Of a stretch of DNA of 64,000 nt, positions 1-64,000 are shown in pieces (within the stretch, counting starts at the first letter, position 1; each line of letters opens with the position of its first letter). The stretch comes from Shinella daejeonensis. Its GTDB lineage: Bacteria; Pseudomonadota; Alphaproteobacteria; Rhizobiales; Rhizobiaceae. A model generated the notes under the pieces. That model was not told the origin of the DNA. It worked only from the letters and a program-made list of their open reading frames with translations, and searched no databases. Both the position numbers and the translations under genes were made by a program. Location of the stretch: NCBI RefSeq assembly GCF_024281235.1, contig NZ_JAHWXY010000002.1:124001-188000 (forward strand), in the 5' to 3' direction.

Positions 1-886
1 GGAGTTCGTCGATGTCGTCACCGGGCTCTGGGATAGCTGGGACGAGGATGCATTCGTCATCGACAAGGAGTCGGGCGTCTTCTTCGACGACAGCAAGATG
101 CATGTGCTTGACCATGTCGGCAAGCATTTCTCCGTCCGCGGCCCGCTCAGCGTCCGCCGCTCGCCGCAGGGCCGGCCGATCCTCGTGCAGGCCGGGGTTT
201 CCGAGCCGGGCCAGCAGATTGCCGCGAAATTTTGCGACATGGTATTCATGGCCAAGAACGATCTCACATCGGCGCAGGATTACTATGCGTCCGTCAAGAA
301 CCGTCTCGAGGGATATGGGCGCAAGCGAAGCGATCTCCTGATGATGCTCGGCCTGACGCCGATCGTCGGCCGCACCCGTGAAGAGGCGCAGGAGAAATAC
401 GAGCAGTTGGAATCGCTGATCGACCCGATCGTCGGCCTGCAGTTGCTCTACCGGTCCTTCGGCGATCTGTCCCATCTGCCACTCGATGGCCCCGTGCCGA
501 AGCCCGATTTCGACAAGGTCGGCCTCAAGAGCAGCGCCCAGATGTATTACGATCTGGCCCAGAAGCAGAACCTGACGATCCGCCAGCTCTACAAGAAGCT
601 CGGCATGGCGCAGGAACACAAGACCGTGGTTGGCACCGCGAAAGACGTCGCCGACGAGATGGAGAGCTGGTTCAACGCGGGCGCCGCCGACGGCTTCAAC
701 ATCACGCCCGCCGTTCTTCCGCAAGGCATCGACGATTTCGTCGCGCTGGTGCTGCCGGAACTGCGCAAGCGCGGCCTGTTCCGCGAGGAATACGAGGGCC
801 GGACGTTGCGGGAAAATCTCGGCCTGCCCGTTCCGGCAAGCCGTTACGAGCAGCCGGCCACCACCAAGAAGCTGATGGTAGGCTGA
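1..886 (+). CDS. NtaA/SnaA/DszA-family FMN-dependent monooxygenase, 3' part
   Basis: The first in-frame codon is at base 2, and the frame is open from the window edge, so the 5' end is missing. About 294 residues remain of a family that usually runs to about 440-460. The visible part holds a WDSWDEDAF stretch, then RPILVQAG and FCDMVFMAKND, as in the C-terminal two thirds of NtaA/SnaA/DszA flavin monooxygenases. These are bacterial-luciferase-fold enzymes that use reduced FMN and O2 to cleave C-N or C-S bonds. The next gene, 16 bases downstream, is a flavin reductase, which fits a two-component monooxygenase. The substrate cannot be read from the sequence. The neighbouring betaine-type importer and aldehyde dehydrogenase make an amine or amino-carboxylate plausible, but this is inference. 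Confidence 0.88.
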   Translation, partial: EFVDVVTGLWDSWDEDAFVIDKESGVFFDDSKMHVLDHVGKHFSVRGPLSVRRSPQGRPILVQAGVSEPGQQIAAKFCDMVFMAKNDLTSAQDYYASVKNRLEGYGRKRSDLLMMLGLTPIVGRTREEAQEKYEQLESLIDPIVGLQLLYRSFGDLSHLPLDGPVPKPDFDKVGLKSSAQMYYDLAQKQNLTIRQLYKKLGMAQEHKTVVGTAKDVADEMESWFNAGAADGFNITPAVLPQGIDDFVALVLPELRKRGLFREEYEGRTLRENLGLPVPASRYEQPATTKKLMVG

Positions 887-902
887 GGTCGAGGAGGCGG
901 AC

Positions 903-1895
903 ATGCAAGCCATAGCCACGTCAAGCGTCAACGCCATCGACGTCAATCTACCGGCCGAGGAAGGCGATCCCGCCGCCGATGCGCGCCTGTTCCGGCGCTG
1001 CCTCGGGCAATACGGGACAGGCATTGCCATTATCACCGGCGAAAGCGACGGCCGGCGCGCCGCCGTGACGGTCAACTCCTTCTCGTCGGTCTCGCTCGAT
1101 CCGCCGCTCATCCTCTGGTCGATCGCCCGTACCTCTCGCAGCTTTCCGATCTTTACCGGCGGCGGGCGCTTCGCCGTCAACATTCTGTCTTCCCAGCAGA
1201 TGGACGTCTCCCGTCATTTTTCTAGCAAGATCGAGGACAAGTTCGCCGACAGCGCCTGGTCGCCGGGCGCCTATGGCACGCCGCTGATCGACGGCTGCTT
1301 GGCACATCTTGAATGCGAAACACATTCGCTGGTCGAGGGCGGCGACCATGTCATCGTCATCGGCCTCGTCAAGCGCGCCAGCCGGTTCGAGGGCACGCCG
1401 CTGCTGTTTTCGCAGGGGCAGTACAGCATCGCGGAATCCCATCCAGAGACGTCGCCGACCCCGGAAGCCAGCGGCGCCATGCCGGACACGACATCGGAGG
1501 GCACCATCGTCTCGCAGATATTCGAGGTGCATAACCTGCTGTCCTCGGTCTTCGACGAGCATCGGCGGGCGGAAGGCGTCGATATCTCGGTCGCCCGCGT
1601 CCTCGCCTGCCTTTACGATGCGGACGGCCTGAAGGCCGATCAACTGGCGGCGGCAACCTATCTCGGCCAGCGGGATACAGAAGACGCCGTTGCCGAACTT
1701 TCGCGTCGGTCGCTGCTGACCAACACGGGCGGAAGCCTGTCGCTCACGCCCGCCGGCCGGCAGGTCCGGGAGGCGATCAAACGGCGCTGGCAGGACTTCC
1801 AGCAGGCACAGATCGCGGGTATTCCCGAAGCCGATCTCAAGAGCACGATCCGGACACTGTCGAAGCTGATCGATCAAAACAAAACGATGCAATAA
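903..1895 (+). CDS. Flavin reductase with C-terminal MarR-like winged-helix extension
   Basis: The protein has 330 residues. Residues about 25-180 form a flavin-reductase-like FMN-binding domain (GTGIAIITGE, AVTVNSFSSVSLDPPLILW, FAVNILS, GDHVIVIGLV) of the kind that supplies reduced flavin to two-component monooxygenases. Residues about 205-325 look like a winged-helix MarR-type domain (ISVARVLACLYDADGLKADQLA, then LTPAGRQVREAI), so the protein is about twice the usual reductase length. The C1 reductase of Acinetobacter p-hydroxyphenylacetate hydroxylase has a comparable C-terminal MarR-like domain that inhibits the enzyme until the aromatic substrate binds. The same role here is inference. 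A GGAGG ribosome site at about 893-897 supports the ATG. It is probably co-transcribed with the monooxygenase and the GMC enzyme. Confidence 0.85.
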   Translation: MQAIATSSVNAIDVNLPAEEGDPAADARLFRRCLGQYGTGIAIITGESDGRRAAVTVNSFSSVSLDPPLILWSIARTSRSFPIFTGGGRFAVNILSSQQMDVSRHFSSKIEDKFADSAWSPGAYGTPLIDGCLAHLECETHSLVEGGDHVIVIGLVKRASRFEGTPLLFSQGQYSIAESHPETSPTPEASGAMPDTTSEGTIVSQIFEVHNLLSSVFDEHRRAEGVDISVARVLACLYDADGLKADQLAAATYLGQRDTEDAVAELSRRSLLTNTGGSLSLTPAGRQVREAIKRRWQDFQQAQIAGIPEADLKSTIRTLSKLIDQNKTMQ

Positions 1896-1906
1896 TCGGG
1901 GCAGCC

Positions 1907-3511
1907 ATGAACTGGGACTATATCGTCATCGGCGCGGGCTCGGCCGGCTGCGTTCTCGCCAATCGGCTGAGCGCCGACCCCGCGATCAAGGTGCTGCTCC
2001 TCGAGGCCGGCGGCAGCGACAAGAAATTTAACATCATGATGCCCTCGCTCGCCTTCAAGGCGATGGCGGACAGGCGCACCAACTGGAAATTCATCGCCGA
2101 GCCGGATCCGACGCGCAACAACCGCCGGGACATGGTGCCGCGCGGCAAGGTGCTTGGCGGCTCAAGCTCGATCAATGCAATGTTCTACGTGCGCGGCAAT
2201 CGCGGCGATTACGACCACTGGGCGCAGCTCGGAAACCGCGGCTGGTCCTATGACGAGATCCTCCCCTACTTCAAAAAGGTCGAGGACAACCGCGACGGCA
2301 TGACCGACATCTACGGCAAGGGCGGCCCGATCGTCGTCAGCACGGTGCGCAAGCCGCCGAAGCTGGCGCATGTCTTCATCGAGGCGATGCAGGAGCTGGG
2401 TTACCCGCACAACCCCGCCTACAATGCCGAGCCGACCGAAGGCGTCGCCTTCAGCCAGGTGACGCAGCATCGGGGGATACGCTTCAGCGCGGCGAGAGGC
2501 TACCTGGACCCGATCAAGTCCCGGCCGAACCTGAAGATCGTGACGGGCGCGCTCGTGCGCAGGATCGTGTTCGACGGCCGCCGCGCGGCAGGCGTGGAAT
2601 TCGACAGCGGCGGGACGACCCGGATCGAGCGATGCACCGGAGAAGTGATCCTGGCGGCGAGCGCCATCAATTCGCCAAAGCTCCTGATGCTCTCCGGTAT
2701 CGGTCCCGGCGACCAGCTCCGGGCCCTCGGCATCACGGTTCTTCACGACAGTCCCGGCGTCGGCCGTAATCTCCAGGAACATCCGAGCACGCAGGTGAAA
2801 GCCTATGTGAACGTCAAGACGCCGAACCAGGAGTTCAACCTTCTCGGCATCCTGAAATACGGCGCGCAGTTTCTGTTCGATCGCTCGGGTTATGCCACCT
2901 ATACCTATACCGGCATGGGACTGATCCGGACGCGGCCGGATCTCGAGTATCCCGACATCCAGTATCATTTCGGCGCCTTCTCCGCGAATTACACCGACGA
3001 GGGCATCGAGATGCAGAAGGAGGCTGCGATCAACCTGCAGCCCAACGTCAACAATTCGCGCAGCCGCGGCTATCTGGAACTGCGCTCGGCCGATCCGAAC
3101 GAGCAGCCGAAAATCCAGTTGAACCTTCTCAGCGACCCTTACGACATCGAGACGCTGATGGCCGGTGGCAGGATCGCCCGGGCAGCGCTGCAATCGAAAG
3201 CCTTCGCCCCCTATGTCATCGGCGAGATGAAGCCCGGCAAGGACGTGCAGACGGACGACGAGTGGATCGCCTATATGCGCGAGAATGCCAGCGGCAGCTA
3301 CCACCCTTGCGGAACCTGCAAGATGGGGATCGATCCCGCAGCCGTCGTGACGCCGGAACTCAAGGTCATCGGTGTCGAAGGCCTGCGTGTCGTGGATTCC
3401 TCGATCATCCCGCAGATACCGAGCTGCAACCTGAACGCCATCAGCATGGCGATCGGCGAAAAAGGCGCCGATCTGATCCTGCGGGAAAGAGCCGCGCGCG
3501 CCGCAGCCTGA
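1907..3511 (+). CDS. GMC-family FAD oxidoreductase (choline-dehydrogenase-like)
   Basis: This 534-residue protein starts with the ADP-binding motif GAGSAGCVLANRLS and has the family signature GKVLGGSSSINAMFYVRG near residue 85. A second signature, GEVILAASAINSPKLLMLSGIGP, lies at about 245-270. The C-terminus carries SYHPCGTCKMG and SCNLNAISMAIGEKGADLI, where the family's catalytic His and the His/Asn partner lie. Members oxidise alcohols to aldehydes with FAD. Choline, glucose and aryl-alcohol enzymes all belong to the family, so the substrate is open. An aldehyde dehydrogenase encoded convergently just downstream could use the product. It is the last gene of the plus-strand set and is followed by a strong terminator. 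Confidence 0.9.
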   Translation: MNWDYIVIGAGSAGCVLANRLSADPAIKVLLLEAGGSDKKFNIMMPSLAFKAMADRRTNWKFIAEPDPTRNNRRDMVPRGKVLGGSSSINAMFYVRGNRGDYDHWAQLGNRGWSYDEILPYFKKVEDNRDGMTDIYGKGGPIVVSTVRKPPKLAHVFIEAMQELGYPHNPAYNAEPTEGVAFSQVTQHRGIRFSAARGYLDPIKSRPNLKIVTGALVRRIVFDGRRAAGVEFDSGGTTRIERCTGEVILAASAINSPKLLMLSGIGPGDQLRALGITVLHDSPGVGRNLQEHPSTQVKAYVNVKTPNQEFNLLGILKYGAQFLFDRSGYATYTYTGMGLIRTRPDLEYPDIQYHFGAFSANYTDEGIEMQKEAAINLQPNVNNSRSRGYLELRSADPNEQPKIQLNLLSDPYDIETLMAGGRIARAALQSKAFAPYVIGEMKPGKDVQTDDEWIAYMRENASGSYHPCGTCKMGIDPAAVVTPELKVIGVEGLRVVDSSIIPQIPSCNLNAISMAIGEKGADLILRERAARAAA

Positions 3512-3550
3512 GAATAAGAGGATATTGGCTTCAAGATTGGGGTGGGTCGA

Positions 3551-3579
3551 ACGGGGATACGGCAACGTATCCCCGTTTT
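3551..3579 (+). terminator. Rho-independent terminator after the GMC gene
   Basis: An 11-bp perfect stem (ACGGGGATACG at 3551-3561 and its complement at 3566-3576) closes a GCAA tetraloop and runs into a short T tract. It lies 40 bases after the GMC stop and just before the end of the convergent aldehyde dehydrogenase, so it can insulate both transcripts. Confidence 0.85.
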
Positions 3580-3590
3580 CGACTTTGCCG

Positions 3591-5018
3591 TCAGCCTTGC
3601 AGGCCGCCGATGGCCTTCACCTCGACGAAGGCCTCGAAGCCGGCCTCGCCGCATTCCCGGCCATTGCCCGACTGCTTGAACCCGCCGAAAGGCGCCGAGG
3701 CATCCCATGCCGGATAGTTGATCGTTACCTGGCCGGCCCGCAACTGCCTGGCAATCTTGCCGGCCTTCGACAGGTCGGCGCATTGCAGATAGGCCGCAAG
3801 GCCATAGGGCGTATCGTTGGCGATCGCGATCGCATCGTCGATACTGTCATAGGGAATGAGGCTGACGACCGGGCCGAACATTTCTTCGCGCGCAGATGTC
3901 ATACCGGGCGTGACATCGGCAAAGACGGTCGGCTGCACGAAATAGCCTCGATCCAAGGTCGGTGGCCGCTCGCTGCCACCCGTCACGACCGTCGCACCTT
4001 CGGCGATCGTTCGGTCGATCAGCGTCTTGACCCGTTCGTACTGCCGTTCGTTCATGACCGGACCGAGCATCACCTGATCGTCGGTGACATCGCCGAGCAC
4101 GACGGACTGCGCGGCCCTGCGGGCGTATTCGATCGCCTTGGCCTGCAGATGCCGGGGGACAAGCATGCGCGTCGGGGCCGTGCAGGACTGACCGGCATTA
4201 CGATAGGCGCCGAGCACGCCCTTGGTGACGGCGCTTTCCAGATCGACATCCTCGATGAGGATGTTCGCCGAATTGCCGCCAAGCTCCTGATGGACGCGCT
4301 TGACGGTATCGGCGGCGCTTTTCGCCACCTGCACCCCGGCGCGGGTCGAGCCGGTGAAGGACACCATGTCGACGCCGGGATGGCGCGCCATGGCTTCGCC
4401 GACGGTCGGCCCGTCGCCGTTGACGAGATTGAAGACACCGGCCGGGAAACCGGCGTCGTGCAAAATTTCAGCAAACAGCATCGGGCTGATCGGCGCATAT
4501 TCGCTCGGCTTCAGCACCACCGTGCAACCGGTCGCCAAGGCCGGCATGACCTTGGTGACGATCTGAAGCACCGGGAAATTCCACGGCGTGATCAGCGCGC
4601 AGACGCCTATCGGCTCCAGCGACAGCAATGTCGGACCCGCCATGCGCTCGAATTCGTAATATTCGAGAATCCGGATCGCATCGGCGATGTGGGCGCGCGC
4701 GCCGGCGATCTGCGCCTGGCGCGCAAAGGTGATCGGCGCACCCATTTCGAGCGTCGTCAGTTGCGCCAGATCCTCGGCGCGTTCATCGAAAATCGAAAGC
4801 GCCCGCCGGAACAGTTCCAGCCGCTCTTCGCGGGAGGATTGGCTGTAGGTGGCGAACGCCCGGCGCGCGGCCGCGACCGCCTGGTCGACGTCTTCCGCCG
4901 TGCCCATGGCGATCGTTCCGGCGACCTCCTCGGTCGCGGGATTGATGACGTCGCGTCGCGGCCGACCCTCCGTGGTGACGAATCGGCCGTCGATAAAGAA
5001 ATGATCGAGATAATTCAA
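3591..5018 (-). CDS. NAD(P)-dependent aldehyde dehydrogenase
   Basis: The 475-residue protein is full-length for the family. It shows PWNFPVLQI, the FTGSTRAG cofactor loop, ELGGNSAN with the general-base Glu, and NAGQSCTAPTRM with the catalytic Cys. The C-terminal FGGFKQSGNGRE stretch is also typical. It oxidises an aldehyde to the acid. The start is a TTG that overlaps the stop of the upstream ABC ATPase as TTGA, with a GGAG ribosome site 8 bases before it, so translation is probably coupled to the importer. Context suggests it finishes oxidation of an imported amine-derived aldehyde, for example betaine aldehyde, but that is not shown. It is clearly paralogous to the aldehyde dehydrogenase at 19397-20827. 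Confidence 0.93.
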   Translation of the reverse strand: MNYLDHFFIDGRFVTTEGRPRRDVINPATEEVAGTIAMGTAEDVDQAVAAARRAFATYSQSSREERLELFRRALSIFDERAEDLAQLTTLEMGAPITFARQAQIAGARAHIADAIRILEYYEFERMAGPTLLSLEPIGVCALITPWNFPVLQIVTKVMPALATGCTVVLKPSEYAPISPMLFAEILHDAGFPAGVFNLVNGDGPTVGEAMARHPGVDMVSFTGSTRAGVQVAKSAADTVKRVHQELGGNSANILIEDVDLESAVTKGVLGAYRNAGQSCTAPTRMLVPRHLQAKAIEYARRAAQSVVLGDVTDDQVMLGPVMNERQYERVKTLIDRTIAEGATVVTGGSERPPTLDRGYFVQPTVFADVTPGMTSAREEMFGPVVSLIPYDSIDDAIAIANDTPYGLAAYLQCADLSKAGKIARQLRAGQVTINYPAWDASAPFGGFKQSGNGRECGEAGFEAFVEVKAIGGLQG

Positions 5019-6115
5019 AGAGCATGCTCCTGCTGTTGCTGGTCGTGCTGGTCGCGGCGCGGTATCTCGCCGGGCTGTTCCCGGCGGGCGCCGCGCGGCA
5101 CGAGGGCCTTGAAGACATCGGCCATCTTGACGACGCCCACCGGCACGCCGTCCTTCATCACCAGGAAGGACCGGGTGACATCTCCCTGTGACCGGGCGAT
5201 CAGATGTTCCAGATTGTCGTCGGCATCGACCTTCCCGTCCGTGCCGGAGTTGGTCACGATGCCGGGGATCATGGCCGATTCTGCCCGCAGCACGCGCGCG
5301 AGATTGATGTCATTGACGAACTTCTGAATGTAATTATCGGCCGGGTTGAGGATGATATCCTGCGGTTCGCCCTGCTGCACGACGACGCCGTCCTTCAGGA
5401 TCACGAGATGATCGGCGATCTTCAGGGACTCGTCGAGGTCGTGGGTAATGAAGACGATCGTCTTGTCCAATTCCTTCTGAAGCTCCAGCAGCAGGTTCTG
5501 CATGTCCGTGCGGATCAGGGGATCAAGCGCCGAAAAGGCCTCGTCCATCAGCATGACGTCGGAATTCGAGGCCAGCGCTCGGGCGATGCCGACGCGTTGC
5601 TGCATGCCGCCGGAGAGTTGTTGCGGATAATAGCTCTCGAAGCCCTTGAGGCCGAGACGTTCCAGCCACTTCAATGCATTCCGGCGTGCATCGGCCTCGC
5701 TGTCGCCGCGGGCGCGTTGCGCCATCTCGACATTCTGCTGCACCCGCATATGCGGCATGAGCGCGAAGTTCTGGAAGACCATGGACATGCGGAACCGCCG
5801 AAGCTCCCGCAAAGGCGCGCCCGTCAGTCCCGCGACATCCGTGCCATCGAGCAGGATCTGGCCGGCGGTCGGCTTGATCAGTCCGTTGAGATGGCGGATC
5901 AACGTCGACTTGCCGGAACCGGAAAGCCCCATGATGACGGTAATCTCACCACGGCGCATATCGACATTGATGTCCTGCAGCCCGAGCACATGGCTATGCT
6001 CCTTCAGCAACTCCGCCTTGCCCATGCCCTCCTTGACCTTGGGGACCATGGCCTCGGGGTCGGAACCGAAGATCTTGTAGAGGTTGCGGATCGCGATCTT
6101 GGGATGTTCGGTCAA
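5015..6115 (-). CDS. Glycine-betaine/choline-type ABC transporter ATPase (ProV-like)
   Basis: About 366 residues. The N-terminal IRNLYKIFG segment and the insert before the Walker A are typical of ProV/OpuAA. The Walker A is GLSGSGKSTL, the signature LSGGMQQRVGIARAL, and the Walker B MLMDEAFSALDP. A C-terminal CBS-like region follows (SFLVMKDGVPVGVVKMADV), which in relatives senses osmotic state or nucleotides. The start is a TTG at 6115 that overlaps the permease stop as TTGA, preceded by an AGGGGAAAGG ribosome site. The open frame continues upstream without homology, so the longer reading is rejected. It energises uptake by the adjoining permease and binding protein. Confidence 0.92.
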   Translation of the reverse strand: MTEHPKIAIRNLYKIFGSDPEAMVPKVKEGMGKAELLKEHSHVLGLQDINVDMRRGEITVIMGLSGSGKSTLIRHLNGLIKPTAGQILLDGTDVAGLTGAPLRELRRFRMSMVFQNFALMPHMRVQQNVEMAQRARGDSEADARRNALKWLERLGLKGFESYYPQQLSGGMQQRVGIARALASNSDVMLMDEAFSALDPLIRTDMQNLLLELQKELDKTIVFITHDLDESLKIADHLVILKDGVVVQQGEPQDIILNPADNYIQKFVNDINLARVLRAESAMIPGIVTNSGTDGKVDADDNLEHLIARSQGDVTRSFLVMKDGVPVGVVKMADVFKALVPRGARREQPGEIPRRDQHDQQQQEHAL

Positions 6116-7163
6116 TGGCCTTTCCCCTGCGGCTGGAGAGTGGAGTTTACCCGCGACATCGACGCCTTGCTCACCCGGTCGAAATTGATCGCCAACAGGA
6201 CGATGCCGAGGCCCGCGACAAGGCCGACTCCGAGCTCGAGATTGTTGATGCCGCGCAGTACCAGCACGCCGAGACCTGGCGCCGAAACCAGCGATGCGAT
6301 CACCACCATGGACAGCGACATCATGATCGTCTGGTTGACGCCGGCCATGATGCTGGGAAGCGCGAGCGGCATCTCGACCTTGAACAGCTTTTGCCAGCGA
6401 TCGAGGCCGAAAGCGTCGGCCGCCTCGCCAACGCTGCCATCGACCATGCGGATACCGAGATTGGTCAGCCGGATCACCGGGACCACCGCGTAGAGGATGA
6501 TCGCGATGCCGTAGAGCTTCGACTCGGTCACCGAGAACAGAAAGATCAGCGGAATTAGATAAACGAAGGAGGGCAGCGTCTGAAGCATGTCCAGCACCGG
6601 CAGCGACCACCGCTCCATACGCTGGCTTTTCGACATGAGGATGCCGATGGGGATGCCGATCAGAATGCAAATGAAGGTGCAGGAGAATACGATCACCATC
6701 GTCTGCAGCGCATAGTGAAGGTGATCGACGAAGCCGAGCGCAAACAGCGTCGCGGCCACCAGGACCAGGATCGGCCACGAACGGCTGGCGAGATAGACGA
6801 TGATCAGCAGCGCAGCGACCAACGCCCACCAGGGAACGACTTCCACCACCCGGAGCGAAAAATCGAGAAGCCAAGAGAGAGAGGCTGCGTCAGCGGGTCG
6901 AGCACGGTTTTCAACGTGACGCGCAAATAGAGGAAGCCACTTTCAATCCCCGAGGTCAGGCCACGCGTGCGCGGCACGGCATGACAGGCGTCGTGCAGGG
7001 CATCGAGCGAGGGAAACGGCGCATCCGCCCACGACTGACCGCCCCCGTCGGCATCCTTGCTTTTCTTCAGCAGCTCGGCCATGCTCATCGGGCCTTTGCT
7101 CTCGGAAGCGTCGCACCAGTCGCGAAGTCCAAGCGCATTGAATAATCCATCGTAGAAAGCCAT
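6112..7163 (-). pseudogene. Betaine-type ABC transporter permease (ProW-like), apparent frameshift
   Basis: The C-terminal 245 residues hold a clear ProW permease with several membrane helices and the ATPase-contact loop (EAADAFGLDRWQKLFKVEMPLALPSIMAG). The expected N-terminal part lies in another frame, starting MAFYDGLFNALGLRDW at 7163 and running to TVLDPLTQPLS. The two frames meet at an (AG)5 run on the plus strand (6874-6883, CT repeats in the gene). Removing one CT unit joins PLTQPLS to WLLDFSLRVVE in one frame, giving a protein of about 349 residues. The internal GTG at 6849 has no good ribosome site. This is therefore a real slippage mutation, a switchable repeat, or a sequencing error. 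Only the position and the repeat are directly visible. Confidence 0.75.
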
Positions 7164-7224
7164 CGCTCTCCTCCGTTCGCAACGGCGTCATGATAGACAG
7201 CCGCTTCCGCTCAAGGCCAAGAAA

Positions 7225-7267
7225 AACGAAAAGGGGCCTGCGATGACCAATGCGCCACGCAGACCCC
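7225..7267 (-). terminator. Hairpin with T tract between binding-protein and permease genes
   Basis: On the minus strand a GGGG-T-CTGCG / CGCAG-C-CCCC stem (7233-7267) with one mismatch is followed by TTTTCGTTTTTC. It lies directly after the binding-protein stop. Partial termination or 3'-end protection here would give more binding protein than permease, which is usual for such operons. That function is inference. Confidence 0.65.
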
Positions 7268-7273
7268 ACAGGC

Positions 7274-8245
7274 TTACTTGACGATGGCCGTCACCTTGGC
7301 CTTGGCATCCTCGGACAGCCAGTTCGGCCACACATCCATGTAGGTCGTCAGGAAATAAACGGCGGTCTCGTCTGCCGTCGCCTTGTTCTCTTCCTGCCAG
7401 GCGAGCAGCCCGTTCATGATTTCGTTGGTAAAGCTCACCTTGCTCATCAGGGCCACGATTTCCGGATTGGCGTCATGGAAAGGCTTGGCCATGGTGGTGA
7501 GGACCGTCGCCTTCGGCCAGCCGGTCCTGGCCGGAGTCGCGCAATCGACGGTCGCGTTGCATTTGGCTTTTTCCTTGTCAACGGTACCCATGTCGACTTC
7601 GACCATTTTGTATTTGCCGAGGATACTGGTCGGAGCCCAGTAATAGCCGAACCACGGCTCCTTAGCCGTATGTGCGGACGCGATGGACGCAGCAAGCGTC
7701 TCAAGCGAACCGTGATTGAACACCTCGATGCCGTGCTTTTCGAGTTCAAAGGCTTTGATCAGGTTGTCGTTGGACGTGCGGCAACCTGTGCCGACAGGGC
7801 AGTTAACGAATCGGCCACCGACAAGCGTCGGATTCGCCAGGATTCCATCGATCGTCTTCAGTTCGGGATGGGCCTCGGCGAGATAGTCGGGAATCCACCA
7901 GGCGTCGACGCCGCCGTCCGACAGCACGTCGGCGACCTTGACGATCTTTCCTTCCTTCTCGAGCTTGTAGTAGATGTCCGCGACACCGGGCCAGACTTCC
8001 GTGAGGATGTCCGGCTGGCCCGTCTCCGCAAGAGACGTCAGCGCCGGCACGGTGGAGGTCGGAACCTTCTTCACCGTACAGCCGTAGCCCTGCTCCATCA
8101 GGAAGCTGGAGACCGCCGTCACGACGGCCGAGGACGCCCAGTTCATCTCGGTAATCGTGACGGTGTCACAAGCCGCGTTCGCGGAAGACGTGCCGGCAAG
8201 AAAACCGGCGCTGACCATGCCCACTGCTGCAAGGATAGACTTCAT
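7274..8245 (-). CDS. Glycine-betaine/choline-type periplasmic binding protein (ProX/OpuAC-like)
   Basis: About 323 residues from the ATG at 8245, which gives an ordinary signal peptide (MKSILAAVGMVSAGFLAGTS, cleavage near ANA-AC). The open frame reaches 8332, but that start would bury the signal. The mature part begins CDTVTITEMNWASSA and contains ILTEVWPGVADIYYK, GYYWAPTSI and the closing PNWLSEDAKAKVTAIVK, as in the QAT-family binding proteins for quaternary amines. Two Cys pairs (CPVGTGC and KCNATVDC) may form disulfides in the periplasm. It is the first gene of a four-gene unit: binding protein, permease, ATPase, aldehyde dehydrogenase. A divergent LysR gene starts 166 bases away. Confidence 0.9.
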   Translation of the reverse strand: MKSILAAVGMVSAGFLAGTSSANAACDTVTITEMNWASSAVVTAVSSFLMEQGYGCTVKKVPTSTVPALTSLAETGQPDILTEVWPGVADIYYKLEKEGKIVKVADVLSDGGVDAWWIPDYLAEAHPELKTIDGILANPTLVGGRFVNCPVGTGCRTSNDNLIKAFELEKHGIEVFNHGSLETLAASIASAHTAKEPWFGYYWAPTSILGKYKMVEVDMGTVDKEKAKCNATVDCATPARTGWPKATVLTTMAKPFHDANPEIVALMSKVSFTNEIMNGLLAWQEENKATADETAVYFLTTYMDVWPNWLSEDAKAKVTAIVK

Positions 8246-8360
8246 TTCTCGTTCCCCTGTTGGCGTTTTGCCGATAACCATCCGCATGACACAGTTCCAT
8301 GCTGGCGCTCCCGGATGATTAGACCGTTTCATGCTGATCTACGAGCAGATTACGGTCGAG

Positions 8361-8389
8361 TTGACAGATAACAAGTTGCTAAATACCTA
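8361..8389 (+). promoter_or_regulatory. Candidate promoter of the LysR gene
   Basis: A perfect TTGACA lies at 8361-8366, followed after 17 bases by a weak -10 (TACCTA, 8384-8389). Transcription from here would start near 8396, which favours the ATG at 8412 over the in-frame starts at 8331 and 8394. The 166-base divergent gap should also hold the LysR operator, but I could not pick a convincing T-N11-A site. Confidence 0.4.
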
Positions 8390-8411
8390 CGGGATGCGTA
8401 AGTTTGGCTTT

Positions 8412-9353
8412 ATGCAAAAGCTCCGCTACAGACTGCCGCCGCCAAATCTTCTCATCACGTTCGAGGCCGCCGGGCGTCATCTCAGCTTTACCAAGGCTGC
8501 GACTGAGCTGAACGTTTCTCGCGTCGCGGTTAGCCAGCAGATTCAGGCACTGGAAAAGTTCCTGGGCATACCGCTTTTCCAGCGCCTGCAGCGTTCCGTT
8601 CGGCTCACGAGGGTCGGCGAGCGCTATCACCTGGCAATTTCGGATGCGCTTGAGCGGGCGTTGCGTGCGACCGTCGAAATTAGCAAGCGATCGGAGAGCA
8701 ATATCGTCAACGTCGGGACCACGCCCGGATTTATGCACTACTGGCTCTCCCCCAGGCTTGGCGAGTTCCGGACGATTCATCCTGATATCGAACTGCGGTT
8801 CATCGTCTCGGACGGAAACCTCGGTTTCGAGGAGAATATAGACGTCGCCATCAGATATGGAACGCCGCCCTTCGAAGGAGCCGAAAGCACGTTCCTCGCC
8901 CGCCAGGAGATAAGCCCGACCTGCGCCAGCACGTTCCTGCCGCCGGGGGTTACCCTCTCACCCTCCGATCTGCTGCGCCAACCGCTCCTCCACCTGGAAG
9001 GCCCGTTCGACGAGAAAACCCGCTGGTCGATATGGTTCCGGGCCCAAGGCCTCGACATCGCAAAAGCGCGCCCCGGAATAACGCTGAATTCCTATACGAA
9101 CCTCGTGCAGGCGGCTCTCGACGGCCAAGGATTTGCCCTCATCGGTCCGCCGTTGATCGGGCGATTCTTGTCAAACGGGACACTCATTCAACCTGTCCAC
9201 GCGGCTCCCGTCGTGCGTCATGCCTTCCATCTCCTTAGCCCCCGAACATCCATACCGTCCGCGGCAGTTGGGTCATTCGCGGAATGGGTCAGGCGCTCAT
9301 TCCCGGACAATTCGGAATTGCTGGAAGATGCGATCGAACTGAAGGGAAGCTGA
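8412..9353 (+). CDS. LysR-family transcriptional regulator (GcvA-like)
   Basis: 313 residues from the chosen start, with MQKLRYRLPPPNLLITFEAAGR matching the usual beginning of GcvA-type LysR proteins. The helix-turn-helix covers about residues 20-45 (LSFTKAATELNVSRVAVSQQI). The rest is the periplasmic-binding-like effector domain (VGTTPGFMHYWLSPRLGEF, then IDVAIRYGTPP). It is divergent from the betaine-type importer, which it probably controls. GcvA relatives often respond to glycine or amine derivatives. The effector here is unknown. Confidence 0.88.
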   Translation: MQKLRYRLPPPNLLITFEAAGRHLSFTKAATELNVSRVAVSQQIQALEKFLGIPLFQRLQRSVRLTRVGERYHLAISDALERALRATVEISKRSESNIVNVGTTPGFMHYWLSPRLGEFRTIHPDIELRFIVSDGNLGFEENIDVAIRYGTPPFEGAESTFLARQEISPTCASTFLPPGVTLSPSDLLRQPLLHLEGPFDEKTRWSIWFRAQGLDIAKARPGITLNSYTNLVQAALDGQGFALIGPPLIGRFLSNGTLIQPVHAAPVVRHAFHLLSPRTSIPSAAVGSFAEWVRRSFPDNSELLEDAIELKGS

Positions 9354-10084
9354 GCACCGCCCGAAATGGCCTCTTGGCGTCCGGAATTCCGTCAGCCAAG
9401 AGATATAGCCGTTCGGAGACCCGCGGAAACGCTCAAATCTTTGCAGGCGGAGACGCGGGCGACGTCCCGCCCGACTCGGTCGTAGATGGGGAAATGACCG
9501 ACGCCTGAGGTCACTTGGCCGCAGCGGCTTTCTTTATCCATCCGTCAAATAGTGGTCTGCCCCTGGCCTGGCCCCATAGGGTGATCCGGTTTCAGTCTTA
9601 ATGCATGATCGGCTTTCGGCGATTGCCTGGGCAGATGAGAGTGCCGATCCGCGTGGCTGCGCAGGCCAGATAATAGCCTCCGGCGCCAGTGGTCTGCCGG
9701 CCGGGCAAGACCGGCAGCATGACGGCCGCCAGCATGGCCTTCATGCGCGATCACGGTGTCCTCAACCAGGACGGAGACTCCGTCGAAGTGGCGCTGGCAA
9801 GGCAGCTTGTCGCCGCCTGATTATCAGCGTTTCGGGACGGTCCAATCGCGCCGTCCCTTTTTCCTCCCCTCATCACAGCCTCGCAGGAGGGAGCAAATCC
9901 CAGAGAACTCTGAACCCGCTATCGCGGGCGAAAACGCCTCAACGCGCGGATGCTTGGCCACACGAATTTGCTGTCCTGTGTCTACACTTCGACATCGTTC
10001 GGCGGCGCTACGTCTGATTGCGCCACTCTCCAGCGTGGTGAGCATTTTCAATCGCCATCGCGGCAACATATGCCTCAACATATT
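9354..10084. other. Gene-poor stretch without a recognised gene
   Basis: I find no open frame here with recognisable protein features. An 8-bp inverted repeat (CTCTTGGC at 9371-9378, complement at 9395-9402) lies after the LysR stop and may be a weak terminator. On the minus strand around 9513-9560 a short tail reading PLFDGWIKKAAAAK ends at a stop, and upstream frames are broken. On the plus strand 9719-9820 reads MTAASMAFMRDHGVLNQ and stops. Both could be remnants of decayed genes. The base composition becomes AT-rich after about 10070. Confidence 0.5.
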
Positions 10085-10142
10085 CGATATTGACATATCG
10101 GTACATTTGATCTTTTATCCATTTATCGATATTTAAATATCG
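10085..10142 (+). promoter_or_regulatory. Promoter flanked by two matching palindromic operators
   Basis: A textbook promoter is present: TTGACA at 10090-10095, 17 bases, then TTTTAT at 10113-10118. One 16-bp palindrome (CGATAT-TGAC-ATATCG, 10085-10100) covers the -35 box. A second (CGATATTTAAATATCG, 10127-10142) covers the expected transcription start. The two share the half-site CGATAT and are offset by 42 bases, about four helical turns. This arrangement suits a repressor that binds two sites cooperatively. The IclR-family gene at 11625 is the nearest candidate. Confidence 0.7.
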
Positions 10143-10153
10143 CATAGCGATAG

Positions 10154-11515
10154 ATGGTGCAGATGTACGATCCTCTTGTTCACCCATTTCCCGATGGCAG
10201 GCAGTCGAACCCGGACTCTTACTGGTCGAAAGTCGGCCAGGAAACGCCTGACGACGATGGTGCGGTCGATAGCGACATCGATGTCGACGTCGCGATCATC
10301 GGCGGCGGCTATACGGGATTGTCGGCCGCGCTCGCCTTGGGGCGTGAGCATGGGATCAGCGCCACCGTGCTGGAGGCCCGGTCTTCCGCTTGGGGGTGCA
10401 GTGGACGCAACGGCAGCTTCGCTCGTATTTCCGGCGGTCGCGTGCCGTGGTCGACTCTGGTGAAGAAATATGGCCCAGACGTCGCCACGGCCTATTTCGG
10501 CGAGCTCCGGCAAGGCCTCGAAACCGTTCGTGCCCTGATAGCGGACGGCATCGACTGCGACAAGCAACCGGATGGCGTCTACAAGGTTGCCACGTTCGGG
10601 AGTCACGTCGATACGCTCAAGCGGGAAGAAGAGCTTTACAACAGCATCCTTGGCTATCCCGCCCGTTTCATGGCTGCCGATAGCCTGCGCGGTATCCACG
10701 AGGGACCAGAAAGCCATGGCGCCCTCCATCTGCCCGATGGGTTCTCCATCGATCCCCTGAAATTCGCGCAGGGCATCCATCGCATGGCGCGCAGCAATGG
10801 GGCACGAATCCACACGAATTCTCCTGTCGTCGGCTGGGAGAGTAAAGGCGGCGCGCATCATCTTGCGACGCCAGCCGGGACGGTTCGGGCGAAGCGCGTC
10901 ATCGTGGCGACCAACGGCTATACGTCGTCGCAGCTGCATCCGCAGCTTGCTGGGCGTATTCTCCCTGTCCATTCGCAGATCATCGTCACGGCCCCGATGA
11001 CACAGGCGCAGGTCGAGGCGAGCCTGCCGTCGGGCAGCTGCATGTTCGACACTCGCGGCCTGCTCTTCTATTATCGCCGTCTTCCCGACAACCGGATGCT
11101 GTTCGGTGGACGCAGCGCCATCTCGGGCGCCGATGCCGGAGCGCCCCGTCATCGCCAGTATCTCTACGATGCGATGACGCGGAAATTTCCCGCGCTCGCC
11201 GGGATCGGCGTGGCGCACTGGTGGGGCGGCTGGGTCGCCGTCACCCGCAATTCCCTGCCGTTCTGCTATCGGGTGTCCGGTCTCAGCGACGTCTTCACTG
11301 CCGGCGGCTATGCGGGCAGCGGCGTGTCCTTCTCCGTCCACCTCGGCACCAGGCTCGCAATGATGGCGGCAGGCAAGCCGTTCGAGACGGGCGCGACGTT
11401 CCTCACCCGGGAGCCGGAGCGCTATCCGTTCGCATCCTTCATTCGACTGGGTCAGTGGATGGCGTATCGTTGGTTGCATGCCAAGGATGCACGTGAAGTG
11501 CGCAAGGCGGACTGA
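10154..11515 (+). CDS. FAD-dependent amine/amino-acid oxidoreductase (PuuB/OrdL-like, DAO family)
   Basis: 453 residues (450 if the ATG at 10163 is used). A Rossmann FAD site VDVAIIGGGYTGLSAALALG lies at residues about 37-57, followed by SSAWGCSGRNGSFARISGG. The C-terminal WWGGWVAVTRNSLPF and FTAGGYAGSGVSFSVHLGT match gamma-glutamylputrescine oxidase and related DAO enzymes. These oxidise an amine to an imine or aldehyde with release of H2O2 or transfer to a carrier. Neither start has a clear ribosome site and the predicted transcript leader is only about 30 bases. It opens the amine-catabolic cluster, and its exact substrate is unknown. Confidence 0.87.
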   Translation: MVQMYDPLVHPFPDGRQSNPDSYWSKVGQETPDDDGAVDSDIDVDVAIIGGGYTGLSAALALGREHGISATVLEARSSAWGCSGRNGSFARISGGRVPWSTLVKKYGPDVATAYFGELRQGLETVRALIADGIDCDKQPDGVYKVATFGSHVDTLKREEELYNSILGYPARFMAADSLRGIHEGPESHGALHLPDGFSIDPLKFAQGIHRMARSNGARIHTNSPVVGWESKGGAHHLATPAGTVRAKRVIVATNGYTSSQLHPQLAGRILPVHSQIIVTAPMTQAQVEASLPSGSCMFDTRGLLFYYRRLPDNRMLFGGRSAISGADAGAPRHRQYLYDAMTRKFPALAGIGVAHWWGGWVAVTRNSLPFCYRVSGLSDVFTAGGYAGSGVSFSVHLGTRLAMMAAGKPFETGATFLTREPERYPFASFIRLGQWMAYRWLHAKDAREVRKAD

Positions 11516-11624
11516 GCGGATGTCCCATTCAGCACCCACGAAACGCGACATACAGGGCTTTCGCCCCGCACACCGCTCCTCGGAACTCCGCCTAGAGTGC
11601 AGTGACAGCGATGGGGGGAATGGT

Positions 11625-12473
11625 ATGAGTGCGGCTCCCATCAACCGTACGCGATTGGCTACAATGACCGAAGCCGAAAACTCACCTCTCTATGTCACCG
11701 CCCTTGCCAAGGGACTGTCCGTTCTCGCCGCGTTCGGCCCGTCCAGGCCGGCCATGAACCTGCTCGAGCTGGCGGATGCCACGGGCCTCAACAAGAGCAC
11801 GATCCAGCGCTCCGTGTTCACCCTCGAAGCCTTGGGATATCTCGCCCGTGACGGCAGCTCCAAGCGCTACCGCCTGACGGTGAAATCCCTGGAAATGGGA
11901 ACCGGCTATCTCCAGACCGCGGAACTGGTCGAGCGGGCCAATCCGTTCATCCAGCAACTGAACCGTCAGACCGGAGAGAGCTGCAATCTGCTCGAACCCT
12001 GGGAAACGGATATGGTCTATGTGGCACGGTTCACCAGCCACAAGGAAATGCCGATCCATGTTCCGATCGGACAGCGCCTCCCCATGTACTGCACCGCCTC
12101 CGGGCGTGCCTATCTTTCGGCTTTGCCCGTCGCGACGGCCGCCGACTATATCGAGCGGTCCAACCGCGTGGCGTTCACCGCGCATACCGTGACGGAGTCG
12201 GCGGCCATAATGGCGCTTGTGCAGCGCGCCCACAAGGACGGATTTTCCCTCATCACAGAGGAAATCTACGTGGGCGACATCGCCATCGGCGCGAGTGTCG
12301 TCAATGCCGAAGGCCAGCCGCTCGCGGCGATCAATATTTCGGTGCCGTTCAGCCGCTGGCGGCCGGAGCAGGTTCTCTCGGACCTCGCCCCGCAGCTCGT
12401 GAACACGGCACGGGCGATTTCCAGCGCCGCGAAAGGGCTGAAGCCCTCCGGCGCGCTCAAGCAACAAACCTAG
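11625..12473 (+). CDS. IclR-family transcriptional regulator
   Basis: 282 residues from the ATG at 11625, which has a GGGGGAA ribosome site at about 11613-11619. The open frame extends upstream into the previous gene but without homology. The N-terminal winged helix includes NLLELADATGLNKSTIQRSVFTLEALGYL at about residues 38-66. The C-terminal effector-binding domain includes VPIGQRLPMYCTASGRAYLS and DGFSLITEEIYVGDIAIGASVV. Members bind small catabolites and act as repressors or activators of catabolic genes. It lies between the oxidoreductase and ridA and probably controls this cluster, perhaps through the palindromes at 10085-10142. Confidence 0.9.
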   Translation: MSAAPINRTRLATMTEAENSPLYVTALAKGLSVLAAFGPSRPAMNLLELADATGLNKSTIQRSVFTLEALGYLARDGSSKRYRLTVKSLEMGTGYLQTAELVERANPFIQQLNRQTGESCNLLEPWETDMVYVARFTSHKEMPIHVPIGQRLPMYCTASGRAYLSALPVATAADYIERSNRVAFTAHTVTESAAIMALVQRAHKDGFSLITEEIYVGDIAIGASVVNAEGQPLAAINISVPFSRWRPEQVLSDLAPQLVNTARAISSAAKGLKPSGALKQQT

Positions 12474-12489
12474 AGACCAAGGAGAACGA

Positions 12490-12843
12490 ATGTCCATTCA
12501 ACGCTTTGAACCGAACGGCAAGCGCCTGAGTCATGTGCTGGTTCACAACGGCATTGCCTATGTCACGGGCCAGGTTCCGGCTGATCGCAGCCAGGATGTC
12601 GCCGGCCAGACCAGCCAGGTGCTGGCGCGCATCGACGAGCTTCTCGCCAAGGCGGGAACCGACAAATCCAGGATACTCTTCGCACAGGTATGGCTGAAGC
12701 ATGCCGTTGCGGATTTCGCAGCGATGAACAAGGTCTGGGAAGACTGGATTCCGGAGACCGCATTGCCCGCCAGGGCGACGGTGGAGGCCAACCTCGCCGC
12801 GGAGAACATTCTCGTCGAGATCGCCGTTCAGGCAGCGGTTTAA
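12490..12843 (+). CDS. RidA-family reactive imine/enamine deaminase
   Basis: 117 residues, full-length for the RidA/YjgF family. It contains YVTGQVPADRSQDVAGQ near residues 20-38. The conserved Arg needed for deamination is present in LPARATVEANLA near residue 97. RidA proteins are trimers that hydrolyse enamine and imine intermediates before they damage PLP enzymes. Its place among several flavin amine oxidases makes sense because these produce imines. The gene starts 17 bases after the IclR stop with an AAGGAG ribosome site. Confidence 0.9.
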   Translation: MSIQRFEPNGKRLSHVLVHNGIAYVTGQVPADRSQDVAGQTSQVLARIDELLAKAGTDKSRILFAQVWLKHAVADFAAMNKVWEDWIPETALPARATVEANLAAENILVEIAVQAAV

Positions 12844-12889
12844 CTCTCAAAGCCGAACGATTCCAAGCAAATGAATGGGGAACTGGAAC

Positions 12890-13900
12890 ATGCGTGATAT
12901 TCTTGCGATCACGGCGCTCGCGGCACTCTTCGCCGCCACCGCCGTCAATGCCGCCGACACCACCCTCACTATATCGAGCTATGGCGGCGTCTATCAGGAA
13001 GCCCAGTCCAAATCCTATTTCCAGCCGTTCATGGCTGCGAATCCGGAGATCAAGATCGTCGAGGACAGCGCGTCGAGCAATGCCAAGCTCAAGGCGATGG
13101 TGGAGACCGGGAACGTCACGCTGGACCTGCTCCTGACCGACGACAGTTTCGGCCTCGATGCCGACGCGCAATGGCTTGAGCCGATCGACTATTCCATTGT
13201 CGACAGGTCGAAGTTCATCGAGGGCGCCGCGGGAGCCTACCGCGTGGCGTCGGACATCGAAGGCACGGTACTTGCCTATAATGGCGAGGAGTTCGGCGGC
13301 GATGGGCCCAAGGGCTTCGCCGACTTCTTCGACACGGAGAAATTTCCCGGCGCACGCGCTGTCTGGAAATATGCGGCATCCGGCATTTTCGAGGCTGCAC
13401 TCATCGCCGACGGCGTGAAGCCGGATGCGCTATACCCGATTGACGTGGAGCGTGCCCTCAAGAAACTCGATACCGTCAAGGCTGATCTTGTCTGGTGGGA
13501 AAGCGGCTCGCAGTCGGAGCAGTTGCTCTCAAGCGGCGAAGCGAGCATGGCGCTCGTCTGGGTCGGGCGAGCCGTGAACGTTGCCGAAAAGGGCATCAAG
13601 ATCGACTGGACGAACTGGACATCGCAGACCGGATATTGGGTGGTTCCCAAGGGCACCAAGAACAAAGAAGCCGCGATGAAGGCGATCAGCTTCTTTACCG
13701 AGCCGGCCCAGCAAATCGAGTTCACGAAATACATGCCCTACGGTCCGTCCAACAAGAACGCGCTCGGTTCCGTAGACGCCAGGTTCAAGGGCAGCCTGCC
13801 GACGGATCACCTCGACACGCGCGTTCTGATGAATGCGGACTGGTGGGCCGAAAACGGTGCAAAGGTCGATCTTCGCTTCCAGGAATGGCTTCTCCAGTAA
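12890..13900 (+). CDS. Polyamine/opine-type ABC transporter binding protein
   Basis: 336 residues with a signal peptide (MRDILAITALAALFAATAVNA) from the ATG at 12890, preceded by GGGGAA. The mature part starts DTTLTISSYGGVYQEAQSKSY and belongs to the PotD/PotF-like class (extracellular binding protein family 1). The pattern WWESGSQSEQLLSSGEASMAL is typical. It should hold an amine-bearing solute in the periplasm and deliver it to the two permeases downstream. A paralogue at 20862-21875 aligns along the whole length without obvious gaps, with most residues identical or similar. Confidence 0.9.
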   Translation: MRDILAITALAALFAATAVNAADTTLTISSYGGVYQEAQSKSYFQPFMAANPEIKIVEDSASSNAKLKAMVETGNVTLDLLLTDDSFGLDADAQWLEPIDYSIVDRSKFIEGAAGAYRVASDIEGTVLAYNGEEFGGDGPKGFADFFDTEKFPGARAVWKYAASGIFEAALIADGVKPDALYPIDVERALKKLDTVKADLVWWESGSQSEQLLSSGEASMALVWVGRAVNVAEKGIKIDWTNWTSQTGYWVVPKGTKNKEAAMKAISFFTEPAQQIEFTKYMPYGPSNKNALGSVDARFKGSLPTDHLDTRVLMNADWWAENGAKVDLRFQEWLLQ

Positions 13901-13912
13901 GGCCAATCGGCG

Positions 13913-13944
13913 CTGGACCCATCCGTCGAAGCGGACGGGTCCAG
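13913..13944 (+). promoter_or_regulatory. Intercistronic hairpin between binding protein and permease
   Basis: CTGGACCC (13913-13920) pairs with GGGTCCAG (13937-13944) and, after an A-C mismatch, TCCG pairs with CGGA around a TCGAAG loop. There is no T tract, so it is more likely to block 3' exonucleases or reduce read-through than to terminate fully. Confidence 0.6.
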
Positions 13945-13969
13945 CCTCAACTTCGTGTTCGGACATAAG

Positions 13970-14854
13970 ATGACTGTCTCAACTAACGATCGCCGCGAGT
14001 CTGTGACGGCGGGTCCGCTCTCGCGCGTGTCGCCAGCTTTCTGGCTGATTGCGCCGTCGGTCCTGTTTCTTGCGCTCTTCTTTCTGTTTCCGCTGCTGAA
14101 GCTCGTGGCGATCTCGCTGCCGGGCGGAAGCATGGAATATTACGACCAGATTTTCACCACGCCGGTTTTCCTGCGGGTCATCGGCGAGACCTTCCGGGTG
14201 TCGCTCATCGTGACAGCCGTGACGGTGGCGATCGCTTATCCGTATGCCTATGCCATGGCGCATGGCAGCCGCGCGACCTTGCTCGTCCTGACCGTCGCCC
14301 TGCTCATCCCCTTCTGGGTGAGCCTGCTTCTGCGCAGTTTCTCCTGGATCGTCCTGCTCCAGAACACCGGCCTGATCAACGATTTCCTGATCGCCGCCGG
14401 GCTGATCGATAGGCCGGTCCGCCTCATCCGCACGCCGCTCGGCGTGATCATCGGCATGGTGCATATCCTGCTACCCTACGCGGTCCTGCCGCTCTACACG
14501 GTGATGAAGAAGATCGACCTGCGCCTCATGGAAGCCTCGTCGATCTGCGGCGCAAGCTGGCTGCGCGGGTTCGCGCGAATCTATTTCCCGATGTCGCTGC
14601 CCGGTGTCGCGGCCTCCGCGATCCTCGCCTTCACGCTAGCGCTCGGCTTCTACATAACGCCGGCCCTCCTAGGCAGCCCGCGCGACATGATGATCGCGCA
14701 GATGATTGCTGGCCAGTTCAACGAGCAGCTCAACTTCGGCCTGGGCGCGGCACTTGCCGTGGTTCTCATGGTCCTGACGGCGATGGCCTTCGGTCTGTTC
14801 GGCGCGGCGCGGACGGCGCTCCAAATGCGCGGCCGCCGCAAGGGGGAAATCTGA
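13970..14854 (+). CDS. ABC transporter permease, PotB/PotH-like
   Basis: 294 residues with about six membrane helices (SPAFWLIAPSVLFLALFFLF is the first). The cytoplasmic loop EASSICGASWLRGFARIYFPMSLPGV contacts the ATPase. It is the first of two permease subunits of the importer whose binding protein is encoded just upstream. A GTG at 13955 is a possible earlier start; the ATG at 13970 was preferred, with no decisive ribosome site for either. Confidence 0.9.
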   Translation: MTVSTNDRRESVTAGPLSRVSPAFWLIAPSVLFLALFFLFPLLKLVAISLPGGSMEYYDQIFTTPVFLRVIGETFRVSLIVTAVTVAIAYPYAYAMAHGSRATLLVLTVALLIPFWVSLLLRSFSWIVLLQNTGLINDFLIAAGLIDRPVRLIRTPLGVIIGMVHILLPYAVLPLYTVMKKIDLRLMEASSICGASWLRGFARIYFPMSLPGVAASAILAFTLALGFYITPALLGSPRDMMIAQMIAGQFNEQLNFGLGAALAVVLMVLTAMAFGLFGAARTALQMRGRRKGEI

Positions 14855-14855
14855 C

Positions 14856-15635
14856 ATGAACACGCTGAGACGTATCCTCTTCTGGCTCGTGGTCGGCCTG
14901 ACGGCGGTCTTCCTGCTGCTACCGACACTGATTATCGTCCCCATGTCGTTCACGACGACGCAGACGCTCGAGTTCCCGCCGGTCGGCTTCACCCTGGAAT
15001 GGTACGGCAAGGTCCTCGGGGCATCGGACTGGCAGGCAGCGCTGTTCAACAGCCTCGTCGTTGCCTTCGCCGCAGCGATCCTTGCGACCGTGATCGGAAC
15101 GGCGGCCGCCCTTGCCCTGCACGCCTATAATTTCCTCGGCAAGACCGTCGTTATGGGCCTTCTGCTCAGCCCCATGGTCACGCCCGTCATTGTGCTCGCG
15201 GTGGGGATGTACATGGTCTTTTCCGGATGGGGGCTCGTAGCGACGCGGGCCGGGCTGGTATTTGCCCATACGGTTCTCGCCATTCCCTTCGTCGTCGTCT
15301 CGGTCCTTGCAAGCTCGCGCATGGTCAACCCGTCGCTCGCCCCCGCCAGCCTCGGCCTTGGGGCAAGCCGCTGGTTTACGTTCCGACGGGTCACGCTGCC
15401 GCTGATCATGCCAGGCGTTTTGTCTGGCGCCGTCTTCGCCTTCATCACGTCGTGGGACGAAGTCGTCATTGCCCTGTTTCTCGCCGATGCGCAGACCCGC
15501 ACGGTTCCGATCATGATCTGGAACCAGGTGCGCACCAACCTCGATCCCGCCACCGCCGCCGTCGCCGCGATCCTCATCGTGCTGTCGGCGCTGGGCGTCC
15601 TCCTCTCGCACAAATTCAGGGAAGCCAGATCATGA
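14856..15635 (+). CDS. ABC transporter permease, PotC/PotI-like
   Basis: 259 residues with six predicted membrane helices and the loop APASLGLGASRWFTFRRVTLPLI with the EAA-type contact motif before the last helices. The start follows the stop of the first permease by one base, and the stop overlaps the ATPase start as ATGA, so the subunits are translationally coupled. It forms a heterodimeric channel with the previous gene product. Confidence 0.92.
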   Translation: MNTLRRILFWLVVGLTAVFLLLPTLIIVPMSFTTTQTLEFPPVGFTLEWYGKVLGASDWQAALFNSLVVAFAAAILATVIGTAAALALHAYNFLGKTVVMGLLLSPMVTPVIVLAVGMYMVFSGWGLVATRAGLVFAHTVLAIPFVVVSVLASSRMVNPSLAPASLGLGASRWFTFRRVTLPLIMPGVLSGAVFAFITSWDEVVIALFLADAQTRTVPIMIWNQVRTNLDPATAAVAAILIVLSALGVLLSHKFREARS

Positions 15636-16738
15636 ACGCCGCCCTTCAGAACACCGCAGGCACGGCCATGAAACTCGAAGGGGTTTCGAAGCTCTACGGA
15701 TCGGTAAAAGCCCTCGACAACGTGTCGTTCGAGCTTCGCAAGGGCGAGTTCCTAACCATGCTCGGCCCTTCGGGATCGGGCAAGACGACCTCACTTCGCG
15801 CCATCGCGGGCTTCATCCAGCCGAGCGCCGGCCGTTTGCTGATCGATGGCCGGGACATGACCGCCGTTCCCCCGCAGAAGCGCAATATCGGCATGATGTT
15901 CCAGGACTATGCGCTCTTTCCGCATATGACGGTCCTCGAAAACATCGGCTATCCACTGGAGACGCGCGGCATCAAGCGGGCCGAGCGCGAAAAGCGCGGC
16001 ATGGAGATGCTCGAGATCGTCGGTCTGGCGCATTGCGCCAAGCGCTATCCGAAGGAGATGTCCGGCGGCCAGCAGCAGCGTGTCGCGCTCGCCCGCGCCC
16101 TCGTGTTCAAGCCGGATATCGTGCTTCTGGACGAGCCGATGGCCGCGCTCGACAAGAAGCTGCGCGGGCAGATGCAGATCGAGATCATGCACATCACCCG
16201 GCAGGTCGGCGCGACGGTGGTTTCCGTGACCCATGACCAGGAGGAGGCGCTGGTCATGAGCGACCGCATCGCCATCTTCAAGGACGGCCGTCTCGAGCAG
16301 ATCGGCACGCCGCACGAGCTTTACCTCCAGCCACGCTCGGAGTTCGTCGCCGATTTTATCGGGGAAGCCAACCTCCTGCGCGGTGTTGTCCACCCGGCGG
16401 GCGACGAGATCGTCGTGGAAGGCGATGGCTGGAAGGCCAACCTCCCAAAGGACGATCCCCGGTCGGTGTCGATCGCCACGGCGCAGAAGGCCTGCGTAGT
16501 GCTCCGGCCGGAACGGATTCATGCGGTTCCGGCGGGCTCTGGCGCTCCGAATGAGGGCGTGGGGGTGATCGAGGACAAGATTTATCTCGGGGTCGAATAC
16601 CGGCTCGTTGTGCGGATGAACGATGGCGGCAAGGTCAATCTTCGCAGTCGCGATGTCGCGACTATCGCCGGCATGCAGGCCGGGGACCGGATCGGCATGG
16701 CGTGGACCGCCGACGATATCGTCGTCATCGGCGCGTGA
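15632..16738 (+). CDS. ABC transporter ATPase, PotA-like
   Basis: 368 residues. The Walker A is LGPSGSGKTTSLRAI, the signature MSGGQQQRVALARAL, the Walker B IVLLDEPMAALDKKLR, and the switch His lies in VTHDQEEALVMSD. A C-terminal TOBE domain covers about residues 285-365. It powers the two permeases before it. The ATG at 15632 was chosen because it gives the normal N-terminus and overlaps the upstream stop, whereas the longer reading frame runs through the permease gene in another frame. Confidence 0.94.
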   Translation: MNAALQNTAGTAMKLEGVSKLYGSVKALDNVSFELRKGEFLTMLGPSGSGKTTSLRAIAGFIQPSAGRLLIDGRDMTAVPPQKRNIGMMFQDYALFPHMTVLENIGYPLETRGIKRAEREKRGMEMLEIVGLAHCAKRYPKEMSGGQQQRVALARALVFKPDIVLLDEPMAALDKKLRGQMQIEIMHITRQVGATVVSVTHDQEEALVMSDRIAIFKDGRLEQIGTPHELYLQPRSEFVADFIGEANLLRGVVHPAGDEIVVEGDGWKANLPKDDPRSVSIATAQKACVVLRPERIHAVPAGSGAPNEGVGVIEDKIYLGVEYRLVVRMNDGGKVNLRSRDVATIAGMQAGDRIGMAWTADDIVVIGA

Positions 16739-16759
16739 CGGCGAAAAGGGGAAACGGGC

Positions 16760-18220
16760 ATGGTAAGCAACGGGCGGACGGTGGCATTCCTCTGGAACGG
16801 CACGCGGATTGAGGCGCGGCAAGGCGATAGCGTCGCCGCCGCCCTCTGGCGTGCCGGGATCACCACGCTCGCACGGTCACGCAAGGTTCACCGGCCTCTC
16901 GGATATAGCGGTGCCTATCCGACAGGCGTGCTCGCCCGTGTGAACGGACGCCCGAACGTGCGGCTCGACCAAACTTGCGTGGAGGACGGCCTTGCCGTCG
17001 AGATGCAGAACACCTGGCCATCGCCGCGCTTCGACCTCCTAAAGCTCGCGCAGGCCGTGCCGGCGAAGTTCGTCTATGGCGGCTTCGAGCATGGCGCCTG
17101 GATGCCGAAGGCCGGTCTGGCCTATCGCCTTGCCGAAAGGGCGATGGCGAACCTCGCCGGCGTCGCGCGTCCCGCCGATGCCGCAGCCGAGCCGCGACTC
17201 GTCCCCGGAGAGCGCATGGCGGTGGATTGCCTCGTCGTCGGGGGCGGTCCTGCCGGGATCGCGGAGGCAAATCGGCGCGCCGGGCACGGCGAGACCGTGG
17301 CGCTCGTCACGAGAGGCGAAAGCCTCGCCCGTTTCGCCAGCGCCGCTGGAACCGCCATCGAACCGCTTGACCCGAAGGTTCGCCTGTTTACGGGCATGGA
17401 GCTTTTCGGCGTCTACCGTGAGGGCGCGCTGATGGTCGCCGCCCCCCATGACAATCGGCGCGGCGCCGTGGTGTTCGATCCCCGGACGGCGGTGCTGGCG
17501 ACGGGGCGGCGGTCGATCCCGCCGCTGGTTCCGGGCAGCCATCTGCCCGGCGTGCTGGACGCGCACGCCGCCTTCCAGCTCACTGCCGTTCACGGCGTTA
17601 TGCCGGGACGGCGCGTCGCGGTTGTCGGAACTGGAGCCGAGAAGGCCCTTGCGGACAGGCTTGCGGCCCTCGGCGTGACCGTGGTTCATCGCGGCCCCGT
17701 CGAGGAACTCGTCGAGATCAGAGGACGTCGCCGGGTGAGTGCCATCCGCGCCGGTACAGAGATCGGCTGCGATGCCGTCATCCATGCCGGGCCGTGGCGA
17801 ATCGATCCGAGCCTCGGCTTTCAGGCTTCGGGAGAAGGGATGTTCCAGGTGCTGGCGCGCCCGCTTCCGGCCAGGATGTCGGTTGCCGGGGCGGCGGCCC
17901 TCGGCGACGAGCGCATTCATGCCCGCAAGCACCTTCACCCCGGCACCCTGATCTGCCCCTGCATGGATGTGACGGCCGGCGAACTCTACTGCCACATCGA
18001 TGCGGGGGAAACGGACCCGGAGGTCCTGAAGCGGCTGACCTCCTGCGGCATGGGACCATGCCAGGGCTTTCCCTGCTGGGAGCACATGCTGGCGCTGCTC
18101 GCCGCCCGCATCGACACAGAACCGGAGGCCTTCGCCCGCCCCACCCATCGGCCGCCCCGGCGCGCGATCACCGTGGCGCAGGCGGCGGGCCTCGCCAGCC
18201 TCGTGGAGCCTGACCGATGA
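16760..18220 (+). CDS. Opine/sarcosine-oxidase alpha-like FAD and [2Fe-2S] protein
   Basis: 486 residues in three parts. Residues 1-95 resemble the ferredoxin-like domain at the front of sarcosine oxidase alpha and HcnA (LARSRKVHRPLGYSGAYPTG), but the usual Cys ligands are absent. The middle has an FAD site (CLVVGGGPAGIAEANRRAG, about residue 155) and a second dinucleotide segment (GRRVAVVGTG). The C-terminal part has CPCMDVT then SCGMGPCQGFPC, the four-Cys [2Fe-2S] pattern of BFD-like domains in octopine/nopaline oxidase A and hydroxyproline dehydrogenase subunits. It probably passes electrons from the beta-like subunit encoded next, whose start overlaps this stop. Confidence 0.85.
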   Translation: MVSNGRTVAFLWNGTRIEARQGDSVAAALWRAGITTLARSRKVHRPLGYSGAYPTGVLARVNGRPNVRLDQTCVEDGLAVEMQNTWPSPRFDLLKLAQAVPAKFVYGGFEHGAWMPKAGLAYRLAERAMANLAGVARPADAAAEPRLVPGERMAVDCLVVGGGPAGIAEANRRAGHGETVALVTRGESLARFASAAGTAIEPLDPKVRLFTGMELFGVYREGALMVAAPHDNRRGAVVFDPRTAVLATGRRSIPPLVPGSHLPGVLDAHAAFQLTAVHGVMPGRRVAVVGTGAEKALADRLAALGVTVVHRGPVEELVEIRGRRRVSAIRAGTEIGCDAVIHAGPWRIDPSLGFQASGEGMFQVLARPLPARMSVAGAAALGDERIHARKHLHPGTLICPCMDVTAGELYCHIDAGETDPEVLKRLTSCGMGPCQGFPCWEHMLALLAARIDTEPEAFARPTHRPPRRAITVAQAAGLASLVEPDR

Positions 18221-19371
18221 ATACGCCCCTTCCCAAACGCGCATCCGTCGTCATCATCGGTGGCGGCGTGCAGGGCCTTTCCGTCGCCTTCAATCTGGTC
18301 GAGCAGGGGCAGCGGGACATCCTCGTCCTCGATGCCGGATACTGGCAGGGCGGCGCGTCCGGCCGCAACGGCACGCTCATCCGGCCGGGCTTCGCCTCCG
18401 TCGCCTGGACCGAACTCTTCGTCCTGACTGTGAAGGAATGGCAAACCTGGTCAAAACGCCTCGGCGAGAATGTGATGTTCACGCAGCGCGGCTATTCCGT
18501 CGTGTCGGAAACGGAAAAGAGCGAGGCGATGCTGCTCGAAGGTCTGAAGGTTCAGAAGAGCCTCGGGGTCGACAGCCGCATGCTGTCGCGCCGCGAGATC
18601 GACGATCTTCTTCCCGCGATCAACAAGTCCCGCGTCCGGGCCGTGCAGCATCAGCCCGAGGGCGGTGTCGCGCCGCACCACGCGGTGATGAAGGGGCTGC
18701 TTTCCTTCTGCCAACATAACGGCGTCGATGTCCGCTACCGCACGCAGATCACCGGCCTGGAGCGGACGGGCACGCGCGTGAGCGCTGTGCTGGTCGGCGA
18801 CCACAGGATCGAGGCGGATTGCGTCGTCGCCTGCGCCGGGCCAAACAATCCCGATATCGCCGCCATGGCCGCCGTGCCGCTCGATGGCTTCGGCATGCGC
18901 ATCGAGGCCATGGCGTTGGAGCCGACGCGGCCGCTCATCAAGCCGGCTATCGCCCTGATCGACAGCCTCGCCTATTTCCACCAGACCTCGCGCGGCGAGG
19001 TAGTGGGCGGAACCGAGGTGCCCGAGACGCCGCGCATGTCGCTCAAGGTCGACGTCCCCGTGATGGCGAACATGGCGAAGGTTTACCTGGAAATGTTCCC
19101 CCAGCTCGGCGAGGTCCGCATCCTGCGCCACTGGGCCGGGCAGTTCCATGCCTCGACCGACTACGCCCCGCTGCTCGGCGAGCACCCCGACCTGAAGGAC
19201 CTCTGGTTCTCGGCGGGCTGGTCCTACGGTTTCGCCGGCGCGCCTGCTGCCGGAAAGCTGCTCGCGGAAGCGATCGCCAAGGGCCGGATCGACCACCGGA
19301 TGAAGCCCTTCGCCCTCGACCGCTTCGAGAAAACGGGGCCGATCGTCGAAGGCGGCATCGTGCTCGCATGA
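18217..19371 (+). CDS. Opine/sarcosine-oxidase beta-like FAD oxidoreductase
   Basis: 384 residues of the DAO family. The FAD motif VVIIGGGVQGLSVAFNLVEQG lies at about residues 11-31 and is followed by GGASGRNGTLIRPGF. The C-terminus has HWAGQFHASTDYAPLLGEHP and SAGWSYGFAGAPAAGKLLAE. Together with the preceding gene it forms the A/B pair seen in octopine, nopaline and D-hydroxyproline dehydrogenases, which oxidise a secondary or primary amine C-N bond. The ATG overlaps the previous stop by 4 bases, which supports a stable complex. The substrate is unknown. Confidence 0.88.
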   Translation: MNTPLPKRASVVIIGGGVQGLSVAFNLVEQGQRDILVLDAGYWQGGASGRNGTLIRPGFASVAWTELFVLTVKEWQTWSKRLGENVMFTQRGYSVVSETEKSEAMLLEGLKVQKSLGVDSRMLSRREIDDLLPAINKSRVRAVQHQPEGGVAPHHAVMKGLLSFCQHNGVDVRYRTQITGLERTGTRVSAVLVGDHRIEADCVVACAGPNNPDIAAMAAVPLDGFGMRIEAMALEPTRPLIKPAIALIDSLAYFHQTSRGEVVGGTEVPETPRMSLKVDVPVMANMAKVYLEMFPQLGEVRILRHWAGQFHASTDYAPLLGEHPDLKDLWFSAGWSYGFAGAPAAGKLLAEAIAKGRIDHRMKPFALDRFEKTGPIVEGGIVLA

Positions 19372-19396
19372 CACTCCAAACGAAAGGACAGCTCCG

Positions 19397-20827
19397 ATGA
19401 GCAATCACGAGAATTTCTACATCGACGGCGCGTGGGTCGCCCCCGTTACGCCCCGGACGCTCGACGTCATCAATCCGGCAACCGAGGAAGCATTCACGCG
19501 GATTTCGGTCGGCTCCGCGGCCGACGTTGACAAGGCCGTTGCCGCCGCGAAAGCTGCCTTCGAAACCTTCTCGCGGACGACCCCGGCGGAACGGCTCGCG
19601 CTCCTGAAGCGGGTCTATGATGTGTATCTGGAGCGTTTCGAGGACATCGCGCAGGCCGTTTCCGCAGAGATGGGCGCGCCGCTCGCCTTCGCCCGTGACG
19701 CGCAGGCCTGGGCGGGGCGGGGCCATCTCGAATCGACGATCAAGGCCTTCGAGGACTATTCGTTCAGCGAAAAGCGCGGGACGACGGTAATCGTCAAGGA
19801 GCCGGTCGGGGTCTGCGCCCTGATCACGCCCTGGAACTGGCCGCTCAACCAGATCGTCTGCAAGGTCGCCCCTGCGATTGCCGCCGGCTGCACCGTCGTG
19901 CTCAAGCCATCGGAAATCGCACCGATCTCCGGCATCGTCTTCGCGGAGGTGATGGATGCGGCGGGCGTGCCAAAGGGCGTGTTCAACCTCGTCAACGGCA
20001 CCGGCCCCGATGTCGGACAGGTCATGGCGTCGCATCCCGACGTCGACATGGTCTCCTTCACCGGTTCGACCCGGGCGGGCATCATCGTCGCCAAGGCGGC
20101 CGCCGATACGGTCAAGCGCGTCGCGCAGGAGCTTGGCGGCAAGTCGGCGAATATCATCCTGCCCGACGCGGATTTCGAGACGGCGGTGGCCAAGGGCGTT
20201 CGCGGCTGCTTCGGCAATACCGGACAGTCCTGCGATGCCCCCACGCGCATGCTTGTTCCGAAGGACCGCCATGAGGAAGCGCTGGCCATCGCGAAAACGG
20301 CGGCCGAGGCGCTCCGCACGGGCGATCCGAAGGCGGAGGACACGAATCTCGGTCCTGTCGTCAGCGATGTCCAGTTCGAGAAGATCCAGCGCCTGATCGA
20401 GACGGGGATCAGGGAAGGCGCCACGCTCGTGACGGGGGGCCCCGGTCGTCCGGAAGGCCTCAACCGTGGCTACTACATCCGCCCGACGGTCTTCGGCAAC
20501 GTCACGCCCGACATGACCATCGCACGCGAGGAAATCTTCGGGCCGGTTCTTTCCATCCTGTCCTACGAGGACGAGGAGGATGCAATCTGCATCGCCAACG
20601 ACACCGTGTACGGCCTTGCCGCCTACGTCCAGTCGCAGGATATCGTGCATGCCCGCAAGGTTGCGGCGCGCATGCGCGCCGGATCGGTCTATCTCAACTA
20701 TCCGGCCTGGGACACGATGGCCTCCTTCGGCGGCTACAAGCAGTCGGGCAATGGGCGCGAATACGCCGATTTCGGCATCCACGATTTTCTCGAGATCAAG
20801 AGCGTCGTCGGCTACGGCGCCGAATGA
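19397..20827 (+). CDS. NAD(P)-dependent aldehyde dehydrogenase
   Basis: 476 residues. Family landmarks are PWNWPLNQIVCK, FTGSTRAGIIVAK, ELGGKSANIIL with the base Glu, NTGQSCDAPTRM with the catalytic Cys, and EEIFGPVLSIL. It should oxidise the aldehyde formed by the flavin oxidases encoded upstream. A GGAC-A ribosome region lies before the ATG. It resembles the aldehyde dehydrogenase at 3591-5018 closely, including the unusual GQSC in place of GQVC or GQIC, so the two pathways share a recent enzyme ancestor. Confidence 0.94.
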   Translation: MSNHENFYIDGAWVAPVTPRTLDVINPATEEAFTRISVGSAADVDKAVAAAKAAFETFSRTTPAERLALLKRVYDVYLERFEDIAQAVSAEMGAPLAFARDAQAWAGRGHLESTIKAFEDYSFSEKRGTTVIVKEPVGVCALITPWNWPLNQIVCKVAPAIAAGCTVVLKPSEIAPISGIVFAEVMDAAGVPKGVFNLVNGTGPDVGQVMASHPDVDMVSFTGSTRAGIIVAKAAADTVKRVAQELGGKSANIILPDADFETAVAKGVRGCFGNTGQSCDAPTRMLVPKDRHEEALAIAKTAAEALRTGDPKAEDTNLGPVVSDVQFEKIQRLIETGIREGATLVTGGPGRPEGLNRGYYIRPTVFGNVTPDMTIAREEIFGPVLSILSYEDEEDAICIANDTVYGLAAYVQSQDIVHARKVAARMRAGSVYLNYPAWDTMASFGGYKQSGNGREYADFGIHDFLEIKSVVGYGAE

Positions 20828-20861
20828 CGCGCCGCGGATTCAACAGGACAGGAGAATAACC

Positions 20862-21875
20862 ATGAGAAGCTGGAAATCGATCATGCTCGCGGGCGCGGGG
20901 CTGCTTGCGGCCTTCCCCGTCTGGGCGAGCGAGACGACCATCAGGATCGCCACTTATGGCGGCGTCTTCCAGGAGGCGCAGGTCAAGGCGCTGTTCGATC
21001 CCTATATGCACGCCAATCCCGATATCAAGCTGGTCATCGACAGCAGCGCGAGCAACGCCAAGATAAAGGCGATGGTCGAGGCCGGCGCCGTTACATGGGA
21101 CCTCGTCATCGTCGACGACAGCTTCGGGCTCGAAGCGCATGCCCAATGGCTGGAGCCGATCGACTACGCCGTGGTGGACAAGGAGAAGTTCATCGACGGA
21201 ATGGCGCAGAAATACCGGCTGGTTCAGAGCGTCGAGGGCACCGTGCTCGCCTACAATACCAAGACGGTGGGCGAGGCCGGACCGAAGGGGATAGGGGACT
21301 ATTTCGATCTCGAAAAATTCCCCGGCTATCGCACCGCATGGAAGTTCGCGGCAAGCGGCCTCCTCGAGGCCGCGCTTGTCGCCGATGGTGTCAAGCCGGA
21401 GGAGCTCTATCCCCTCGACGTCGACCGGGCGCTGAAGAAACTCGACACGATCAAGGAGCAGATCGTCTGGTGGGAAAGCGGTGCCCAGTCGGAACAATTG
21501 CTGATAAGCGGCGAAGCCGACATCGGCCTCCTGTGGATCGGCCGGGCCGCCGCGCATGCCGAGAGCGGGATCGCGATCGACTGGACGGACTGGACCCCGC
21601 AGAACGCCTGGTGGGTGGTGCCCAAGGGCGCGGAGAACCGCGAAGCCGCGATGAAGGCGATCGAGTTCTTTACAAGTGCTGCGCCGCAAGTCGCCTTTAC
21701 CGAGTTCATGCCCTATGGCCCCTCCAACGCGTCGGCGGTCAATGATGTGAAGCCGAATTTCAAGGGCAACATGCCGACGGAACATCTCGAAACCCAGATT
21801 CCGATGGACATGGACTGGTGGGCGGAGCACCAGGACGAGGTGAACCTGAAGTTCCAGAAATGGCTGCTTGAATAA
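20862..21875 (+). CDS. Second polyamine/opine-type ABC binding protein (paralogue)
   Basis: 337 residues from the ATG at 20862, with a strong ribosome site (ACAGGAGAATAACC) and a signal peptide ending near WA-SE. The mature part (TTIRIATYGGVFQEAQVKALF) aligns colinearly with the binding protein at 12890-13900, including WWESGAQSEQLLISGEAD and MPYGPSNA. No second permease pair follows, so it probably feeds the same channel with a related solute. Differences between the two ligand pockets would define the range of substrates. Confidence 0.9.
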   Translation: MRSWKSIMLAGAGLLAAFPVWASETTIRIATYGGVFQEAQVKALFDPYMHANPDIKLVIDSSASNAKIKAMVEAGAVTWDLVIVDDSFGLEAHAQWLEPIDYAVVDKEKFIDGMAQKYRLVQSVEGTVLAYNTKTVGEAGPKGIGDYFDLEKFPGYRTAWKFAASGLLEAALVADGVKPEELYPLDVDRALKKLDTIKEQIVWWESGAQSEQLLISGEADIGLLWIGRAAAHAESGIAIDWTDWTPQNAWWVVPKGAENREAAMKAIEFFTSAAPQVAFTEFMPYGPSNASAVNDVKPNFKGNMPTEHLETQIPMDMDWWAEHQDEVNLKFQKWLLE

Positions 21876-21945
21876 ACCTGATTGTGAAGGTCGCACCGGC
21901 AACGGTGCGGCCTCTACCATTTGCGATCATCCGGAGGCGATCAGC

Positions 21946-22689
21946 ATGCACGTTGCCCATCTACTTCAGGAAGAGAAGTTCCGTTTCGTCATCGACGGCG
22001 CCGCCGCGCAGATGGACGCAGTCTTTCCCGGCTGGGGGCCTCTGGATCGCTTCGGGATCGTTATCGATGAACCTCTCGGCGGCGTCGGCGCCAGTCATCT
22101 GATCCAGACGGCCACGATGGCCTTCTATAAAGCCCGCCCGGCAAGAAAGCACTCGCTTCCGACCTATCCGGAAATCTATGCCTTTCATCACGAACGCTAT
22201 TGGGGAGCCCATGCCGTTTATGATTTCTGGCCGCCGCGAAAGGAAGTGCCGGCCGCGCCGGGACGTCTGCTCGACGAGATAAATGCGCACGCGATTACAT
22301 TTCTGGCGGCCCCGCAAGGTTTCAAGTTCCCGATCGATGTAAATTCATTCGAGAAAAACGCCTTCATCGACAGGGTCCGAAGGGTGTTCGAATATTCTCC
22401 GACAGGCTCCGTGCAAAATCCCGACCTCTGCATCACGGGTGTGCACGGCGACACGGAGTACAATTTTACGCAGGCGACGGAATCATACGAGGCGATCCTG
22501 AAACGGTATACAAATCGGAACATCGCCCTCACAACCAACGATGAAGAGTATCTTGCGTGGCTGAAAGTGAGGAGAGACGATATTGATGCCGACGTGAGAT
22601 TGCGTCGACGCACGCAGAGAGATGAACTAAGGACGGCGGAAGGGGTTATGGAGACCTACATGTGGTCGGAGCCGATAGACATATTTTAG
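21946..22689 (+). CDS. Unrecognised protein at the end of the amine-catabolic cluster
   Basis: 247 residues from the ATG at 21946, which has a GGAGG ribosome site at 21933-21937. The longer open frame begins inside the preceding gene. I do not recognise the family. There is no signal peptide or membrane helix. The protein is rich in aromatic and charged residues, for example HHERYWGAHAVYDFWPPRKE near residue 82, and IDGAAAQMDAVFPGWGPLDRFG near residue 17. It lies 70 bases after the second binding protein on the same strand, so it is probably part of the same transcription unit. A role in handling the imported compound is a guess. Confidence 0.7.
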   Translation: MHVAHLLQEEKFRFVIDGAAAQMDAVFPGWGPLDRFGIVIDEPLGGVGASHLIQTATMAFYKARPARKHSLPTYPEIYAFHHERYWGAHAVYDFWPPRKEVPAAPGRLLDEINAHAITFLAAPQGFKFPIDVNSFEKNAFIDRVRRVFEYSPTGSVQNPDLCITGVHGDTEYNFTQATESYEAILKRYTNRNIALTTNDEEYLAWLKVRRDDIDADVRLRRRTQRDELRTAEGVMETYMWSEPIDIF

Positions 22690-22904
22690 TTTAGAGTTCT
22701 GAAGCGAGTTGGCAGGCGTTGATTTTAGAAGTCAAGAGGACTCTCACCCACTCGTATAAAGCCCATCTCTGCAAAGAGGTAGAGAGTTAGACACGCCTTG
22801 ATGCTTCGCATCAATTCTGATCAGTCTTTCTTCCGTGTGGCGCTCGACATCAATCCGGTGACAGTTCAGTAGAGTCGTCTGGCCCAACTGGCATTCCTCG
22901 GTAT

Positions 22905-23168
22905 CTACGACACGATTTTCCGATCCATTTTCCGCCTTCCGTACAAAATCCGAACGATCTCGACAGAGTGTTCGGTTACACGGTAGAGCGTGAGATAGTG
23001 ACCCTCGCCCAGATGCCGAATGCCCGGCGCGATCTCGTTGCGCTCCATGCCGGAAGAGGGAAACCGGGAAAGCGTCTTCCACCGTTCCTCGATCGCTTCC
23101 AGCACCCGGTCCGCCGCCTGCGGATTGTGCTTGGCGATGGCAAGCCAGCTTTCGTTCTGATCTTGCAA
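22905..23168 (-). pseudogene. ParE/RelE-type toxin, N-terminally truncated or degraded
   Basis: 87 residues are readable from a TTG: WLAIAKHNPQAADRVLEAIEERW, then FPSSGMERNEIAPGIRHL and YLTLYRVTEHSVEIVRILYGRR, a typical ParE core and C-terminus. The expected first strand is missing. Two codons before the TTG is an in-frame TGA (23175-23177). The same frame further upstream reads VLWSP, which looks like a decayed start of such a toxin. No ParD-like antitoxin was found next to it. The most likely state is an orphan remnant, although a short product from the TTG cannot be excluded. Confidence 0.6.
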
Positions 23169-23291
23169 CCGGTATCAGCCGCTCAGATCGGGGCTGGACT
23201 GTGTGCCGTGAGGCGACCAAAGGACATTTCTACTTTGCCCGGCGGCGGACAGCCCAACCCTTCCGCCACATTGCCCGTAGAAAGGTACATT

Positions 23292-24434
23292 CTATTTTCG
23301 CGTCCGGAACACAAACGGGGAAATGGCGGCGAGCGTCACTGTTAACGACACTATCAGGAAATGGTCGTATCCGCCTGTGATGTTGCGTAACAGCATCGAC
23401 AGCCACGGCGCAATAAAGCCGGCGGCGCCGTAGGAAATGACCAGCCGGGCAAACAATCTCGACGAATTGCCGCTTCCAAAGCGCTGAGCGAGATGCACGG
23501 GAAAGACCGACGCCGTCGCACCGAGCGCGACCCCGGATACGATCGCAAGCGCCCAGACGCCGAGCGGATCGGGCGCAAGAAGAAGCGAGACGAGAGCAAG
23601 GGCCTGTGCGGCCAGAATGGCGATGATCGTCGTCCGGCCGCCCAGGGTCTCGGCGATCCGCCCGCCGAACAGGGATCCGATGACATAGCTGACGTTGAAG
23701 ACGGCGATACCTCTTCCCGCGCCCATGGCCGAAACGCCGAAATCGCGCAGGATGATGCTCGTATTGGCCATGACCGCAAGCCCCACGAAACACATCGAGA
23801 AGAATGCGAGCATGAGAAGCAGGAATTCCGATCGGCCTTGCGGCATGTCGCCAATGTCGTGCGCCACCGCCGTCGGCACGAGCCTGGCGTCCTTCGAAAG
23901 CCTCCAGACGACGACGGAGGTCGCCATGATGAGCGCCGACAGGATCACGAAGAAGAGCTGCACCTCCAAAGACCGGATGACACTGTCCGCAAGAAAGGCG
24001 AGCACGATTGCGGTAAGCGCGAAGGCGGTGACGCAAATGCCGACTGCAATACCTTTCGCGGCGGGAGAAACAGCCTGGGCCATACGCAGGGCATGGCCGT
24101 ATCCCAATCCGGATGCGATGCCGAACAGCCCGCCGAAGCCGAGCGCCACGGCCGGGATGGACGAACCGAAGGCGACGAGCGCAATCCCCGCCGCGGAACC
24201 GAGGAAAACCACGACGATGAATTGCAGCGGCGAGAGCCGCTGCGCGAAGGCCGGCCCGAGGTTGACGCCAAAAGTGAACGCTACGAGCGAGACCGCCGGC
24301 ACCGCGCTGATATCGGCAGCGGACACGTTCAATTCCGCCGCAATCGGTGCGGCAAAGAGGGTCCAGCAGTAAAGCAGGCCCATCGCAAAGTTCGTCAGAG
24401 CGCCCGCGAGGATCAGGCGGCTATCGCTTTTCAT
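23292..24434 (-). CDS. MFS transporter (OFA/monocarboxylate-like)
   Basis: 380 residues with about twelve membrane helices. The N-terminus LILAGALTNFAMGLLYCWTLFAAPIAAEL resembles oxalate/formate-antiporter-family carriers. A cytoplasmic middle loop (RLSKDARLVPTAVAHDIGDM) divides the two six-helix halves. It follows the SDR gene on the same strand with a 225-base gap, so it may be the last gene of the importer-hydantoinase operon or have its own promoter. It could export an end product or take up a carboxylate. The substrate is not evident. Confidence 0.82.
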   Translation of the reverse strand: MKSDSRLILAGALTNFAMGLLYCWTLFAAPIAAELNVSAADISAVPAVSLVAFTFGVNLGPAFAQRLSPLQFIVVVFLGSAAGIALVAFGSSIPAVALGFGGLFGIASGLGYGHALRMAQAVSPAAKGIAVGICVTAFALTAIVLAFLADSVIRSLEVQLFFVILSALIMATSVVVWRLSKDARLVPTAVAHDIGDMPQGRSEFLLLMLAFFSMCFVGLAVMANTSIILRDFGVSAMGAGRGIAVFNVSYVIGSLFGGRIAETLGGRTTIIAILAAQALALVSLLLAPDPLGVWALAIVSGVALGATASVFPVHLAQRFGSGNSSRLFARLVISYGAAGFIAPWLSMLLRNITGGYDHFLIVSLTVTLAAISPFVFRTRK

Positions 24435-24562
24435 CGTCGTCCGTTTCTTGCGCTACGCAGGGGACTTGCAGCTCCGGCGCATTTCCGGTGAATGCCGGAT
24501 TATAAGAAATGCTCTTACCGCACTGTTTTTCCTACAGTTCCGGATCTGCATTTGCTCCAGGC

Positions 24563-24587
24563 GGCCGGCGACATGGGGACGCCGGCC
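24563..24587 (-). terminator. GC-rich hairpin after the SDR gene
   Basis: GGCCGGCG (24563-24570) and CGCCGGCC (24580-24587) form an 8-bp perfect stem with a 9-base loop, 73 bases after the SDR stop. No T tract follows, so it is at most a weak terminator or an mRNA 3'-end stabiliser before the MFS gene. Confidence 0.4.
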
Positions 24588-24659
24588 ACTCCGCCTCATC
24601 ATCAAGCGGACTGGACGAGGTTGCGCTCGGCGGGCGCTTTCCAGCCGGCTCATCGCGGA

Positions 24660-25418
24660 TCAGTCCTCGTAGGCCGTGCCGCCGCAAACGGACAGGAACT
24701 GCGAAGTGATGCCGCGCGCCTTGTCCGAGGCGAGGAAGACAGCTGCGTGGCCAATCTCCTCGACCTCGATCAGACGGCCCATCGCACTGTATTTCAGATA
24801 GTCGCCCGCGATGTCATCGACGTCCCGGTTCTCGTGCTTCGACCGGCGCTCCATGATCCCCCGCATGCGATTGTTGTTCATGATGCCCGGCAGGATCGCA
24901 TTGCAGCTGATGCCGAATGGCCCCAACTCGCGCGCAAGCGATTTCGTCAGGCCTTCAATCGCCCATTTCGAGGTGTTGTAGACCGACCGCATGGGCGGCA
25001 CGGTCAGCGTTCCCACACTCGAAATATTGATGATCGCGCCGCCTCCCTGCGCTTTCATATGAGGCACCGCTTCCTTGATGCAGAGGAACGCACCTGTCAG
25101 GTTGACCCGCAGCGTCGCTTCCCAGTCCGCAAGGTCGATATCCTCGACCCCCGCATGGGGGCCGGCAATTCCGACATTGTTGATGAGCACATCCAAACCG
25201 CCGGCTTTCGAACGGATGTCCTCGAACATGGAGGCGACGTCGTCGGTGGAACCGACGTCGGTCCGGTAGCAGCCCGCAAAGGTCCGGCGCATTTCCTCGT
25301 CGAACAGTTCGCCCCGCACGTCGCAAATGAAGACCGTCGCTCCGGTCTTCAGGAACTCGCCGGCGATTCCAAGTCCGATGCCGTCGCCGGCCCCGGTGAT
25401 GAGTACACGCTGTGTCAT
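24660..25418 (-). CDS. Short-chain dehydrogenase/reductase
   Basis: 252 residues. The cofactor motif is TGAGDGIGLGIA at residues 8-19, with an acidic residue at the end of the second strand (ICDVRG) that favours NAD. NNVGIAG follows. The catalytic set is visible as NISSVG (Ser) and VYNTSKWA (Tyr and Lys). Its ATG overlaps the HyuB stop as ATGA, so it belongs to the hydantoinase/BKACE pathway. A role as a 3-hydroxy-acid dehydrogenase making the keto acid for the cleavage enzyme is a reasonable inference. Confidence 0.9.
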   Translation of the reverse strand: MTQRVLITGAGDGIGLGIAGEFLKTGATVFICDVRGELFDEEMRRTFAGCYRTDVGSTDDVASMFEDIRSKAGGLDVLINNVGIAGPHAGVEDIDLADWEATLRVNLTGAFLCIKEAVPHMKAQGGGAIINISSVGTLTVPPMRSVYNTSKWAIEGLTKSLARELGPFGISCNAILPGIMNNNRMRGIMERRSKHENRDVDDIAGDYLKYSAMGRLIEVEEIGHAAVFLASDKARGITSQFLSVCGGTAYED

Positions 25419-27190
25419 TTACAAACCGCCTCACGAAGGGTTTGGGTCTTTTCCCGGTTCACGCTGCCGTCCGCGTCGATCGCGACGCCATAGATCTTTT
25501 CCGCGCGCTCGCGGCTGATCCATTTCTCAAGAACGTCATTGGCAACTGTCTGCGGATCGCGTTCGAAGGGACTTCCATACCCGCCGCCGCCGCAGGCGAT
25601 GCCGACGGTGGTGTCTCCCTCCCGCAGGATGACCCGCGCGACCTTGTCCAATTGCTTGAGTTCGCCGGAAGGAAAGCGGATATATTGATCGGCCTTGCCT
25701 CCCGGCTTGCCGCCACGCACCCCTTGCGGGGCATGGTCCGTACCGTCGCTGGCGAAGACGAGTTCGAGATCGCCTCCCACCGGGCCGTATTCCACGAGCA
25801 TGGAGGACGCGCCGATGAACTTCCCCGCCCCTTCCGAGTCGGTCACCAGCTTGCGTTCCCGGATCACGACGGGATGGTAGAGTTCAGTCAGTTCCGCGCC
25901 ATCGATATTGCACAGGCCGCCATTGCCCACATGGAGCAGCGTCAGCCAACGATCCCCGTGCCCCGTCGCGGCGCCCGCCGTATGGCCGAGGAAGACCATG
26001 TTGACGAAAGGCTTGCCGTTTCTCGGATCGATACCGGAGATCGTACCGGTCGTCGGCGAGAAGGCATATCCGGTTTCGGCCATGCCCGATCCTTCCGAAA
26101 TCGCGGCGATCGCCATCTGGACGCAATTCGTGGCGTGGTCCGCGATATTGGTGGTTGCCAGCGAACATGAGGTCGGATGATGCGGGATGCCGACGATCGC
26201 ATTTTCCCGCAGGTCGATCATGATGCGCCGGATACTGCCGGCATTCTTGGGAACGGAAGAGTCGATGGAATTGAAGATACCGACCATGGCGGCGGTGCGC
26301 GAGGTGGCCTCGGTCAGGTTCAGGCCGTTCGGCAGGCAATCCGGGCAGCCGGTGAAATCGACGTGAACCCTGGCGTCTTCGGCATCCACGCGAACCGACG
26401 CCCTGATTTCGATACCATCCGCGGTCGTGCCCGGAAAGGCGTCGTGGATCGAGAGGGCTTCCGCCTGCCCGGAGGTCATCTTCCGAAGCGCCTCCATCAT
26501 CCGGTTTTCACTGTACTCGAACCATTTCGCCGGGAAGGAGAGCAGCTTCGCCCAGCCGATCTCGCGCCCCAGCGCGATCAGTTCACGCTCACCGATACGC
26601 GCGGCGCCGAGCGTCGCCAGCAGGTCGCCGTACCATTGGTCGGGAACCCGGATCCGCATGCGGCACATACGGATCAGATCCTCGTTGAACTTGAAATTCT
26701 CCTGTAGCCGGACGGAGGGGAAGATCATTGCCCCTTCCTCGTAGATGTCGCGGGCCGTCGCATGCAGGGTCGTGGGAACCGAATTGCCGATGTCGGCCTG
26801 ATGGGCCTTCACCACAACGGTGAACCGGTGCACCTCCTCATCGTCGAAGACGGGCACAAGGACAACCTGATCGGCGGCATGGGAATTGCCGTGATAGGGC
26901 GAGTTATGAAGGAACGCGTCCCCTCTTTTCAGGTTCGGATGGAAGGTAAGCATCCACCGCGCCATCATATCCGGCCCGCAGAGCGTGTGAATGGGCAGGC
27001 CTTCCGCCGCGCTCAACAGGTCGCAATCCGCCGTCAATATGCACACGGAGAAGTCGCGGGCGCGGTTGAGAACGCCGGAGCGACCGGTGCGTACCACGGT
27101 ATTGGCCATCTTCTTGTTCACACCTTCGATGCGGTGTCGAAGAATGGCCAGTTCGGCGCCGGTCAGGCTGATTTCCATATCTGTCGTCAT
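25415..27190 (-). CDS. Hydantoinase/oxoprolinase B-family subunit (HyuB)
   Basis: About 591 residues from the ATG at 27190, which has an AAGGTGGA ribosome site; a GTG at 27202 would be too close to that site. Family features are GADMMARWMLTFHP-like text near residue 75, HNSPYHGNSHAADQVVLVPVF, and GDRWLTLLHVGNGG. With the A subunit it hydrolyses cyclic amides such as N-methylhydantoin, 5-oxoproline-like rings or, in acetone-carboxylase relatives, related substrates, using ATP. It is separated from hyuA by 13 bases and overlaps the SDR gene. Confidence 0.92.
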   Translation of the reverse strand: MTTDMEISLTGAELAILRHRIEGVNKKMANTVVRTGRSGVLNRARDFSVCILTADCDLLSAAEGLPIHTLCGPDMMARWMLTFHPNLKRGDAFLHNSPYHGNSHAADQVVLVPVFDDEEVHRFTVVVKAHQADIGNSVPTTLHATARDIYEEGAMIFPSVRLQENFKFNEDLIRMCRMRIRVPDQWYGDLLATLGAARIGERELIALGREIGWAKLLSFPAKWFEYSENRMMEALRKMTSGQAEALSIHDAFPGTTADGIEIRASVRVDAEDARVHVDFTGCPDCLPNGLNLTEATSRTAAMVGIFNSIDSSVPKNAGSIRRIMIDLRENAIVGIPHHPTSCSLATTNIADHATNCVQMAIAAISEGSGMAETGYAFSPTTGTISGIDPRNGKPFVNMVFLGHTAGAATGHGDRWLTLLHVGNGGLCNIDGAELTELYHPVVIRERKLVTDSEGAGKFIGASSMLVEYGPVGGDLELVFASDGTDHAPQGVRGGKPGGKADQYIRFPSGELKQLDKVARVILREGDTTVGIACGGGGYGSPFERDPQTVANDVLEKWISRERAEKIYGVAIDADGSVNREKTQTLREAVCK

Positions 27191-27203
27191 GATTGGGTCC
27201 ACC

Positions 27204-29270
27204 TTATTTCTTCGAGGTCACGATCAACGTGCCTTCCGGCGTCTGCAAGACGGTCGACATCGGATCGACGATCACCGCCGTATGGGGGGTCTCAACGACC
27301 AGCGGTCCGCTGAAGGTCTGGTCGTGCGGGACGTCCTGCTGGAAGAAGACCTTGCTTTCGACCTCGCCAAAACCGGGGAAGTAGGCCATGCGCACGGCGC
27401 GGTCGTTGCGGGCATCGGTATCGTAGCGCAGCCGGCCGACATCGTTCTTGCGAAGCTTGCAGTTGACCCGCTTCGTCCAGGTCACGAACTCCACCACGGA
27501 GTTCTCATCGTGATAGGCGAACAGTTCATCGTGCTTCTTGTGGAACTGCGCGACCGCATCGGCGAGATCGGCCTCCGTCACGATGCCGCCATTCGGTATC
27601 TCCACCTCGATTTCCCAGATCTGGCTCTCGTAACGCGCCTCCACATATGTCTGGACCGCGGACGTGACATGCTCGCCGGCACTTTTCCGGAACGTCTCAC
27701 AACGCTCGTCGAGGTCTTCGAGAACGGAGCGGACCTGCGCATAGTCGAACCGGTCGGATGCGGTGAAACACGTCGCCTGGTAATAGGAGGTCAGATCCGA
27801 GATCAGGGCGCCCGCCGCGCTCAGGGCCGCGCCGGTGTCGGGGATGATCAGGTGCTTGCATCCCAGACGCTTCGAAATGAAGACGGAGTTGAGGCCGGCC
27901 GCCCCGCCTCCCCCGACCAGCACCGCATTCGTAGGATCGATACCCTGATTGACGGTGATGTCGGCAATCGCCTGAACCATGTTCTCGGTAGCGACCTCGA
28001 CGATCGACCAGGCCGCTTCCAGTAGGCTCATGCCGAGCGGTTCGGCAATATTCGCCATGATCACCTGCTTTGCGGCCTCCACGTCGAGCTTCATCTTGCC
28101 GCCGAGGAAATAGTCGGGATCGATATAGCCGAGCACGAGGCATGCATCGGTAAGCGTCGGCCAGGTGCCGCCCTTCATGAAACATGCCGGGCCGGGCACC
28201 GCCCCCGCACTTCCTGGACCGACGTGGAGGAGCCCCCCGGCATCGACGGAGGCGATGCTGCCGCCGCCGGCGCCGATGCTGCGCACGTCGACGGAGGGAA
28301 ATCCGCTCATATGCCCGAGATACGGCTCGCCGATCCACATGTCGCGGGTCATGGGGATCGCGCCGTTCCTGACCAGACTCACGTCATATGTCGTGCCGCC
28401 CGTATCGGCGACGATGACCGTCTGCGCACCGATCGACCGTTCCGCATAGAACTGGCCGCCGAGCGGAGCCATCGACGGCCCCGAGTTCACGGAATGGATG
28501 GGCATCTTTTCCAGATGCGTGGCGTCCATCATGCCGCCCTGAGAGGTCAGGACGAAGACCTTGCCGCCAAAGCCCGCCGTCTGAAGGCGCGACACCAGGC
28601 TGCCCATATACTTCGTCATCAGCGGCTTGAGGGAGGCGTCGATGCAGGTCGAGGAGGCGCGGCGGTATTCCCGGAGGGACGGATTGAGCCGATGGGACAG
28701 GGTGTAGGGAATGCCGGGCAGATGCTGCTCGATCAGTTCGCCGACGCGCAGTTCATGCTCGGGATTGACGATCGACCAGAGAAGGCAGACGCCGATCGCC
28801 TCGACCTCCTGCTCCTTCAACGCCGCGAGGGTTTTAATCAGGCCGGCTTCGTCGAGAGGCCTGGAGACCGAGCCGTCGGACAATATGCGGCCCGTCACTT
28901 CATGGGTGAGAGACCGCGGCACATAGGGCTTGGGATAGTCGACCTTGTGATTGAACGGCTCGGAGCGCCCCGCCTCCCGGATCACCAGGATATCGGGATG
29001 CCCCTGCGTCGTGAGGAAGGCCGTTCTGGCTGTCTTGCCGGTGATGATGGCATTGATGGAATGGGTCGTTCCATGAATGAATATCTCCGCCTGCCCCAGC
29101 ATGTCCGCAAGGTCCATGCGAAATTCCGAAGCAGCAACGGACAGGGCGTCCAGAACGCCCTTGACCGGGTCGTGCGGCGTGGTGGGCGCCTTGAACATAT
29201 GGACGGTTCCGGATTTGTCCTCCACCACAAGGTCGGTGAAAGTTCCGCCCGTATCGCAAGCGAATCTCAT
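27204..29270 (-). CDS. Hydantoinase/oxoprolinase A-family subunit (HyuA)
   Basis: 688 residues, full-length for the family. The N-terminal nucleotide motif is FACDTGGTFTDLVVEDKSG. Other family landmarks are FIHGTTHSINAIITGKTA, VADTGGTTYDVSLV and SIGAGGGSIASVDAGG. These motifs place it in the ASKHA-fold ATP-dependent cyclic amide hydrolases. A TAGGAG ribosome site precedes the ATG. With HyuB it is expected to open a lactam or hydantoin ring of a compound brought in by the Liv-type importer. The exact ring is not deducible. Confidence 0.93.
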   Translation of the reverse strand: MRFACDTGGTFTDLVVEDKSGTVHMFKAPTTPHDPVKGVLDALSVAASEFRMDLADMLGQAEIFIHGTTHSINAIITGKTARTAFLTTQGHPDILVIREAGRSEPFNHKVDYPKPYVPRSLTHEVTGRILSDGSVSRPLDEAGLIKTLAALKEQEVEAIGVCLLWSIVNPEHELRVGELIEQHLPGIPYTLSHRLNPSLREYRRASSTCIDASLKPLMTKYMGSLVSRLQTAGFGGKVFVLTSQGGMMDATHLEKMPIHSVNSGPSMAPLGGQFYAERSIGAQTVIVADTGGTTYDVSLVRNGAIPMTRDMWIGEPYLGHMSGFPSVDVRSIGAGGGSIASVDAGGLLHVGPGSAGAVPGPACFMKGGTWPTLTDACLVLGYIDPDYFLGGKMKLDVEAAKQVIMANIAEPLGMSLLEAAWSIVEVATENMVQAIADITVNQGIDPTNAVLVGGGGAAGLNSVFISKRLGCKHLIIPDTGAALSAAGALISDLTSYYQATCFTASDRFDYAQVRSVLEDLDERCETFRKSAGEHVTSAVQTYVEARYESQIWEIEVEIPNGGIVTEADLADAVAQFHKKHDELFAYHDENSVVEFVTWTKRVNCKLRKNDVGRLRYDTDARNDRAVRMAYFPGFGEVESKVFFQQDVPHDQTFSGPLVVETPHTAVIVDPMSTVLQTPEGTLIVTSKK

Positions 29271-29289
29271 CTTGAACTCCTAAATTCCG

Positions 29290-30189
29290 TTATTTTTGAC
29301 CGAGTTGCAGGATTTCGCGGGCTTCATCGGGCGTGGCGACGTCGCAGCCCAGCGCATTGATGATGGTTACCGCCCGTTCGACGAGTTTCGCATTCGTCGC
29401 GAATACGCCGCGCTCCATGTAAATGTTGTCTTCAAGGCCGACGCGGCAGTTGCCGCCGAGGATCGTCGACATCGCCACCACCTCCATCTGGTGGCGGGAA
29501 ATGCCGAATGCCGACCAGTTGGCGCCCTCGGGCACGAGGCTCTTCATGTACAGAAGCGAACTCATGTCGGCCGGGACGCCCCAGCGAACGCCGAGGCAGA
29601 GCTGGAACATGGCCGGTTTCTCGATCAGGCCCTGCTCGACCAGTTGCCGGGCGAACATTATGTCACCGGGATTGAACGCTTCGATTTCGGGCCGGATGCC
29701 CAGGTCCCGGATCTGGCTGGCCATCGCCCGCAGCGTCCGGGTCGTATTCATGTAAACGCAGGCTTCGGCGCCGGCGATCCCGCCTTCGAGATTGAGCGTC
29801 GTCACATCGAGCGTGCAGATTTCCGGCCTGTCGGCCCGCACATGCGCCAACCGCTCGGATGCGCTCGCCATGTCGGTGCCAGGACCGCCCACGGCCTCGT
29901 CATCTTCCCGCGGCACATAGGTCGCCCCCATGCCGGCGGAGAAGTTAAGAACGATATTGTCGTTTTTCTCGCGGATCCGGGATTTCAGCTCGCTGAACAG
30001 GCGGGGATCCCGGCTGCCGATGCCCGTCTGCGGATCCCGGACATGCACATGCACGATGGAGGCCCCGGCCGACGCGGCCTCGACGCAATCCCGGGCGATC
30101 TGTTCCGGCGTCACCGGATAGTCGGGAAATTTCGGATTGAGCGGACCGTCACCCGTGACAGCACAGGTGAGAATGACTTTCCTTTTCAC
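29290..30189 (-). CDS. Beta-keto acid cleavage enzyme (BKACE, DUF849)
   Basis: 299 residues, full-length. The start is GTG with an AGGAG ribosome site. The metal-binding pair lies in VHVHVRDP (His47 and His49), with a third ligand expected in GLEDNIY. The N-terminus TCAVTGDGPLNPKF and VTPEQIARDCVEAA match the family, including dehydrocarnitine-cleavage members. BKACE enzymes condense a 3-keto acid with acetyl-CoA to give acetoacetate and a new acyl-CoA. The gene sits between the importer and hydantoinase genes, and a thioesterase encoded across the regulatory gap could release the acyl-CoA product. Confidence 0.92.
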   Translation of the reverse strand: MKRKVILTCAVTGDGPLNPKFPDYPVTPEQIARDCVEAASAGASIVHVHVRDPQTGIGSRDPRLFSELKSRIREKNDNIVLNFSAGMGATYVPREDDEAVGGPGTDMASASERLAHVRADRPEICTLDVTTLNLEGGIAGAEACVYMNTTRTLRAMASQIRDLGIRPEIEAFNPGDIMFARQLVEQGLIEKPAMFQLCLGVRWGVPADMSSLLYMKSLVPEGANWSAFGISRHQMEVVAMSTILGGNCRVGLEDNIYMERGVFATNAKLVERAVTIINALGCDVATPDEAREILQLGQK

Positions 30190-30240
30190 GCGATTCTCCT
30201 ATTCCATTTCCTGCGGTCGCATGGCGCGGCGCAAACGTCA

Positions 30241-30945
30241 TTACATGCCGAGATAGGCCTGCTTTATCCGGTCGCTGGCGGCCATTTCGGACGCCAGTCC
30301 CCGCATCGAGATTTCACCCTGCTCCAGCACGATCCCGGAATCGCCGATGCCGAGTGCCAGCGTGGCGTTCTGCTCGACCAGCAGGATGCCGATATCGAGA
30401 TCGCGGGCGAGCATGAGCACGCGGTCGATCAGTTCGCGCTCGATGAGCGGGGCAAGGCCGATCGTCGGTTCGTCGAGGAGGAGCATCGTCGGCTTCGACA
30501 TGATGGCCCGCCCGAAAGCGAGCATCTGCTGCTCCCCGCCGCTGAGGCCGTGCGCAAGCGTCGACCGCTTCCTCGCCAGAACCGGAAAGAAATCGAAGAT
30601 CTCGTCGAGGTCGGCCCGGCTGTTCTTCGAACGTCCGGCGCTTGCCCCCAGCAGCAGGTTCTCCAGGACGGTCATTCTCGGAAACAGCTCACGCCCATCG
30701 GGAACCAGCGTCAGGCCAAGCGCGACGATCCGGTGCGCCGGCATGCCCAGTATCGGCTGCCCATCGAACGTCACCGACCCGGCTTCACTTGGAATCTGGC
30801 CGGTTATCGCCTTGAGCAGACTGGATTTGCCCGCGCCGTTGCTTCCAAGGACGACGGTGATGCACCCGCGCTTAGCGCTCAGCGACACCTCGCGAAGAGC
30901 CGAGATTTTCCCGTAGTTGACCGAAAGATTCTCAACGACCAGCAT
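30241..30945 (-). CDS. Branched-chain-type ABC transporter ATPase (LivF)
   Basis: 234 residues with Walker A GSNGAGKSSLLKAI, signature LSGGEQQMLAFGRAI, and Walker B MLLLDEPTIGLAP. The short length and the GLAP sequence are typical of LivF. Its start overlaps the end of livG by 14 bases. It works with the LivG-like ATPase under the LivH/LivM-like permeases. The substrate is unlikely to be leucine, given the catabolic genes downstream. Confidence 0.93.
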   Translation of the reverse strand: MLVVENLSVNYGKISALREVSLSAKRGCITVVLGSNGAGKSSLLKAITGQIPSEAGSVTFDGQPILGMPAHRIVALGLTLVPDGRELFPRMTVLENLLLGASAGRSKNSRADLDEIFDFFPVLARKRSTLAHGLSGGEQQMLAFGRAIMSKPTMLLLDEPTIGLAPLIERELIDRVLMLARDLDIGILLVEQNATLALGIGDSGIVLEQGEISMRGLASEMAASDRIKQAYLGM

Positions 30946-31687
30946 TGTTCACTCCTGCCGAGCCGAGATAAGCGCGGATGACGGTCTCATTCGCCGCGAT
31001 CTCGGAAGCGGTTCCCTCAGCGATCTTCCGGCCGATGTTGATCACCGTGATATTGTCGCAAACCGAGAACACCGACTTGATGTCGTGTTCGACCAGCAGC
31101 ACGGTCAGGCCGAAGCCGTCTCTCAGCGCCCGTATCTTTGCGGCGATCTTCGCCTTTTCCGTAGGATTGAGGCCGGCAAGGGGCTCGTCCAGCAGAAGCA
31201 TGCGCGGCCGCGCGGCAAGGGCCGTCGCAATCGAAAGCGTTCGCTGCACTCCGCCGGGAAGCACATCCGCATGCCGGTTCGCCGAGGATGCGAGATCGAA
31301 ATATTCCAGGATCGCATCGGTTTCCCGAAAATCGGCCAGCCAGTTTCCGTGTCCCGACAGGGACGGATTCGAACGGGCGACGTTGCGGGCGATGTCGACG
31401 CTTTCGCGAACCGAAAGCCCGCGAAAGACACTCGTCAGCTGGAATGTTCTGATCAGGCCTTCCCGCGCCACGCGATGCGGGCTGAGGCCCCCGATAGGCT
31501 TGTCTTCGAAGCGTATATTCCCGTCCGTCGGCACATAGAAGCCGCTCACCACGTTGAACAGGGTGGTCTTTCCGGATCCGTTAGGGCCGATCAGCCCATG
31601 GATCTCCCCCTTCGCCACACTGAAGGAGACGTCGTTGACCGCGACGTTCGACCCGAAGCGCTTCGTAATGTTCTCAACGGCCAGCAT
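30932..31687 (-). CDS. Branched-chain-type ABC transporter ATPase (LivG)
   Basis: 251 residues with Walker A GPNGSGKTTLFNVV, Walker B MLLLDEPLAGLNP and switch VEHDIKSVFSVCD. The signature region reads LPGGVQRTLSIATAL rather than LSGGQ, a deviation like that often seen in LivG proteins. It overlaps livM by 14 bases and livF by 14 bases, so the order of translation is tight. Confidence 0.93.
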   Translation of the reverse strand: MLAVENITKRFGSNVAVNDVSFSVAKGEIHGLIGPNGSGKTTLFNVVSGFYVPTDGNIRFEDKPIGGLSPHRVAREGLIRTFQLTSVFRGLSVRESVDIARNVARSNPSLSGHGNWLADFRETDAILEYFDLASSANRHADVLPGGVQRTLSIATALAARPRMLLLDEPLAGLNPTEKAKIAAKIRALRDGFGLTVLLVEHDIKSVFSVCDNITVINIGRKIAEGTASEIAANETVIRAYLGSAGVNNAGR

Positions 31688-32660
31688 CGTGTGCTCCTCT
31701 CGTCATGCGGAAGAGCCTGGCGAAGCGCGACCTCATGCCGGCAGACCATTCCCCGGTGAATACAGTCTCCAGTCCGCCGGGAAGCAGAAGCAGCACGCCG
31801 ATGACGCTGAAGCCCCAGATAAGCGGCACATATTCCGGGATGCCACGGAAAAGTTCCTCGACAGCGGTGAGATAGAGCAGTCCCAGCAGCGGCCCGAAGA
31901 AGGTCGTGACGCCACCGACGATGGCCGCCGCGACGATGCGGAACATGTAGACCGACGAGAAGTCGAGCGGATTGACGATCTTGTTGAAGCTGGCGAAGAA
32001 CACACCGGCAATGCCCGCCACCGCCGAGCCGACGACGAAGGCCAGTACCCGGTGAGCCCAGGTATTGATGCCGATCGAGGCCGAAAGGTCCTCGTTGATC
32101 GCGATCGCCCGGATGCGCCGGCCTGCTTCGGAACTGTCGAACCACCGAGCGAAGAAGGCGACCGCGAGCACGAAGGCGAGCACCAGCCAGAGGAAGTTGC
32201 GCGTATCGTTGAAGACAAGGCCGAACACCGGGCTCGGACGGGGAATGAAGGAAATGCCGTAGGTGCCGCCGGTGATCCAGTCCAGTTGGGCGAAGCACTG
32301 GCGCAAGGCCTCGCCGGCGGCCAGCGAACTGAGGAAAAAGTAATAGTGGCGCGTCCGCAGCACGGCGAGGCCGACCAGGAACGCCACGGCGCCGGAAATC
32401 AGAACCGCGAGCGGGATCGTGACCCAGAAGGACCAGGGCGCGTCCATGGTGGTCAGAATGGCCGTCGTATAGGCGCCAAGCCCCATGAAGGCGACATGAG
32501 CGAATGACCATCCGCCCATCAGCGTCACGAGCCGGAAACCGATGAGCATCATGACGTTGATCAGGAAAATGACGACGACGTTGAGCCAGTATTCGCCAAG
32601 CGCTACCGACGCCACGCCGATCAGCGCCGCCAGCATGGTGGCGAGGAGATAGAAACGCAT
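31674..32660 (-). CDS. Branched-chain-type ABC transporter permease (LivM)
   Basis: 328 residues with about eight to ten membrane helices. The family loop EAGRRIRAIAINEDLSASIGIN at about residues 197-218 contacts the ATPase. LLPGGLETVF near the C-terminus is also typical of LivM. It starts 6 bases after the livH stop. Confidence 0.93.
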   Translation of the reverse strand: MRFYLLATMLAALIGVASVALGEYWLNVVVIFLINVMMLIGFRLVTLMGGWSFAHVAFMGLGAYTTAILTTMDAPWSFWVTIPLAVLISGAVAFLVGLAVLRTRHYYFFLSSLAAGEALRQCFAQLDWITGGTYGISFIPRPSPVFGLVFNDTRNFLWLVLAFVLAVAFFARWFDSSEAGRRIRAIAINEDLSASIGINTWAHRVLAFVVGSAVAGIAGVFFASFNKIVNPLDFSSVYMFRIVAAAIVGGVTTFFGPLLGLLYLTAVEELFRGIPEYVPLIWGFSVIGVLLLLPGGLETVFTGEWSAGMRSRFARLFRMTRGAHDAGR

Positions 32661-32666
32661 CGCGTG

Positions 32667-33530
32667 TTACTCCTTCACGCCGAGCAGGCCCTGCGGGCGG
32701 ATCGCCAGGACACCAAGCATGACCAGCGCATCGACGAGGGCGTTGAGTTTGCCAAAACCGAACAGCAGCATCATCGTATCGGTAGTGGCGAAGATGACCG
32801 CAGCGATGATCGCGCCCGGTATGCTGCCGATGCCTCCAACGATGATGATGATGAAGGCGCGCCAGATGGCGTCGGTGCCCATATAGGGGTTGATGCTGAC
32901 GACGCTCGCCATCAGGGCGCCCGCGACCGACGCCAGGACCGCGCCGATGATCGCCGTCCACAGGTTCACCTGCCGCAGACTGATGCCTTGCAGCATCGCC
33001 CCCCTCGGGTTTTGCGCCACGGCACGAATTTTCCGGCCATAGCTCGTACGCATCAGGAAGACGTAGAGTGTGCCGACGAGAAGAAGCGTCATGCAGAAGA
33101 CGAAGATGCGCTGGTTGGGGAAAATGGCGCCCGAAAAGCGGCTGAAACCCGGAAACAACGGAGAAATCGATCGACCGCTCGCCCCGACCGTCAAAACGAC
33201 CAGCGATTGCAGGATGTAGGAAACGCCAAGGGTCGCCATGAAGATCGAGAAGGCCTTGTCCCTCAGCGGCGTGAAGACCACCCCCTGGAGCACGATGCCC
33301 AGAACAGCGCCCACCGCGGCGGACAGAAACAGCGCGGCGAGCATGATGACCGGCCCCGGCACGATACCGTTCAGGAGCGACACCGCCAGCCAAAGCGAAT
33401 AACCGCCGATCATGTAGACTTCGCCGTGGGCGTAATTCACGATCCTCAGGATGCCGAAGACCATCGCCAGGCCGAGCGAGAAGGAGACATAGAAGGATGT
33501 CAGGGACAGGACGTTGACGATGTTCTGCAT
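32667..33530 (-). CDS. Branched-chain-type ABC transporter permease (LivH)
   Basis: 287 residues from the ATG at 33530 (MQNIVNVLSLTSFYVSFSLG). The open frame extends 18 codons upstream, but that part has no homology. Features are GLAMVFGILRIVNYAHGEVYMIG near the N-terminus, the loop SYGRKIRAVAQNPRGAMLQGI, and IRPQGLLG at the end. It pairs with LivM. Confidence 0.92.
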   Translation of the reverse strand: MQNIVNVLSLTSFYVSFSLGLAMVFGILRIVNYAHGEVYMIGGYSLWLAVSLLNGIVPGPVIMLAALFLSAAVGAVLGIVLQGVVFTPLRDKAFSIFMATLGVSYILQSLVVLTVGASGRSISPLFPGFSRFSGAIFPNQRIFVFCMTLLLVGTLYVFLMRTSYGRKIRAVAQNPRGAMLQGISLRQVNLWTAIIGAVLASVAGALMASVVSINPYMGTDAIWRAFIIIIVGGIGSIPGAIIAAVIFATTDTMMLLFGFGKLNALVDALVMLGVLAIRPQGLLGVKE

Positions 33531-33584
33531 CGAGCACCTCGTGGAGGAGGTTGACCATACGGACCACGCACGCGTTTCCGGCAC

Positions 33585-33603
33585 CTTCCGGCGATGCCGG
33601 AAG
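33585..33603 (-). promoter_or_regulatory. Intercistronic hairpin between binding protein and livH
   Basis: CTTCCGGC (33585-33592) and GCCGGAAG (33596-33603) form an 8-bp perfect stem with a GAT loop in the 143-base gap. There is no T tract. It is probably an mRNA-stability or read-through control element, as at the other two importer operons in this window. Confidence 0.55.
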
Positions 33604-33673
33604 ATCTGGCGCTGGTCACGGGAGCGGGGTCAGGGGGTTATGGTGGTCCGGACCTGGAAAAGGCCCGATCCGG

Positions 33674-34933
33674 TCACTTGTAGATCTGGTTCTGCTGTTC
33701 GAGCACCGGCAGGGCCCTGGGCTTGTTTTCCTGCCACCAGGCGCTCACATCGACCACTCCGTCCAGGGAGATCTTGCCGTCCGCCCCCACATTGTAGATG
33801 GGAAGCGGCGTATAGAGATGATTGTTGATGCCGAAAATATCCTCGCCTGCCCAGGTGGATTTGCCAAAGAGAGGATGATCCAGCGTCGGCGACGCATGAA
33901 CGGCGGCGACGAAGTCTTCCGCCGAAGCGGACCTGGACAGCTTCAGGCCCGCCTCGAGGGTGGCGGCTGTCGCATAGCCGATCGAAGCGAAAACGGACCA
34001 TTCCTTCTCGCCGTATTTCTCGACATACTTATCGTAGAAGGCGGCGGCACGCTCGTTCAGGGAGCCTTCCGAAGCATCCAGCGCATATCCACTGTAGAGT
34101 CGTCCGGCGATGCGCTCGGCGCCAAGCCGTTCCGTCATGAAATTGAGGTTCCAGGCCTCGCTTCCGAAGTACCCCTGAAAGCCGAGCTGATCGAGAATCT
34201 CGACCATCTGCGCCTGCTGTGACGGCACGAAGCCGGCTTCGAGAATGATATCCGGCTGCGCCTCCACGAGAGGAGAGAGCAGGCTGAGCATATCTCCCGC
34301 CGCCTCCGCGCTGTAGCTCTCGTTGTAGACGATCTCCACGGCATCGCCATGAGCGGCGATCCCCGCCTCGATGTACGCCTTGGAAGACTTCGCAAAGCTG
34401 TTGTCGGCGGAGATGATGGCAATGCGCCGGGCTTCGGGATGCGCCTCGATAATACGGTCGGCAACCAGCATATAGGAGGTGGGCGAACCGGTCAGCGCAC
34501 CGAACATGTAAGGATAGTCGCCGCTGAGAAAGCCGGCGCCATAGGAGAGACTGACAGCCTTTTGCTCGTTCGTCAGGTCCGCGATCGCCTGGCGGGCAGC
34601 GGGCGTATACGTCTGGACGATATAATCGACGCCATCGTCAAGAACCGCGCGGCGGGCAGCCTTCAGCTCGTCGCCCGGCGCATAGCAGACATTGTCATAG
34701 GTCTTGACCTCGACCTGCTCCTTCGTGCCGTCCGCAAGTTCCACGCCTCCCCGGGCGTTCACTTCCTCCGCCCACATCGTCACGCCACGGCTGATGGGAA
34801 TGCCCCATTGGGCGCAATCGCCGGCCTGGGGCTGAAGGACCCCGATGCGCACCGTCTCGGCGACGGCGGGTGCGGCGAGCAAACACGCGGCAAGTGCTGT
34901 GGAAGCGGAAATGCTGAATCGGTGTGCTGACAT
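33674..34933 (-). CDS. Branched-chain-type periplasmic binding protein (LivJ/UrtA-like)
   Basis: 419 residues from the ATG at 34933, which has a GGGGAA ribosome site and a signal peptide (ISASTALAACLLAAPAVA). The mature part begins ETVRIGVLQPQAGDCAQWG, with YGAGFLSGDYPYMFG and GYFGSEAWNLNFM further on, as in type-I periplasmic binding folds of amide or amino-acid importers. It is the first gene of a ten-gene minus-strand unit and lies downstream of a TGTGATCACA palindrome. Confidence 0.92.
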   Translation of the reverse strand: MSAHRFSISASTALAACLLAAPAVAETVRIGVLQPQAGDCAQWGIPISRGVTMWAEEVNARGGVELADGTKEQVEVKTYDNVCYAPGDELKAARRAVLDDGVDYIVQTYTPAARQAIADLTNEQKAVSLSYGAGFLSGDYPYMFGALTGSPTSYMLVADRIIEAHPEARRIAIISADNSFAKSSKAYIEAGIAAHGDAVEIVYNESYSAEAAGDMLSLLSPLVEAQPDIILEAGFVPSQQAQMVEILDQLGFQGYFGSEAWNLNFMTERLGAERIAGRLYSGYALDASEGSLNERAAAFYDKYVEKYGEKEWSVFASIGYATAATLEAGLKLSRSASAEDFVAAVHASPTLDHPLFGKSTWAGEDIFGINNHLYTPLPIYNVGADGKISLDGVVDVSAWWQENKPRALPVLEQQNQIYK

Positions 34934-34965
34934 TTTATTCCCCATTTATGGAGGCGCTTGCCTCT

Positions 34966-34975
34966 TGTGATCACA
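34966..34975. promoter_or_regulatory. TGTGATCACA palindrome, importer side
   Basis: A perfect 10-bp palindrome lies 33 bases upstream of the binding-protein ATG. The wider sequence TTGTGATCACAGTATCAC has the same arrangement as the site at 35138-35147, with an extra ATCAC element after the palindrome. It is probably an operator for the adjacent GntR regulator. Confidence 0.65.
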
Positions 34976-35137
34976 GTATCACCGGCTTTTTCGTCATTTG
35001 TCAACACGACCCATCAAAAAATCTGACGCTGTATAAACGCCGTATGATTGCTGGTATTTGTGGCTTTTGAGCCGAAAACACATATTTTCTGCATGGTTGT
35101 CTCTCTGGAAATTTTCAGCTAGAAAGAGCTTATTATT

Positions 35138-35147
35138 TGTGATCACA
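35138..35147. promoter_or_regulatory. TGTGATCACA palindrome, gntR side
   Basis: The second copy, in TTGTGATCACACAATCAC, lies 28 bases upstream of the gntR start. The repeated ATCAC element after each palindrome suggests that the two sites bind the same protein, giving control of the importer operon and autoregulation of gntR. Confidence 0.65.
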
Positions 35148-35174
35148 CAATCACAAAAATGCAGGAGATTGGAT

Positions 35175-35900
35175 GTGGACGTAACAAGCGAAACCAGAAT
35201 TGCGGATTTCGCGGCCTTCATGGCCAAGAGCGAGCAAGACGTCATTGAATGGGCGTCGCTACGCGGGCGCGTCTATTTCGTGCTCCGCGAATGTGTCGTA
35301 TCGGGACGCCTGCCGCCGGGATCGGTTATCACGCTGCGCGGCGTGGCGAAGGCCCTGGGCACCTCCATGATGCCCGTCAGGGATGCGGTGACGCGGCTGG
35401 TGACGGAGGGCGCTGTGGAATTGAATCCCAACCGTACGTTCACCGTCACCCGGCTTTCCCCGACCCGCTTCATGGAAATCCGCGACATCCGCATCGAGAT
35501 CGAGGGCTGGACGGCAGAACTCGCGGCCGCCCATATCAGCGCGGAGGAGCTGGATAATATCCAGACGCTCCATCTGCGGGTGGAAAAGGCGTCGAAGTCA
35601 CTGGATGTCAGCTACCTGACCTGGAACAGGCGATTCCATTTCTCCATCTACAAGGCCGCCAGAAAGCCGGAACTGATCACCATCATCGAATTGCTCTGGC
35701 TGAAATACGGTCCGGTCCTTCATTATTTCTCGCTGGAGGACGACGCCCGGTTGCACGGCAACAACGCGCACAGCGCGATCGTGAGCGCTCTGGCGGAGCG
35801 CGACGGCGCCGCCGCGCGACGGGCCATCGCCTTCGACATCACCACCGCCTCGGAAGTCATTCTCCCGAGGCTGACGGAAGACTACAACAATCGCGCCTGA
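35175..35900 (+). CDS. GntR-family (FCD-type) transcriptional regulator
   Basis: 241 residues from a GTG with a GGAG site 7 bases before it; the longer frame contains no homologous sequence. The N-terminal winged helix reads TLRGVAKALGTSMMPVRDAV and TRLVTEGAVELNP. The C-terminal helical domain has the FCD layout (RDIRIEIEGWTAELAA, NRRFHFSIYKAARKPEL, HSAIVSALAERDGAAARRAI), with Asp and His residues that bind metal or carboxylates in relatives. It is divergent from the importer-BKACE-hydantoinase operon and probably represses it until an intermediate binds. Confidence 0.9.
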   Translation: MDVTSETRIADFAAFMAKSEQDVIEWASLRGRVYFVLRECVVSGRLPPGSVITLRGVAKALGTSMMPVRDAVTRLVTEGAVELNPNRTFTVTRLSPTRFMEIRDIRIEIEGWTAELAAAHISAEELDNIQTLHLRVEKASKSLDVSYLTWNRRFHFSIYKAARKPELITIIELLWLKYGPVLHYFSLEDDARLHGNNAHSAIVSALAERDGAAARRAIAFDITTASEVILPRLTEDYNNRA

Positions 35901-35934
35901 TCCACGGCCGAAGATAGCGACGAGACAGTTTCCA

Positions 35935-36327
35935 ATGGCGAATATCCCCACCTTCACGGCCGTGTTCCATCCCTGGCATTGCGACACGATGGGCCACGTC
36001 AATACCCGGCACTATGCGGCGGTCTTCGATGATGCAAGCCTGCACATGCTGGCGCTGATCTCCCCCAACCGGCCGGATCTCGGCTGGGCGGACGTCACCT
36101 GCAAGCTGACCTACAGACGGGAGATTACGGCGGGCACATGCGTCCAGGTGGTCTCCAGGGTCAACGAGATCGGCACCAGGTCCATGTCCATCAACCACAC
36201 GATGAAATCCATCGACGCGGCGGAAGTCTTCGCCGAGGCCGACGTGAAAATCGTGCGCTTCGACAAGCAGAGCCGAAGCGCCGTGCCGATCGAGGACGCG
36301 ATAAAAACGAAGCTCGCTCCGGTTTGA
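35935..36327 (+). CDS. Hot-dog-fold acyl-CoA thioesterase (4HBT/YbgC-like)
   Basis: 130 residues. HCDTMGHVNTRHYAAVFDDA at about residues 15-34 carries the Asp nucleophile or base and the HVN motif of 4-hydroxybenzoyl-CoA-type thioesterases. It follows gntR by 34 bases on the same strand. In carnitine catabolism a similar thioesterase (CdhB) hydrolyses the acyl-CoA made by the BKACE enzyme CdhC. The combination here suggests an analogous step for another substrate. Confidence 0.87.
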   Translation: MANIPTFTAVFHPWHCDTMGHVNTRHYAAVFDDASLHMLALISPNRPDLGWADVTCKLTYRREITAGTCVQVVSRVNEIGTRSMSINHTMKSIDAAEVFAEADVKIVRFDKQSRSAVPIEDAIKTKLAPV

Positions 36328-36343
36328 CACAGCGCCGGTTTTG

Positions 36344-36886
36344 TCAGCGTCCTTCGACCGTCTCCCGACCGGGCAGCTGGCCGCCTTCGCGCCAGAGCGA
36401 AACGAGCGGACCGTTGGCGCCATGGACGGGATCGCGTGTCGGAATGGGCAGGCTGGCTATGGTTTCGAGTTCGCGGGGTGTGGCAGCGGCGGTTTGAATG
36501 TCGGCATGCTGGCCGGGCGGATAGCCGCCGACCACGAGGAAATCCGCACTGGCGGAAAGCCGTTTATGGCCCGTACCGGCCGGCAGCACCAGACAATCCC
36601 CCGAGCATACGTCCAGGATCATTCCGGCCGGACCGCCAATCAGGAGTTCCGCCCTGCCCTCGGCAATGCCGAGCACCTCATGCGCACCGACATGATAATG
36701 CTGATAGGGGAAGACGCCGTTGCGCCACAGTCCCTGCCACAACGCATCACGAAAAATCCGTTCGAAGGCGCGTGCGGGGTCGCTTTCCCTGCCATGGAAA
36801 ATATCACGATAGGCCAGCACCGGCAGGAACGGGTGATTCGGCACCCATTCGCTGGGCGAGAAGAAGAGCGTTTCCGGTCGTTTCAT
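36344..36886 (-). CDS. Cupin-domain protein (YjlB-like)
   Basis: 180 residues from the ATG at 36886; the upstream part of the open frame is not homologous. The text WRNGVFPYQHYHVGAHEVLGIAEG carries the cupin metal ligands (His, His, Glu), and LPAGTGHKRLSASADFLVVGGYPPGQ is characteristic of the YjlB family. Its biochemical function is not established. The gene is convergent with the thioesterase gene and divergent from the amidohydrolase. Confidence 0.85.
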   Translation of the reverse strand: MKRPETLFFSPSEWVPNHPFLPVLAYRDIFHGRESDPARAFERIFRDALWQGLWRNGVFPYQHYHVGAHEVLGIAEGRAELLIGGPAGMILDVCSGDCLVLPAGTGHKRLSASADFLVVGGYPPGQHADIQTAAATPRELETIASLPIPTRDPVHGANGPLVSLWREGGQLPGRETVEGR

Positions 36887-37024
36887 CCTGCACTTCCATC
36901 GTCGGGCTTCGGGCTTGAACTGCCGCATCCGCCGAATGTTCCCGAAAGACATCGCCGCTTGGCTCCATCGCGCGAACCGGCCCGGCGTGCTATGGGAAAC
37001 GCAGCGACCTGCGGAGCGAGAACC

Positions 37025-38173
37025 ATGACCCTTACCAATCAGGACATCGTGCAGATTACGGCGTGGCGGCGCAGGCTTCACCAGCAGCCGGAAATCTCGA
37101 ACGAAGAAGAAAATACCGCCGCGGAGGTCGTCGCCTTCCTCGCCGATACGGGACCGGACAAGGTGCTGACCGGGTTAGGCGGGCATGGCGTGGCGGCCAT
37201 CTATGACAGCGGTGAGGCCGGGCCGACCGTGATGTTTCGTTCGGAACTCGACGCATTGCCGATCCAGGAGCTTTCAGGCGTACCGCATGCATCGCTCGTG
37301 CCGGGAAAATCGCACATGTGCGGCCATGACGGGCACACCGCCATCCTGGCCGCGCTCGGCCGCCAGCTGGGGCGCAGAAGACCGGCGCGCGGCCGCGTCG
37401 TGCTGATGTTCCAGCCGGCGGAGGAAAGCGGCGACGGTGCGGCCGGTGTCGTCGCGGACCCGCGCTACGGCCAGATCGCGCCCGATTTCGCTTTCTCGCT
37501 GCACAATCTGCCCGGCGTTCCCTTCGGCGAGGTGCGAATCAAGTCCGGCGTGGTCAATTGCGCCTCGCGCGGCATGCGGATCCTGCTGGAAGGAAAGGTC
37601 GCGCATTCGTCGATGCCCGAGACCGGCATCTCGCCGATGACGGCCGTCAGCCAGCTGATGCCGGCGCTCCCGGCGCTTGGCAACGGAACTTTCGCGGACG
37701 ATGCGTTCAGCATGGTGACCGTCGTCCATGCGGTGATGGGGGAAGCCGCGTTCGGCGTTGCGCCCGGCAATGCGGAGGTCTGGGCGACGCTGAGAACCCG
37801 GCACGACGATCGCATGGCGAGCCTCTGCGCGGCTGCGGAAGCGCTGGTCGCGGACATCGCCAGCCGGCACCATCTTTGCGCACGCCACGAGTATCACGAG
37901 ATCTTCGTCGCCAGCATCAATGCGCCGGACGCCGTCGGCCATCTGCGGCAAGCGCTCGACGAGGAGGGCGTTACGCATGGAGAAGAGGCACTCCCGATGC
38001 GCGCTTCGGAAGACTTCGGCATCTTCGGCCGCAACGCGGCGTCGGCGATGTTCTTCCTCGGCGCGGGAGAACGGCATCCCGCATTGCATAATCCCGATTA
38101 CGATTTTCCCGACGACCTGATCCCGATCGGCTCGAGGATATTCATGCGTGCGGCGCGCAACATTCTCGGCTGA
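37025..38173 (+). CDS. M20-family amidohydrolase (hippurate-hydrolase-like)
   Basis: 382 residues from the ATG at 37025, with a GGAG ribosome site 10 bases upstream; the longer frame upstream overlaps the cupin gene in antisense. Metal ligands lie in MCGHDGHT, QPAEESGDG, LHNLPG and ALHNPDYDF. Dimetallic M20 enzymes remove acyl groups from N-acyl amino acids or indole-acetyl-amino acids. It may process N-acyl or N-carbamoyl products of the ring-opening enzymes nearby, although it has its own orientation and may act separately. Confidence 0.9.
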   Translation: MTLTNQDIVQITAWRRRLHQQPEISNEEENTAAEVVAFLADTGPDKVLTGLGGHGVAAIYDSGEAGPTVMFRSELDALPIQELSGVPHASLVPGKSHMCGHDGHTAILAALGRQLGRRRPARGRVVLMFQPAEESGDGAAGVVADPRYGQIAPDFAFSLHNLPGVPFGEVRIKSGVVNCASRGMRILLEGKVAHSSMPETGISPMTAVSQLMPALPALGNGTFADDAFSMVTVVHAVMGEAAFGVAPGNAEVWATLRTRHDDRMASLCAAAEALVADIASRHHLCARHEYHEIFVASINAPDAVGHLRQALDEEGVTHGEEALPMRASEDFGIFGRNAASAMFFLGAGERHPALHNPDYDFPDDLIPIGSRIFMRAARNILG

Positions 38174-38212
38174 CGATCCTTCCGGATCGAGGCTGCGCCA
38201 GCGGCCCTTCGC

Positions 38213-38836
38213 TCATGCCGCCGCTCCTTGCAGAATGACCCGCGCGCGCGCCATATCCTCCGGCGTGTTGATATTGAAGAACGGATCGAAGGGCGTCGCC
38301 TCGAAGAGGATTGTCGCCATTCCGTGCCGTTCGGCCCACACCCGGGCCTTGCGCATCCCGCCGGAAAGCTCGGTGCGCAGGTCCTCGCGCAAGTTCACCG
38401 GCCATAAGCCGAAGGTGGGATGGGGACGCGGCGTCCCCGCCTTATCCGGCGAAGCCGCCAGGATGATCGGAACGTTTTCCTGCGCCGCCGCAGCGGCAAG
38501 GCGCGCCACCAGATCGCGGGGCAGAAAAGGCGTGTCTGCCGCCGCAGTCACGATCGCATCCGCCCCCTTTTCCGCCGCCCAGTCGAGGCCGGCAAGCACG
38601 CCTGCCAGCGGCCCCGGGTAATCCGGCAGCGTATCGGCAAGGACGGGAAGGCCGAATTGTGAGAAGCGCAGCGGATCGCCATTGGCGTTGATCGCAAGAT
38701 CGAGACATTGAGGACCGAGCCGCGCCCGTACGTGATCGAACAGCGTGACCTCGCCGAGCCGCAGCAGACCCTTGTCACCGCCACCCATGCGCGTGGCCTG
38801 GCCGCCGGCCAATATGACGCCGAGAATTCCAGTCAA
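38213..38836 (-). CDS. mobA: Molybdenum cofactor guanylyltransferase
   Basis: 207 residues starting at a TTG; no better in-frame ATG exists before VILAGGQATRMGGGDKGLL, the nucleotide-binding signature of MobA. The text ADTLPDYPGPLAGVLAGLDWA and AADTPFLP, with Asp residues that bind Mg-GTP, follows. The enzyme attaches GMP to molybdopterin to form the MGD cofactor of DMSO-reductase-family enzymes. The molybdate importer genes at 54-57 kb serve the same metal economy. Confidence 0.93.
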   Translation of the reverse strand: MTGILGVILAGGQATRMGGGDKGLLRLGEVTLFDHVRARLGPQCLDLAINANGDPLRFSQFGLPVLADTLPDYPGPLAGVLAGLDWAAEKGADAIVTAAADTPFLPRDLVARLAAAAAQENVPIILAASPDKAGTPRPHPTFGLWPVNLREDLRTELSGGMRKARVWAERHGMATILFEATPFDPFFNINTPEDMARARVILQGAAA

Positions 38837-39032
38837 TCAACACACCCTTGCGATGGTGGCGTTTCTTTTCCCCGGCGGCCGATACAGGATCGGTGTCCTC
38901 GATCGGCCGCTCCTTCTTGCCATTAGAGCGTCATGGGCCGCAGCCGGTTCGAGATGCAGGCCCGACGCGGTGTCGATTGCGCGGGCAAGCGCATCGAACC
39001 ACGAGATACACGCGCCGACAACCTCGATGTGT

Positions 39033-40172
39033 TTACTCCCGGTGCAGGTTCTGGCGCGACAGGCTGCGGACGTCGCGCTCGCCGCACAGCGCCATGGTGA
39101 TGTCCAGTTCCTTGCGGATGATCTCCAGCGCCTGCCGCACGCCGGCGCGGCCGCCCGCACCGAGGCCGTAGAGGAAGGGGCGGCCGATATAGGTTCCCTT
39201 CGCGCCGAGGCACAGCGCCTTGAGCACGTCCTGGCCGGAGCGGATGCCGCCGTCGAGATGAACTTCCATGCGCTGGCCGACGGCCTCGACGATCCGCGAC
39301 AACATGCTGATCGACGACGGCGCGCCGTCGAGCTGACGGCCGCCGTGGTTGGAGACGATGATGGCGTCTGCGCCGGTGGCGAGCGCCATGCGCGCGTCTT
39401 CCTCATCGAGAATGCCTTTCAGGATGAGTTTGCCCCCCCAGCGCTCCCGGATCCGTTCGACGTCTTTCCACGACAGGCTGGGATCGAACTGTTCGGCGGT
39501 CCAGGAGGACAGCGACGAGAGGTCGTCCACACCTTTCGCATGACCGACGATATTGCCGAAGGTGCGGCGCTTCGTGCCGAGCATGTGCATGCACCAGGCC
39601 GGCCGCGTCGCCATCTGCCAGAGATGCCGGGGCGTGAAGCGCGGCGGCGCGGAAAGCCCGTTGCGCAGATCCTTGTGGCGCTGGCCGAGGATTTGCAGGT
39701 CGAGCGTGAGCATAAGCGCCGAACATTCCGCATCCTTGGCGCGCTGGATCAGATTGTCGACGAAATCCTTGTCCCGCATGACGTAGAGCTGGAACCAGAA
39801 CGGCCTTTTGGTCGCCGCGCGCACATCCTCCAGCGAGCAGATGCTCATCGTCGAAAGCGTGAAGGGGACGCCGAATTCCTCGGCCGCCTGGGCGGCGAGA
39901 ATTTCACCGTCCGCATGCTGCATGCCGGTCATGCCGGTCGGCGCGAGCGCCACGGGCATCGCCACCTTCTCACCGATCATCTCACTTTCCAGCGAGCGGC
40001 CGTTCATATCGACGAGCACGCGCTGACGCAGCTTGATCTTGCCGAAATCCTCCTCATTGGCGCGATAGGTGCTTTCGGTCCATGCGCCGGAATCGGCATA
40101 ATCGAAGAACATCTTCGGCACGCGCCGGCGGGCGCGTTCCTTGAGATCGGCAATCGTCAGGCTCTGGGTCAA
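39033..40172 (-). CDS. lldD: L-lactate dehydrogenase / alpha-hydroxy-acid oxidase
   Basis: 379 residues, FMN-dependent TIM barrel. The catalytic His lies in IIVSNHGGRQLDG. FMN-contact segments VHLDGGIRSGQDVLKAL and GRPFLYGLGAGG are present, as are FDYADSGAWTE and PVALAPTGMTGMQHADGE. It oxidises L-lactate, or a related 2-hydroxy acid, to the keto acid at the membrane. The N-terminus (SLTIADLKERARRRVPKMFFDY) matches LldD rather than glycolate oxidase, but other 2-hydroxy acids remain possible. Confidence 0.9.
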   Translation of the reverse strand: MTQSLTIADLKERARRRVPKMFFDYADSGAWTESTYRANEEDFGKIKLRQRVLVDMNGRSLESEMIGEKVAMPVALAPTGMTGMQHADGEILAAQAAEEFGVPFTLSTMSICSLEDVRAATKRPFWFQLYVMRDKDFVDNLIQRAKDAECSALMLTLDLQILGQRHKDLRNGLSAPPRFTPRHLWQMATRPAWCMHMLGTKRRTFGNIVGHAKGVDDLSSLSSWTAEQFDPSLSWKDVERIRERWGGKLILKGILDEEDARMALATGADAIIVSNHGGRQLDGAPSSISMLSRIVEAVGQRMEVHLDGGIRSGQDVLKALCLGAKGTYIGRPFLYGLGAGGRAGVRQALEIIRKELDITMALCGERDVRSLSRQNLHRE

Positions 40173-40277
40173 TGTCTTTTCCTCAACCGGCGGTCATGGG
40201 TTCAATGCCTTTTACGGCCTGCCGGGGAGGAATGGCAATCTTCCTTTCGCGCGGGAACGCGGGGAAGCGTGAAGCAA

Positions 40278-40304
40278 ACCCCTCCCGGACTTGCCGGAAG
40301 GGGT
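40278..40304 (-). terminator. Hairpin after the aldolase gene
   Basis: ACCCCT-C-CCGG (40278-40288) pairs with CCGG-A-AGGGGT (40294-40304), with one mismatch, around an ACTTG loop. It starts 10 bases after the aldolase stop on the minus strand and is followed by a short TTT. It is probably a modest intrinsic terminator. Confidence 0.6.
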
Positions 40305-40313
40305 GAAAAGCCA

Positions 40314-41354
40314 TCAGGCGGCGTAGAATTTCGCCATCTCCGGCAGACGCCGGATGCGGATGCCGGAGGCCTTGCCGGCCGTGCGGAATGCCTCGAAGCG
40401 CTCCCTGCACACCTCCGTCATGCGGGCTGTCGCCGGCTTGAGGTAGTTGCGGGGATCGAAGTTATCCGGCTTTTCCTTGAAATTCTTGCGGATCGTGCCG
40501 GTCATCGCGAGGCGCAGGTCGGTGTCGATATTGACCTTGCGCACGCCAAGCGGGATCGCCTTCTGGATTTCGGCGACGGGAACGCCCCATGTCTGCTTCA
40601 TCTCGCCGCCATAGGCGGTGAAGAGATCCTGCAAGTCCTGCGGCACGGAGGAGGAGCCGTGCATGACGAGATGCGTGTTCGGCAGTTTCCGGTTGATATT
40701 GGCGATCGTCTCGATCGACAGGATCTCGCCGTCCGGCGCACGGGTGAACTTGTAGGCCCCGTGGCTCGTGCCGATGGCGACGGCGAGCGCGTCGACACCG
40801 GTTCTGGTGACGAAGTCCAGCGCCTGGTCCGGATCGGTCAGGAGATCCTCGCGCGAAAGCTTTCCCTCGAACCCGTGACCGTCTTCCTTGTCGCCCACGC
40901 CGGTTTCCAGGTTTCCAAGACATCCAAGCTCGCCTTCGACCGAAACACCGGCCGCATGGGCGATCTTCACCACCTCGGCGGTCACGTCGACGTTATAGTC
41001 GTAGCTCGCGACGGTTTTGCCATCGGCAAGCAGCGACCCGTCCATCATGACCGAGGTGAAGCCGTTGGTGATGGCGGAGATGCAGGTCGACGGCTGGTCG
41101 CCATGATCGAGATGCAGGCAGACCGGGATATGCGGATACTCCTCGGCCGCGCCGAGGATCAGGTGACGCAGGAAGGCGTCACCCGCATAGGCGCGCGCGC
41201 CGCGGCTCGCCTGAAGGATCACCGGAGAATCCGTCGCATCCGCCGCCCGCATGACCGCCTGGATATATTCCAGATTGTTGACGTTGAAAGCGGGCAATGC
41301 GTAGTCGTTCTCGGCTGCGTGGTCGAGCAACTGCCGCATGGTGATCAATGCCAT
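40314..41354 (-). CDS. fba: Class II fructose-bisphosphate aldolase
   Basis: 346 residues. [21 protein letters not shown] carries the first Zn ligand and catalytic Asp, [14 protein letters not shown] follows, and [12 protein letters not shown] and [17 protein letters not shown] bind the phosphates. This length and sequence fit the Calvin-cycle-type subgroup found in many rhizobia. It interconverts fructose-1,6-bisphosphate and two triose phosphates in glycolysis and gluconeogenesis. It stands alone between lldD and ftsK. Confidence 0.95.
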
Positions 41355-41496
41355 TCCTGTCCTCCTTAGGGATGCCGGGTCTTGAAGGTGGCGGCACTAT
41401 TCACGCATCGTCCGGCAGATGCAACAGCGCCGGCCGGACGTCGCGGAGAGCAAATCGATTAAATACGCGGCCGTAACGAATTTCCTGCCGAAAAGG

Positions 41497-41527
41497 CAAA
41501 AATCCGGCCCACAGATGCGGGCCGGAT
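41497..41527 (-). terminator. Rho-independent terminator after the ftsK-like gene
   Basis: ATCCGGCCC (41502-41510) and GGGCCGGAT (41519-41527) form a 9-bp perfect stem with an 8-base loop. On the minus strand it is followed by TTTTTGCC. It lies 54 bases after the stop. Confidence 0.85.
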
Positions 41528-41580
41528 CGGGAAAATCATTCCGTTTCAGATAAATAGGACTTTTTTCAGCGGAGCCTGCT

Positions 41581-44241
41581 TCAGCCGGCGTCATCGCCGC
41601 CGTGCCCGACATAATCGTTCCTTTCGCCCGAGATGATCTCGCGCTTGCCGACATGGTTGGCAGGCCCCACAAGCCCTTCCTTCTCCATGCGCTCGACCAG
41701 CGAGGCGGCACGATTATAGCCGATGGCCAGACGTCGCTGGATATAGGACGTGGAGCATTTGCGGTCGCGCGTCACGACTTTCACGGCCTTTTCGTAGAGA
41801 TCGTCGCCGTCCTCGGCGGCGATCTCGCCCTTGTCGAAGACGGCGCCGGCGGTCTGCCTGTCCTCCTCGGGATCCTCTTCGTCGGCGGTGACCGTTTCGA
41901 GATAGTCGGGCCGGCCCTGGGTTTTCAGATGCAGCACGACCTTCTCCACCTCCTCGTCGGAGACGAACGGCCCGTGCACGCGCATGATGCGCCCGCCGCC
42001 GGCCATGTGCAGCATATCGCCCTGGCCGAGGAGCTGCTCGGCCCCCTGCTCGCCGAGGATGGTGCGGCTGTCGATCTTCGAGGTCACCTGGAAGGAGATG
42101 CGCGTCGGGAAGTTCGCCTTGATCGTGCCGGTGATGACGTCGACCGAGGGACGCTGCGTCGCCATGATGAGATGGATGCCGGCTGCCCGCGCCATCTGGG
42201 CGAGCCGCTGGATCGCGCCTTCGATCTCCTTGCCGGCGACCATCATCAGATCGGCCATCTCGTCGACGATCACGACGATATAGGGCATCGGATCGAGGGA
42301 AAGCTCCTGTTCCTCGTTGATCGCCTCGCCGGTTCCCTTGTCGAAGCCGGTCTGCACGCTGATGGTGATCGTCTCGCCCTTGTCGCGGGCGGCGGCGACG
42401 CGGTTGTTGTAGCCGTCGATGTTGCGCACGCCGAGACGCGACATCTTGCGATAGCGGTCTTCCATCTCCCGCACCGCCCATTTCAGCGCCATGACCGCCT
42501 TCTTCGGATCGGTGACGACGGGGGTGAGCAGATGCGGGATGCCGTCATAGATCGACAGTTCCAGCATCTTCGGATCGACCATGATCAGGCGGCACTCGTC
42601 CGGACGGAAGCGATAGAGCAGCGACAGGATCATCGTGTTGATGGCGACGGACTTGCCCGAACCGGTGGTGCCGGCGACGAGCAGATGCGGCATCTTCGCC
42701 AGTTCGGCGATCACCGGCTCGCCGCCGATGGTCTTGCCGAGGCAGATCGGCAGCTTGAAACCGGTTCTGGCGAAGTCCGGAGAATCGATCATCTCACGGA
42801 AATAGACGGTCTCGCGGGTGGCGTTCGGCAGTTCGATGCCGATGACGTTACGGCCCGGCACCACGGCGACGCGCGCCGAGAGCGCCGACATGGAACGGGC
42901 GATATCGTCCGCAAGGCCGATGACGCGGGAGGATTTGACGCCCGGCGCGGGCTCGAACTCATAGAGCGTGACGACCGGACCGGGGCGAACGTGGATGATC
43001 TCGCCACGAACGCCGAAATCCTCCAGCACGCTTTCCAGCAGGCCCGCATTCTGTTCGAGCTGTTCCTGCGTCAGCACGAAACCCACGGTGCGCGGCGGCT
43101 CCTGCAACAGCGCGTGCGAGGGATATTCATAGGCGGCGTCGCCGGCGGCCGGCGCGGCCATGCTGACCTGAAACGGCCTCGAACGGGAGAGACCTGACGC
43201 CGGAATATCGCGCACCGGCTCGACCACAGGCGCAGGCGCGGCCACGGCAGCCGGTGCTTCGGCGGCGGCCGGAGAAGAGATTTCCACTGCTGATGCGGGC
43301 GCTGACGCATTATCGGCAGGGCTTGCCGCCGCCGAGGGTTCGGCAGGTCGCTCCGTCTGCACCGGCGTCCGGCATTCCACGACCCGAAACAGCGATGCGA
43401 TGGAAACCGGCTCGGCAACCGGCGCTGCGATCGGAGCGGACGCGGGGACGACGGGAATGACCGGGGCGGTCACCGCGACCGGCATTACCGGCTGGCGGGA
43501 AACCGGCAGTATCGGCGAAGCGGGGACCTGCGTCGGGCGTTCCGCCATATCCGGGATCAGGGTCTCCCAGAAGGCGAAATCGGACAGATGCGCAAAACCC
43601 GCCAAGGCCGGCGCAAGGCTTTCCACGTCCGAAGAGGTTTCAATCCTCTCCACTGCCACGGCTTCGCCCGCTGTTTCGGCACTGGGAGATGGAACGTCTG
43701 CGGTGATGATCGGCTCTGCCGCCGCACCTGCTATCGTCGCGCTGGCCGCTTCGGCCCCGCCATCGTCGACAGTCGCAGCCCGATGGATCGGCACCACGTT
43801 TTCGGCCACCAGCGCCTGTTGCTGGATCTCGAAGCGTTGGCGACGCTCGTCGAGCGCCTCGCGCAAGCGCTGCAAAAGATCGGCCTCCGACGGCAGACCG
43901 GGCGTTTCCTCCGGGCGGACGTCTTCCGGTGCGATCATTTCCTCGATCCGGGCGGCGGGTTTGTCGGGAGTACGGGTGAAGCGGACATTGGGCGCCATGT
44001 AGAAATGACTTTCCCAGCTTCCGTCCGCATAGCGGCCCGGATCGTATTCGCGCAACGCCGGCGAGCGGAAGCGCGGGCGGTAGTCGTCGTTGGCGATCGG
44101 CGCATCCTCGGATCGCCACGCGTCGCCGGCATCTAGACCGCCATTCAAGCCATTATTTTCAAAAGGATGACGCGACTGCCGGGCGTCGTCGTCATCTTCG
44201 GTCTGGAGTACGGGATAGAAGTTCGTTCTGGAAATATGCAT
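41581..44241 (-). CDS. FtsK/SpoIIIE-type DNA translocase without membrane domain
   Basis: 886 residues. The first about 380 are hydrophilic or Ala/Pro-rich and contain no membrane helices, unlike the four-helix FtsK N-terminus. The motor covers about residues 385-800: alpha/beta domains, Walker [16 protein letters not shown], Walker [15 protein letters not shown], and [19 protein letters not shown]. The C-terminal gamma winged helix ([27 protein letters not shown]) reads oriented KOPS sites in FtsK. Rhizobia often have a second FtsK-like gene. The lack of a membrane anchor suggests a soluble or partner-anchored motor. Confidence 0.9.
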
Positions 44242-44420
44242 GGACCTGCAACACGACGATCATTGCCGATGGGACTTGCATAGATGGTTAGAAAAGGAAG
44301 GTTAACATTGTCTTTGGACGGGTGGAGAATTGCCGTCGGCCGATTGCCTCCGCATAGGGGAATCTCCCGTGAACACCGCATCGTCCGGGATTTCGCTTGC
44401 GGAAGAAATCGTGCGGCGGC

Positions 44421-44822
44421 TCAGGCCCGCCCAGCCGGTTCGCCGCTTTCTTCTGCCGGCATCTCGGCGGGTGAATCCTCCGGCACCTCGGGATTGCCCT
44501 CGGAACGGTCACGATGCAGCGCGGCGCGTGCGAGCAGCATGAGCGTGACCGGCGTGGTCACCGTCACGAAAATGCCGATCAGGATCTCGTGCACCACCGG
44601 CCGGGTGGACAGCACCGAGAAGAACACCATCGAGGCGATCACGATACTGCCCGTGCCCCAGCTCGTGCCGAGCGTCGGGGCATGGATGCGTTCGTAAAAG
44701 GTCGATAGCCGCACGAAGCCGAGCATGCCCATCAGCACGAGGCCGGAGCCGAGAACAAGGAAGACCGACACCACCAGGGCAGCCCAGGCCGGCAGTTCCG
44801 CAGCATGTTCGATCGTGCTCAT
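44421..44822 (-). CDS. phaG: K+/H+ antiporter subunit G
   Basis: 133 residues from the ATG at 44822, which overlaps the phaF stop as ATGA. Three membrane helices include VVSVFLVLGSGLVLMGMLGFVRL. The family motif FYERIHAPTLGTSWGTGSIV is clear. The C-terminal tail of about 30 residues is acidic and Pro/Glu-rich. It is the last subunit of the Pha/Mrp cation:proton antiporter complex in the cytoplasmic membrane. Confidence 0.93.
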   Translation of the reverse strand: MSTIEHAAELPAWAALVVSVFLVLGSGLVLMGMLGFVRLSTFYERIHAPTLGTSWGTGSIVIASMVFFSVLSTRPVVHEILIGIFVTVTTPVTLMLLARAALHRDRSEGNPEVPEDSPAEMPAEESGEPAGRA

Positions 44823-45100
44823 TCGATCACCTCGCCGCGCATCAGGAATTTGGCGAGCGCCACCGTCGAGACGAAACCCAGCATGCCGATGATCAGCGAC
44901 GCCTCGAAATAGATCGTGTGGCCCGAACGGATGCCGAACACCATCAGCAGCAACATCGAACATACGTAGAGCGCGTCGAGCGCCAGCACGCGATCCTGCG
45001 CGCGCGGGCCACGGAACATGCGCACCATCGCCAGCCACATGGCGACAACCAGAAAAACCTGTGCGATGACGACAGAGCAGGCAAGGATGACGTGGCTCAT
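44819..45100 (-). CDS. phaF: K+/H+ antiporter subunit F
   Basis: 93 residues from the ATG at 45100, which overlaps the phaE stop as ATGA; the reported longer frame to 45154 lies within phaE. Three helices and the motif RMFRGPRAQDRVLALDALYV are typical of PhaF/MnhF. Confidence 0.93.
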   Translation of the reverse strand: MSHVILACSVVIAQVFLVVAMWLAMVRMFRGPRAQDRVLALDALYVCSMLLLMVFGIRSGHTIYFEASLIIGMLGFVSTVALAKFLMRGEVIE

Positions 45101-45573
45101 TCGAAAATCTCCACCAACAGCTTTTCGTAACGATTCTTGATCAGGTCCACCCACCCGTCTTCATCCACGAGGTCGAAGACGTGGATGAGCACCGTCCCGC
45201 CACCGGAATTATATTCCATCCAGGCCGTCCCCGGCGTGCTCGTGATGATGACCGCCAGCACGGCAAGACCGGTCGGATCGCGCAGTTCCAGCGGGATCGC
45301 CACGAAGCCGGAATGGCGCTTTTCGCGATGTCCGCCAAGCAGGATCCAGACGACGGCGGCATTCGACCGCACGATATCGTAGAGCACGATCCAGACGAGC
45401 TTCGGCAACAGATACCAGCCCCGCAGACGAGGCTTGGACGGCCGCATGGAAGCCATCGCCCAGGAGGCGACGACCGAAACGATGCCGCCGACGATAAGCT
45501 GACCGAAGGTGAAGCCGTTGAGGGCAAGCCACATGATCAGGAGCGAGAGACTGAGAAGCGGATAGGGAAGCAT
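45097..45573 (-). CDS. phaE: K+/H+ antiporter subunit E
   Basis: 158 residues. Two N-terminal helices (LLSLSLLIMWLALNGF) are followed by RGWYLLPKLVWIVLYDIVRSN and TPGTAWMEYNSGGGTVLIHVFDL, which are characteristic of PhaE/MnhE. It starts just after the phaD stop. Confidence 0.93.
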   Translation of the reverse strand: MLPYPLLSLSLLIMWLALNGFTFGQLIVGGIVSVVASWAMASMRPSKPRLRGWYLLPKLVWIVLYDIVRSNAAVVWILLGGHREKRHSGFVAIPLELRDPTGLAVLAVIITSTPGTAWMEYNSGGGTVLIHVFDLVDEDGWVDLIKNRYEKLLVEIFE

Positions 45574-45574
45574 G

Positions 45575-47224
45575 TCAGATCCCCTCTTCCGTCACCGTCG
45601 CACCGACCGGCGTTTGCGCCGGTTGACCGGCGCGGCGCGCATCCATCACCGCATCGATATAGAGCGTGGGCCGGGCCAGCCGCTCGACCGTCGCCTCCAT
45701 ATAGCGCATGACCGGACCGGCCTGCACCGTTAGGACGAGCGTTACCGCGACGAGCAGCAGCACCGGTGCCATTTCCACCACCAGCACGCGAGGCACCGTT
45801 CCCTCCATCGACGCCCAGAAGGTACGGATGCCGGCACGGGTCATGGAGATGAGCGCGGCCAGGCCGGACAGGATCAACAACGCGACGATAAGCCAGACGG
45901 ACAGGGAGATGCCGACGGCATTCGAAGCATTCACGCCGATCATGCCGGTCAACATGGCGAATTTCGCGATGAACCCGGAAAGCGGCGGCAGTCCGGAAAG
46001 CAGGATACCGATCGCGGCGAAGCAGGTGCCGAGCATGGCGATGGTCGCGGGCATGGTGACGCCGATCTCGGTTTCTTCTTCCTCTTCATCGGCGTCGCCA
46101 TAGGCTTCCATCGTCACCGCAAGAACGGTCGCGCCGGCATCCTGTCCGCGCTCGACCAGTTCGATCAGCATGAAGAAGGCGCCGAGCGTCAGCGTGGAAC
46201 TGACCAGATAGAAAAGCGCGCCCGCCGTCACCACCCCGTTGCCGAGACCCAGCACCGCAAGCAGCGTCCCGGAGGAGACCAGAACGGAATAGCTGGCAAG
46301 CCGCCCGAGGGCCTGCGAGGCGAGAACCCCGATGGTGCCGAACAGAATGGTCGCCATGCCGCCGTAAAGCAGCACGTTGAGGCCGAACCCGGCGGACGAG
46401 CCTTCCCCGAACACCAGCAGCGAAAGGCGCAGGATGACATAGATGCCGACTTTGCTCATGATCGCGAAGATGCCGGCGACAGGAGCGGAGGCGGCGCTAT
46501 AGGCGGCCGGAAGCCAGAAGTTCAGCGGCCACATGCCCGCCTTGACCAGGAAGGCCACGCCGAGCACGCCCGCGCCTGCTTCCAGCAGCATCCGCCGGTC
46601 CGGATCGAGGTCGGCGATACGCAACGCGAGGTCGGCCATGTTGAGCGTGCCGACGGAGCCGTAGATCGTGCTGACGCCGATCAGGAAGCAAAGCGCGCCG
46701 ACCAGATTGACGACGATGTAATGCATGCCGGCCTTGACGCGCATCGATCCCGAACCATGCATCAGCAAACCGTAGGAGGCGGCCAGCATGACTTCGAAGA
46801 AAACGAAGAGATTGAAGAGGTCTCCCGTCAGGAAGGCGCCGTTCAGCCCCATCAGCAGGAGTTGGAACAGGGAATGGAAATGCGCGCCCGCGGCATGCCA
46901 GCGGGCAAGCGAAAAGACCAGCGCGGGAATGGCGAGAACCGATGTCAGGACCAGCATCAGCGCCGAGAGCTGGTCGGCGACCAGCACAATTCCGAAGGGC
47001 GCCGCCCAGTTGCCAAGCAGGTAGACACCGTCGAACCCACCCTGCGGACCCTTTATCGCCAGCCGGAACAGGGCGATCGCGACCCCCACCAGCAGGACGC
47101 AGGAAACGACGCTGATCATCGCCTTCAGCACGCGCCGGCGCTCGTCGAAGAACAGGAGGAGCGCGCCTGCGACAAGCGGGACGAGGATCGGCGCGATGAT
47201 GATATGTCGATACCAGTCGTTCAT
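45575..47224 (-). CDS. phaD: K+/H+ antiporter subunit D (ND5/ND4-like)
   Basis: 549 residues from the ATG at 47224, which overlaps the phaC stop as ATGA. About fourteen helices of the proton-pumping NADH-quinone oxidoreductase M/N type are present. The sequence includes LLMGLNGAFLTGDLFNLFVFFE, with the conserved Glu in the fifth helix, and AGMWPLNFWLPAAYSAASAP, with the conserved Lys near its front. A cytoplasmic acidic insert (YGDADEEEEETEIG) is unusual. The longer open frame upstream is not used. Confidence 0.94.
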   Translation of the reverse strand: MNDWYRHIIIAPILVPLVAGALLLFFDERRRVLKAMISVVSCVLLVGVAIALFRLAIKGPQGGFDGVYLLGNWAAPFGIVLVADQLSALMLVLTSVLAIPALVFSLARWHAAGAHFHSLFQLLLMGLNGAFLTGDLFNLFVFFEVMLAASYGLLMHGSGSMRVKAGMHYIVVNLVGALCFLIGVSTIYGSVGTLNMADLALRIADLDPDRRMLLEAGAGVLGVAFLVKAGMWPLNFWLPAAYSAASAPVAGIFAIMSKVGIYVILRLSLLVFGEGSSAGFGLNVLLYGGMATILFGTIGVLASQALGRLASYSVLVSSGTLLAVLGLGNGVVTAGALFYLVSSTLTLGAFFMLIELVERGQDAGATVLAVTMEAYGDADEEEEETEIGVTMPATIAMLGTCFAAIGILLSGLPPLSGFIAKFAMLTGMIGVNASNAVGISLSVWLIVALLILSGLAALISMTRAGIRTFWASMEGTVPRVLVVEMAPVLLLVAVTLVLTVQAGPVMRYMEATVERLARPTLYIDAVMDARRAGQPAQTPVGATVTEEGI

Positions 47225-47559
47225 TTCGGCTGCTCCCGGCCGTCGACATGGTCGGTCCCGGTCAGGCCGCGCGCGGCGAGAAGAACGACGAGGAAGAGCG
47301 CCGTGGTGGCGAAGCCGATGACGATGGCGGTGAGGACCAGCGCCTGAGGCACCGGATCGGCGAGATCGGCGGTCTTCACACCGTTTTCGAGCAGCGGCGC
47401 GGCATTCGATTTCACACCGCCGACGCTGAAGATGAAAAGATTGACGGCATAGGACAAGAGCGAAAGCCCGATGATCACCTGATAGGTGCGCGGACGCAGC
47501 AGCAACCAGACACCGGAGCTTGTCATGATGCCAATGGCAAGGGCGAGTACAAGCTCCAT
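47221..47559 (-). CDS. phaC: K+/H+ antiporter subunit C
   Basis: 112 residues with three helices, similar to NuoK. GVWLLLRPRTYQVIIGLSLLSYAVNLF and PVPQALVLTAIVIGFATTAL are diagnostic for PhaC/MnhC. Both ends overlap neighbouring genes. The symbol refers to the pH-adaptation operon, not polyhydroxyalkanoate synthase. Confidence 0.93.
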   Translation of the reverse strand: MELVLALAIGIMTSSGVWLLLRPRTYQVIIGLSLLSYAVNLFIFSVGGVKSNAAPLLENGVKTADLADPVPQALVLTAIVIGFATTALFLVVLLAARGLTGTDHVDGREQPK

Positions 47560-50474
47560 CAGAGTTCCTCCGCCTTCGGCGTTTCGATGGCCCGCACCCG
47601 ATGCGTACGGACGGACTGGTGCGCAAGCGCAATGAGGATCAGCACCGTGGAGCCGACCACCAGCGAGAAAACACCGAGATCGAAGAGAAGGGCGCTCGCA
47701 AGCGGCGCCTTGCCCACCAGCGGGATATCGATATAGCGCGAATGGGATGTCAGGAACGGATAGTCGAGCACCCAGGCGCCGACGCCGGTCGCCACGGCCG
47801 TCAACAGACCGACGCCCATCCAGCGCAGCGGCAGGACGCGCAGCCTGTCCTCCGCCCAGCGGACGCCGCCGGCAAGATACTGAAGCAGGAAGGCGATCGC
47901 CATCGTGATGCCCGCCGCAAACCCGCCGCCCGGCAGATCATGTCCGCGCAGGAAGATATAGACGGCGAGCGTGATCACCACCGGGAACATCCACTGCATG
48001 ATGACCGAAGGCACGAGCAGGTAATCGCGCACCGTCTCGCCGTCCGAACGCTCCGGACGCTCCAGGTCGAATGCATTCTGGATACGCTGCTGTTCGGGTT
48101 TCTCGATGCTGTCGGGCGCCGGCCGGAAGCGTCGCAGGAGCGCGAAGACCGTCAGCGCGACGATGCCGAGGACGACGATTTCGCCCATCGTGTCGAAGCC
48201 GCGGAAATCGACGAGGATAACGTTGACCACGTTGCGTCCGCCGCCCTGGGAATAGGCATTCTCCAGGAAATAGCTGGCGATGGCGTCGGGCACCGGCTGT
48301 TTCATGATCGCATAGGAAAACACGAACATGCCAGCGCCGCAGGCGATGGCCAGCAGGAAGTCGCGCAACCGCCTGGCCCGCGAGATAAAGGCCACGCTGT
48401 TGTCGATCTTCTCGAAACGCTTCGGCAGCCAGCGCAGTCCCAGTAGGATGAGAACCGTGGTGACGATCTCGACAAGAAGCTGGGTGATCGCAAGGTCCGG
48501 CGCCGACAGCCACACGAAGGTGATGCAGGTCGTGATACCGGTGCCGCTGAGCAGGACCAGTGCGGCAAGCCGGTGGTATTTCGCCTGATAGGCCGCGCCG
48601 ATGGCGCAGATCGCACCGACGAGCCAGACCGCCGCGAAAGCCGGATCGACCGTGCTGAGGATCATCGGTTGAGACGAGAAGCCGGCGATCGCCAGCGGGA
48701 CGACTCCGGCCAATAGGCCTGCCGCCACCACCAGCCGCAATTGCGGCTGAAGGCTGCGGGTGCCGAGACGGCTTTCGAGAAAGCGCGCCCACTTCCATGA
48801 AACGGTGACCAGCACGCGCTCGAAGATGCGCTGCCCCGCAAGATGGCGGAAGAGCGGCGGCCCGTCGTCGCATTTCGCAAGATAATCCTTGAGAAGGATA
48901 TAGAGGGCGACACCGCCTCCAAGCGCGATAGCGCTCATGATCAGCGGCGTATTGATGCCGTGCCAGACGGCAAGGCTGTATTCCGGCGTTTGCGAACCGA
49001 GCACGGAGACCACTGCGGTGTGCAGGAACGGCCCTATCGAGAGGCCCGGAATGATGCCGACGACGAGACAGGCGACCACCAGGAACTCCATGGGAAAGCG
49101 CATCCAGTGCGGCGGCTCGTGCGGTTTGGGATTGGGCAGCTCGGTCGGTGGCGGCCCGAAGAAGACGACATGGATGAAGCGCAGCGAATAAGCCACGCTG
49201 AAGGCTCCGGCAAGCGTCGCCAGATAGGGCATCAATCGGTCGAGCAATGAATCGGCATGGGTTTCCACGGTCTCGGCGAAGAACATTTCCTTCGAGATGA
49301 ACCCGTTCAGCAGCGGTACGCCGGCCATGGCGGCACTCGCCACCATGGCCAGGATTCCCGTGACCGGAAGATATCGGAACAAGCCGCTGAGCTTGCGCAT
49401 GTCGCGCGTGCCCGTTTCGTGGTCGATGATCCCCGCGGCCATGAAAAGCGACGCCTTGAAGGTCGCGTGGTTCATCATGTGGAAGATCGCGGCGACCGCG
49501 GCGACGGGGCTTCCGAGGCTGAGAAGCGTCATGATCAGGCCGAGATGGCTGATCGTCGAATAGGCGAGAAGGCCTTTCAGATCCTGCTGGAACATGGCGA
49601 AATAGGCGCCGAGCAGCAGCGTGCTGATACCGGCAAGCCCAAGCAGCATGAACCACTCGTAGGTGCCCGAAAGAGCGGGCCAGAGGCGGACGAGCAGGAA
49701 GACGCCGGCCTTCACCATGGTCGCCGAATGCAGATAGGCCGATACCGGGGTTGGCGCGGCCATGGCGTTGGGCAGCCAGAAATGGAAGGGCACCTGGGCG
49801 CTCTTCGTCAACGCGCCCATGAGGATGAGGCAAAGCGTCGTCAGGTAAAGAGGATGGGCGCGGATCTTGTCTCCGGCGGCCAGCACCGCGTCGAGATCGT
49901 AGCTGCCGACGATATGCCCCAGGATCAGCAGGCCCACGAGCAGGCAGAAACCGCCTATGCAGGTCACGGTCAGGGCCATGCGCGCGCCGTCGCGCGCCGC
50001 GGCGTTATGATGCCAGTAACTGATCAGCAGGAACGAGGAGATGCTCGTCAATTCCCAGAAGATCGACAGCAGGATGATATTGCCGGACAGGACGATGCCG
50101 AGCATCGACCCCATGAAGGCCAGAAGGAAGGAAAAGAACCGGGGAACCGGGTCTTCCTCCGACATGTAGTAGCGCGCGTAGAGAACGACGAGGAAGCCGA
50201 TGCCGGTGATCAGCATGGAAAATAGCCAGGCGAGGCCGTCCATGCGCAATGTGAAATTCAGGCCGAGCTGCGGCAGCCATTCGAGTTCGAGCCGCACCGG
50301 CCCGCGCGTGACGGCCGGATAGAGCCAGGCGGTCATCAGCAGGCCCGCCAGCGCCACGGCCCCTGCCAGACGCGCCGCCAGCACCCGCGAATCGGTCTTC
50401 AAAAGGGCGATCGCGACGAGGCTTCCCAGGAAGGGAAGACACACCAGCAGCACGAGAATCATTTCACCTGTCAT
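47559..50474 (-). CDS. phaAB: K+/H+ antiporter subunit A/B fusion
   Basis: 971 residues. Residues 1-770 form the ND5-like A subunit (FWELTSISSFLLISYWHH, VPFHFWLPNAMAAPTPVSAYLHSATMVKAG), followed by the extra C-terminal helices that correspond to subunit B (LPGGGFAAGITMAIAFLLQYLAGG). The A-B fusion is the form described for rhizobial Pha systems. It is the first gene of phaAB-C-D-E-F-G and forms the main ion path. The system supports growth at high pH or K+ by exchanging K+ or Na+ for protons. Confidence 0.95.
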   Translation of the reverse strand: MTGEMILVLLVCLPFLGSLVAIALLKTDSRVLAARLAGAVALAGLLMTAWLYPAVTRGPVRLELEWLPQLGLNFTLRMDGLAWLFSMLITGIGFLVVLYARYYMSEEDPVPRFFSFLLAFMGSMLGIVLSGNIILLSIFWELTSISSFLLISYWHHNAAARDGARMALTVTCIGGFCLLVGLLILGHIVGSYDLDAVLAAGDKIRAHPLYLTTLCLILMGALTKSAQVPFHFWLPNAMAAPTPVSAYLHSATMVKAGVFLLVRLWPALSGTYEWFMLLGLAGISTLLLGAYFAMFQQDLKGLLAYSTISHLGLIMTLLSLGSPVAAVAAIFHMMNHATFKASLFMAAGIIDHETGTRDMRKLSGLFRYLPVTGILAMVASAAMAGVPLLNGFISKEMFFAETVETHADSLLDRLMPYLATLAGAFSVAYSLRFIHVVFFGPPPTELPNPKPHEPPHWMRFPMEFLVVACLVVGIIPGLSIGPFLHTAVVSVLGSQTPEYSLAVWHGINTPLIMSAIALGGGVALYILLKDYLAKCDDGPPLFRHLAGQRIFERVLVTVSWKWARFLESRLGTRSLQPQLRLVVAAGLLAGVVPLAIAGFSSQPMILSTVDPAFAAVWLVGAICAIGAAYQAKYHRLAALVLLSGTGITTCITFVWLSAPDLAITQLLVEIVTTVLILLGLRWLPKRFEKIDNSVAFISRARRLRDFLLAIACGAGMFVFSYAIMKQPVPDAIASYFLENAYSQGGGRNVVNVILVDFRGFDTMGEIVVLGIVALTVFALLRRFRPAPDSIEKPEQQRIQNAFDLERPERSDGETVRDYLLVPSVIMQWMFPVVITLAVYIFLRGHDLPGGGFAAGITMAIAFLLQYLAGGVRWAEDRLRVLPLRWMGVGLLTAVATGVGAWVLDYPFLTSHSRYIDIPLVGKAPLASALLFDLGVFSLVVGSTVLILIALAHQSVRTHRVRAIETPKAEEL

Positions 50475-50536
50475 TATGTGATGGCCGTTTTCGAACGTCG
50501 GAATTCCGGTACGCCGGACGCGCCGGCGAATGCGTT

Positions 50537-50564
50537 ACGGTTCCGTTCGATAAAGCGGAACCGT
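50537..50564. repeat. Intergenic palindrome with CGGAACCG arms
   Basis: ACGGTTCCG (50537-50545) and CGGAACCGT (50556-50564) form a 9-bp perfect inverted repeat with a 10-base loop. The CGGAACCG arm also occurs in the larger palindrome near 60395-60445. Such elements recur in rhizobial intergenic regions. Here it lies just after the small gene at 50565-50951 and may also end its transcript. Confidence 0.5.
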
Positions 50565-50951
50565 TCAGACGACGACAGACAGCGGCGGCGCGCGGGCGGC
50601 GCGCGCGCTGTTTTTCCGGATGCGCCAGTCCGCCCCCGCCATGGACCAGGGCGAGACCGCCGCCGCCTCCGGCCGCAAATGCGTCACCGGCAGAACGGCC
50701 GGCATGTCGGGATCGCCGCATCCGGCGCCCGCAGGCTGGCCGGATGCGGCCTGCCCGCGGTGGTCCGCCTTGCAAGCGGAAAACCCGTTTCCCGAAGCCT
50801 TGGATGCGGAAAAATTGCGCGCGGTCGTCGAAATGGCCGTGGTGTTGAGCCGGGGCGTGCCGACCATGGCGAGGAGGATACAGGCAATCGCCGCACAGAC
50901 GAGGCGGAACCGAAGCCGGACCGGCCGATTCTGTAACCCGGGTGCGATCAA
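50565..50951 (-). CDS. Small secreted or membrane-anchored hypothetical protein
   Basis: 128 residues if a TTG at 50951 is used, which has an AAAGG site 8 bases upstream. One hydrophobic helix (LVCAAIACILLAMVG) near residue 20 would act as a signal or anchor. The rest carries two Cys-containing segments (SACKADHRGQA and GAGCGDPDM) and ends SARAARAPPLSVVV. The layout recalls short DUF2946-like secreted proteins, but I cannot confirm the family. Opposing open frames cover the same bases, so this is a tentative call. Confidence 0.4.
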   Translation of the reverse strand: MIAPGLQNRPVRLRFRLVCAAIACILLAMVGTPRLNTTAISTTARNFSASKASGNGFSACKADHRGQAASGQPAGAGCGDPDMPAVLPVTHLRPEAAAVSPWSMAGADWRIRKNSARAARAPPLSVVV

Positions 50952-51233
50952 ATGCCCGACCTTTCTCGATAGGATGACCAGCGTTGAATATTCTGTCGAG
51001 AAGACAATATGTTGGCTGGATCGACGCTGTCCACCCGCACGCCTGAAGTTTTTGGGAATATTGTTCTCTTTTTGGTGCTGCGGGCAGGGATCGGTCTTTT
51101 CCGGCCGCCGTTTCGCCCGAGCCGGCAATGGCACTTGCCTTTTACCGTCCCCACCCTAGGTTGGTGGCACGCCGCAATCCGATCACGGTCCGGCGTACGA
51201 CGAATCGCGAATCACAGATCAGGGAGTACGCGC

Positions 51234-51674
51234 ATGGGAATTTTCAGCTCCATCAAGGAAAAGCTGTTCGGCAAGGCTGAAGAAGCAGCGCCCGCCGAAA
51301 CGGCATCGGCCAAACCCATAACCGCCGAAGCCGTCAAACCCGTTGGGGCCGATGTTTCCGGCGCGACCACCGGAGCGGCCACGAGCGCGGGAACGACAGC
51401 CGCCGCAGCCGCCGGGCCGGTGGACGTCGCCGCCATTCTCGACGCGGCCGTCAAGGCGAACGGGCAGAAGCTCGACTGGCGTCATTCCATCGTCGACATG
51501 ATGAAGGCGCTCGATCTCGACTCCAGCCTTGCCGCCCGCAAGGAACTGGCCGACGAACTGAACTACAGCGGCGACAAGAGCGATTCCGCCACGATGAATA
51601 TCTGGCTGCACAAGGCGCTGATGAAGGCGCTTGCCGAAAACGGCGGCAAGGTGCCGGCCGAACTGCTGGACTGA
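51234..51674 (+). CDS. DUF3597-family protein
   Basis: 146 residues with an AGGGAG ribosome site. The N-terminal MGIFSSIKEKLFGKA is followed by a long Ala/Thr/Gly-rich linker (about residues 18-62). A conserved C-terminal domain follows (KLDWRHSIVDMMKALDLDSSLAARKELADEL, then MNIWLHKALMKALAENGGKVP), as in DUF3597/LysM-associated small proteins. The function is unknown. It is a single gene with its own terminator. Confidence 0.85.
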   Translation: MGIFSSIKEKLFGKAEEAAPAETASAKPITAEAVKPVGADVSGATTGAATSAGTTAAAAAGPVDVAAILDAAVKANGQKLDWRHSIVDMMKALDLDSSLAARKELADELNYSGDKSDSATMNIWLHKALMKALAENGGKVPAELLD

Positions 51675-51683
51675 TCCGCGACG

Positions 51684-51718
51684 GCGCCGCCGGAAAGACC
51701 GGCGGCGCTTCGTCTTTT
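51684..51718 (+). terminator. Rho-independent terminator after the DUF3597 gene
   Basis: GCGCCGCCGG (51684-51693) and CCGGCGGCGC (51699-51708) form a 10-bp perfect stem with an AAAGA loop, followed by TTCGTCTTTT. It separates this gene from the convergent cupin-HTH regulator. Confidence 0.85.
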
Positions 51719-51735
51719 CCGACGCTCGTCGTCGT

Positions 51736-52284
51736 TCAGAACGTCGGCGGCGTGCAGGCGCTGATGATCTCGCAAGGGACCGGACCGACGCATCGGAAGC
51801 GATGCGGCCGGCGGCTTTCGAAGTAATAGGCGTCACCCGGGCCGAGGATGCGGCGCTCATCATCGACCGTCACCTCCAGCCGACCCGACAGCACGATGCC
51901 CCCCTCCTCGCCTTCGTGCACCAGAGGCACCTTGCCCGTGTCGGATCCCGGCTGATAGCACTCCTTCAGGATCTGCAGGCTGCGGCCGAAAAGATTGTCG
52001 CCGATCTGCCGATAGGAAATGCCGCCCTTGCCGATTTCCGTCAGTTCCTCGGCCCGATAGAACGCCTTTTTCGGTCGCTCCGGCTCGAAGGCGAAGAATT
52101 CCGCAAGGCCGATGGGAATGCCGTCGAGAATGCGTTTGAGTGCGCCGACGGAGGGGTTGCTGGCGTTCGATTCGATCAGCGAGATCGTCGAATTTGTGAC
52201 GCCTGCCCGCTTGGCGAGTTCGCGTTGCGAAAGACTATGCGCCATGCGCAGTTGCCGGAGCCGGCTGCCGATATCGACGGACAT
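51736..52284 (-). CDS. HTH-XRE and cupin-domain regulator (PuuR-like)
   Basis: 182 residues from the ATG at 52284, with AGGAGG 6 bases before it. The N-terminal XRE helix-turn-helix is LRMAHSLSQRELAKRAGVTNSTISLIE. The C-terminal cupin is GKVPLVHEGEEGGIVLSGRLEVTVDDE and YYFESRRPHRFRCVG. PuuR-type proteins repress putrescine catabolism and are released by the amine. It is divergent from an omega-aminotransferase, its likely target. Confidence 0.9.
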   Translation of the reverse strand: MSVDIGSRLRQLRMAHSLSQRELAKRAGVTNSTISLIESNASNPSVGALKRILDGIPIGLAEFFAFEPERPKKAFYRAEELTEIGKGGISYRQIGDNLFGRSLQILKECYQPGSDTGKVPLVHEGEEGGIVLSGRLEVTVDDERRILGPGDAYYFESRRPHRFRCVGPVPCEIISACTPPTF

Positions 52285-52432
52285 CGTCATCCTCCTGTTG
52301 TGGATGTTCGGAATATCGAAAACTCGACACTTCACATCCTTTTATTTCAATGGCTTGGTGTCAACAAGAAAAGGACTTGTTCGGCAAGCCAAAGCATGGC
52401 GACTATCGATCCAGCCAGAGGAGAATTTCCCC

Positions 52433-53770
52433 ATGAACGTGCACAAGAAACCCAATGCGCCGGTGCTCGACAGCTACTGGATGCCGTTTACCGCCAACCG
52501 CCAGTTCAAGGCCGCGCCGCGCCTGCTCGCCGGCGCCCAGGGCATGTATTACACCAGCACCGACGGACGGCAGGTGCTCGACGGAACCGCGGGCCTGTGG
52601 TGCGTGAACGCCGGCCATGGCCGCCGCCAGATCGCCGCTGCCGTGGAGCGCCAGCTCACGGAACTGGATTATGCTCCGTCCTTCCAGATGGGGCATCCGA
52701 TCGCCTTCGACTTTGCCGAGCGGCTGGCGGAAATCGCCCCCGGCCCCGTAGGGGAGAAACTCGACCGCGTGTTCTTCACCGGCTCCGGCTCCGAATCGGT
52801 CGACACGGCGCTGAAGATCGCGCTCGCCTACCAGCGCGCCATCGGCCAGGGAACCCGCACGCGCCTGATCGGCCGTGAGCGCGGTTATCACGGCGTCGGC
52901 TTCGGCGGCATCTCGGTCGGCGGCATCGTCAACAACCGCCGCGTCTTCCCGCAGCTTGCCGGCAGCGACCACCTGCGCCATACCCATGATCTTGCCAGGA
53001 ACGCCTATGTGAAAGGCCAGCCCGAGCACGGCGCGGAGCTTGCCGACGATCTCGAGCGGCTGGTCGCCCTGCATGGCGCCGAAACCATCGCCGCCTGCAT
53101 CGTCGAGCCGGTCGCCGGCTCCACCGGCGTTCTCATCCCGCCGAAGGGTTATCTGGATCGCTTGCGCGCGATCTGCGACAAGCATGGCATTCTCCTGATC
53201 TTTGACGAGGTCATCACCGGTTTCGGCCGCCTCGGTGACGCTTTCGCCGCCGATTATTTCGGCGTGACCCCGGACATCATCACCACCGCCAAGGGTCTCA
53301 CCAACGGGGCGATCCCGATGGGCGCGGTCTTCACCAGCCGCAAGGTCCACGATGGGCTCATGCAGGGGCCGGACAACGCCATCGAACTGTTCCACGGTTA
53401 TACCTATTCGGGCCATCCGGCCGCTTGCGCCGCTGGCATCGCGACGCTCGACATCTATCGCGACGAGGGCCTGCTGACCCGCGCGAAGGACATCGAGGCT
53501 GACTGGCACGCCGCCATGCATTCGCTGAAGGGGCTGCCGCATGTCATCGACATCCGCACCATCGGCCTGATTGCCGGCATCGAACTTGGCTCGCGTGACG
53601 GCGCGCCCGGCGCCCGCGCCTACGACGTCTTCGTCGATTGCTTCGAAAAGGGCCTGATGATTCGCGTCACCGGCGACATCATCGCCTTCTCGCCGCCGCT
53701 GATCGCCGAAAAGAAGCACATCGAGGACATCGTCTCGATTCTCGGGGATGCGCTGAAACGCGCAGCCTGA
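52433..53770 (+). CDS. Class III omega-aminotransferase (beta-alanine/polyamine:pyruvate type)
   Basis: 445 residues, PLP-dependent. FFTGSGSESVDTALKIA binds the cofactor phosphate, IFDEVITGFGRLG holds the PLP-ring Asp, and ITTAKGLTNGAIPMGAV has the Schiff-base Lys near residue 288. Relatives transfer an amino group from beta-alanine, putrescine, taurine or other omega-amines to pyruvate. Its partner regulator is of the PuuR type, so polyamine or beta-alanine breakdown is the favoured role. Confidence 0.92.
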   Translation: MNVHKKPNAPVLDSYWMPFTANRQFKAAPRLLAGAQGMYYTSTDGRQVLDGTAGLWCVNAGHGRRQIAAAVERQLTELDYAPSFQMGHPIAFDFAERLAEIAPGPVGEKLDRVFFTGSGSESVDTALKIALAYQRAIGQGTRTRLIGRERGYHGVGFGGISVGGIVNNRRVFPQLAGSDHLRHTHDLARNAYVKGQPEHGAELADDLERLVALHGAETIAACIVEPVAGSTGVLIPPKGYLDRLRAICDKHGILLIFDEVITGFGRLGDAFAADYFGVTPDIITTAKGLTNGAIPMGAVFTSRKVHDGLMQGPDNAIELFHGYTYSGHPAACAAGIATLDIYRDEGLLTRAKDIEADWHAAMHSLKGLPHVIDIRTIGLIAGIELGSRDGAPGARAYDVFVDCFEKGLMIRVTGDIIAFSPPLIAEKKHIEDIVSILGDALKRAA

Positions 53771-53840
53771 TCTTCCGGCTGCGCCGAATGGCGAAGGCTG
53801 CTATAACCGGGCCTGTTCCAAACAGGTCCGGTTGTTTTTC

Positions 53841-54242
53841 ATGCCCCCATCTTCTTCCGCCAATGCGCCGCACATCATTTTCCGCATCCAGTTCGAATCG
53901 GAGGGGCGTATCGGACGGGGGAAAATGCAGCTTCTCGGCCTCATCCGCGAAACCGGTTCGATTTCGGCCGCCGGCAGGGCGATGGACATGTCCTATCGCC
54001 GCGCCTGGCTGCTCGTCGACGAGATGAACCGGCTGTTCCGCCTGCCCGTGGTGGAATCGCAGCGTGGCGGCAAGCAGGGCGGAGGCGCCGTCGTAACGGC
54101 CTTCGGCGAGACCCTGCTGGCGCGCTATATGGCGATCGAGGAAAGAATGCACGCCGTCTTCGCCGACGATCTCGACTGGATCGCCGCGCAACGCGCGGAC
54201 GCAGCCGCCGAGGTTCCGCCTACTCCAGCGCCACGGTCTTGA
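53841..54242 (+). CDS. modE: ModE-type molybdate-responsive regulator, DNA-binding domain only
   Basis: 133 residues. The winged-helix part reads [29 protein letters not shown], the ModE signature. The C-terminal Mop/TOBE domains that bind molybdate in E. coli ModE are absent. The 3' end overlaps the convergent modC end by 23 bases. It should repress modABC when molybdate is plentiful, but how it would sense molybdate without the Mop domains is open. A TTG at 53832 is an alternative start. Confidence 0.85.
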
Positions 54243-55293
54243 CGATGACGTGCAAGGGCAATCCCGGCCGCAGGCCGAGACGCTCGACGGAAAACGCCGT
54301 GATGCGGGCGTGAACGAGATCGCCGTGACAGGAGATGCCCACGCTCGCCATCCCCTCCCCGTCCCGCTCCACCTTGTCCACGATACCTTCGATCACGTTG
54401 AGGGCGCTGATACCCTCCGGGCGGGTGAGCGCGAGCATGACGTCACGGGCCGGGATGCGCAGGCGCACGCTCTCGCCGACCGACAGGCCGGAGGCCGGGA
54501 CCAGCAGCAGCGCGCCGCCGGCCAGCCGGACATGCGCAAGCCCGTGCGCTTCCCCCCGCGCCTCGACGCGCCCCGAAAGCACGCTGCCGGCCTCGCGCCG
54601 TTCCGCCGCGGAATGCAGCCCTGGTCCGGCCAACACCTGCGACGCCGCTCCGATCGTTTCGACGCGCCCGGCATTCATCAGCACGACACGATCGGCTATC
54701 CGCGCCACTTCGGCGACGGAATGGCTGACGTAGAGGATGGGAATGCCGACCTCGTCGCGCAACCGTTCCAGATAGGGCAGGATTTCACCCTTGCGCTCCT
54801 CGTCGAGAGCCGCCAGAGGCTCATCCATCAGCAGCAGGCGCGGCGCCGACAGCAAGGCCCGGCCGATGGCCACCCTCTGTTTCTCGCCGCCGGAAAGATT
54901 GGCCGGCGCGCGGGCGAGCAAGCCGCCGATGCCGAGCAGATCGATGATGCGTCCGCTCTGTTCCGCCCGCGCTCCCTTCGGCGCGAACCAGCGGCCATAA
55001 TCCAGGTTCTGCTTCACCGAGAGATGCGGGAAAAGCCGCGCCTCCTGGAACACGTAACCGAACCGGCGGCGATGGGCTGGGACGAAGAGGCCGGCCTTCG
55101 TATCGACCAGCCGCTCTCCTTGCAGCCGGACGTGGCCCTCGTCCGGCCGGGCAAGGCCGGCGACGATACGCACGAGCGAGGTCTTGCCGGAACCCGAGCG
55201 GCCGAACAGCGCCGTCACGCCGCTCTCCGCCGTAAAGGCGGCGTCAAGCGTGAAGCCGCCAAGCCGCTGTCGCACTTCGACCACGAGACTCAT
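54220..55293 (-). CDS. modC: Molybdate ABC transporter ATPase
   Basis: 357 residues from the ATG at 55293, which overlaps the modB stop as ATGA. Walker [15 protein letters not shown], signature [15 protein letters not shown], and Walker [14 protein letters not shown] are present. The C-terminal third is a Mop/TOBE-type domain ([18 protein letters not shown]) that binds oxyanions in ModC. The longer open frame upstream lies in modB and is not used. Confidence 0.94.
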
Positions 55294-55991
55294 TCGAAAT
55301 GCACCTTGCGGCCGATCCGTTGCGCGACGATTTCCGAGGCGAGCAACGCGACCATGGAAATGACGATCGCCACCAGCGTCAGCCGCAATGCGCCAAGGTC
55401 GCCGCCCGGCACCTGCGTAAACGTGTAGATCGCCGCGGAAAGGGTCTGTGTTTCCCCGGGGATATTGGAAACGAAAGTGATGGTCGCGCCGAATTCGCCC
55501 ATCGCCTTGGCGAAGGATAGAATCATGCCGGCGATGACGCCCGGCAGGATGAGCGGCAGGGTGACGGTAGCGAACACCCAGAGGGGGCTTGCCCCGAGCG
55601 TGCCGGCCGCCTCCTCCAGCTTGCGGTCGACCGCTTCGATGGAAAGGCGGATCGAGCGCACCATCAGCGGAAAGCCCATGACCGCGCAGGCAAGCGCCGC
55701 ACCGGTCCAGCGAAAAGACAGGACGATACCGAACCAGTCGGCCAGAAACGCGCCGACGGGGCCGCGGCGGCCGAACAGCAGCAACAGGATGAAACCGGTG
55801 ACGACAGGCGGCAACACCAGCGGCAGGTGGACGACGCCGTTCAGGATCGACTTGCCCCAGAAGCGGCCGCGCGCAAGCGCAAGCGCGACCGCAATACCGG
55901 CAGGCAGGCTGGCGATCGTCGCGACGGAAGACACGCGCAGGCTCAGACGGATCGCCGTCCATTCCTCATCGCTCAGGGCAAGCCAGTCCAC
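55290..55991 (-). CDS. modB: Molybdate ABC transporter permease
   Basis: 233 residues with five to six helices. [26 protein letters not shown] and the EAA loop [25 protein letters not shown] are characteristic of ModB. It forms a homodimeric channel for molybdate. It begins 84 bases after modA. Confidence 0.94.
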
Positions 55992-56075
55992 AGTTCCTCC
56001 TGCATGTCGCGCATGCGCCGCCGCCGCTCCCCGCCCCGGACGATCCTATCCGCAGGAAGTGCCGCAAGGCGATCC

Positions 56076-56849
56076 CTATTTCAGGATGGTGAACCCCTGC
56101 TCCGTGAAGAAGGGCGCAGCCTTGTCGGATTTCAGGAAATCGAGATAGGCGTCCGCCGCCGGGCTCTGCGATTCCGTGAGGATCGCGACCGGATAGATGA
56201 TCGGCGGATGGCTGTCTTCGGGAAAGGCGCCGACAATCGCGACGCCCGGATCGGCGGCGGCATCCGTCTCATAGACGATGCCGTAAGGCGCTTCACCGCG
56301 AGAGACCAGCGCCAGCGCTGCTCTTACGCTTTCGGCGCCCGCGACCTTGCCTTCGACGGACGGCCAGACCCCCAGCTTTTCAAGGGCTGCCTTGCCGTAT
56401 TTGCCCGCCGGCACGGAGTCCACGGCTCCCATCGCAAGCTTGCCGTCACCGACCAGCCCGGCAAGGTCGAAGCCCTCCCGGATGTCCACCGGATCGGCGT
56501 TTTCCGCCGGCGCGACGAGGACGATGCGGTTGCCCAGCAGGTTGGAGCGCGTCTCCTCCCGAATCAGCTTCTTTTCGGCGGTATAATCCATCCATGCAAG
56601 GTCGGCCGAGATGAAGAGATCCGCGGGCGCACCCGCTTCGATCTGTTTGGCCAGCGCCGAGCTGGCGGCATAGGAGACCGTCGTCTCATTGCCCGTTTCC
56701 GTCTGCCAGGCGGTATTTGCGGCATCGAGCGCATTCTTCAGGCTTGCGGCGGCGAAGACGGTGACCTTGTCGGCCGCGGCGGCGGGCAAGGCAAGCGGAG
56801 CAGCCATGAGGACGGCGGCGGCAAGTTTCAGAATCAGACGGCGGTTCAT
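56076..56849 (-). CDS. modA: Molybdate periplasmic binding protein
   Basis: 257 residues with a signal peptide (MNRRLILKLAAAVLMAAPLA, cleavage near AAA-AD). VTVFAAASLKNALDAANTAW and VSYAASSALAKQIEAGAPAD form the oxyanion site, with Ser residues. GYYLSADLAW-like text is replaced by FISADLAWMDY. It captures molybdate for ModBC. The preceding intergenic stretch contains ModE-box-like sequence. Confidence 0.94.
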   Translation of the reverse strand: MNRRLILKLAAAVLMAAPLALPAAAADKVTVFAAASLKNALDAANTAWQTETGNETTVSYAASSALAKQIEAGAPADLFISADLAWMDYTAEKKLIREETRSNLLGNRIVLVAPAENADPVDIREGFDLAGLVGDGKLAMGAVDSVPAGKYGKAALEKLGVWPSVEGKVAGAESVRAALALVSRGEAPYGIVYETDAAADPGVAIVGAFPEDSHPPIIYPVAILTESQSPAADAYLDFLKSDKAAPFFTEQGFTILK

Positions 56850-56867
56850 TCGTGCTCTCCCGGACAG

Positions 56868-56891
56868 CGTGATATAGGCCTGAATATATCG
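56868..56891. promoter_or_regulatory. ModE-box-like operator upstream of modA
   Basis: CG-T-GATATA, 8 bases, TATATCG: the inverted halves GATATA (56871-56876) and TATATC (56885-56890) lie 19 bases upstream of the modA ATG. The whole 24-base span begins CGT and ends CG like the E. coli ModE box at modA. A second partial match (CGTTATATT) begins at 56911. Direct evidence is only the sequence pattern. Confidence 0.5.
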
Positions 56892-56990
56892 AAGAAACGT
56901 CGCTGGCCAGCGTTATATTTTCAAAGATACATTGAAGGCGCCAATCCGGCGGAAAGCTGCAATCGTCGGGGAAACAGACGCTGGAAATAG

Positions 56991-57147
56991 AAAAGCCTGC
57001 CGCGGGAGGAGGTGCGGCAGGCTTTCCAAGAGAGCTGAACGGCGATTGGGAGGAGGAGTATCGCCGTTCCCGCAAGCGACCTTTGGGAGGAGGAGTAGGT
57101 CACTTGCTGCATCGAAGCTCTGCGGGAGGAGGTGCATCGCTTCGATG
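56991..57147 (-). ncRNA. Cuckoo-type small RNA array with four CCTCCTCCC loops
   Basis: Four consecutive hairpins, each with CCTCCTCCC in the loop on the minus strand. Stems are 57110-57118/57139-57147, 57072-57082/57097-57107, 57037-57046/57060-57069 and 56992-57003/57014-57025. The four stems differ in sequence while the loops are the same, which shows selection for structure and loop. The last stem (12 bp) runs into TTTTC and so can act as terminator. CUCCUCC-loop hairpins in tandem downstream of DUF1127 genes are the hallmark of cuckoo RNAs such as the CcsR RNAs of Rhodobacter, which are processed from the DUF1127 transcript and act in stress responses. Confidence 0.85.
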
Positions 57148-57285
57148 GCTATGACTTATACCCGACTCTCGCTCAATTAACAGGCATTATTTTGCAAGGC
57201 AGCTATGTGCTATGCGCTTATCGGATAGCTCCTGCATCAAGGCCTCCGTACGGCGGCGGGCGAAAGCCATCGTGTTCGCAGATGC

Positions 57286-57312
57286 AAAAACGCCCGCCTG
57301 GAAGGCGGGCGT
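57286..57312 (-). terminator. Hairpin after the DUF1127 gene
   Basis: ACGCCCGCC (57290-57298) and GGCGGGCGT (57304-57312) form a 9-bp perfect stem, followed on the minus strand by TTTTT. It lies between the DUF1127 stop and the cuckoo array. Either the array has its own promoter in 57148-57285, or read-through past this terminator supplies it. Confidence 0.85.
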
Positions 57313-57345
57313 CAACTCTTTTCCGCAAGGGCGGAGGTCGTTTCG

Positions 57346-57492
57346 TCAGAAGCCGACGGCGGCCCGGGCGACGGACCTGATCTGGGAGCGCTGGATGCCG
57401 ACATCGTCGAGTTCACGAGCGCTCATGCGGCTCAGCTCAGCGACGGTCTGACGGTATTTGCGCCAATTGTTGAAGGAACGTGCCATGTTCAT
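57346..57492 (-). CDS. DUF1127 small protein
   Basis: 48 residues, starting MNMARSFNNWRKYRQTVAEL and continuing SRMSARELDDVGIQRSQIRS. This is the DUF1127 pattern: an Arg-rich helix followed by MS-REL-DIGI-R. An AAGGGGA ribosome site lies 5 bases before the ATG. In Rhodobacter the DUF1127 protein CcaF1 is an RNA-binding protein that affects the maturation of the cuckoo RNAs encoded downstream. The same gene order here makes such a link likely. Confidence 0.9.
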   Translation of the reverse strand: MNMARSFNNWRKYRQTVAELSRMSARELDDVGIQRSQIRSVARAAVGF

Positions 57493-57567
57493 GATGATCC
57501 CCTTTCCTGAGGTTATCAGTTCGGCACCGATCCGTGGCGCCGCGTCTTTCGATGACCTTCATATAGG

Positions 57568-57589
57568 CTTTATGTTGCACTGCATAAAG
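57568..57589. promoter_or_regulatory. Inverted repeat upstream of the DUF1127 gene
   Basis: CTTTATG (57568-57574) and CATAAAG (57583-57589) are separated by 8 bases, about 76 bases before the DUF1127 start. This could be a regulator site or part of a stress promoter. The 268-base gap to the next gene also has to hold the promoter of the dehydrogenase at 57761. I cannot assign a sigma-factor type. Confidence 0.35.
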
Positions 57590-57760
57590 GCCATTTGCGA
57601 CAACGCACCCATGCGCCTAGCGCATAGATCGCCACTCCATGCCTGGCGCATCTTCGCTCCGCCGCTGTCGGAACTGGTCACGCGCTAGTCGCAGACAGGC
57701 TTCAACCGTCATCCGGCAGGAAATAATATCGGACCACATATTCCATCGGGGTTCCAAGCA

Positions 57761-60322
57761 ATGGCAGAGTTTCCGCAGAAGGCGAAAGTCGTCATCATCG
57801 GTCTGGGCGGCATCGTGGGCGCGTCCATCGCCCATCACCTTATCGAGAGGGGATGGGACGACATCGTCGGCATCGACAAGTCGGGTATCCCGACCGACAT
57901 CGGCTCAACAGCGCATGCCTCGGACTTCTGTTACACGACGAGCCATGACTACCTCTCCGTGTGGACGACGCAGTACTCCATCGATTTCTTCGAGAAGATG
58001 GGCCATTACGCCCGTATCGGCGGCCTTGAGGTGGCGCGGACGGGCGACGACGCCTGGATGGAGGAGATCAAGCGCAAGCTGACGTCCGCCAGAGCCTTCG
58101 GCACCCGCGCGCGCTCCGTGTCGCCTGCCGAGATCAAGGAACTGTTCCCGCTGATCGAGGAAGATCAGGTGATGGGCGGCCTGTTCGATCCGGACGCCGG
58201 TCTCGTCATCCCGCGTTCGCAGACCGTCGCTGGCAAGCTCGTCGACCAGGGCGAGAAGACCGGGAAGCTGCGGGCCTTCGCCAATACGCCGGCGCAATCG
58301 CTGATCGTCGAGAACGGCCGCATCAAGGGCGTCGTCACCCATCGCGGGACGATCATGGCCGATCATGTCGTCGTCAGCGCCGGCCTGTGGGGACGCCTGA
58401 TCGCCGAGATGGTCGGTGAGGATCTGCCGGTGATGCCGGTCGACCATCCGCTGACTTTCTTCGGCCCCTATAATGAATTCGAGGGCACCGGCAAGGAAAT
58501 CGGCTTTCCGTTGCTGCGCGACCAGGGCAACTCGGCCTATATGCGCGACACCGGCGACCCGAAAAGCACCGAGGGCGGGCAGATCGAATGGGGCTATTAC
58601 GAGACCGACAATCCGCGTCTCTGCCACCCGCGCGACCTCTTGGAAAAGCATGAAGCCCGCCTTTCGCCCTCGCAGCGCGACCTCGAAATGGACCAGATCC
58701 TCGAGCCGCTCGAACGCGCCATGGAACTGACGCCGATCCTCGCCGAGATTGGCTATAACGAAGGCCATTCCTTCAATGGCCTGCTACAGGCCTCCGCCGC
58801 CGGCGGTCCCTCCTGCGGCGAGAGCCAGAAGGTGCGCGGGCTGTGGTATTGCGTCGCCATCTGGGTGAAGGACGGCCCCGGCTACGGCAAGCTGATCGCC
58901 GACTGGATGACGGACGGCCGCACCCATATCGACCATGCCGCCATCGACTACGCGCGCCTCTATCCGCACCAGCTCACGGAAAGCTATATCAACGGACGTT
59001 GCCACGAAGCGGCCCGGAAAATCTATTTCCCGGCGGTCCATCCGCGCGAGCCCTTTGCAAACGGCCGCGACATCCGGCGTTCGCCGTTCTATGAACGCGA
59101 AGTGGAACTCGGCGGCCATTTCATGGAGCTGGGCGGCTGGGAACGGGCGCACGGCTATAGCGCCAACGATCACCTCCTGGAAAAATACGGCGACCGGGTG
59201 CCGCTGCGCGAGAACGAATGGGACAATCGCCATTTCTGGCGTGTTTCCAACGCCGAGCACCTGGCGATGAGCGACGACTGCGGCATCGTCAATCTCTCGC
59301 ATTTCCACATGACGGATATCGAAGGTCCCGATCATGTCGCGCTTCTGGAGTGGCTTTGCGCGGCGAAGATCGGCGGCGACGGCAATATCGGCAAGGGCAT
59401 CTATACCCACTTCCTTGATGACGAAGGCATGGTGCGCGCCGACTTCACGGTCTTCCGCATGGCTGACCGCTGCCGTCTCGTGAACGGCGCCGACGCCGGT
59501 CCGCGCGATCTTCATTACATGCGCCGGGTGGCGCAGGATCGCGGCCTCGACGTCACCATCACCGATGTGACGGAAGAATTCACCACCATCGGCGTCTGGG
59601 GACCGAATGCACGCGCCACGCTGAAGAAGGTCGTGGCGGATCCGGCCGCCCTCGATCCGGAAAACTTCCCCTTCGCGGCAATCCGCCAGATCGAGATCGC
59701 CGGCAAGGCGGTCAGCGCCTTCCGCATTTCCTATGTCGGCGAGCAGGGCTGGGAACTGCATATGAAATACGAGGACGGGCTTGCCGTCTGGGATGCCTTG
59801 CGCGCCACCGGCATCATGGCGTTCGGCATCGAGACCTATGCCAACTCACGCCGCATGGAAAAGAGCCTGCGCCTCCAGAATGCGGACCTCTTGACCCAGT
59901 ACAACCTGATCGAGGCCGATCTCGCCCGACCAAAGGTCAAGGAGGCCGACTTCCGCGGCAAGGCGAAGCATCTGGAATACAAGGCCCGGCCGCACCAGCC
60001 GGCCATGCTGTGCACGCTGGTCATGACGGAAAATACCGACAGCAAGGGCGTGAAGCGTTATCCACTCGGCAACCTGCCTGTGATGGACCCCGAAACCCGC
60101 GAAGTCCTGGTGGATGAACTCGGCCGCCGCTCCTACACGACCTCCGTCGCCTTCGGCCCGACCATCGGCAAGAACATCGCGCTCGCCTATCTGCCGCATG
60201 ACTATTGCCAGGAGGGCCGCAAGCTGGAGATCGAATACTTCGGAGAGATCTATCCCGTCGAGGTGACCGGCATCGGCTACAAGCCGCTCTACGACCCGGA
60301 AAACCTGAAGCCGAGAACCTAA
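57761..60322 (+). CDS. Dimethylglycine/sarcosine dehydrogenase-like FAD and GcvT protein
   Basis: 853 residues in two parts. The N-terminal DAO domain has the FAD motif VVIIGLGGIVGASIAHHLIERG and GSTAHASDF near residue 49, where related dimethylglycine dehydrogenases carry the His that holds FAD covalently. The C-terminal half from about residue 440 is a GcvT-like folate-binding domain (LSHFHMTDIEGPDHVALLEWL, YVGEQGWELHMKYEDGL, FGIETYANSRRMEKSLR). Such fusions demethylate methylated glycines and pass the one-carbon unit to tetrahydrofolate. It stands alone with its own terminator. The exact methylamine is uncertain. Confidence 0.88.
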   Translation: MAEFPQKAKVVIIGLGGIVGASIAHHLIERGWDDIVGIDKSGIPTDIGSTAHASDFCYTTSHDYLSVWTTQYSIDFFEKMGHYARIGGLEVARTGDDAWMEEIKRKLTSARAFGTRARSVSPAEIKELFPLIEEDQVMGGLFDPDAGLVIPRSQTVAGKLVDQGEKTGKLRAFANTPAQSLIVENGRIKGVVTHRGTIMADHVVVSAGLWGRLIAEMVGEDLPVMPVDHPLTFFGPYNEFEGTGKEIGFPLLRDQGNSAYMRDTGDPKSTEGGQIEWGYYETDNPRLCHPRDLLEKHEARLSPSQRDLEMDQILEPLERAMELTPILAEIGYNEGHSFNGLLQASAAGGPSCGESQKVRGLWYCVAIWVKDGPGYGKLIADWMTDGRTHIDHAAIDYARLYPHQLTESYINGRCHEAARKIYFPAVHPREPFANGRDIRRSPFYEREVELGGHFMELGGWERAHGYSANDHLLEKYGDRVPLRENEWDNRHFWRVSNAEHLAMSDDCGIVNLSHFHMTDIEGPDHVALLEWLCAAKIGGDGNIGKGIYTHFLDDEGMVRADFTVFRMADRCRLVNGADAGPRDLHYMRRVAQDRGLDVTITDVTEEFTTIGVWGPNARATLKKVVADPAALDPENFPFAAIRQIEIAGKAVSAFRISYVGEQGWELHMKYEDGLAVWDALRATGIMAFGIETYANSRRMEKSLRLQNADLLTQYNLIEADLARPKVKEADFRGKAKHLEYKARPHQPAMLCTLVMTENTDSKGVKRYPLGNLPVMDPETREVLVDELGRRSYTTSVAFGPTIGKNIALAYLPHDYCQEGRKLEIEYFGEIYPVEVTGIGYKPLYDPENLKPRT

Positions 60323-60349
60323 GCGGCTTACGGAGACCGGTGAAAAGAC

Positions 60350-60378
60350 AAGGGTGCGTCGAAGCCGGCGCACCCTTT
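60350..60378 (+). terminator. Rho-independent terminator after the demethylase-like gene
   Basis: AAGGGTGCG (60350-60358) and CGCACCCTT (60369-60377) form a 9-bp perfect stem with a 10-base loop, followed by TTCTGTTTC. Confidence 0.75.
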
Positions 60379-60394
60379 CTGTTTCATACGGTTG

Positions 60395-60445
60395 CGATTT
60401 TCACAGGAGTGGTTCTACCGATCCCGTGAAAATCGGAACCGCTCC
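60395..60445. repeat. Complex intergenic palindrome (RIME-like)
   Basis: CGATTTTCAC (60395-60404) and GTGAAAATCG (60426-60435) form a 10-bp perfect inverted repeat. A second interleaved pair, GGAGTGGTTC and GGAACCGCTCC, extends the structure to 60445. The CGGAACCG part matches the palindrome at 50537-50564. The shape suits a mobile or recurring rhizobial palindromic element rather than a gene signal. Confidence 0.5.
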
Positions 60446-60469
60446 AGAAAAGACCCGCGAGGTTCTCCT

Positions 60470-61270
60470 TCACGAAAGGCCCGCGAGGGCCTTGAGATCG
60501 GCCGTTGCGCCTGGAGCGGCGGCCAGAACCGGCGCTCCCTTCGTCAGGCTGTCTCCCGCCGTCGGAAAGGCATGATGCCAGCCGCCGGCTTCCTTCACCA
60601 GGCAATAGCCCGCCATGCAATCCCAGGCGTGCATATAGGGCTCGTAATAGCCGACGAGGCGGCCCGCCGCGACATAGGCGAGCATCAGTGCGCCCGAGCC
60701 GTTGCGGATGAAGTTACCGCCCATATGGAGAAGCCGGTTGACGATATCCGCCACCGTTTCCGGCGTCACATGGCTGTTGGCGCCGATACCGGTCATGGCG
60801 TTCTGCACCGTGCGGGACGAATCGAGCCTGAGCGGCCTGTCGTTGAGCGTCGCCCCTCCCCCCGCCGAAGCGGCATAAAGCTCATCGTGGCACGGCGCCT
60901 TGATCACCCCCACCACCGGTTCGCCGCCATGAAGCACCGCGATGGAGACGCACCAGTTCGGCATGCCGTTGACGAAGGGTGCGGTCCCGTCGATCGGGTC
61001 GACCACCCAGGTATAGCCAGAGGCGCCCGCCTTGTATCCGTCCTCCTCGCCGAGGAAGCCGTCGCCGGGAAAAGCGGCGGCGACGCGCTCCCGAATGCGT
61101 TTCTCGACATCGCGGTCGGCGATGGAGACGACGTCCTGCAAGTCCCGCTTGGTCTCGATCACCAGCGCATCCCGCCGGTTGAAATATTCGAGCGCCAGCG
61201 CGCCGCCCTCCTCCGCCAGCGATCGGGCAAGGTTGAAGCGGGCCTCGAGTTCGGTCTGTTGCAAAAGCAT
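60470..61270 (-). CDS. Inositol-monophosphatase-family phosphatase
   Basis: 266 residues from the ATG at 61270; the longer open frame upstream has no homology. Mg-binding motifs GEEDG, WVVDPIDGTAPFVNG and HAWDCMAGYCLVKEAGG are complete. The family includes inositol, fructose-bisphosphate, histidinol-phosphate and PAP phosphatases. It follows the ABC ATPase by 130 bases on the same strand, so it may dephosphorylate an imported sugar or nucleotide phosphate. Confidence 0.9.
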   Translation of the reverse strand: MLLQQTELEARFNLARSLAEEGGALALEYFNRRDALVIETKRDLQDVVSIADRDVEKRIRERVAAAFPGDGFLGEEDGYKAGASGYTWVVDPIDGTAPFVNGMPNWCVSIAVLHGGEPVVGVIKAPCHDELYAASAGGGATLNDRPLRLDSSRTVQNAMTGIGANSHVTPETVADIVNRLLHMGGNFIRNGSGALMLAYVAAGRLVGYYEPYMHAWDCMAGYCLVKEAGGWHHAFPTAGDSLTKGAPVLAAAPGATADLKALAGLS

Positions 61271-61400
61271 GTGGAGGATCCTGATCCCGTTTCGTTTGCC
61301 TGAAGCATCCCCGGTGAGTGCGGTGTCACCTGCGATGCCCGTTTCCTCGTTTACACGCAATGCCGGGCGCAAAGCCATTCCGTACCCTTGCCGGACGGCT

Positions 61401-62465
61401 TCAACCGCCGATGATGGCGATCCCGCGATTGCTGAAACCGAGTGTCGCGTCGCTCGCCACCGGCAGTACCCGGTCGACGGCCGCATCCTCGATGAAGAAG
61501 GTGCCGACCTCCGTCTCGACCTCATATTCGACGTGATCGCCGAGATAGGCGGAATGGAGCACCTTTCCGGAAAGCCCCTCTCCTTTCCTGCCTTCCGCCA
61601 GCAGGATGGAACGCGGGCGGACGGCGAGCCGGGCGGGTCCCGGCCGGGCATCGCCGGCCGGGACCTGATGCTCCAGGCCGCCGACCCGTATCCGGGCGCG
61701 CCCGTCTTCGATGGCGATCACTTCACAGGACACGACATTCGCCTCCCCCATGAAGTCGGCGATGAAGGCCGATGCCGGAGCCTCGTAGAGTTCCCGCGGC
61801 GCACCCGACTGGGCGACCTCGCCCTCCTTCATGATGATGATACGGTCGGACACCGCCAGCGCTTCGTCCTGATCGTGCGTGACATAGACGGCGGTAAAAC
61901 CGAGCTTCTGCTGCAAATCGCGAATATCGGTCCGCACCTTGCGCCGCAGCCGCGCATCGAGATTGGAAAGCGGCTCGTCCAGCAGCAGAACCTGCGGTTC
62001 GAGCGCCAGCGCGCGGGCGACGGCGACCCGCTGCTGCTGGCCGCCGGAAAGCTCGGCCGGCAAGCGCTGCCCCATGCCGGCAAGGCCGACGAGGGCAAGC
62101 CCTTCTTCCGCCTTCTCGCGAGCTTCGCGGCGGGAAAACCCGCTGGATTCAAGCCCGTAGGCGACATTCTCGACGGCACTCATATGGGGAAAGAGCGCGT
62201 AGGACTGGAAGACCATCGAGACATCGCGCTCATTGGCCGGCAGCATGGTGACATCCTTCCCCCCGATCAGGATCTGGCCGTTGGTCGGATGTTCGAGGCC
62301 GGCCAACATGCGCAGCGTCGTGGTCTTGCCGCAACCGGAGGGACCGAGAAGCGTAACCAGCGTGCCGGGCTCGATGGTGAGCGAAAGGTCGGAAATCGCC
62401 GTGAAGGAGCCGAACATCTTGCGAATATTGCGGAATTCGACGGAGCCGGCTTTAGGGCTGATCAT
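61401..62465 (-). CDS. Iron(III)/sugar-phosphate-type ABC transporter ATPase (FbpC/AfuC-like)
   Basis: 354 residues. Walker A LGPSGCGKTTTLRML, signature LSGGQQQRVAVARAL, Walker B LLLDEPLSNLDARLR and a C-terminal TOBE domain (residues about 280-350). The ATG overlaps the permease stop as ATGA. AfuC relatives move hexose phosphates and FbpC relatives move ferric iron. The phosphatase next door favours an organic phosphate, but this is not proven. Confidence 0.92.
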   Translation of the reverse strand: MISPKAGSVEFRNIRKMFGSFTAISDLSLTIEPGTLVTLLGPSGCGKTTTLRMLAGLEHPTNGQILIGGKDVTMLPANERDVSMVFQSYALFPHMSAVENVAYGLESSGFSRREAREKAEEGLALVGLAGMGQRLPAELSGGQQQRVAVARALALEPQVLLLDEPLSNLDARLRRKVRTDIRDLQQKLGFTAVYVTHDQDEALAVSDRIIIMKEGEVAQSGAPRELYEAPASAFIADFMGEANVVSCEVIAIEDGRARIRVGGLEHQVPAGDARPGPARLAVRPRSILLAEGRKGEGLSGKVLHSAYLGDHVEYEVETEVGTFFIEDAAVDRVLPVASDATLGFSNRGIAIIGG

Positions 62466-64000
62466 GCGGATTTCTCCTGGCCAAGAGGAACGGAGGGAGT
62501 GTCGACGCCGGCGATGCGGTTTTCGCGCCGCAGCCGGCGTTCACCCACGGCGAGCTGGAAGCCGGCGATGATCACGAGCATCACCACGATCAGCATGGAC
62601 GAATAGGCGATGGCGACGCCATATTCGCCGTTCTCGACGAGACCGACGATATAGGCGGTGGCCATGTTGTATTCGGCGCTCACGAGGAAGATGACGGCGC
62701 TGATCGAGGTGATCGCCCGCACGAAGGAATAGACCAGCGCCGCGGTGATCGCCGGCCGGAGCAGGGGCAGGATGACCTTGCGGATCGTCCGCGCGCTGCT
62801 GGCGCGCAGCGTCAGCGACGCCTCGTCGAGGCTCTTGTCGAGCTGGCTCATCGCCGCGATGCCGCCCCGCACGCCCACCGGCATGTTGCGGAACACGAAG
62901 CACAGCACGAGGATGAGCGCCGACCCGGTCATTTCCAGCGGCGGCAGGTTGAAGGCCATGATGTAGCTGACACCGATGACCGTCCCCGGAATGGCGAAGC
63001 TCATCAGCAGTGCGAATTCGAAGAGATTCTTGCCGGCGAACTTCTGGCGCACGATGAGATAGGCGGTCAGCAGGCCGACCAGAGCGGTCAGCGGCGCCGA
63101 AATCAGCGCGATTTCCATCGTCGTCCAGAAGGAGTTCCAGGCGACTCCCGTCCAGGCGATGCCGCCGTCGTAGCTGACGGAGAAGGCGCGGGCGTAATGA
63201 TCGAGCGTCAGCGAATTGTCGAGACCCCAGGTCTTCACGAAACCGCCGACGATGATCATCCCGTAAATCGCCATCGTGAACAGGATCCAGGGAATGACCA
63301 CGGCATGAACGGCGATGGAAAGCCCTTTCGGCAGGGCGATATGGGCGCCGCTGTCGCCCTTTCCGGTAACGGTGGCGAAATTCTTGCCGGACAGCCAGAG
63401 ACGCTGGGCGAAGAAGGCGGAAAGCGTGAAGGCCAGAAGCACGATCGCAAGCACCGCCGCGCGGGAGGGATCATTCTGCGAACCGACGACGGCGAAGAAT
63501 ATCTCGGTGGAAAGCACGCCATGGCTGCCGCCGAGCACCAGCGGATTGCCGAAATCGGCCATGCTTTCGATGAAGCCGATCAGGAAGGCGTTGGCAAGTC
63601 CCGGCTTCATCAGCGGCAGCGAGACGCGCCGGAAGGTGCGCCAGCGATCGGCACGCAGCGTCTGCGACGCCTCTTCCATCGAGGGGCTCACACCCTCGAC
63701 CACCCCGATCAACACCAGGAATGTGATGGGCGTAAAGGACAGGACCTGTGCGATCCAGATGCCGGTCAGGCCGTAGAGCCACCGGCCCGGTTCGATATTC
63801 AGGAGATCCGCGACGAACTCCGTGACGATCCCGGCGCGCCCGAACAGCAGCGTCAGCGCAAGGCCGATGACGAAAGGCGGCGTGATGATCGGCAGGATCG
63901 TCAGCAGGCGCAGGCCCTTCTTGTAGGGAAAGCGCGTGCGGGTGGCGACCAGTGCAAAGGCGAGGCCGAGCAGCGTCGAGGCAAGCCCGCTCATGATGGC
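62462..64000 (-). CDS. Iron(III)/sugar-phosphate-type ABC permease (FbpB/AfuB-like), 5' end cut
   Basis: 512 residues are visible and the frame is open to the window edge, so the N-terminus is missing; an ATG at 63994 is probably internal. It is a fused double permease. The first half has EASQTLRADRWRTFRRVSLPLMKPG and the second EASLTLRASSARTIRKVILPLLRPA, the two ATPase-contact loops. With the ATPase and the phosphatase it forms one minus-strand unit. The binding protein should lie beyond the window. Confidence 0.92.
   Translation of the reverse strand, partial: AIMSGLASTLLGLAFALVATRTRFPYKKGLRLLTILPIITPPFVIGLALTLLFGRAGIVTEFVADLLNIEPGRWLYGLTGIWIAQVLSFTPITFLVLIGVVEGVSPSMEEASQTLRADRWRTFRRVSLPLMKPGLANAFLIGFIESMADFGNPLVLGGSHGVLSTEIFFAVVGSQNDPSRAAVLAIVLLAFTLSAFFAQRLWLSGKNFATVTGKGDSGAHIALPKGLSIAVHAVVIPWILFTMAIYGMIIVGGFVKTWGLDNSLTLDHYARAFSVSYDGGIAWTGVAWNSFWTTMEIALISAPLTALVGLLTAYLIVRQKFAGKNLFEFALLMSFAIPGTVIGVSYIMAFNLPPLEMTGSALILVLCFVFRNMPVGVRGGIAAMSQLDKSLDEASLTLRASSARTIRKVILPLLRPAITAALVYSFVRAITSISAVIFLVSAEYNMATAYIVGLVENGEYGVAIAYSSMLIVVMLVIIAGFQLAVGERRLRRENRIAGVDTPSVPLGQEKSA

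Follow-up and report, generated by a model that had tools for sequence, protein, structure and literature searches.

We found that the minus strand of the window, a 64,000-nucleotide stretch of Shinella daejeonensis DNA, carries behind a DUF1127 gene a real, conserved and ordinary member of the ar14/cuckoo small RNA (sRNA) family, of the SmelA099 type, and that gene and array are most likely co-controlled rather than co-transcribed. It is quite likely that the array gives rise to a trans-acting sRNA of ∼160 nt, which would have its own promoter, block the ribosome sites of mRNAs with anti-Shine-Dalgarno (aSD) loops and be controlled by LsrB together with the DUF1127 gene. What the first-pass annotation had singled out as an oddity now has its place in a well-described sRNA family, and a 5' end, a length and a regulator can be predicted for it. 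The array family is already known, and the matched pair of LsrB-type promoters may be the new part. Coordinates are collected in Table 1.

Table 1. Features of the DUF1127 gene and the hairpin array, in window coordinates
Feature	Position	Strand	Remarks
LsrB/VtlR-type box GCATGGGTGCGTT, DUF1127 promoter	57602..57614	-	Perfect GCAT-N3-TG-N3-T match; in 21/21 window-type orthologs
Putative -10 CTATAT, DUF1127 promoter	57561..57566	-	32 nt after the 16-nt stretch 57614-57599
DUF1127 gene, 48 aa	57346..57492	-	Pfam PF06568, 61.6 bits, cut-off 23.3
Intrinsic terminator hairpin, gene/array gap	57289..57313	-	-21.8 kcal/mol, z = -3.6
LsrB/VtlR-type box ACATAGCTGCCTT, array promoter	57196..57208	-	One mismatch in the window copy
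Putative -10 TATAAG, array promoter	57155..57160	-	32 nt after the 16-nt stretch 57208-57193
Hairpin 1	57109..57149	-	Loop motif 57132-57124; outside the Rfam ar14 match
Hairpin 2	57072..57107	-	Loop motif 57093-57085
Hairpin 3	57037..57069	-	Loop motif 57056-57048
Hairpin 4 and terminator	56990..57027	-	Loop motif 57012-57004; invariance precludes a covariation test
Predicted 160-nt ar14/SmelA099-type sRNA	56988..57147	-	5' end from alignment to the published SmelA099 end

The array consists of four minus-strand hairpins within positions 57149 to 56990, with stems that differ and loops that are identical (CCTCCTCCC). This motif occurs four times in the 64-kb window, always on the minus strand and within 57004 to 57132; shuffled windows contained a mean of 0.68 copies and none (0/100) reached four. 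The minus-strand fold of 57155 to 56980 reached -78.4 kcal/mol against a shuffle mean of -45.9 (z = -8.2, with 0/200 shuffles as good). Motif count and fold thus confirm the four hairpins with differing stems and a common loop that the first-pass annotation had described, and its view that the last hairpin doubles as terminator proved correct as well, since hairpin 4 is GC rich and runs into TTTT.

The same annotation had proposed a cuckoo-type sRNA with aSD loops, which is supported by a match to the Rfam family ar14 (RF02344) at positions 57113 to 56988 (107.2 bits for a cut-off of 58.8, covering positions 1 to 123 of the 123 in the model). The ar14 model comprises three hairpins, and the 5'-most fourth hairpin of the window falls outside it. 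The array displays the several hairpins, variable stems and identical CCUCCUCCC loops by which ar14/cuckoo RNAs are recognized, and also the four hairpins of the SmelA099 subtype. The CcsR1 model (RF02791) scored 31.2 bits at permissive settings, below its cut-off of 65.3. In their 2011 article, Reinkensmeier et al. described SmelA075 with three hairpins and SmelA099 with four, all with CCUCCUCCC loops, and suggested that they form one family (PMC3927594). SmelA099 (RFMSmelA099) was reported as a 160-nt RNA from the minus strand of Sinorhizobium meliloti pSymA, positions 1328175 to 1328334 (PMC2873474). We retrieved these 160 letters from pSymA and found four loop motifs in them. After the first A of SmelA099, 36 bases are identical to hairpin 1 of the window, and its hairpin 4 equals that of the window except for an extra A and an extra T at the base. 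An LsrB-like stretch lies 32 nt before its -10 element (TATAGT), the same spacing as in the window; the two loci differ in that no DUF1127 gene was found in 2.8 kb around SmelA099. Judging from the alignment, the array is a homolog of this published S. meliloti sRNA, and the nearest relative that we found is SmelA099/ar14 and not the CcsR RNAs of Rhodobacter. The alignment predicts an RNA start at 57147 or 57146, and a transcript from 57147 to 56988 would have 160 nt. NfeR1 (Smr14C2), another S. meliloti RNA, shares the family model match and the aSD loops but has three hairpins, the window having a fourth on the 5' side, and RSs0680a of Rhodobacter, as described in PMC3927594, has two hairpins for the four of the window.

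We then looked into the conservation of the locus. A 521-base stretch covering gene and array matched over query positions 1 to 511 or more in all 21 Shinella genomes, our own included, with 75 to 82% identity in the 20 others; many of the rows compared here and below are orthologs, so that counts are not independent. Gene, array and -10 region are kept in the alignment of these genomes, as is a block ∼50 to 60 nt before the array begins, and the region between the terminator and the promoter block varies freely. Four loop motifs were clustered in each of the 21 genomes, one of which (L043) has an extra motif elsewhere. The suggestion that four copies are notable therefore fell, as this number is the rule in the Shinella orthologs (21/21) and had been published for SmelA099 in 2010-2011 (PMC2873474, PMC3927594). 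A class-wide scan of 385 genomes with a pattern of three spaced motifs matched only the window's own genome, a result of little weight for the question of spread because its family was represented in the sample by this genome alone. No relatives of the array were found among 50,697 phage records.

Compensatory stem changes among relatives had been named by the first-pass annotation as the touchstone of the structure. We looked for them in 42 distinct four-motif arrays aligned on the structure of the window and found them: both sides had changed in 25 of the 48 pairs (shuffle mean, 12.8; 0/500 shuffles reached 25), and 92.6% of the cells were paired, a value that dropped to 31.6 to 48.6% when the partners were slid. 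Many of the 42 rows lacked pairing at two outer positions of hairpin 1 and at several of hairpin 2. Hairpins 1 to 3 covary; hairpin 4 is not countable, since it hardly varies and since 21 of the 42 rows are named loci retrieved by an exact match to it. Tested without an alignment, 172 distinct hairpins, related ones included, formed a longest stem of 9.85 bp on average with their own arms versus 5.55 bp with swapped arms.

The presence of a DUF1127 gene just upstream of the array and of a separate terminator between the two was also confirmed (Table 1). The protein has 48 aa in all 21 orthologs, from which we built the HMM used to find DUF1127 genes, and NCBIfam gave no match for the window's protein. 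In 21/21 orthologs, the gene is followed by a hairpin of high stability, between -18.9 and -24.1 kcal/mol, the T-run behind it being broken in two of them (L046 and L050). As at the CIN1/ccaF1-CcsR locus, the gene adjoins the array, and it does so in all 21 Shinella genomes.

A scan of positions 56900 to 57760 with the sigma-70 consensus yielded no promoter-like site, and the promoter emerged only from the comparison of relatives. Arrays with and without DUF1127 neighbors have in common a GCATAGCTGCACTGCA-like block, with TATNNT 32 nt further downstream. The box proposed for VtlR/LsrB is GCAT-N3-TG-N3-T (PMC7486931); in S. meliloti, abcR1 is reported to have it at -61 to -49 (PMC8844928). Of 50 distinct four-motif arrays, 48 have this published box upstream (shuffles, 0.56%), nearly always starting 73 to 79 bases before the first loop motif, i.e., near -60. 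The two exceptions are the window's own copy and L060. The box was also present in 47/86 DUF1127 upstream regions (0.62% in shuffles), including those of all 21 window-type orthologs, and before 7 of 24 distinct three-motif arrays; with these last two proportions, it is no rule for the whole family. In the array box of the window, the first G is replaced by A to give ACAT, against GCAT in the other 20 Shinella orthologs, and the -10 element of the window's array, TATAAG, has an extra A. Given this mismatch and this -10, activation of the array by LsrB could be weaker or lost in the window's strain.

For the array promoter, the pattern GCATRGCTGNNNTGCR-N(31-33)-TATNNT occurred at 28 places in 61 whole genomes (none for the reversed control pattern), 25 of them just upstream of ar14 matches, namely in the 20 Shinella orthologs, themselves the main source of the pattern, and at G017:C3, G007:C3, G034:C34, G034:C41 and G029:C46. 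Three places lay away from ar14 matches (G033, G047 and G060), and the window's own genome had none, owing to the ACAT of its array box. For the DUF1127 promoter, GCATRGGTGNNNTNC with CTATA behind it occurred at 26 places in 41 genomes (control, 0): 14 before window-type DUF1127 orthologs, 1 before another DUF1127 gene, 10 upstream of the second ar14 match of the other locus, and 1 elsewhere (G042). An in-house box combined with a strict TATNNT at 32 nt was passed by 38/46 four-motif and 0/24 three-motif arrays, the window copy failing. At a score of at least 12, the in-house 16-mer was found in 26/86 DUF1127 upstream regions versus 28/1,720 shuffles and 159/3,000 random locus stretches; we used the published consensus for the counts because the 16-mer also turned up in such random stretches. 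In G033 (L124, reverse strand, ∼430 to 740), the array-type promoter pattern precedes an arginine-rich 57-aa open reading frame, which had no Pfam match at E values up to 1, and no CCTCCTCCC was found in the 1 kb retrieved.

The first-pass annotation had likened the locus to CcaF1-CcsR of Rhodobacter. The neighbors and the type of RNA stand, as CcsR1-4 of Rhodobacter sphaeroides also have CCUCCUCCC loops and a DUF1127 gene upstream, but a single transcription unit is probably not formed here. In R. sphaeroides, ccaF1 and CcsR are described as co-transcribed in a single operon that has an RpoHI/RpoHII promoter, with processing by RNase E (PMC10253847). A true operon of this kind, in which RNase E would process a joint RNA with the help of the DUF1127 protein, is unlikely in Shinella, even though gene order and RNA kind are shared, the association has been named the CIN1 locus (PMC10253847) and read-through of the terminator is possible. 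The terminator stem follows the DUF1127 gene in every ortholog, the array promoter pattern is kept in 20/20 other Shinella genomes, and the same promoter precedes arrays without a DUF1127 gene seen alongside, that of SmelA099 included. The conserved terminator and the second conserved promoter region argue for two transcription units.

The linkage of array and gene was evaluated in 45 named loci. A same-strand DUF1127 gene lay upstream of the array in 13 (11 of them from Shinella) and an opposite-strand one nearby in 3; in the other 29, no DUF1127 gene was seen in the available stretch, and some stretches (L081, L078) end close to the array. On plasmids, 156/569 matching records contained 80% or more of the combined gene and array in one place, and 460/558 contained 80% or more of just the array, so that the array is more widespread than the pair. 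Near DUF1127 genes of other genera, we also observed tandem arrays of 3+3 or 3+2 motifs, ∼80 to 330 bases apart (L026, L036 and L033).

LsrB is the candidate regulator of both units. AbcR sRNAs (ar15, RF02345) belong to a different RNA family but have the LsrB/VtlR box upstream in common with the array. For two of the three AbcR matches in the window's genome (C11:718023 and C22:362837), the box begins 61 bases before the match. Upstream of the AbcR pair lies a gene for a 302-aa LysR-type protein. Among solved structures, 9hh1 is the closest to this protein in sequence (E = 2.7e-180), and its entry says no more than LysR family; from the position of the gene, we infer that it is the lsrB/vtlR ortholog. 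Brucella VtlR is reported to activate AbcR2 and three DUF1127 proteins (PMC12595884), and NfeR1, the S. meliloti ar14 sRNA, is described as LsrB activated and as silencing ntrB via its aSD loops (PMC10746234). The LsrB site given for NfeR1, TGCA-N6-GCAT at -72 to -60, differs from the array box in sequence and place (PMC10746234). As far as the sources were accessible, we saw no mention in the literature that LsrB controls SmelA099-type arrays; the 2021 article of Eisfeld et al., which deals with LsrB and Agrobacterium tumefaciens small RNAs, may contain one.

We propose that LsrB would switch on two adjacent units in S. daejeonensis, a short DUF1127 mRNA that would stop at its own terminator and the 160-nt RNA that would be transcribed from its own promoter. 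Since the four loops copy the aSD end of 16S rRNA (CCUCCU), they could pair with G-rich ribosome-binding sites of mRNAs and block translation, and the four would probably be redundant in action. The leader of ntrB at its likely start, picked from the open frame and uncertain, reads GGGAGAGG, an imperfect partner of the loop. The DUF1127 protein might, for its part, act on the array. A shared LsrB/VtlR box offers a simple candidate reason for the frequent neighborhood of DUF1127 genes and cuckoo RNAs, namely, common control and not a common transcript. Whether the gene and the four-hairpin array of Rhizobiaceae form a two-promoter LsrB/VtlR module that replaces the single RpoH-type operon of Rhodobacter is, in our judgment, evenly balanced. 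The same box at similar spacing would keep both units in one regulon, the protein:RNA ratio could be adjusted, and the array could move with its own promoter, also onto plasmids, and stay in the regulon.

Identical loops on variable stems are likewise a feature of CsrB-type sponges, and the loops might mainly titrate an RNA-binding protein, such as the DUF1127 protein or a CsrA-like factor. The R. sphaeroides DUF1127 protein CcaF1 is indeed reported to bind RNA and to be involved in CcsR maturation (PMC10253847), although the field is split between RNA binding, as for CcaF1, and protein contact, as for the small DUF1127 proteins of A. tumefaciens acting on PhoR (PMC12501420). We hold such sequestration to be very unlikely, as the loop carries the aSD core CCUCCU and lacks GGA, and as mutation of all three NfeR1 loops is reported to abolish ntrB silencing in S. 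meliloti (PMC10746234). A cluster of repeats or terminators without regulatory function, for which nothing speaks beyond the hairpin-rich look, is extremely improbable in view of the Rfam match, the invariant loops on covarying stems, the conserved promoter region and the sequenced homolog.

Regarding the surroundings of the aSD array, an SBP_bac_11 solute-binding protein gene (56849-56076) begins ∼140 bases downstream on the same strand, with transporter permease and ATPase genes next, and read-through from the array could extend into it. The window's genome has five DUF1127 matches in total and two ar14 matches, each with a DUF1127 gene within ∼300 bases. The second ar14 locus (C31, ∼45080 to 46300; L125, 480 to 1700) has three hairpins with variant loops, followed on the same strand by two DUF1127 genes, the first of which has an LsrB-type box (GCATAGCTGATCT) upstream.
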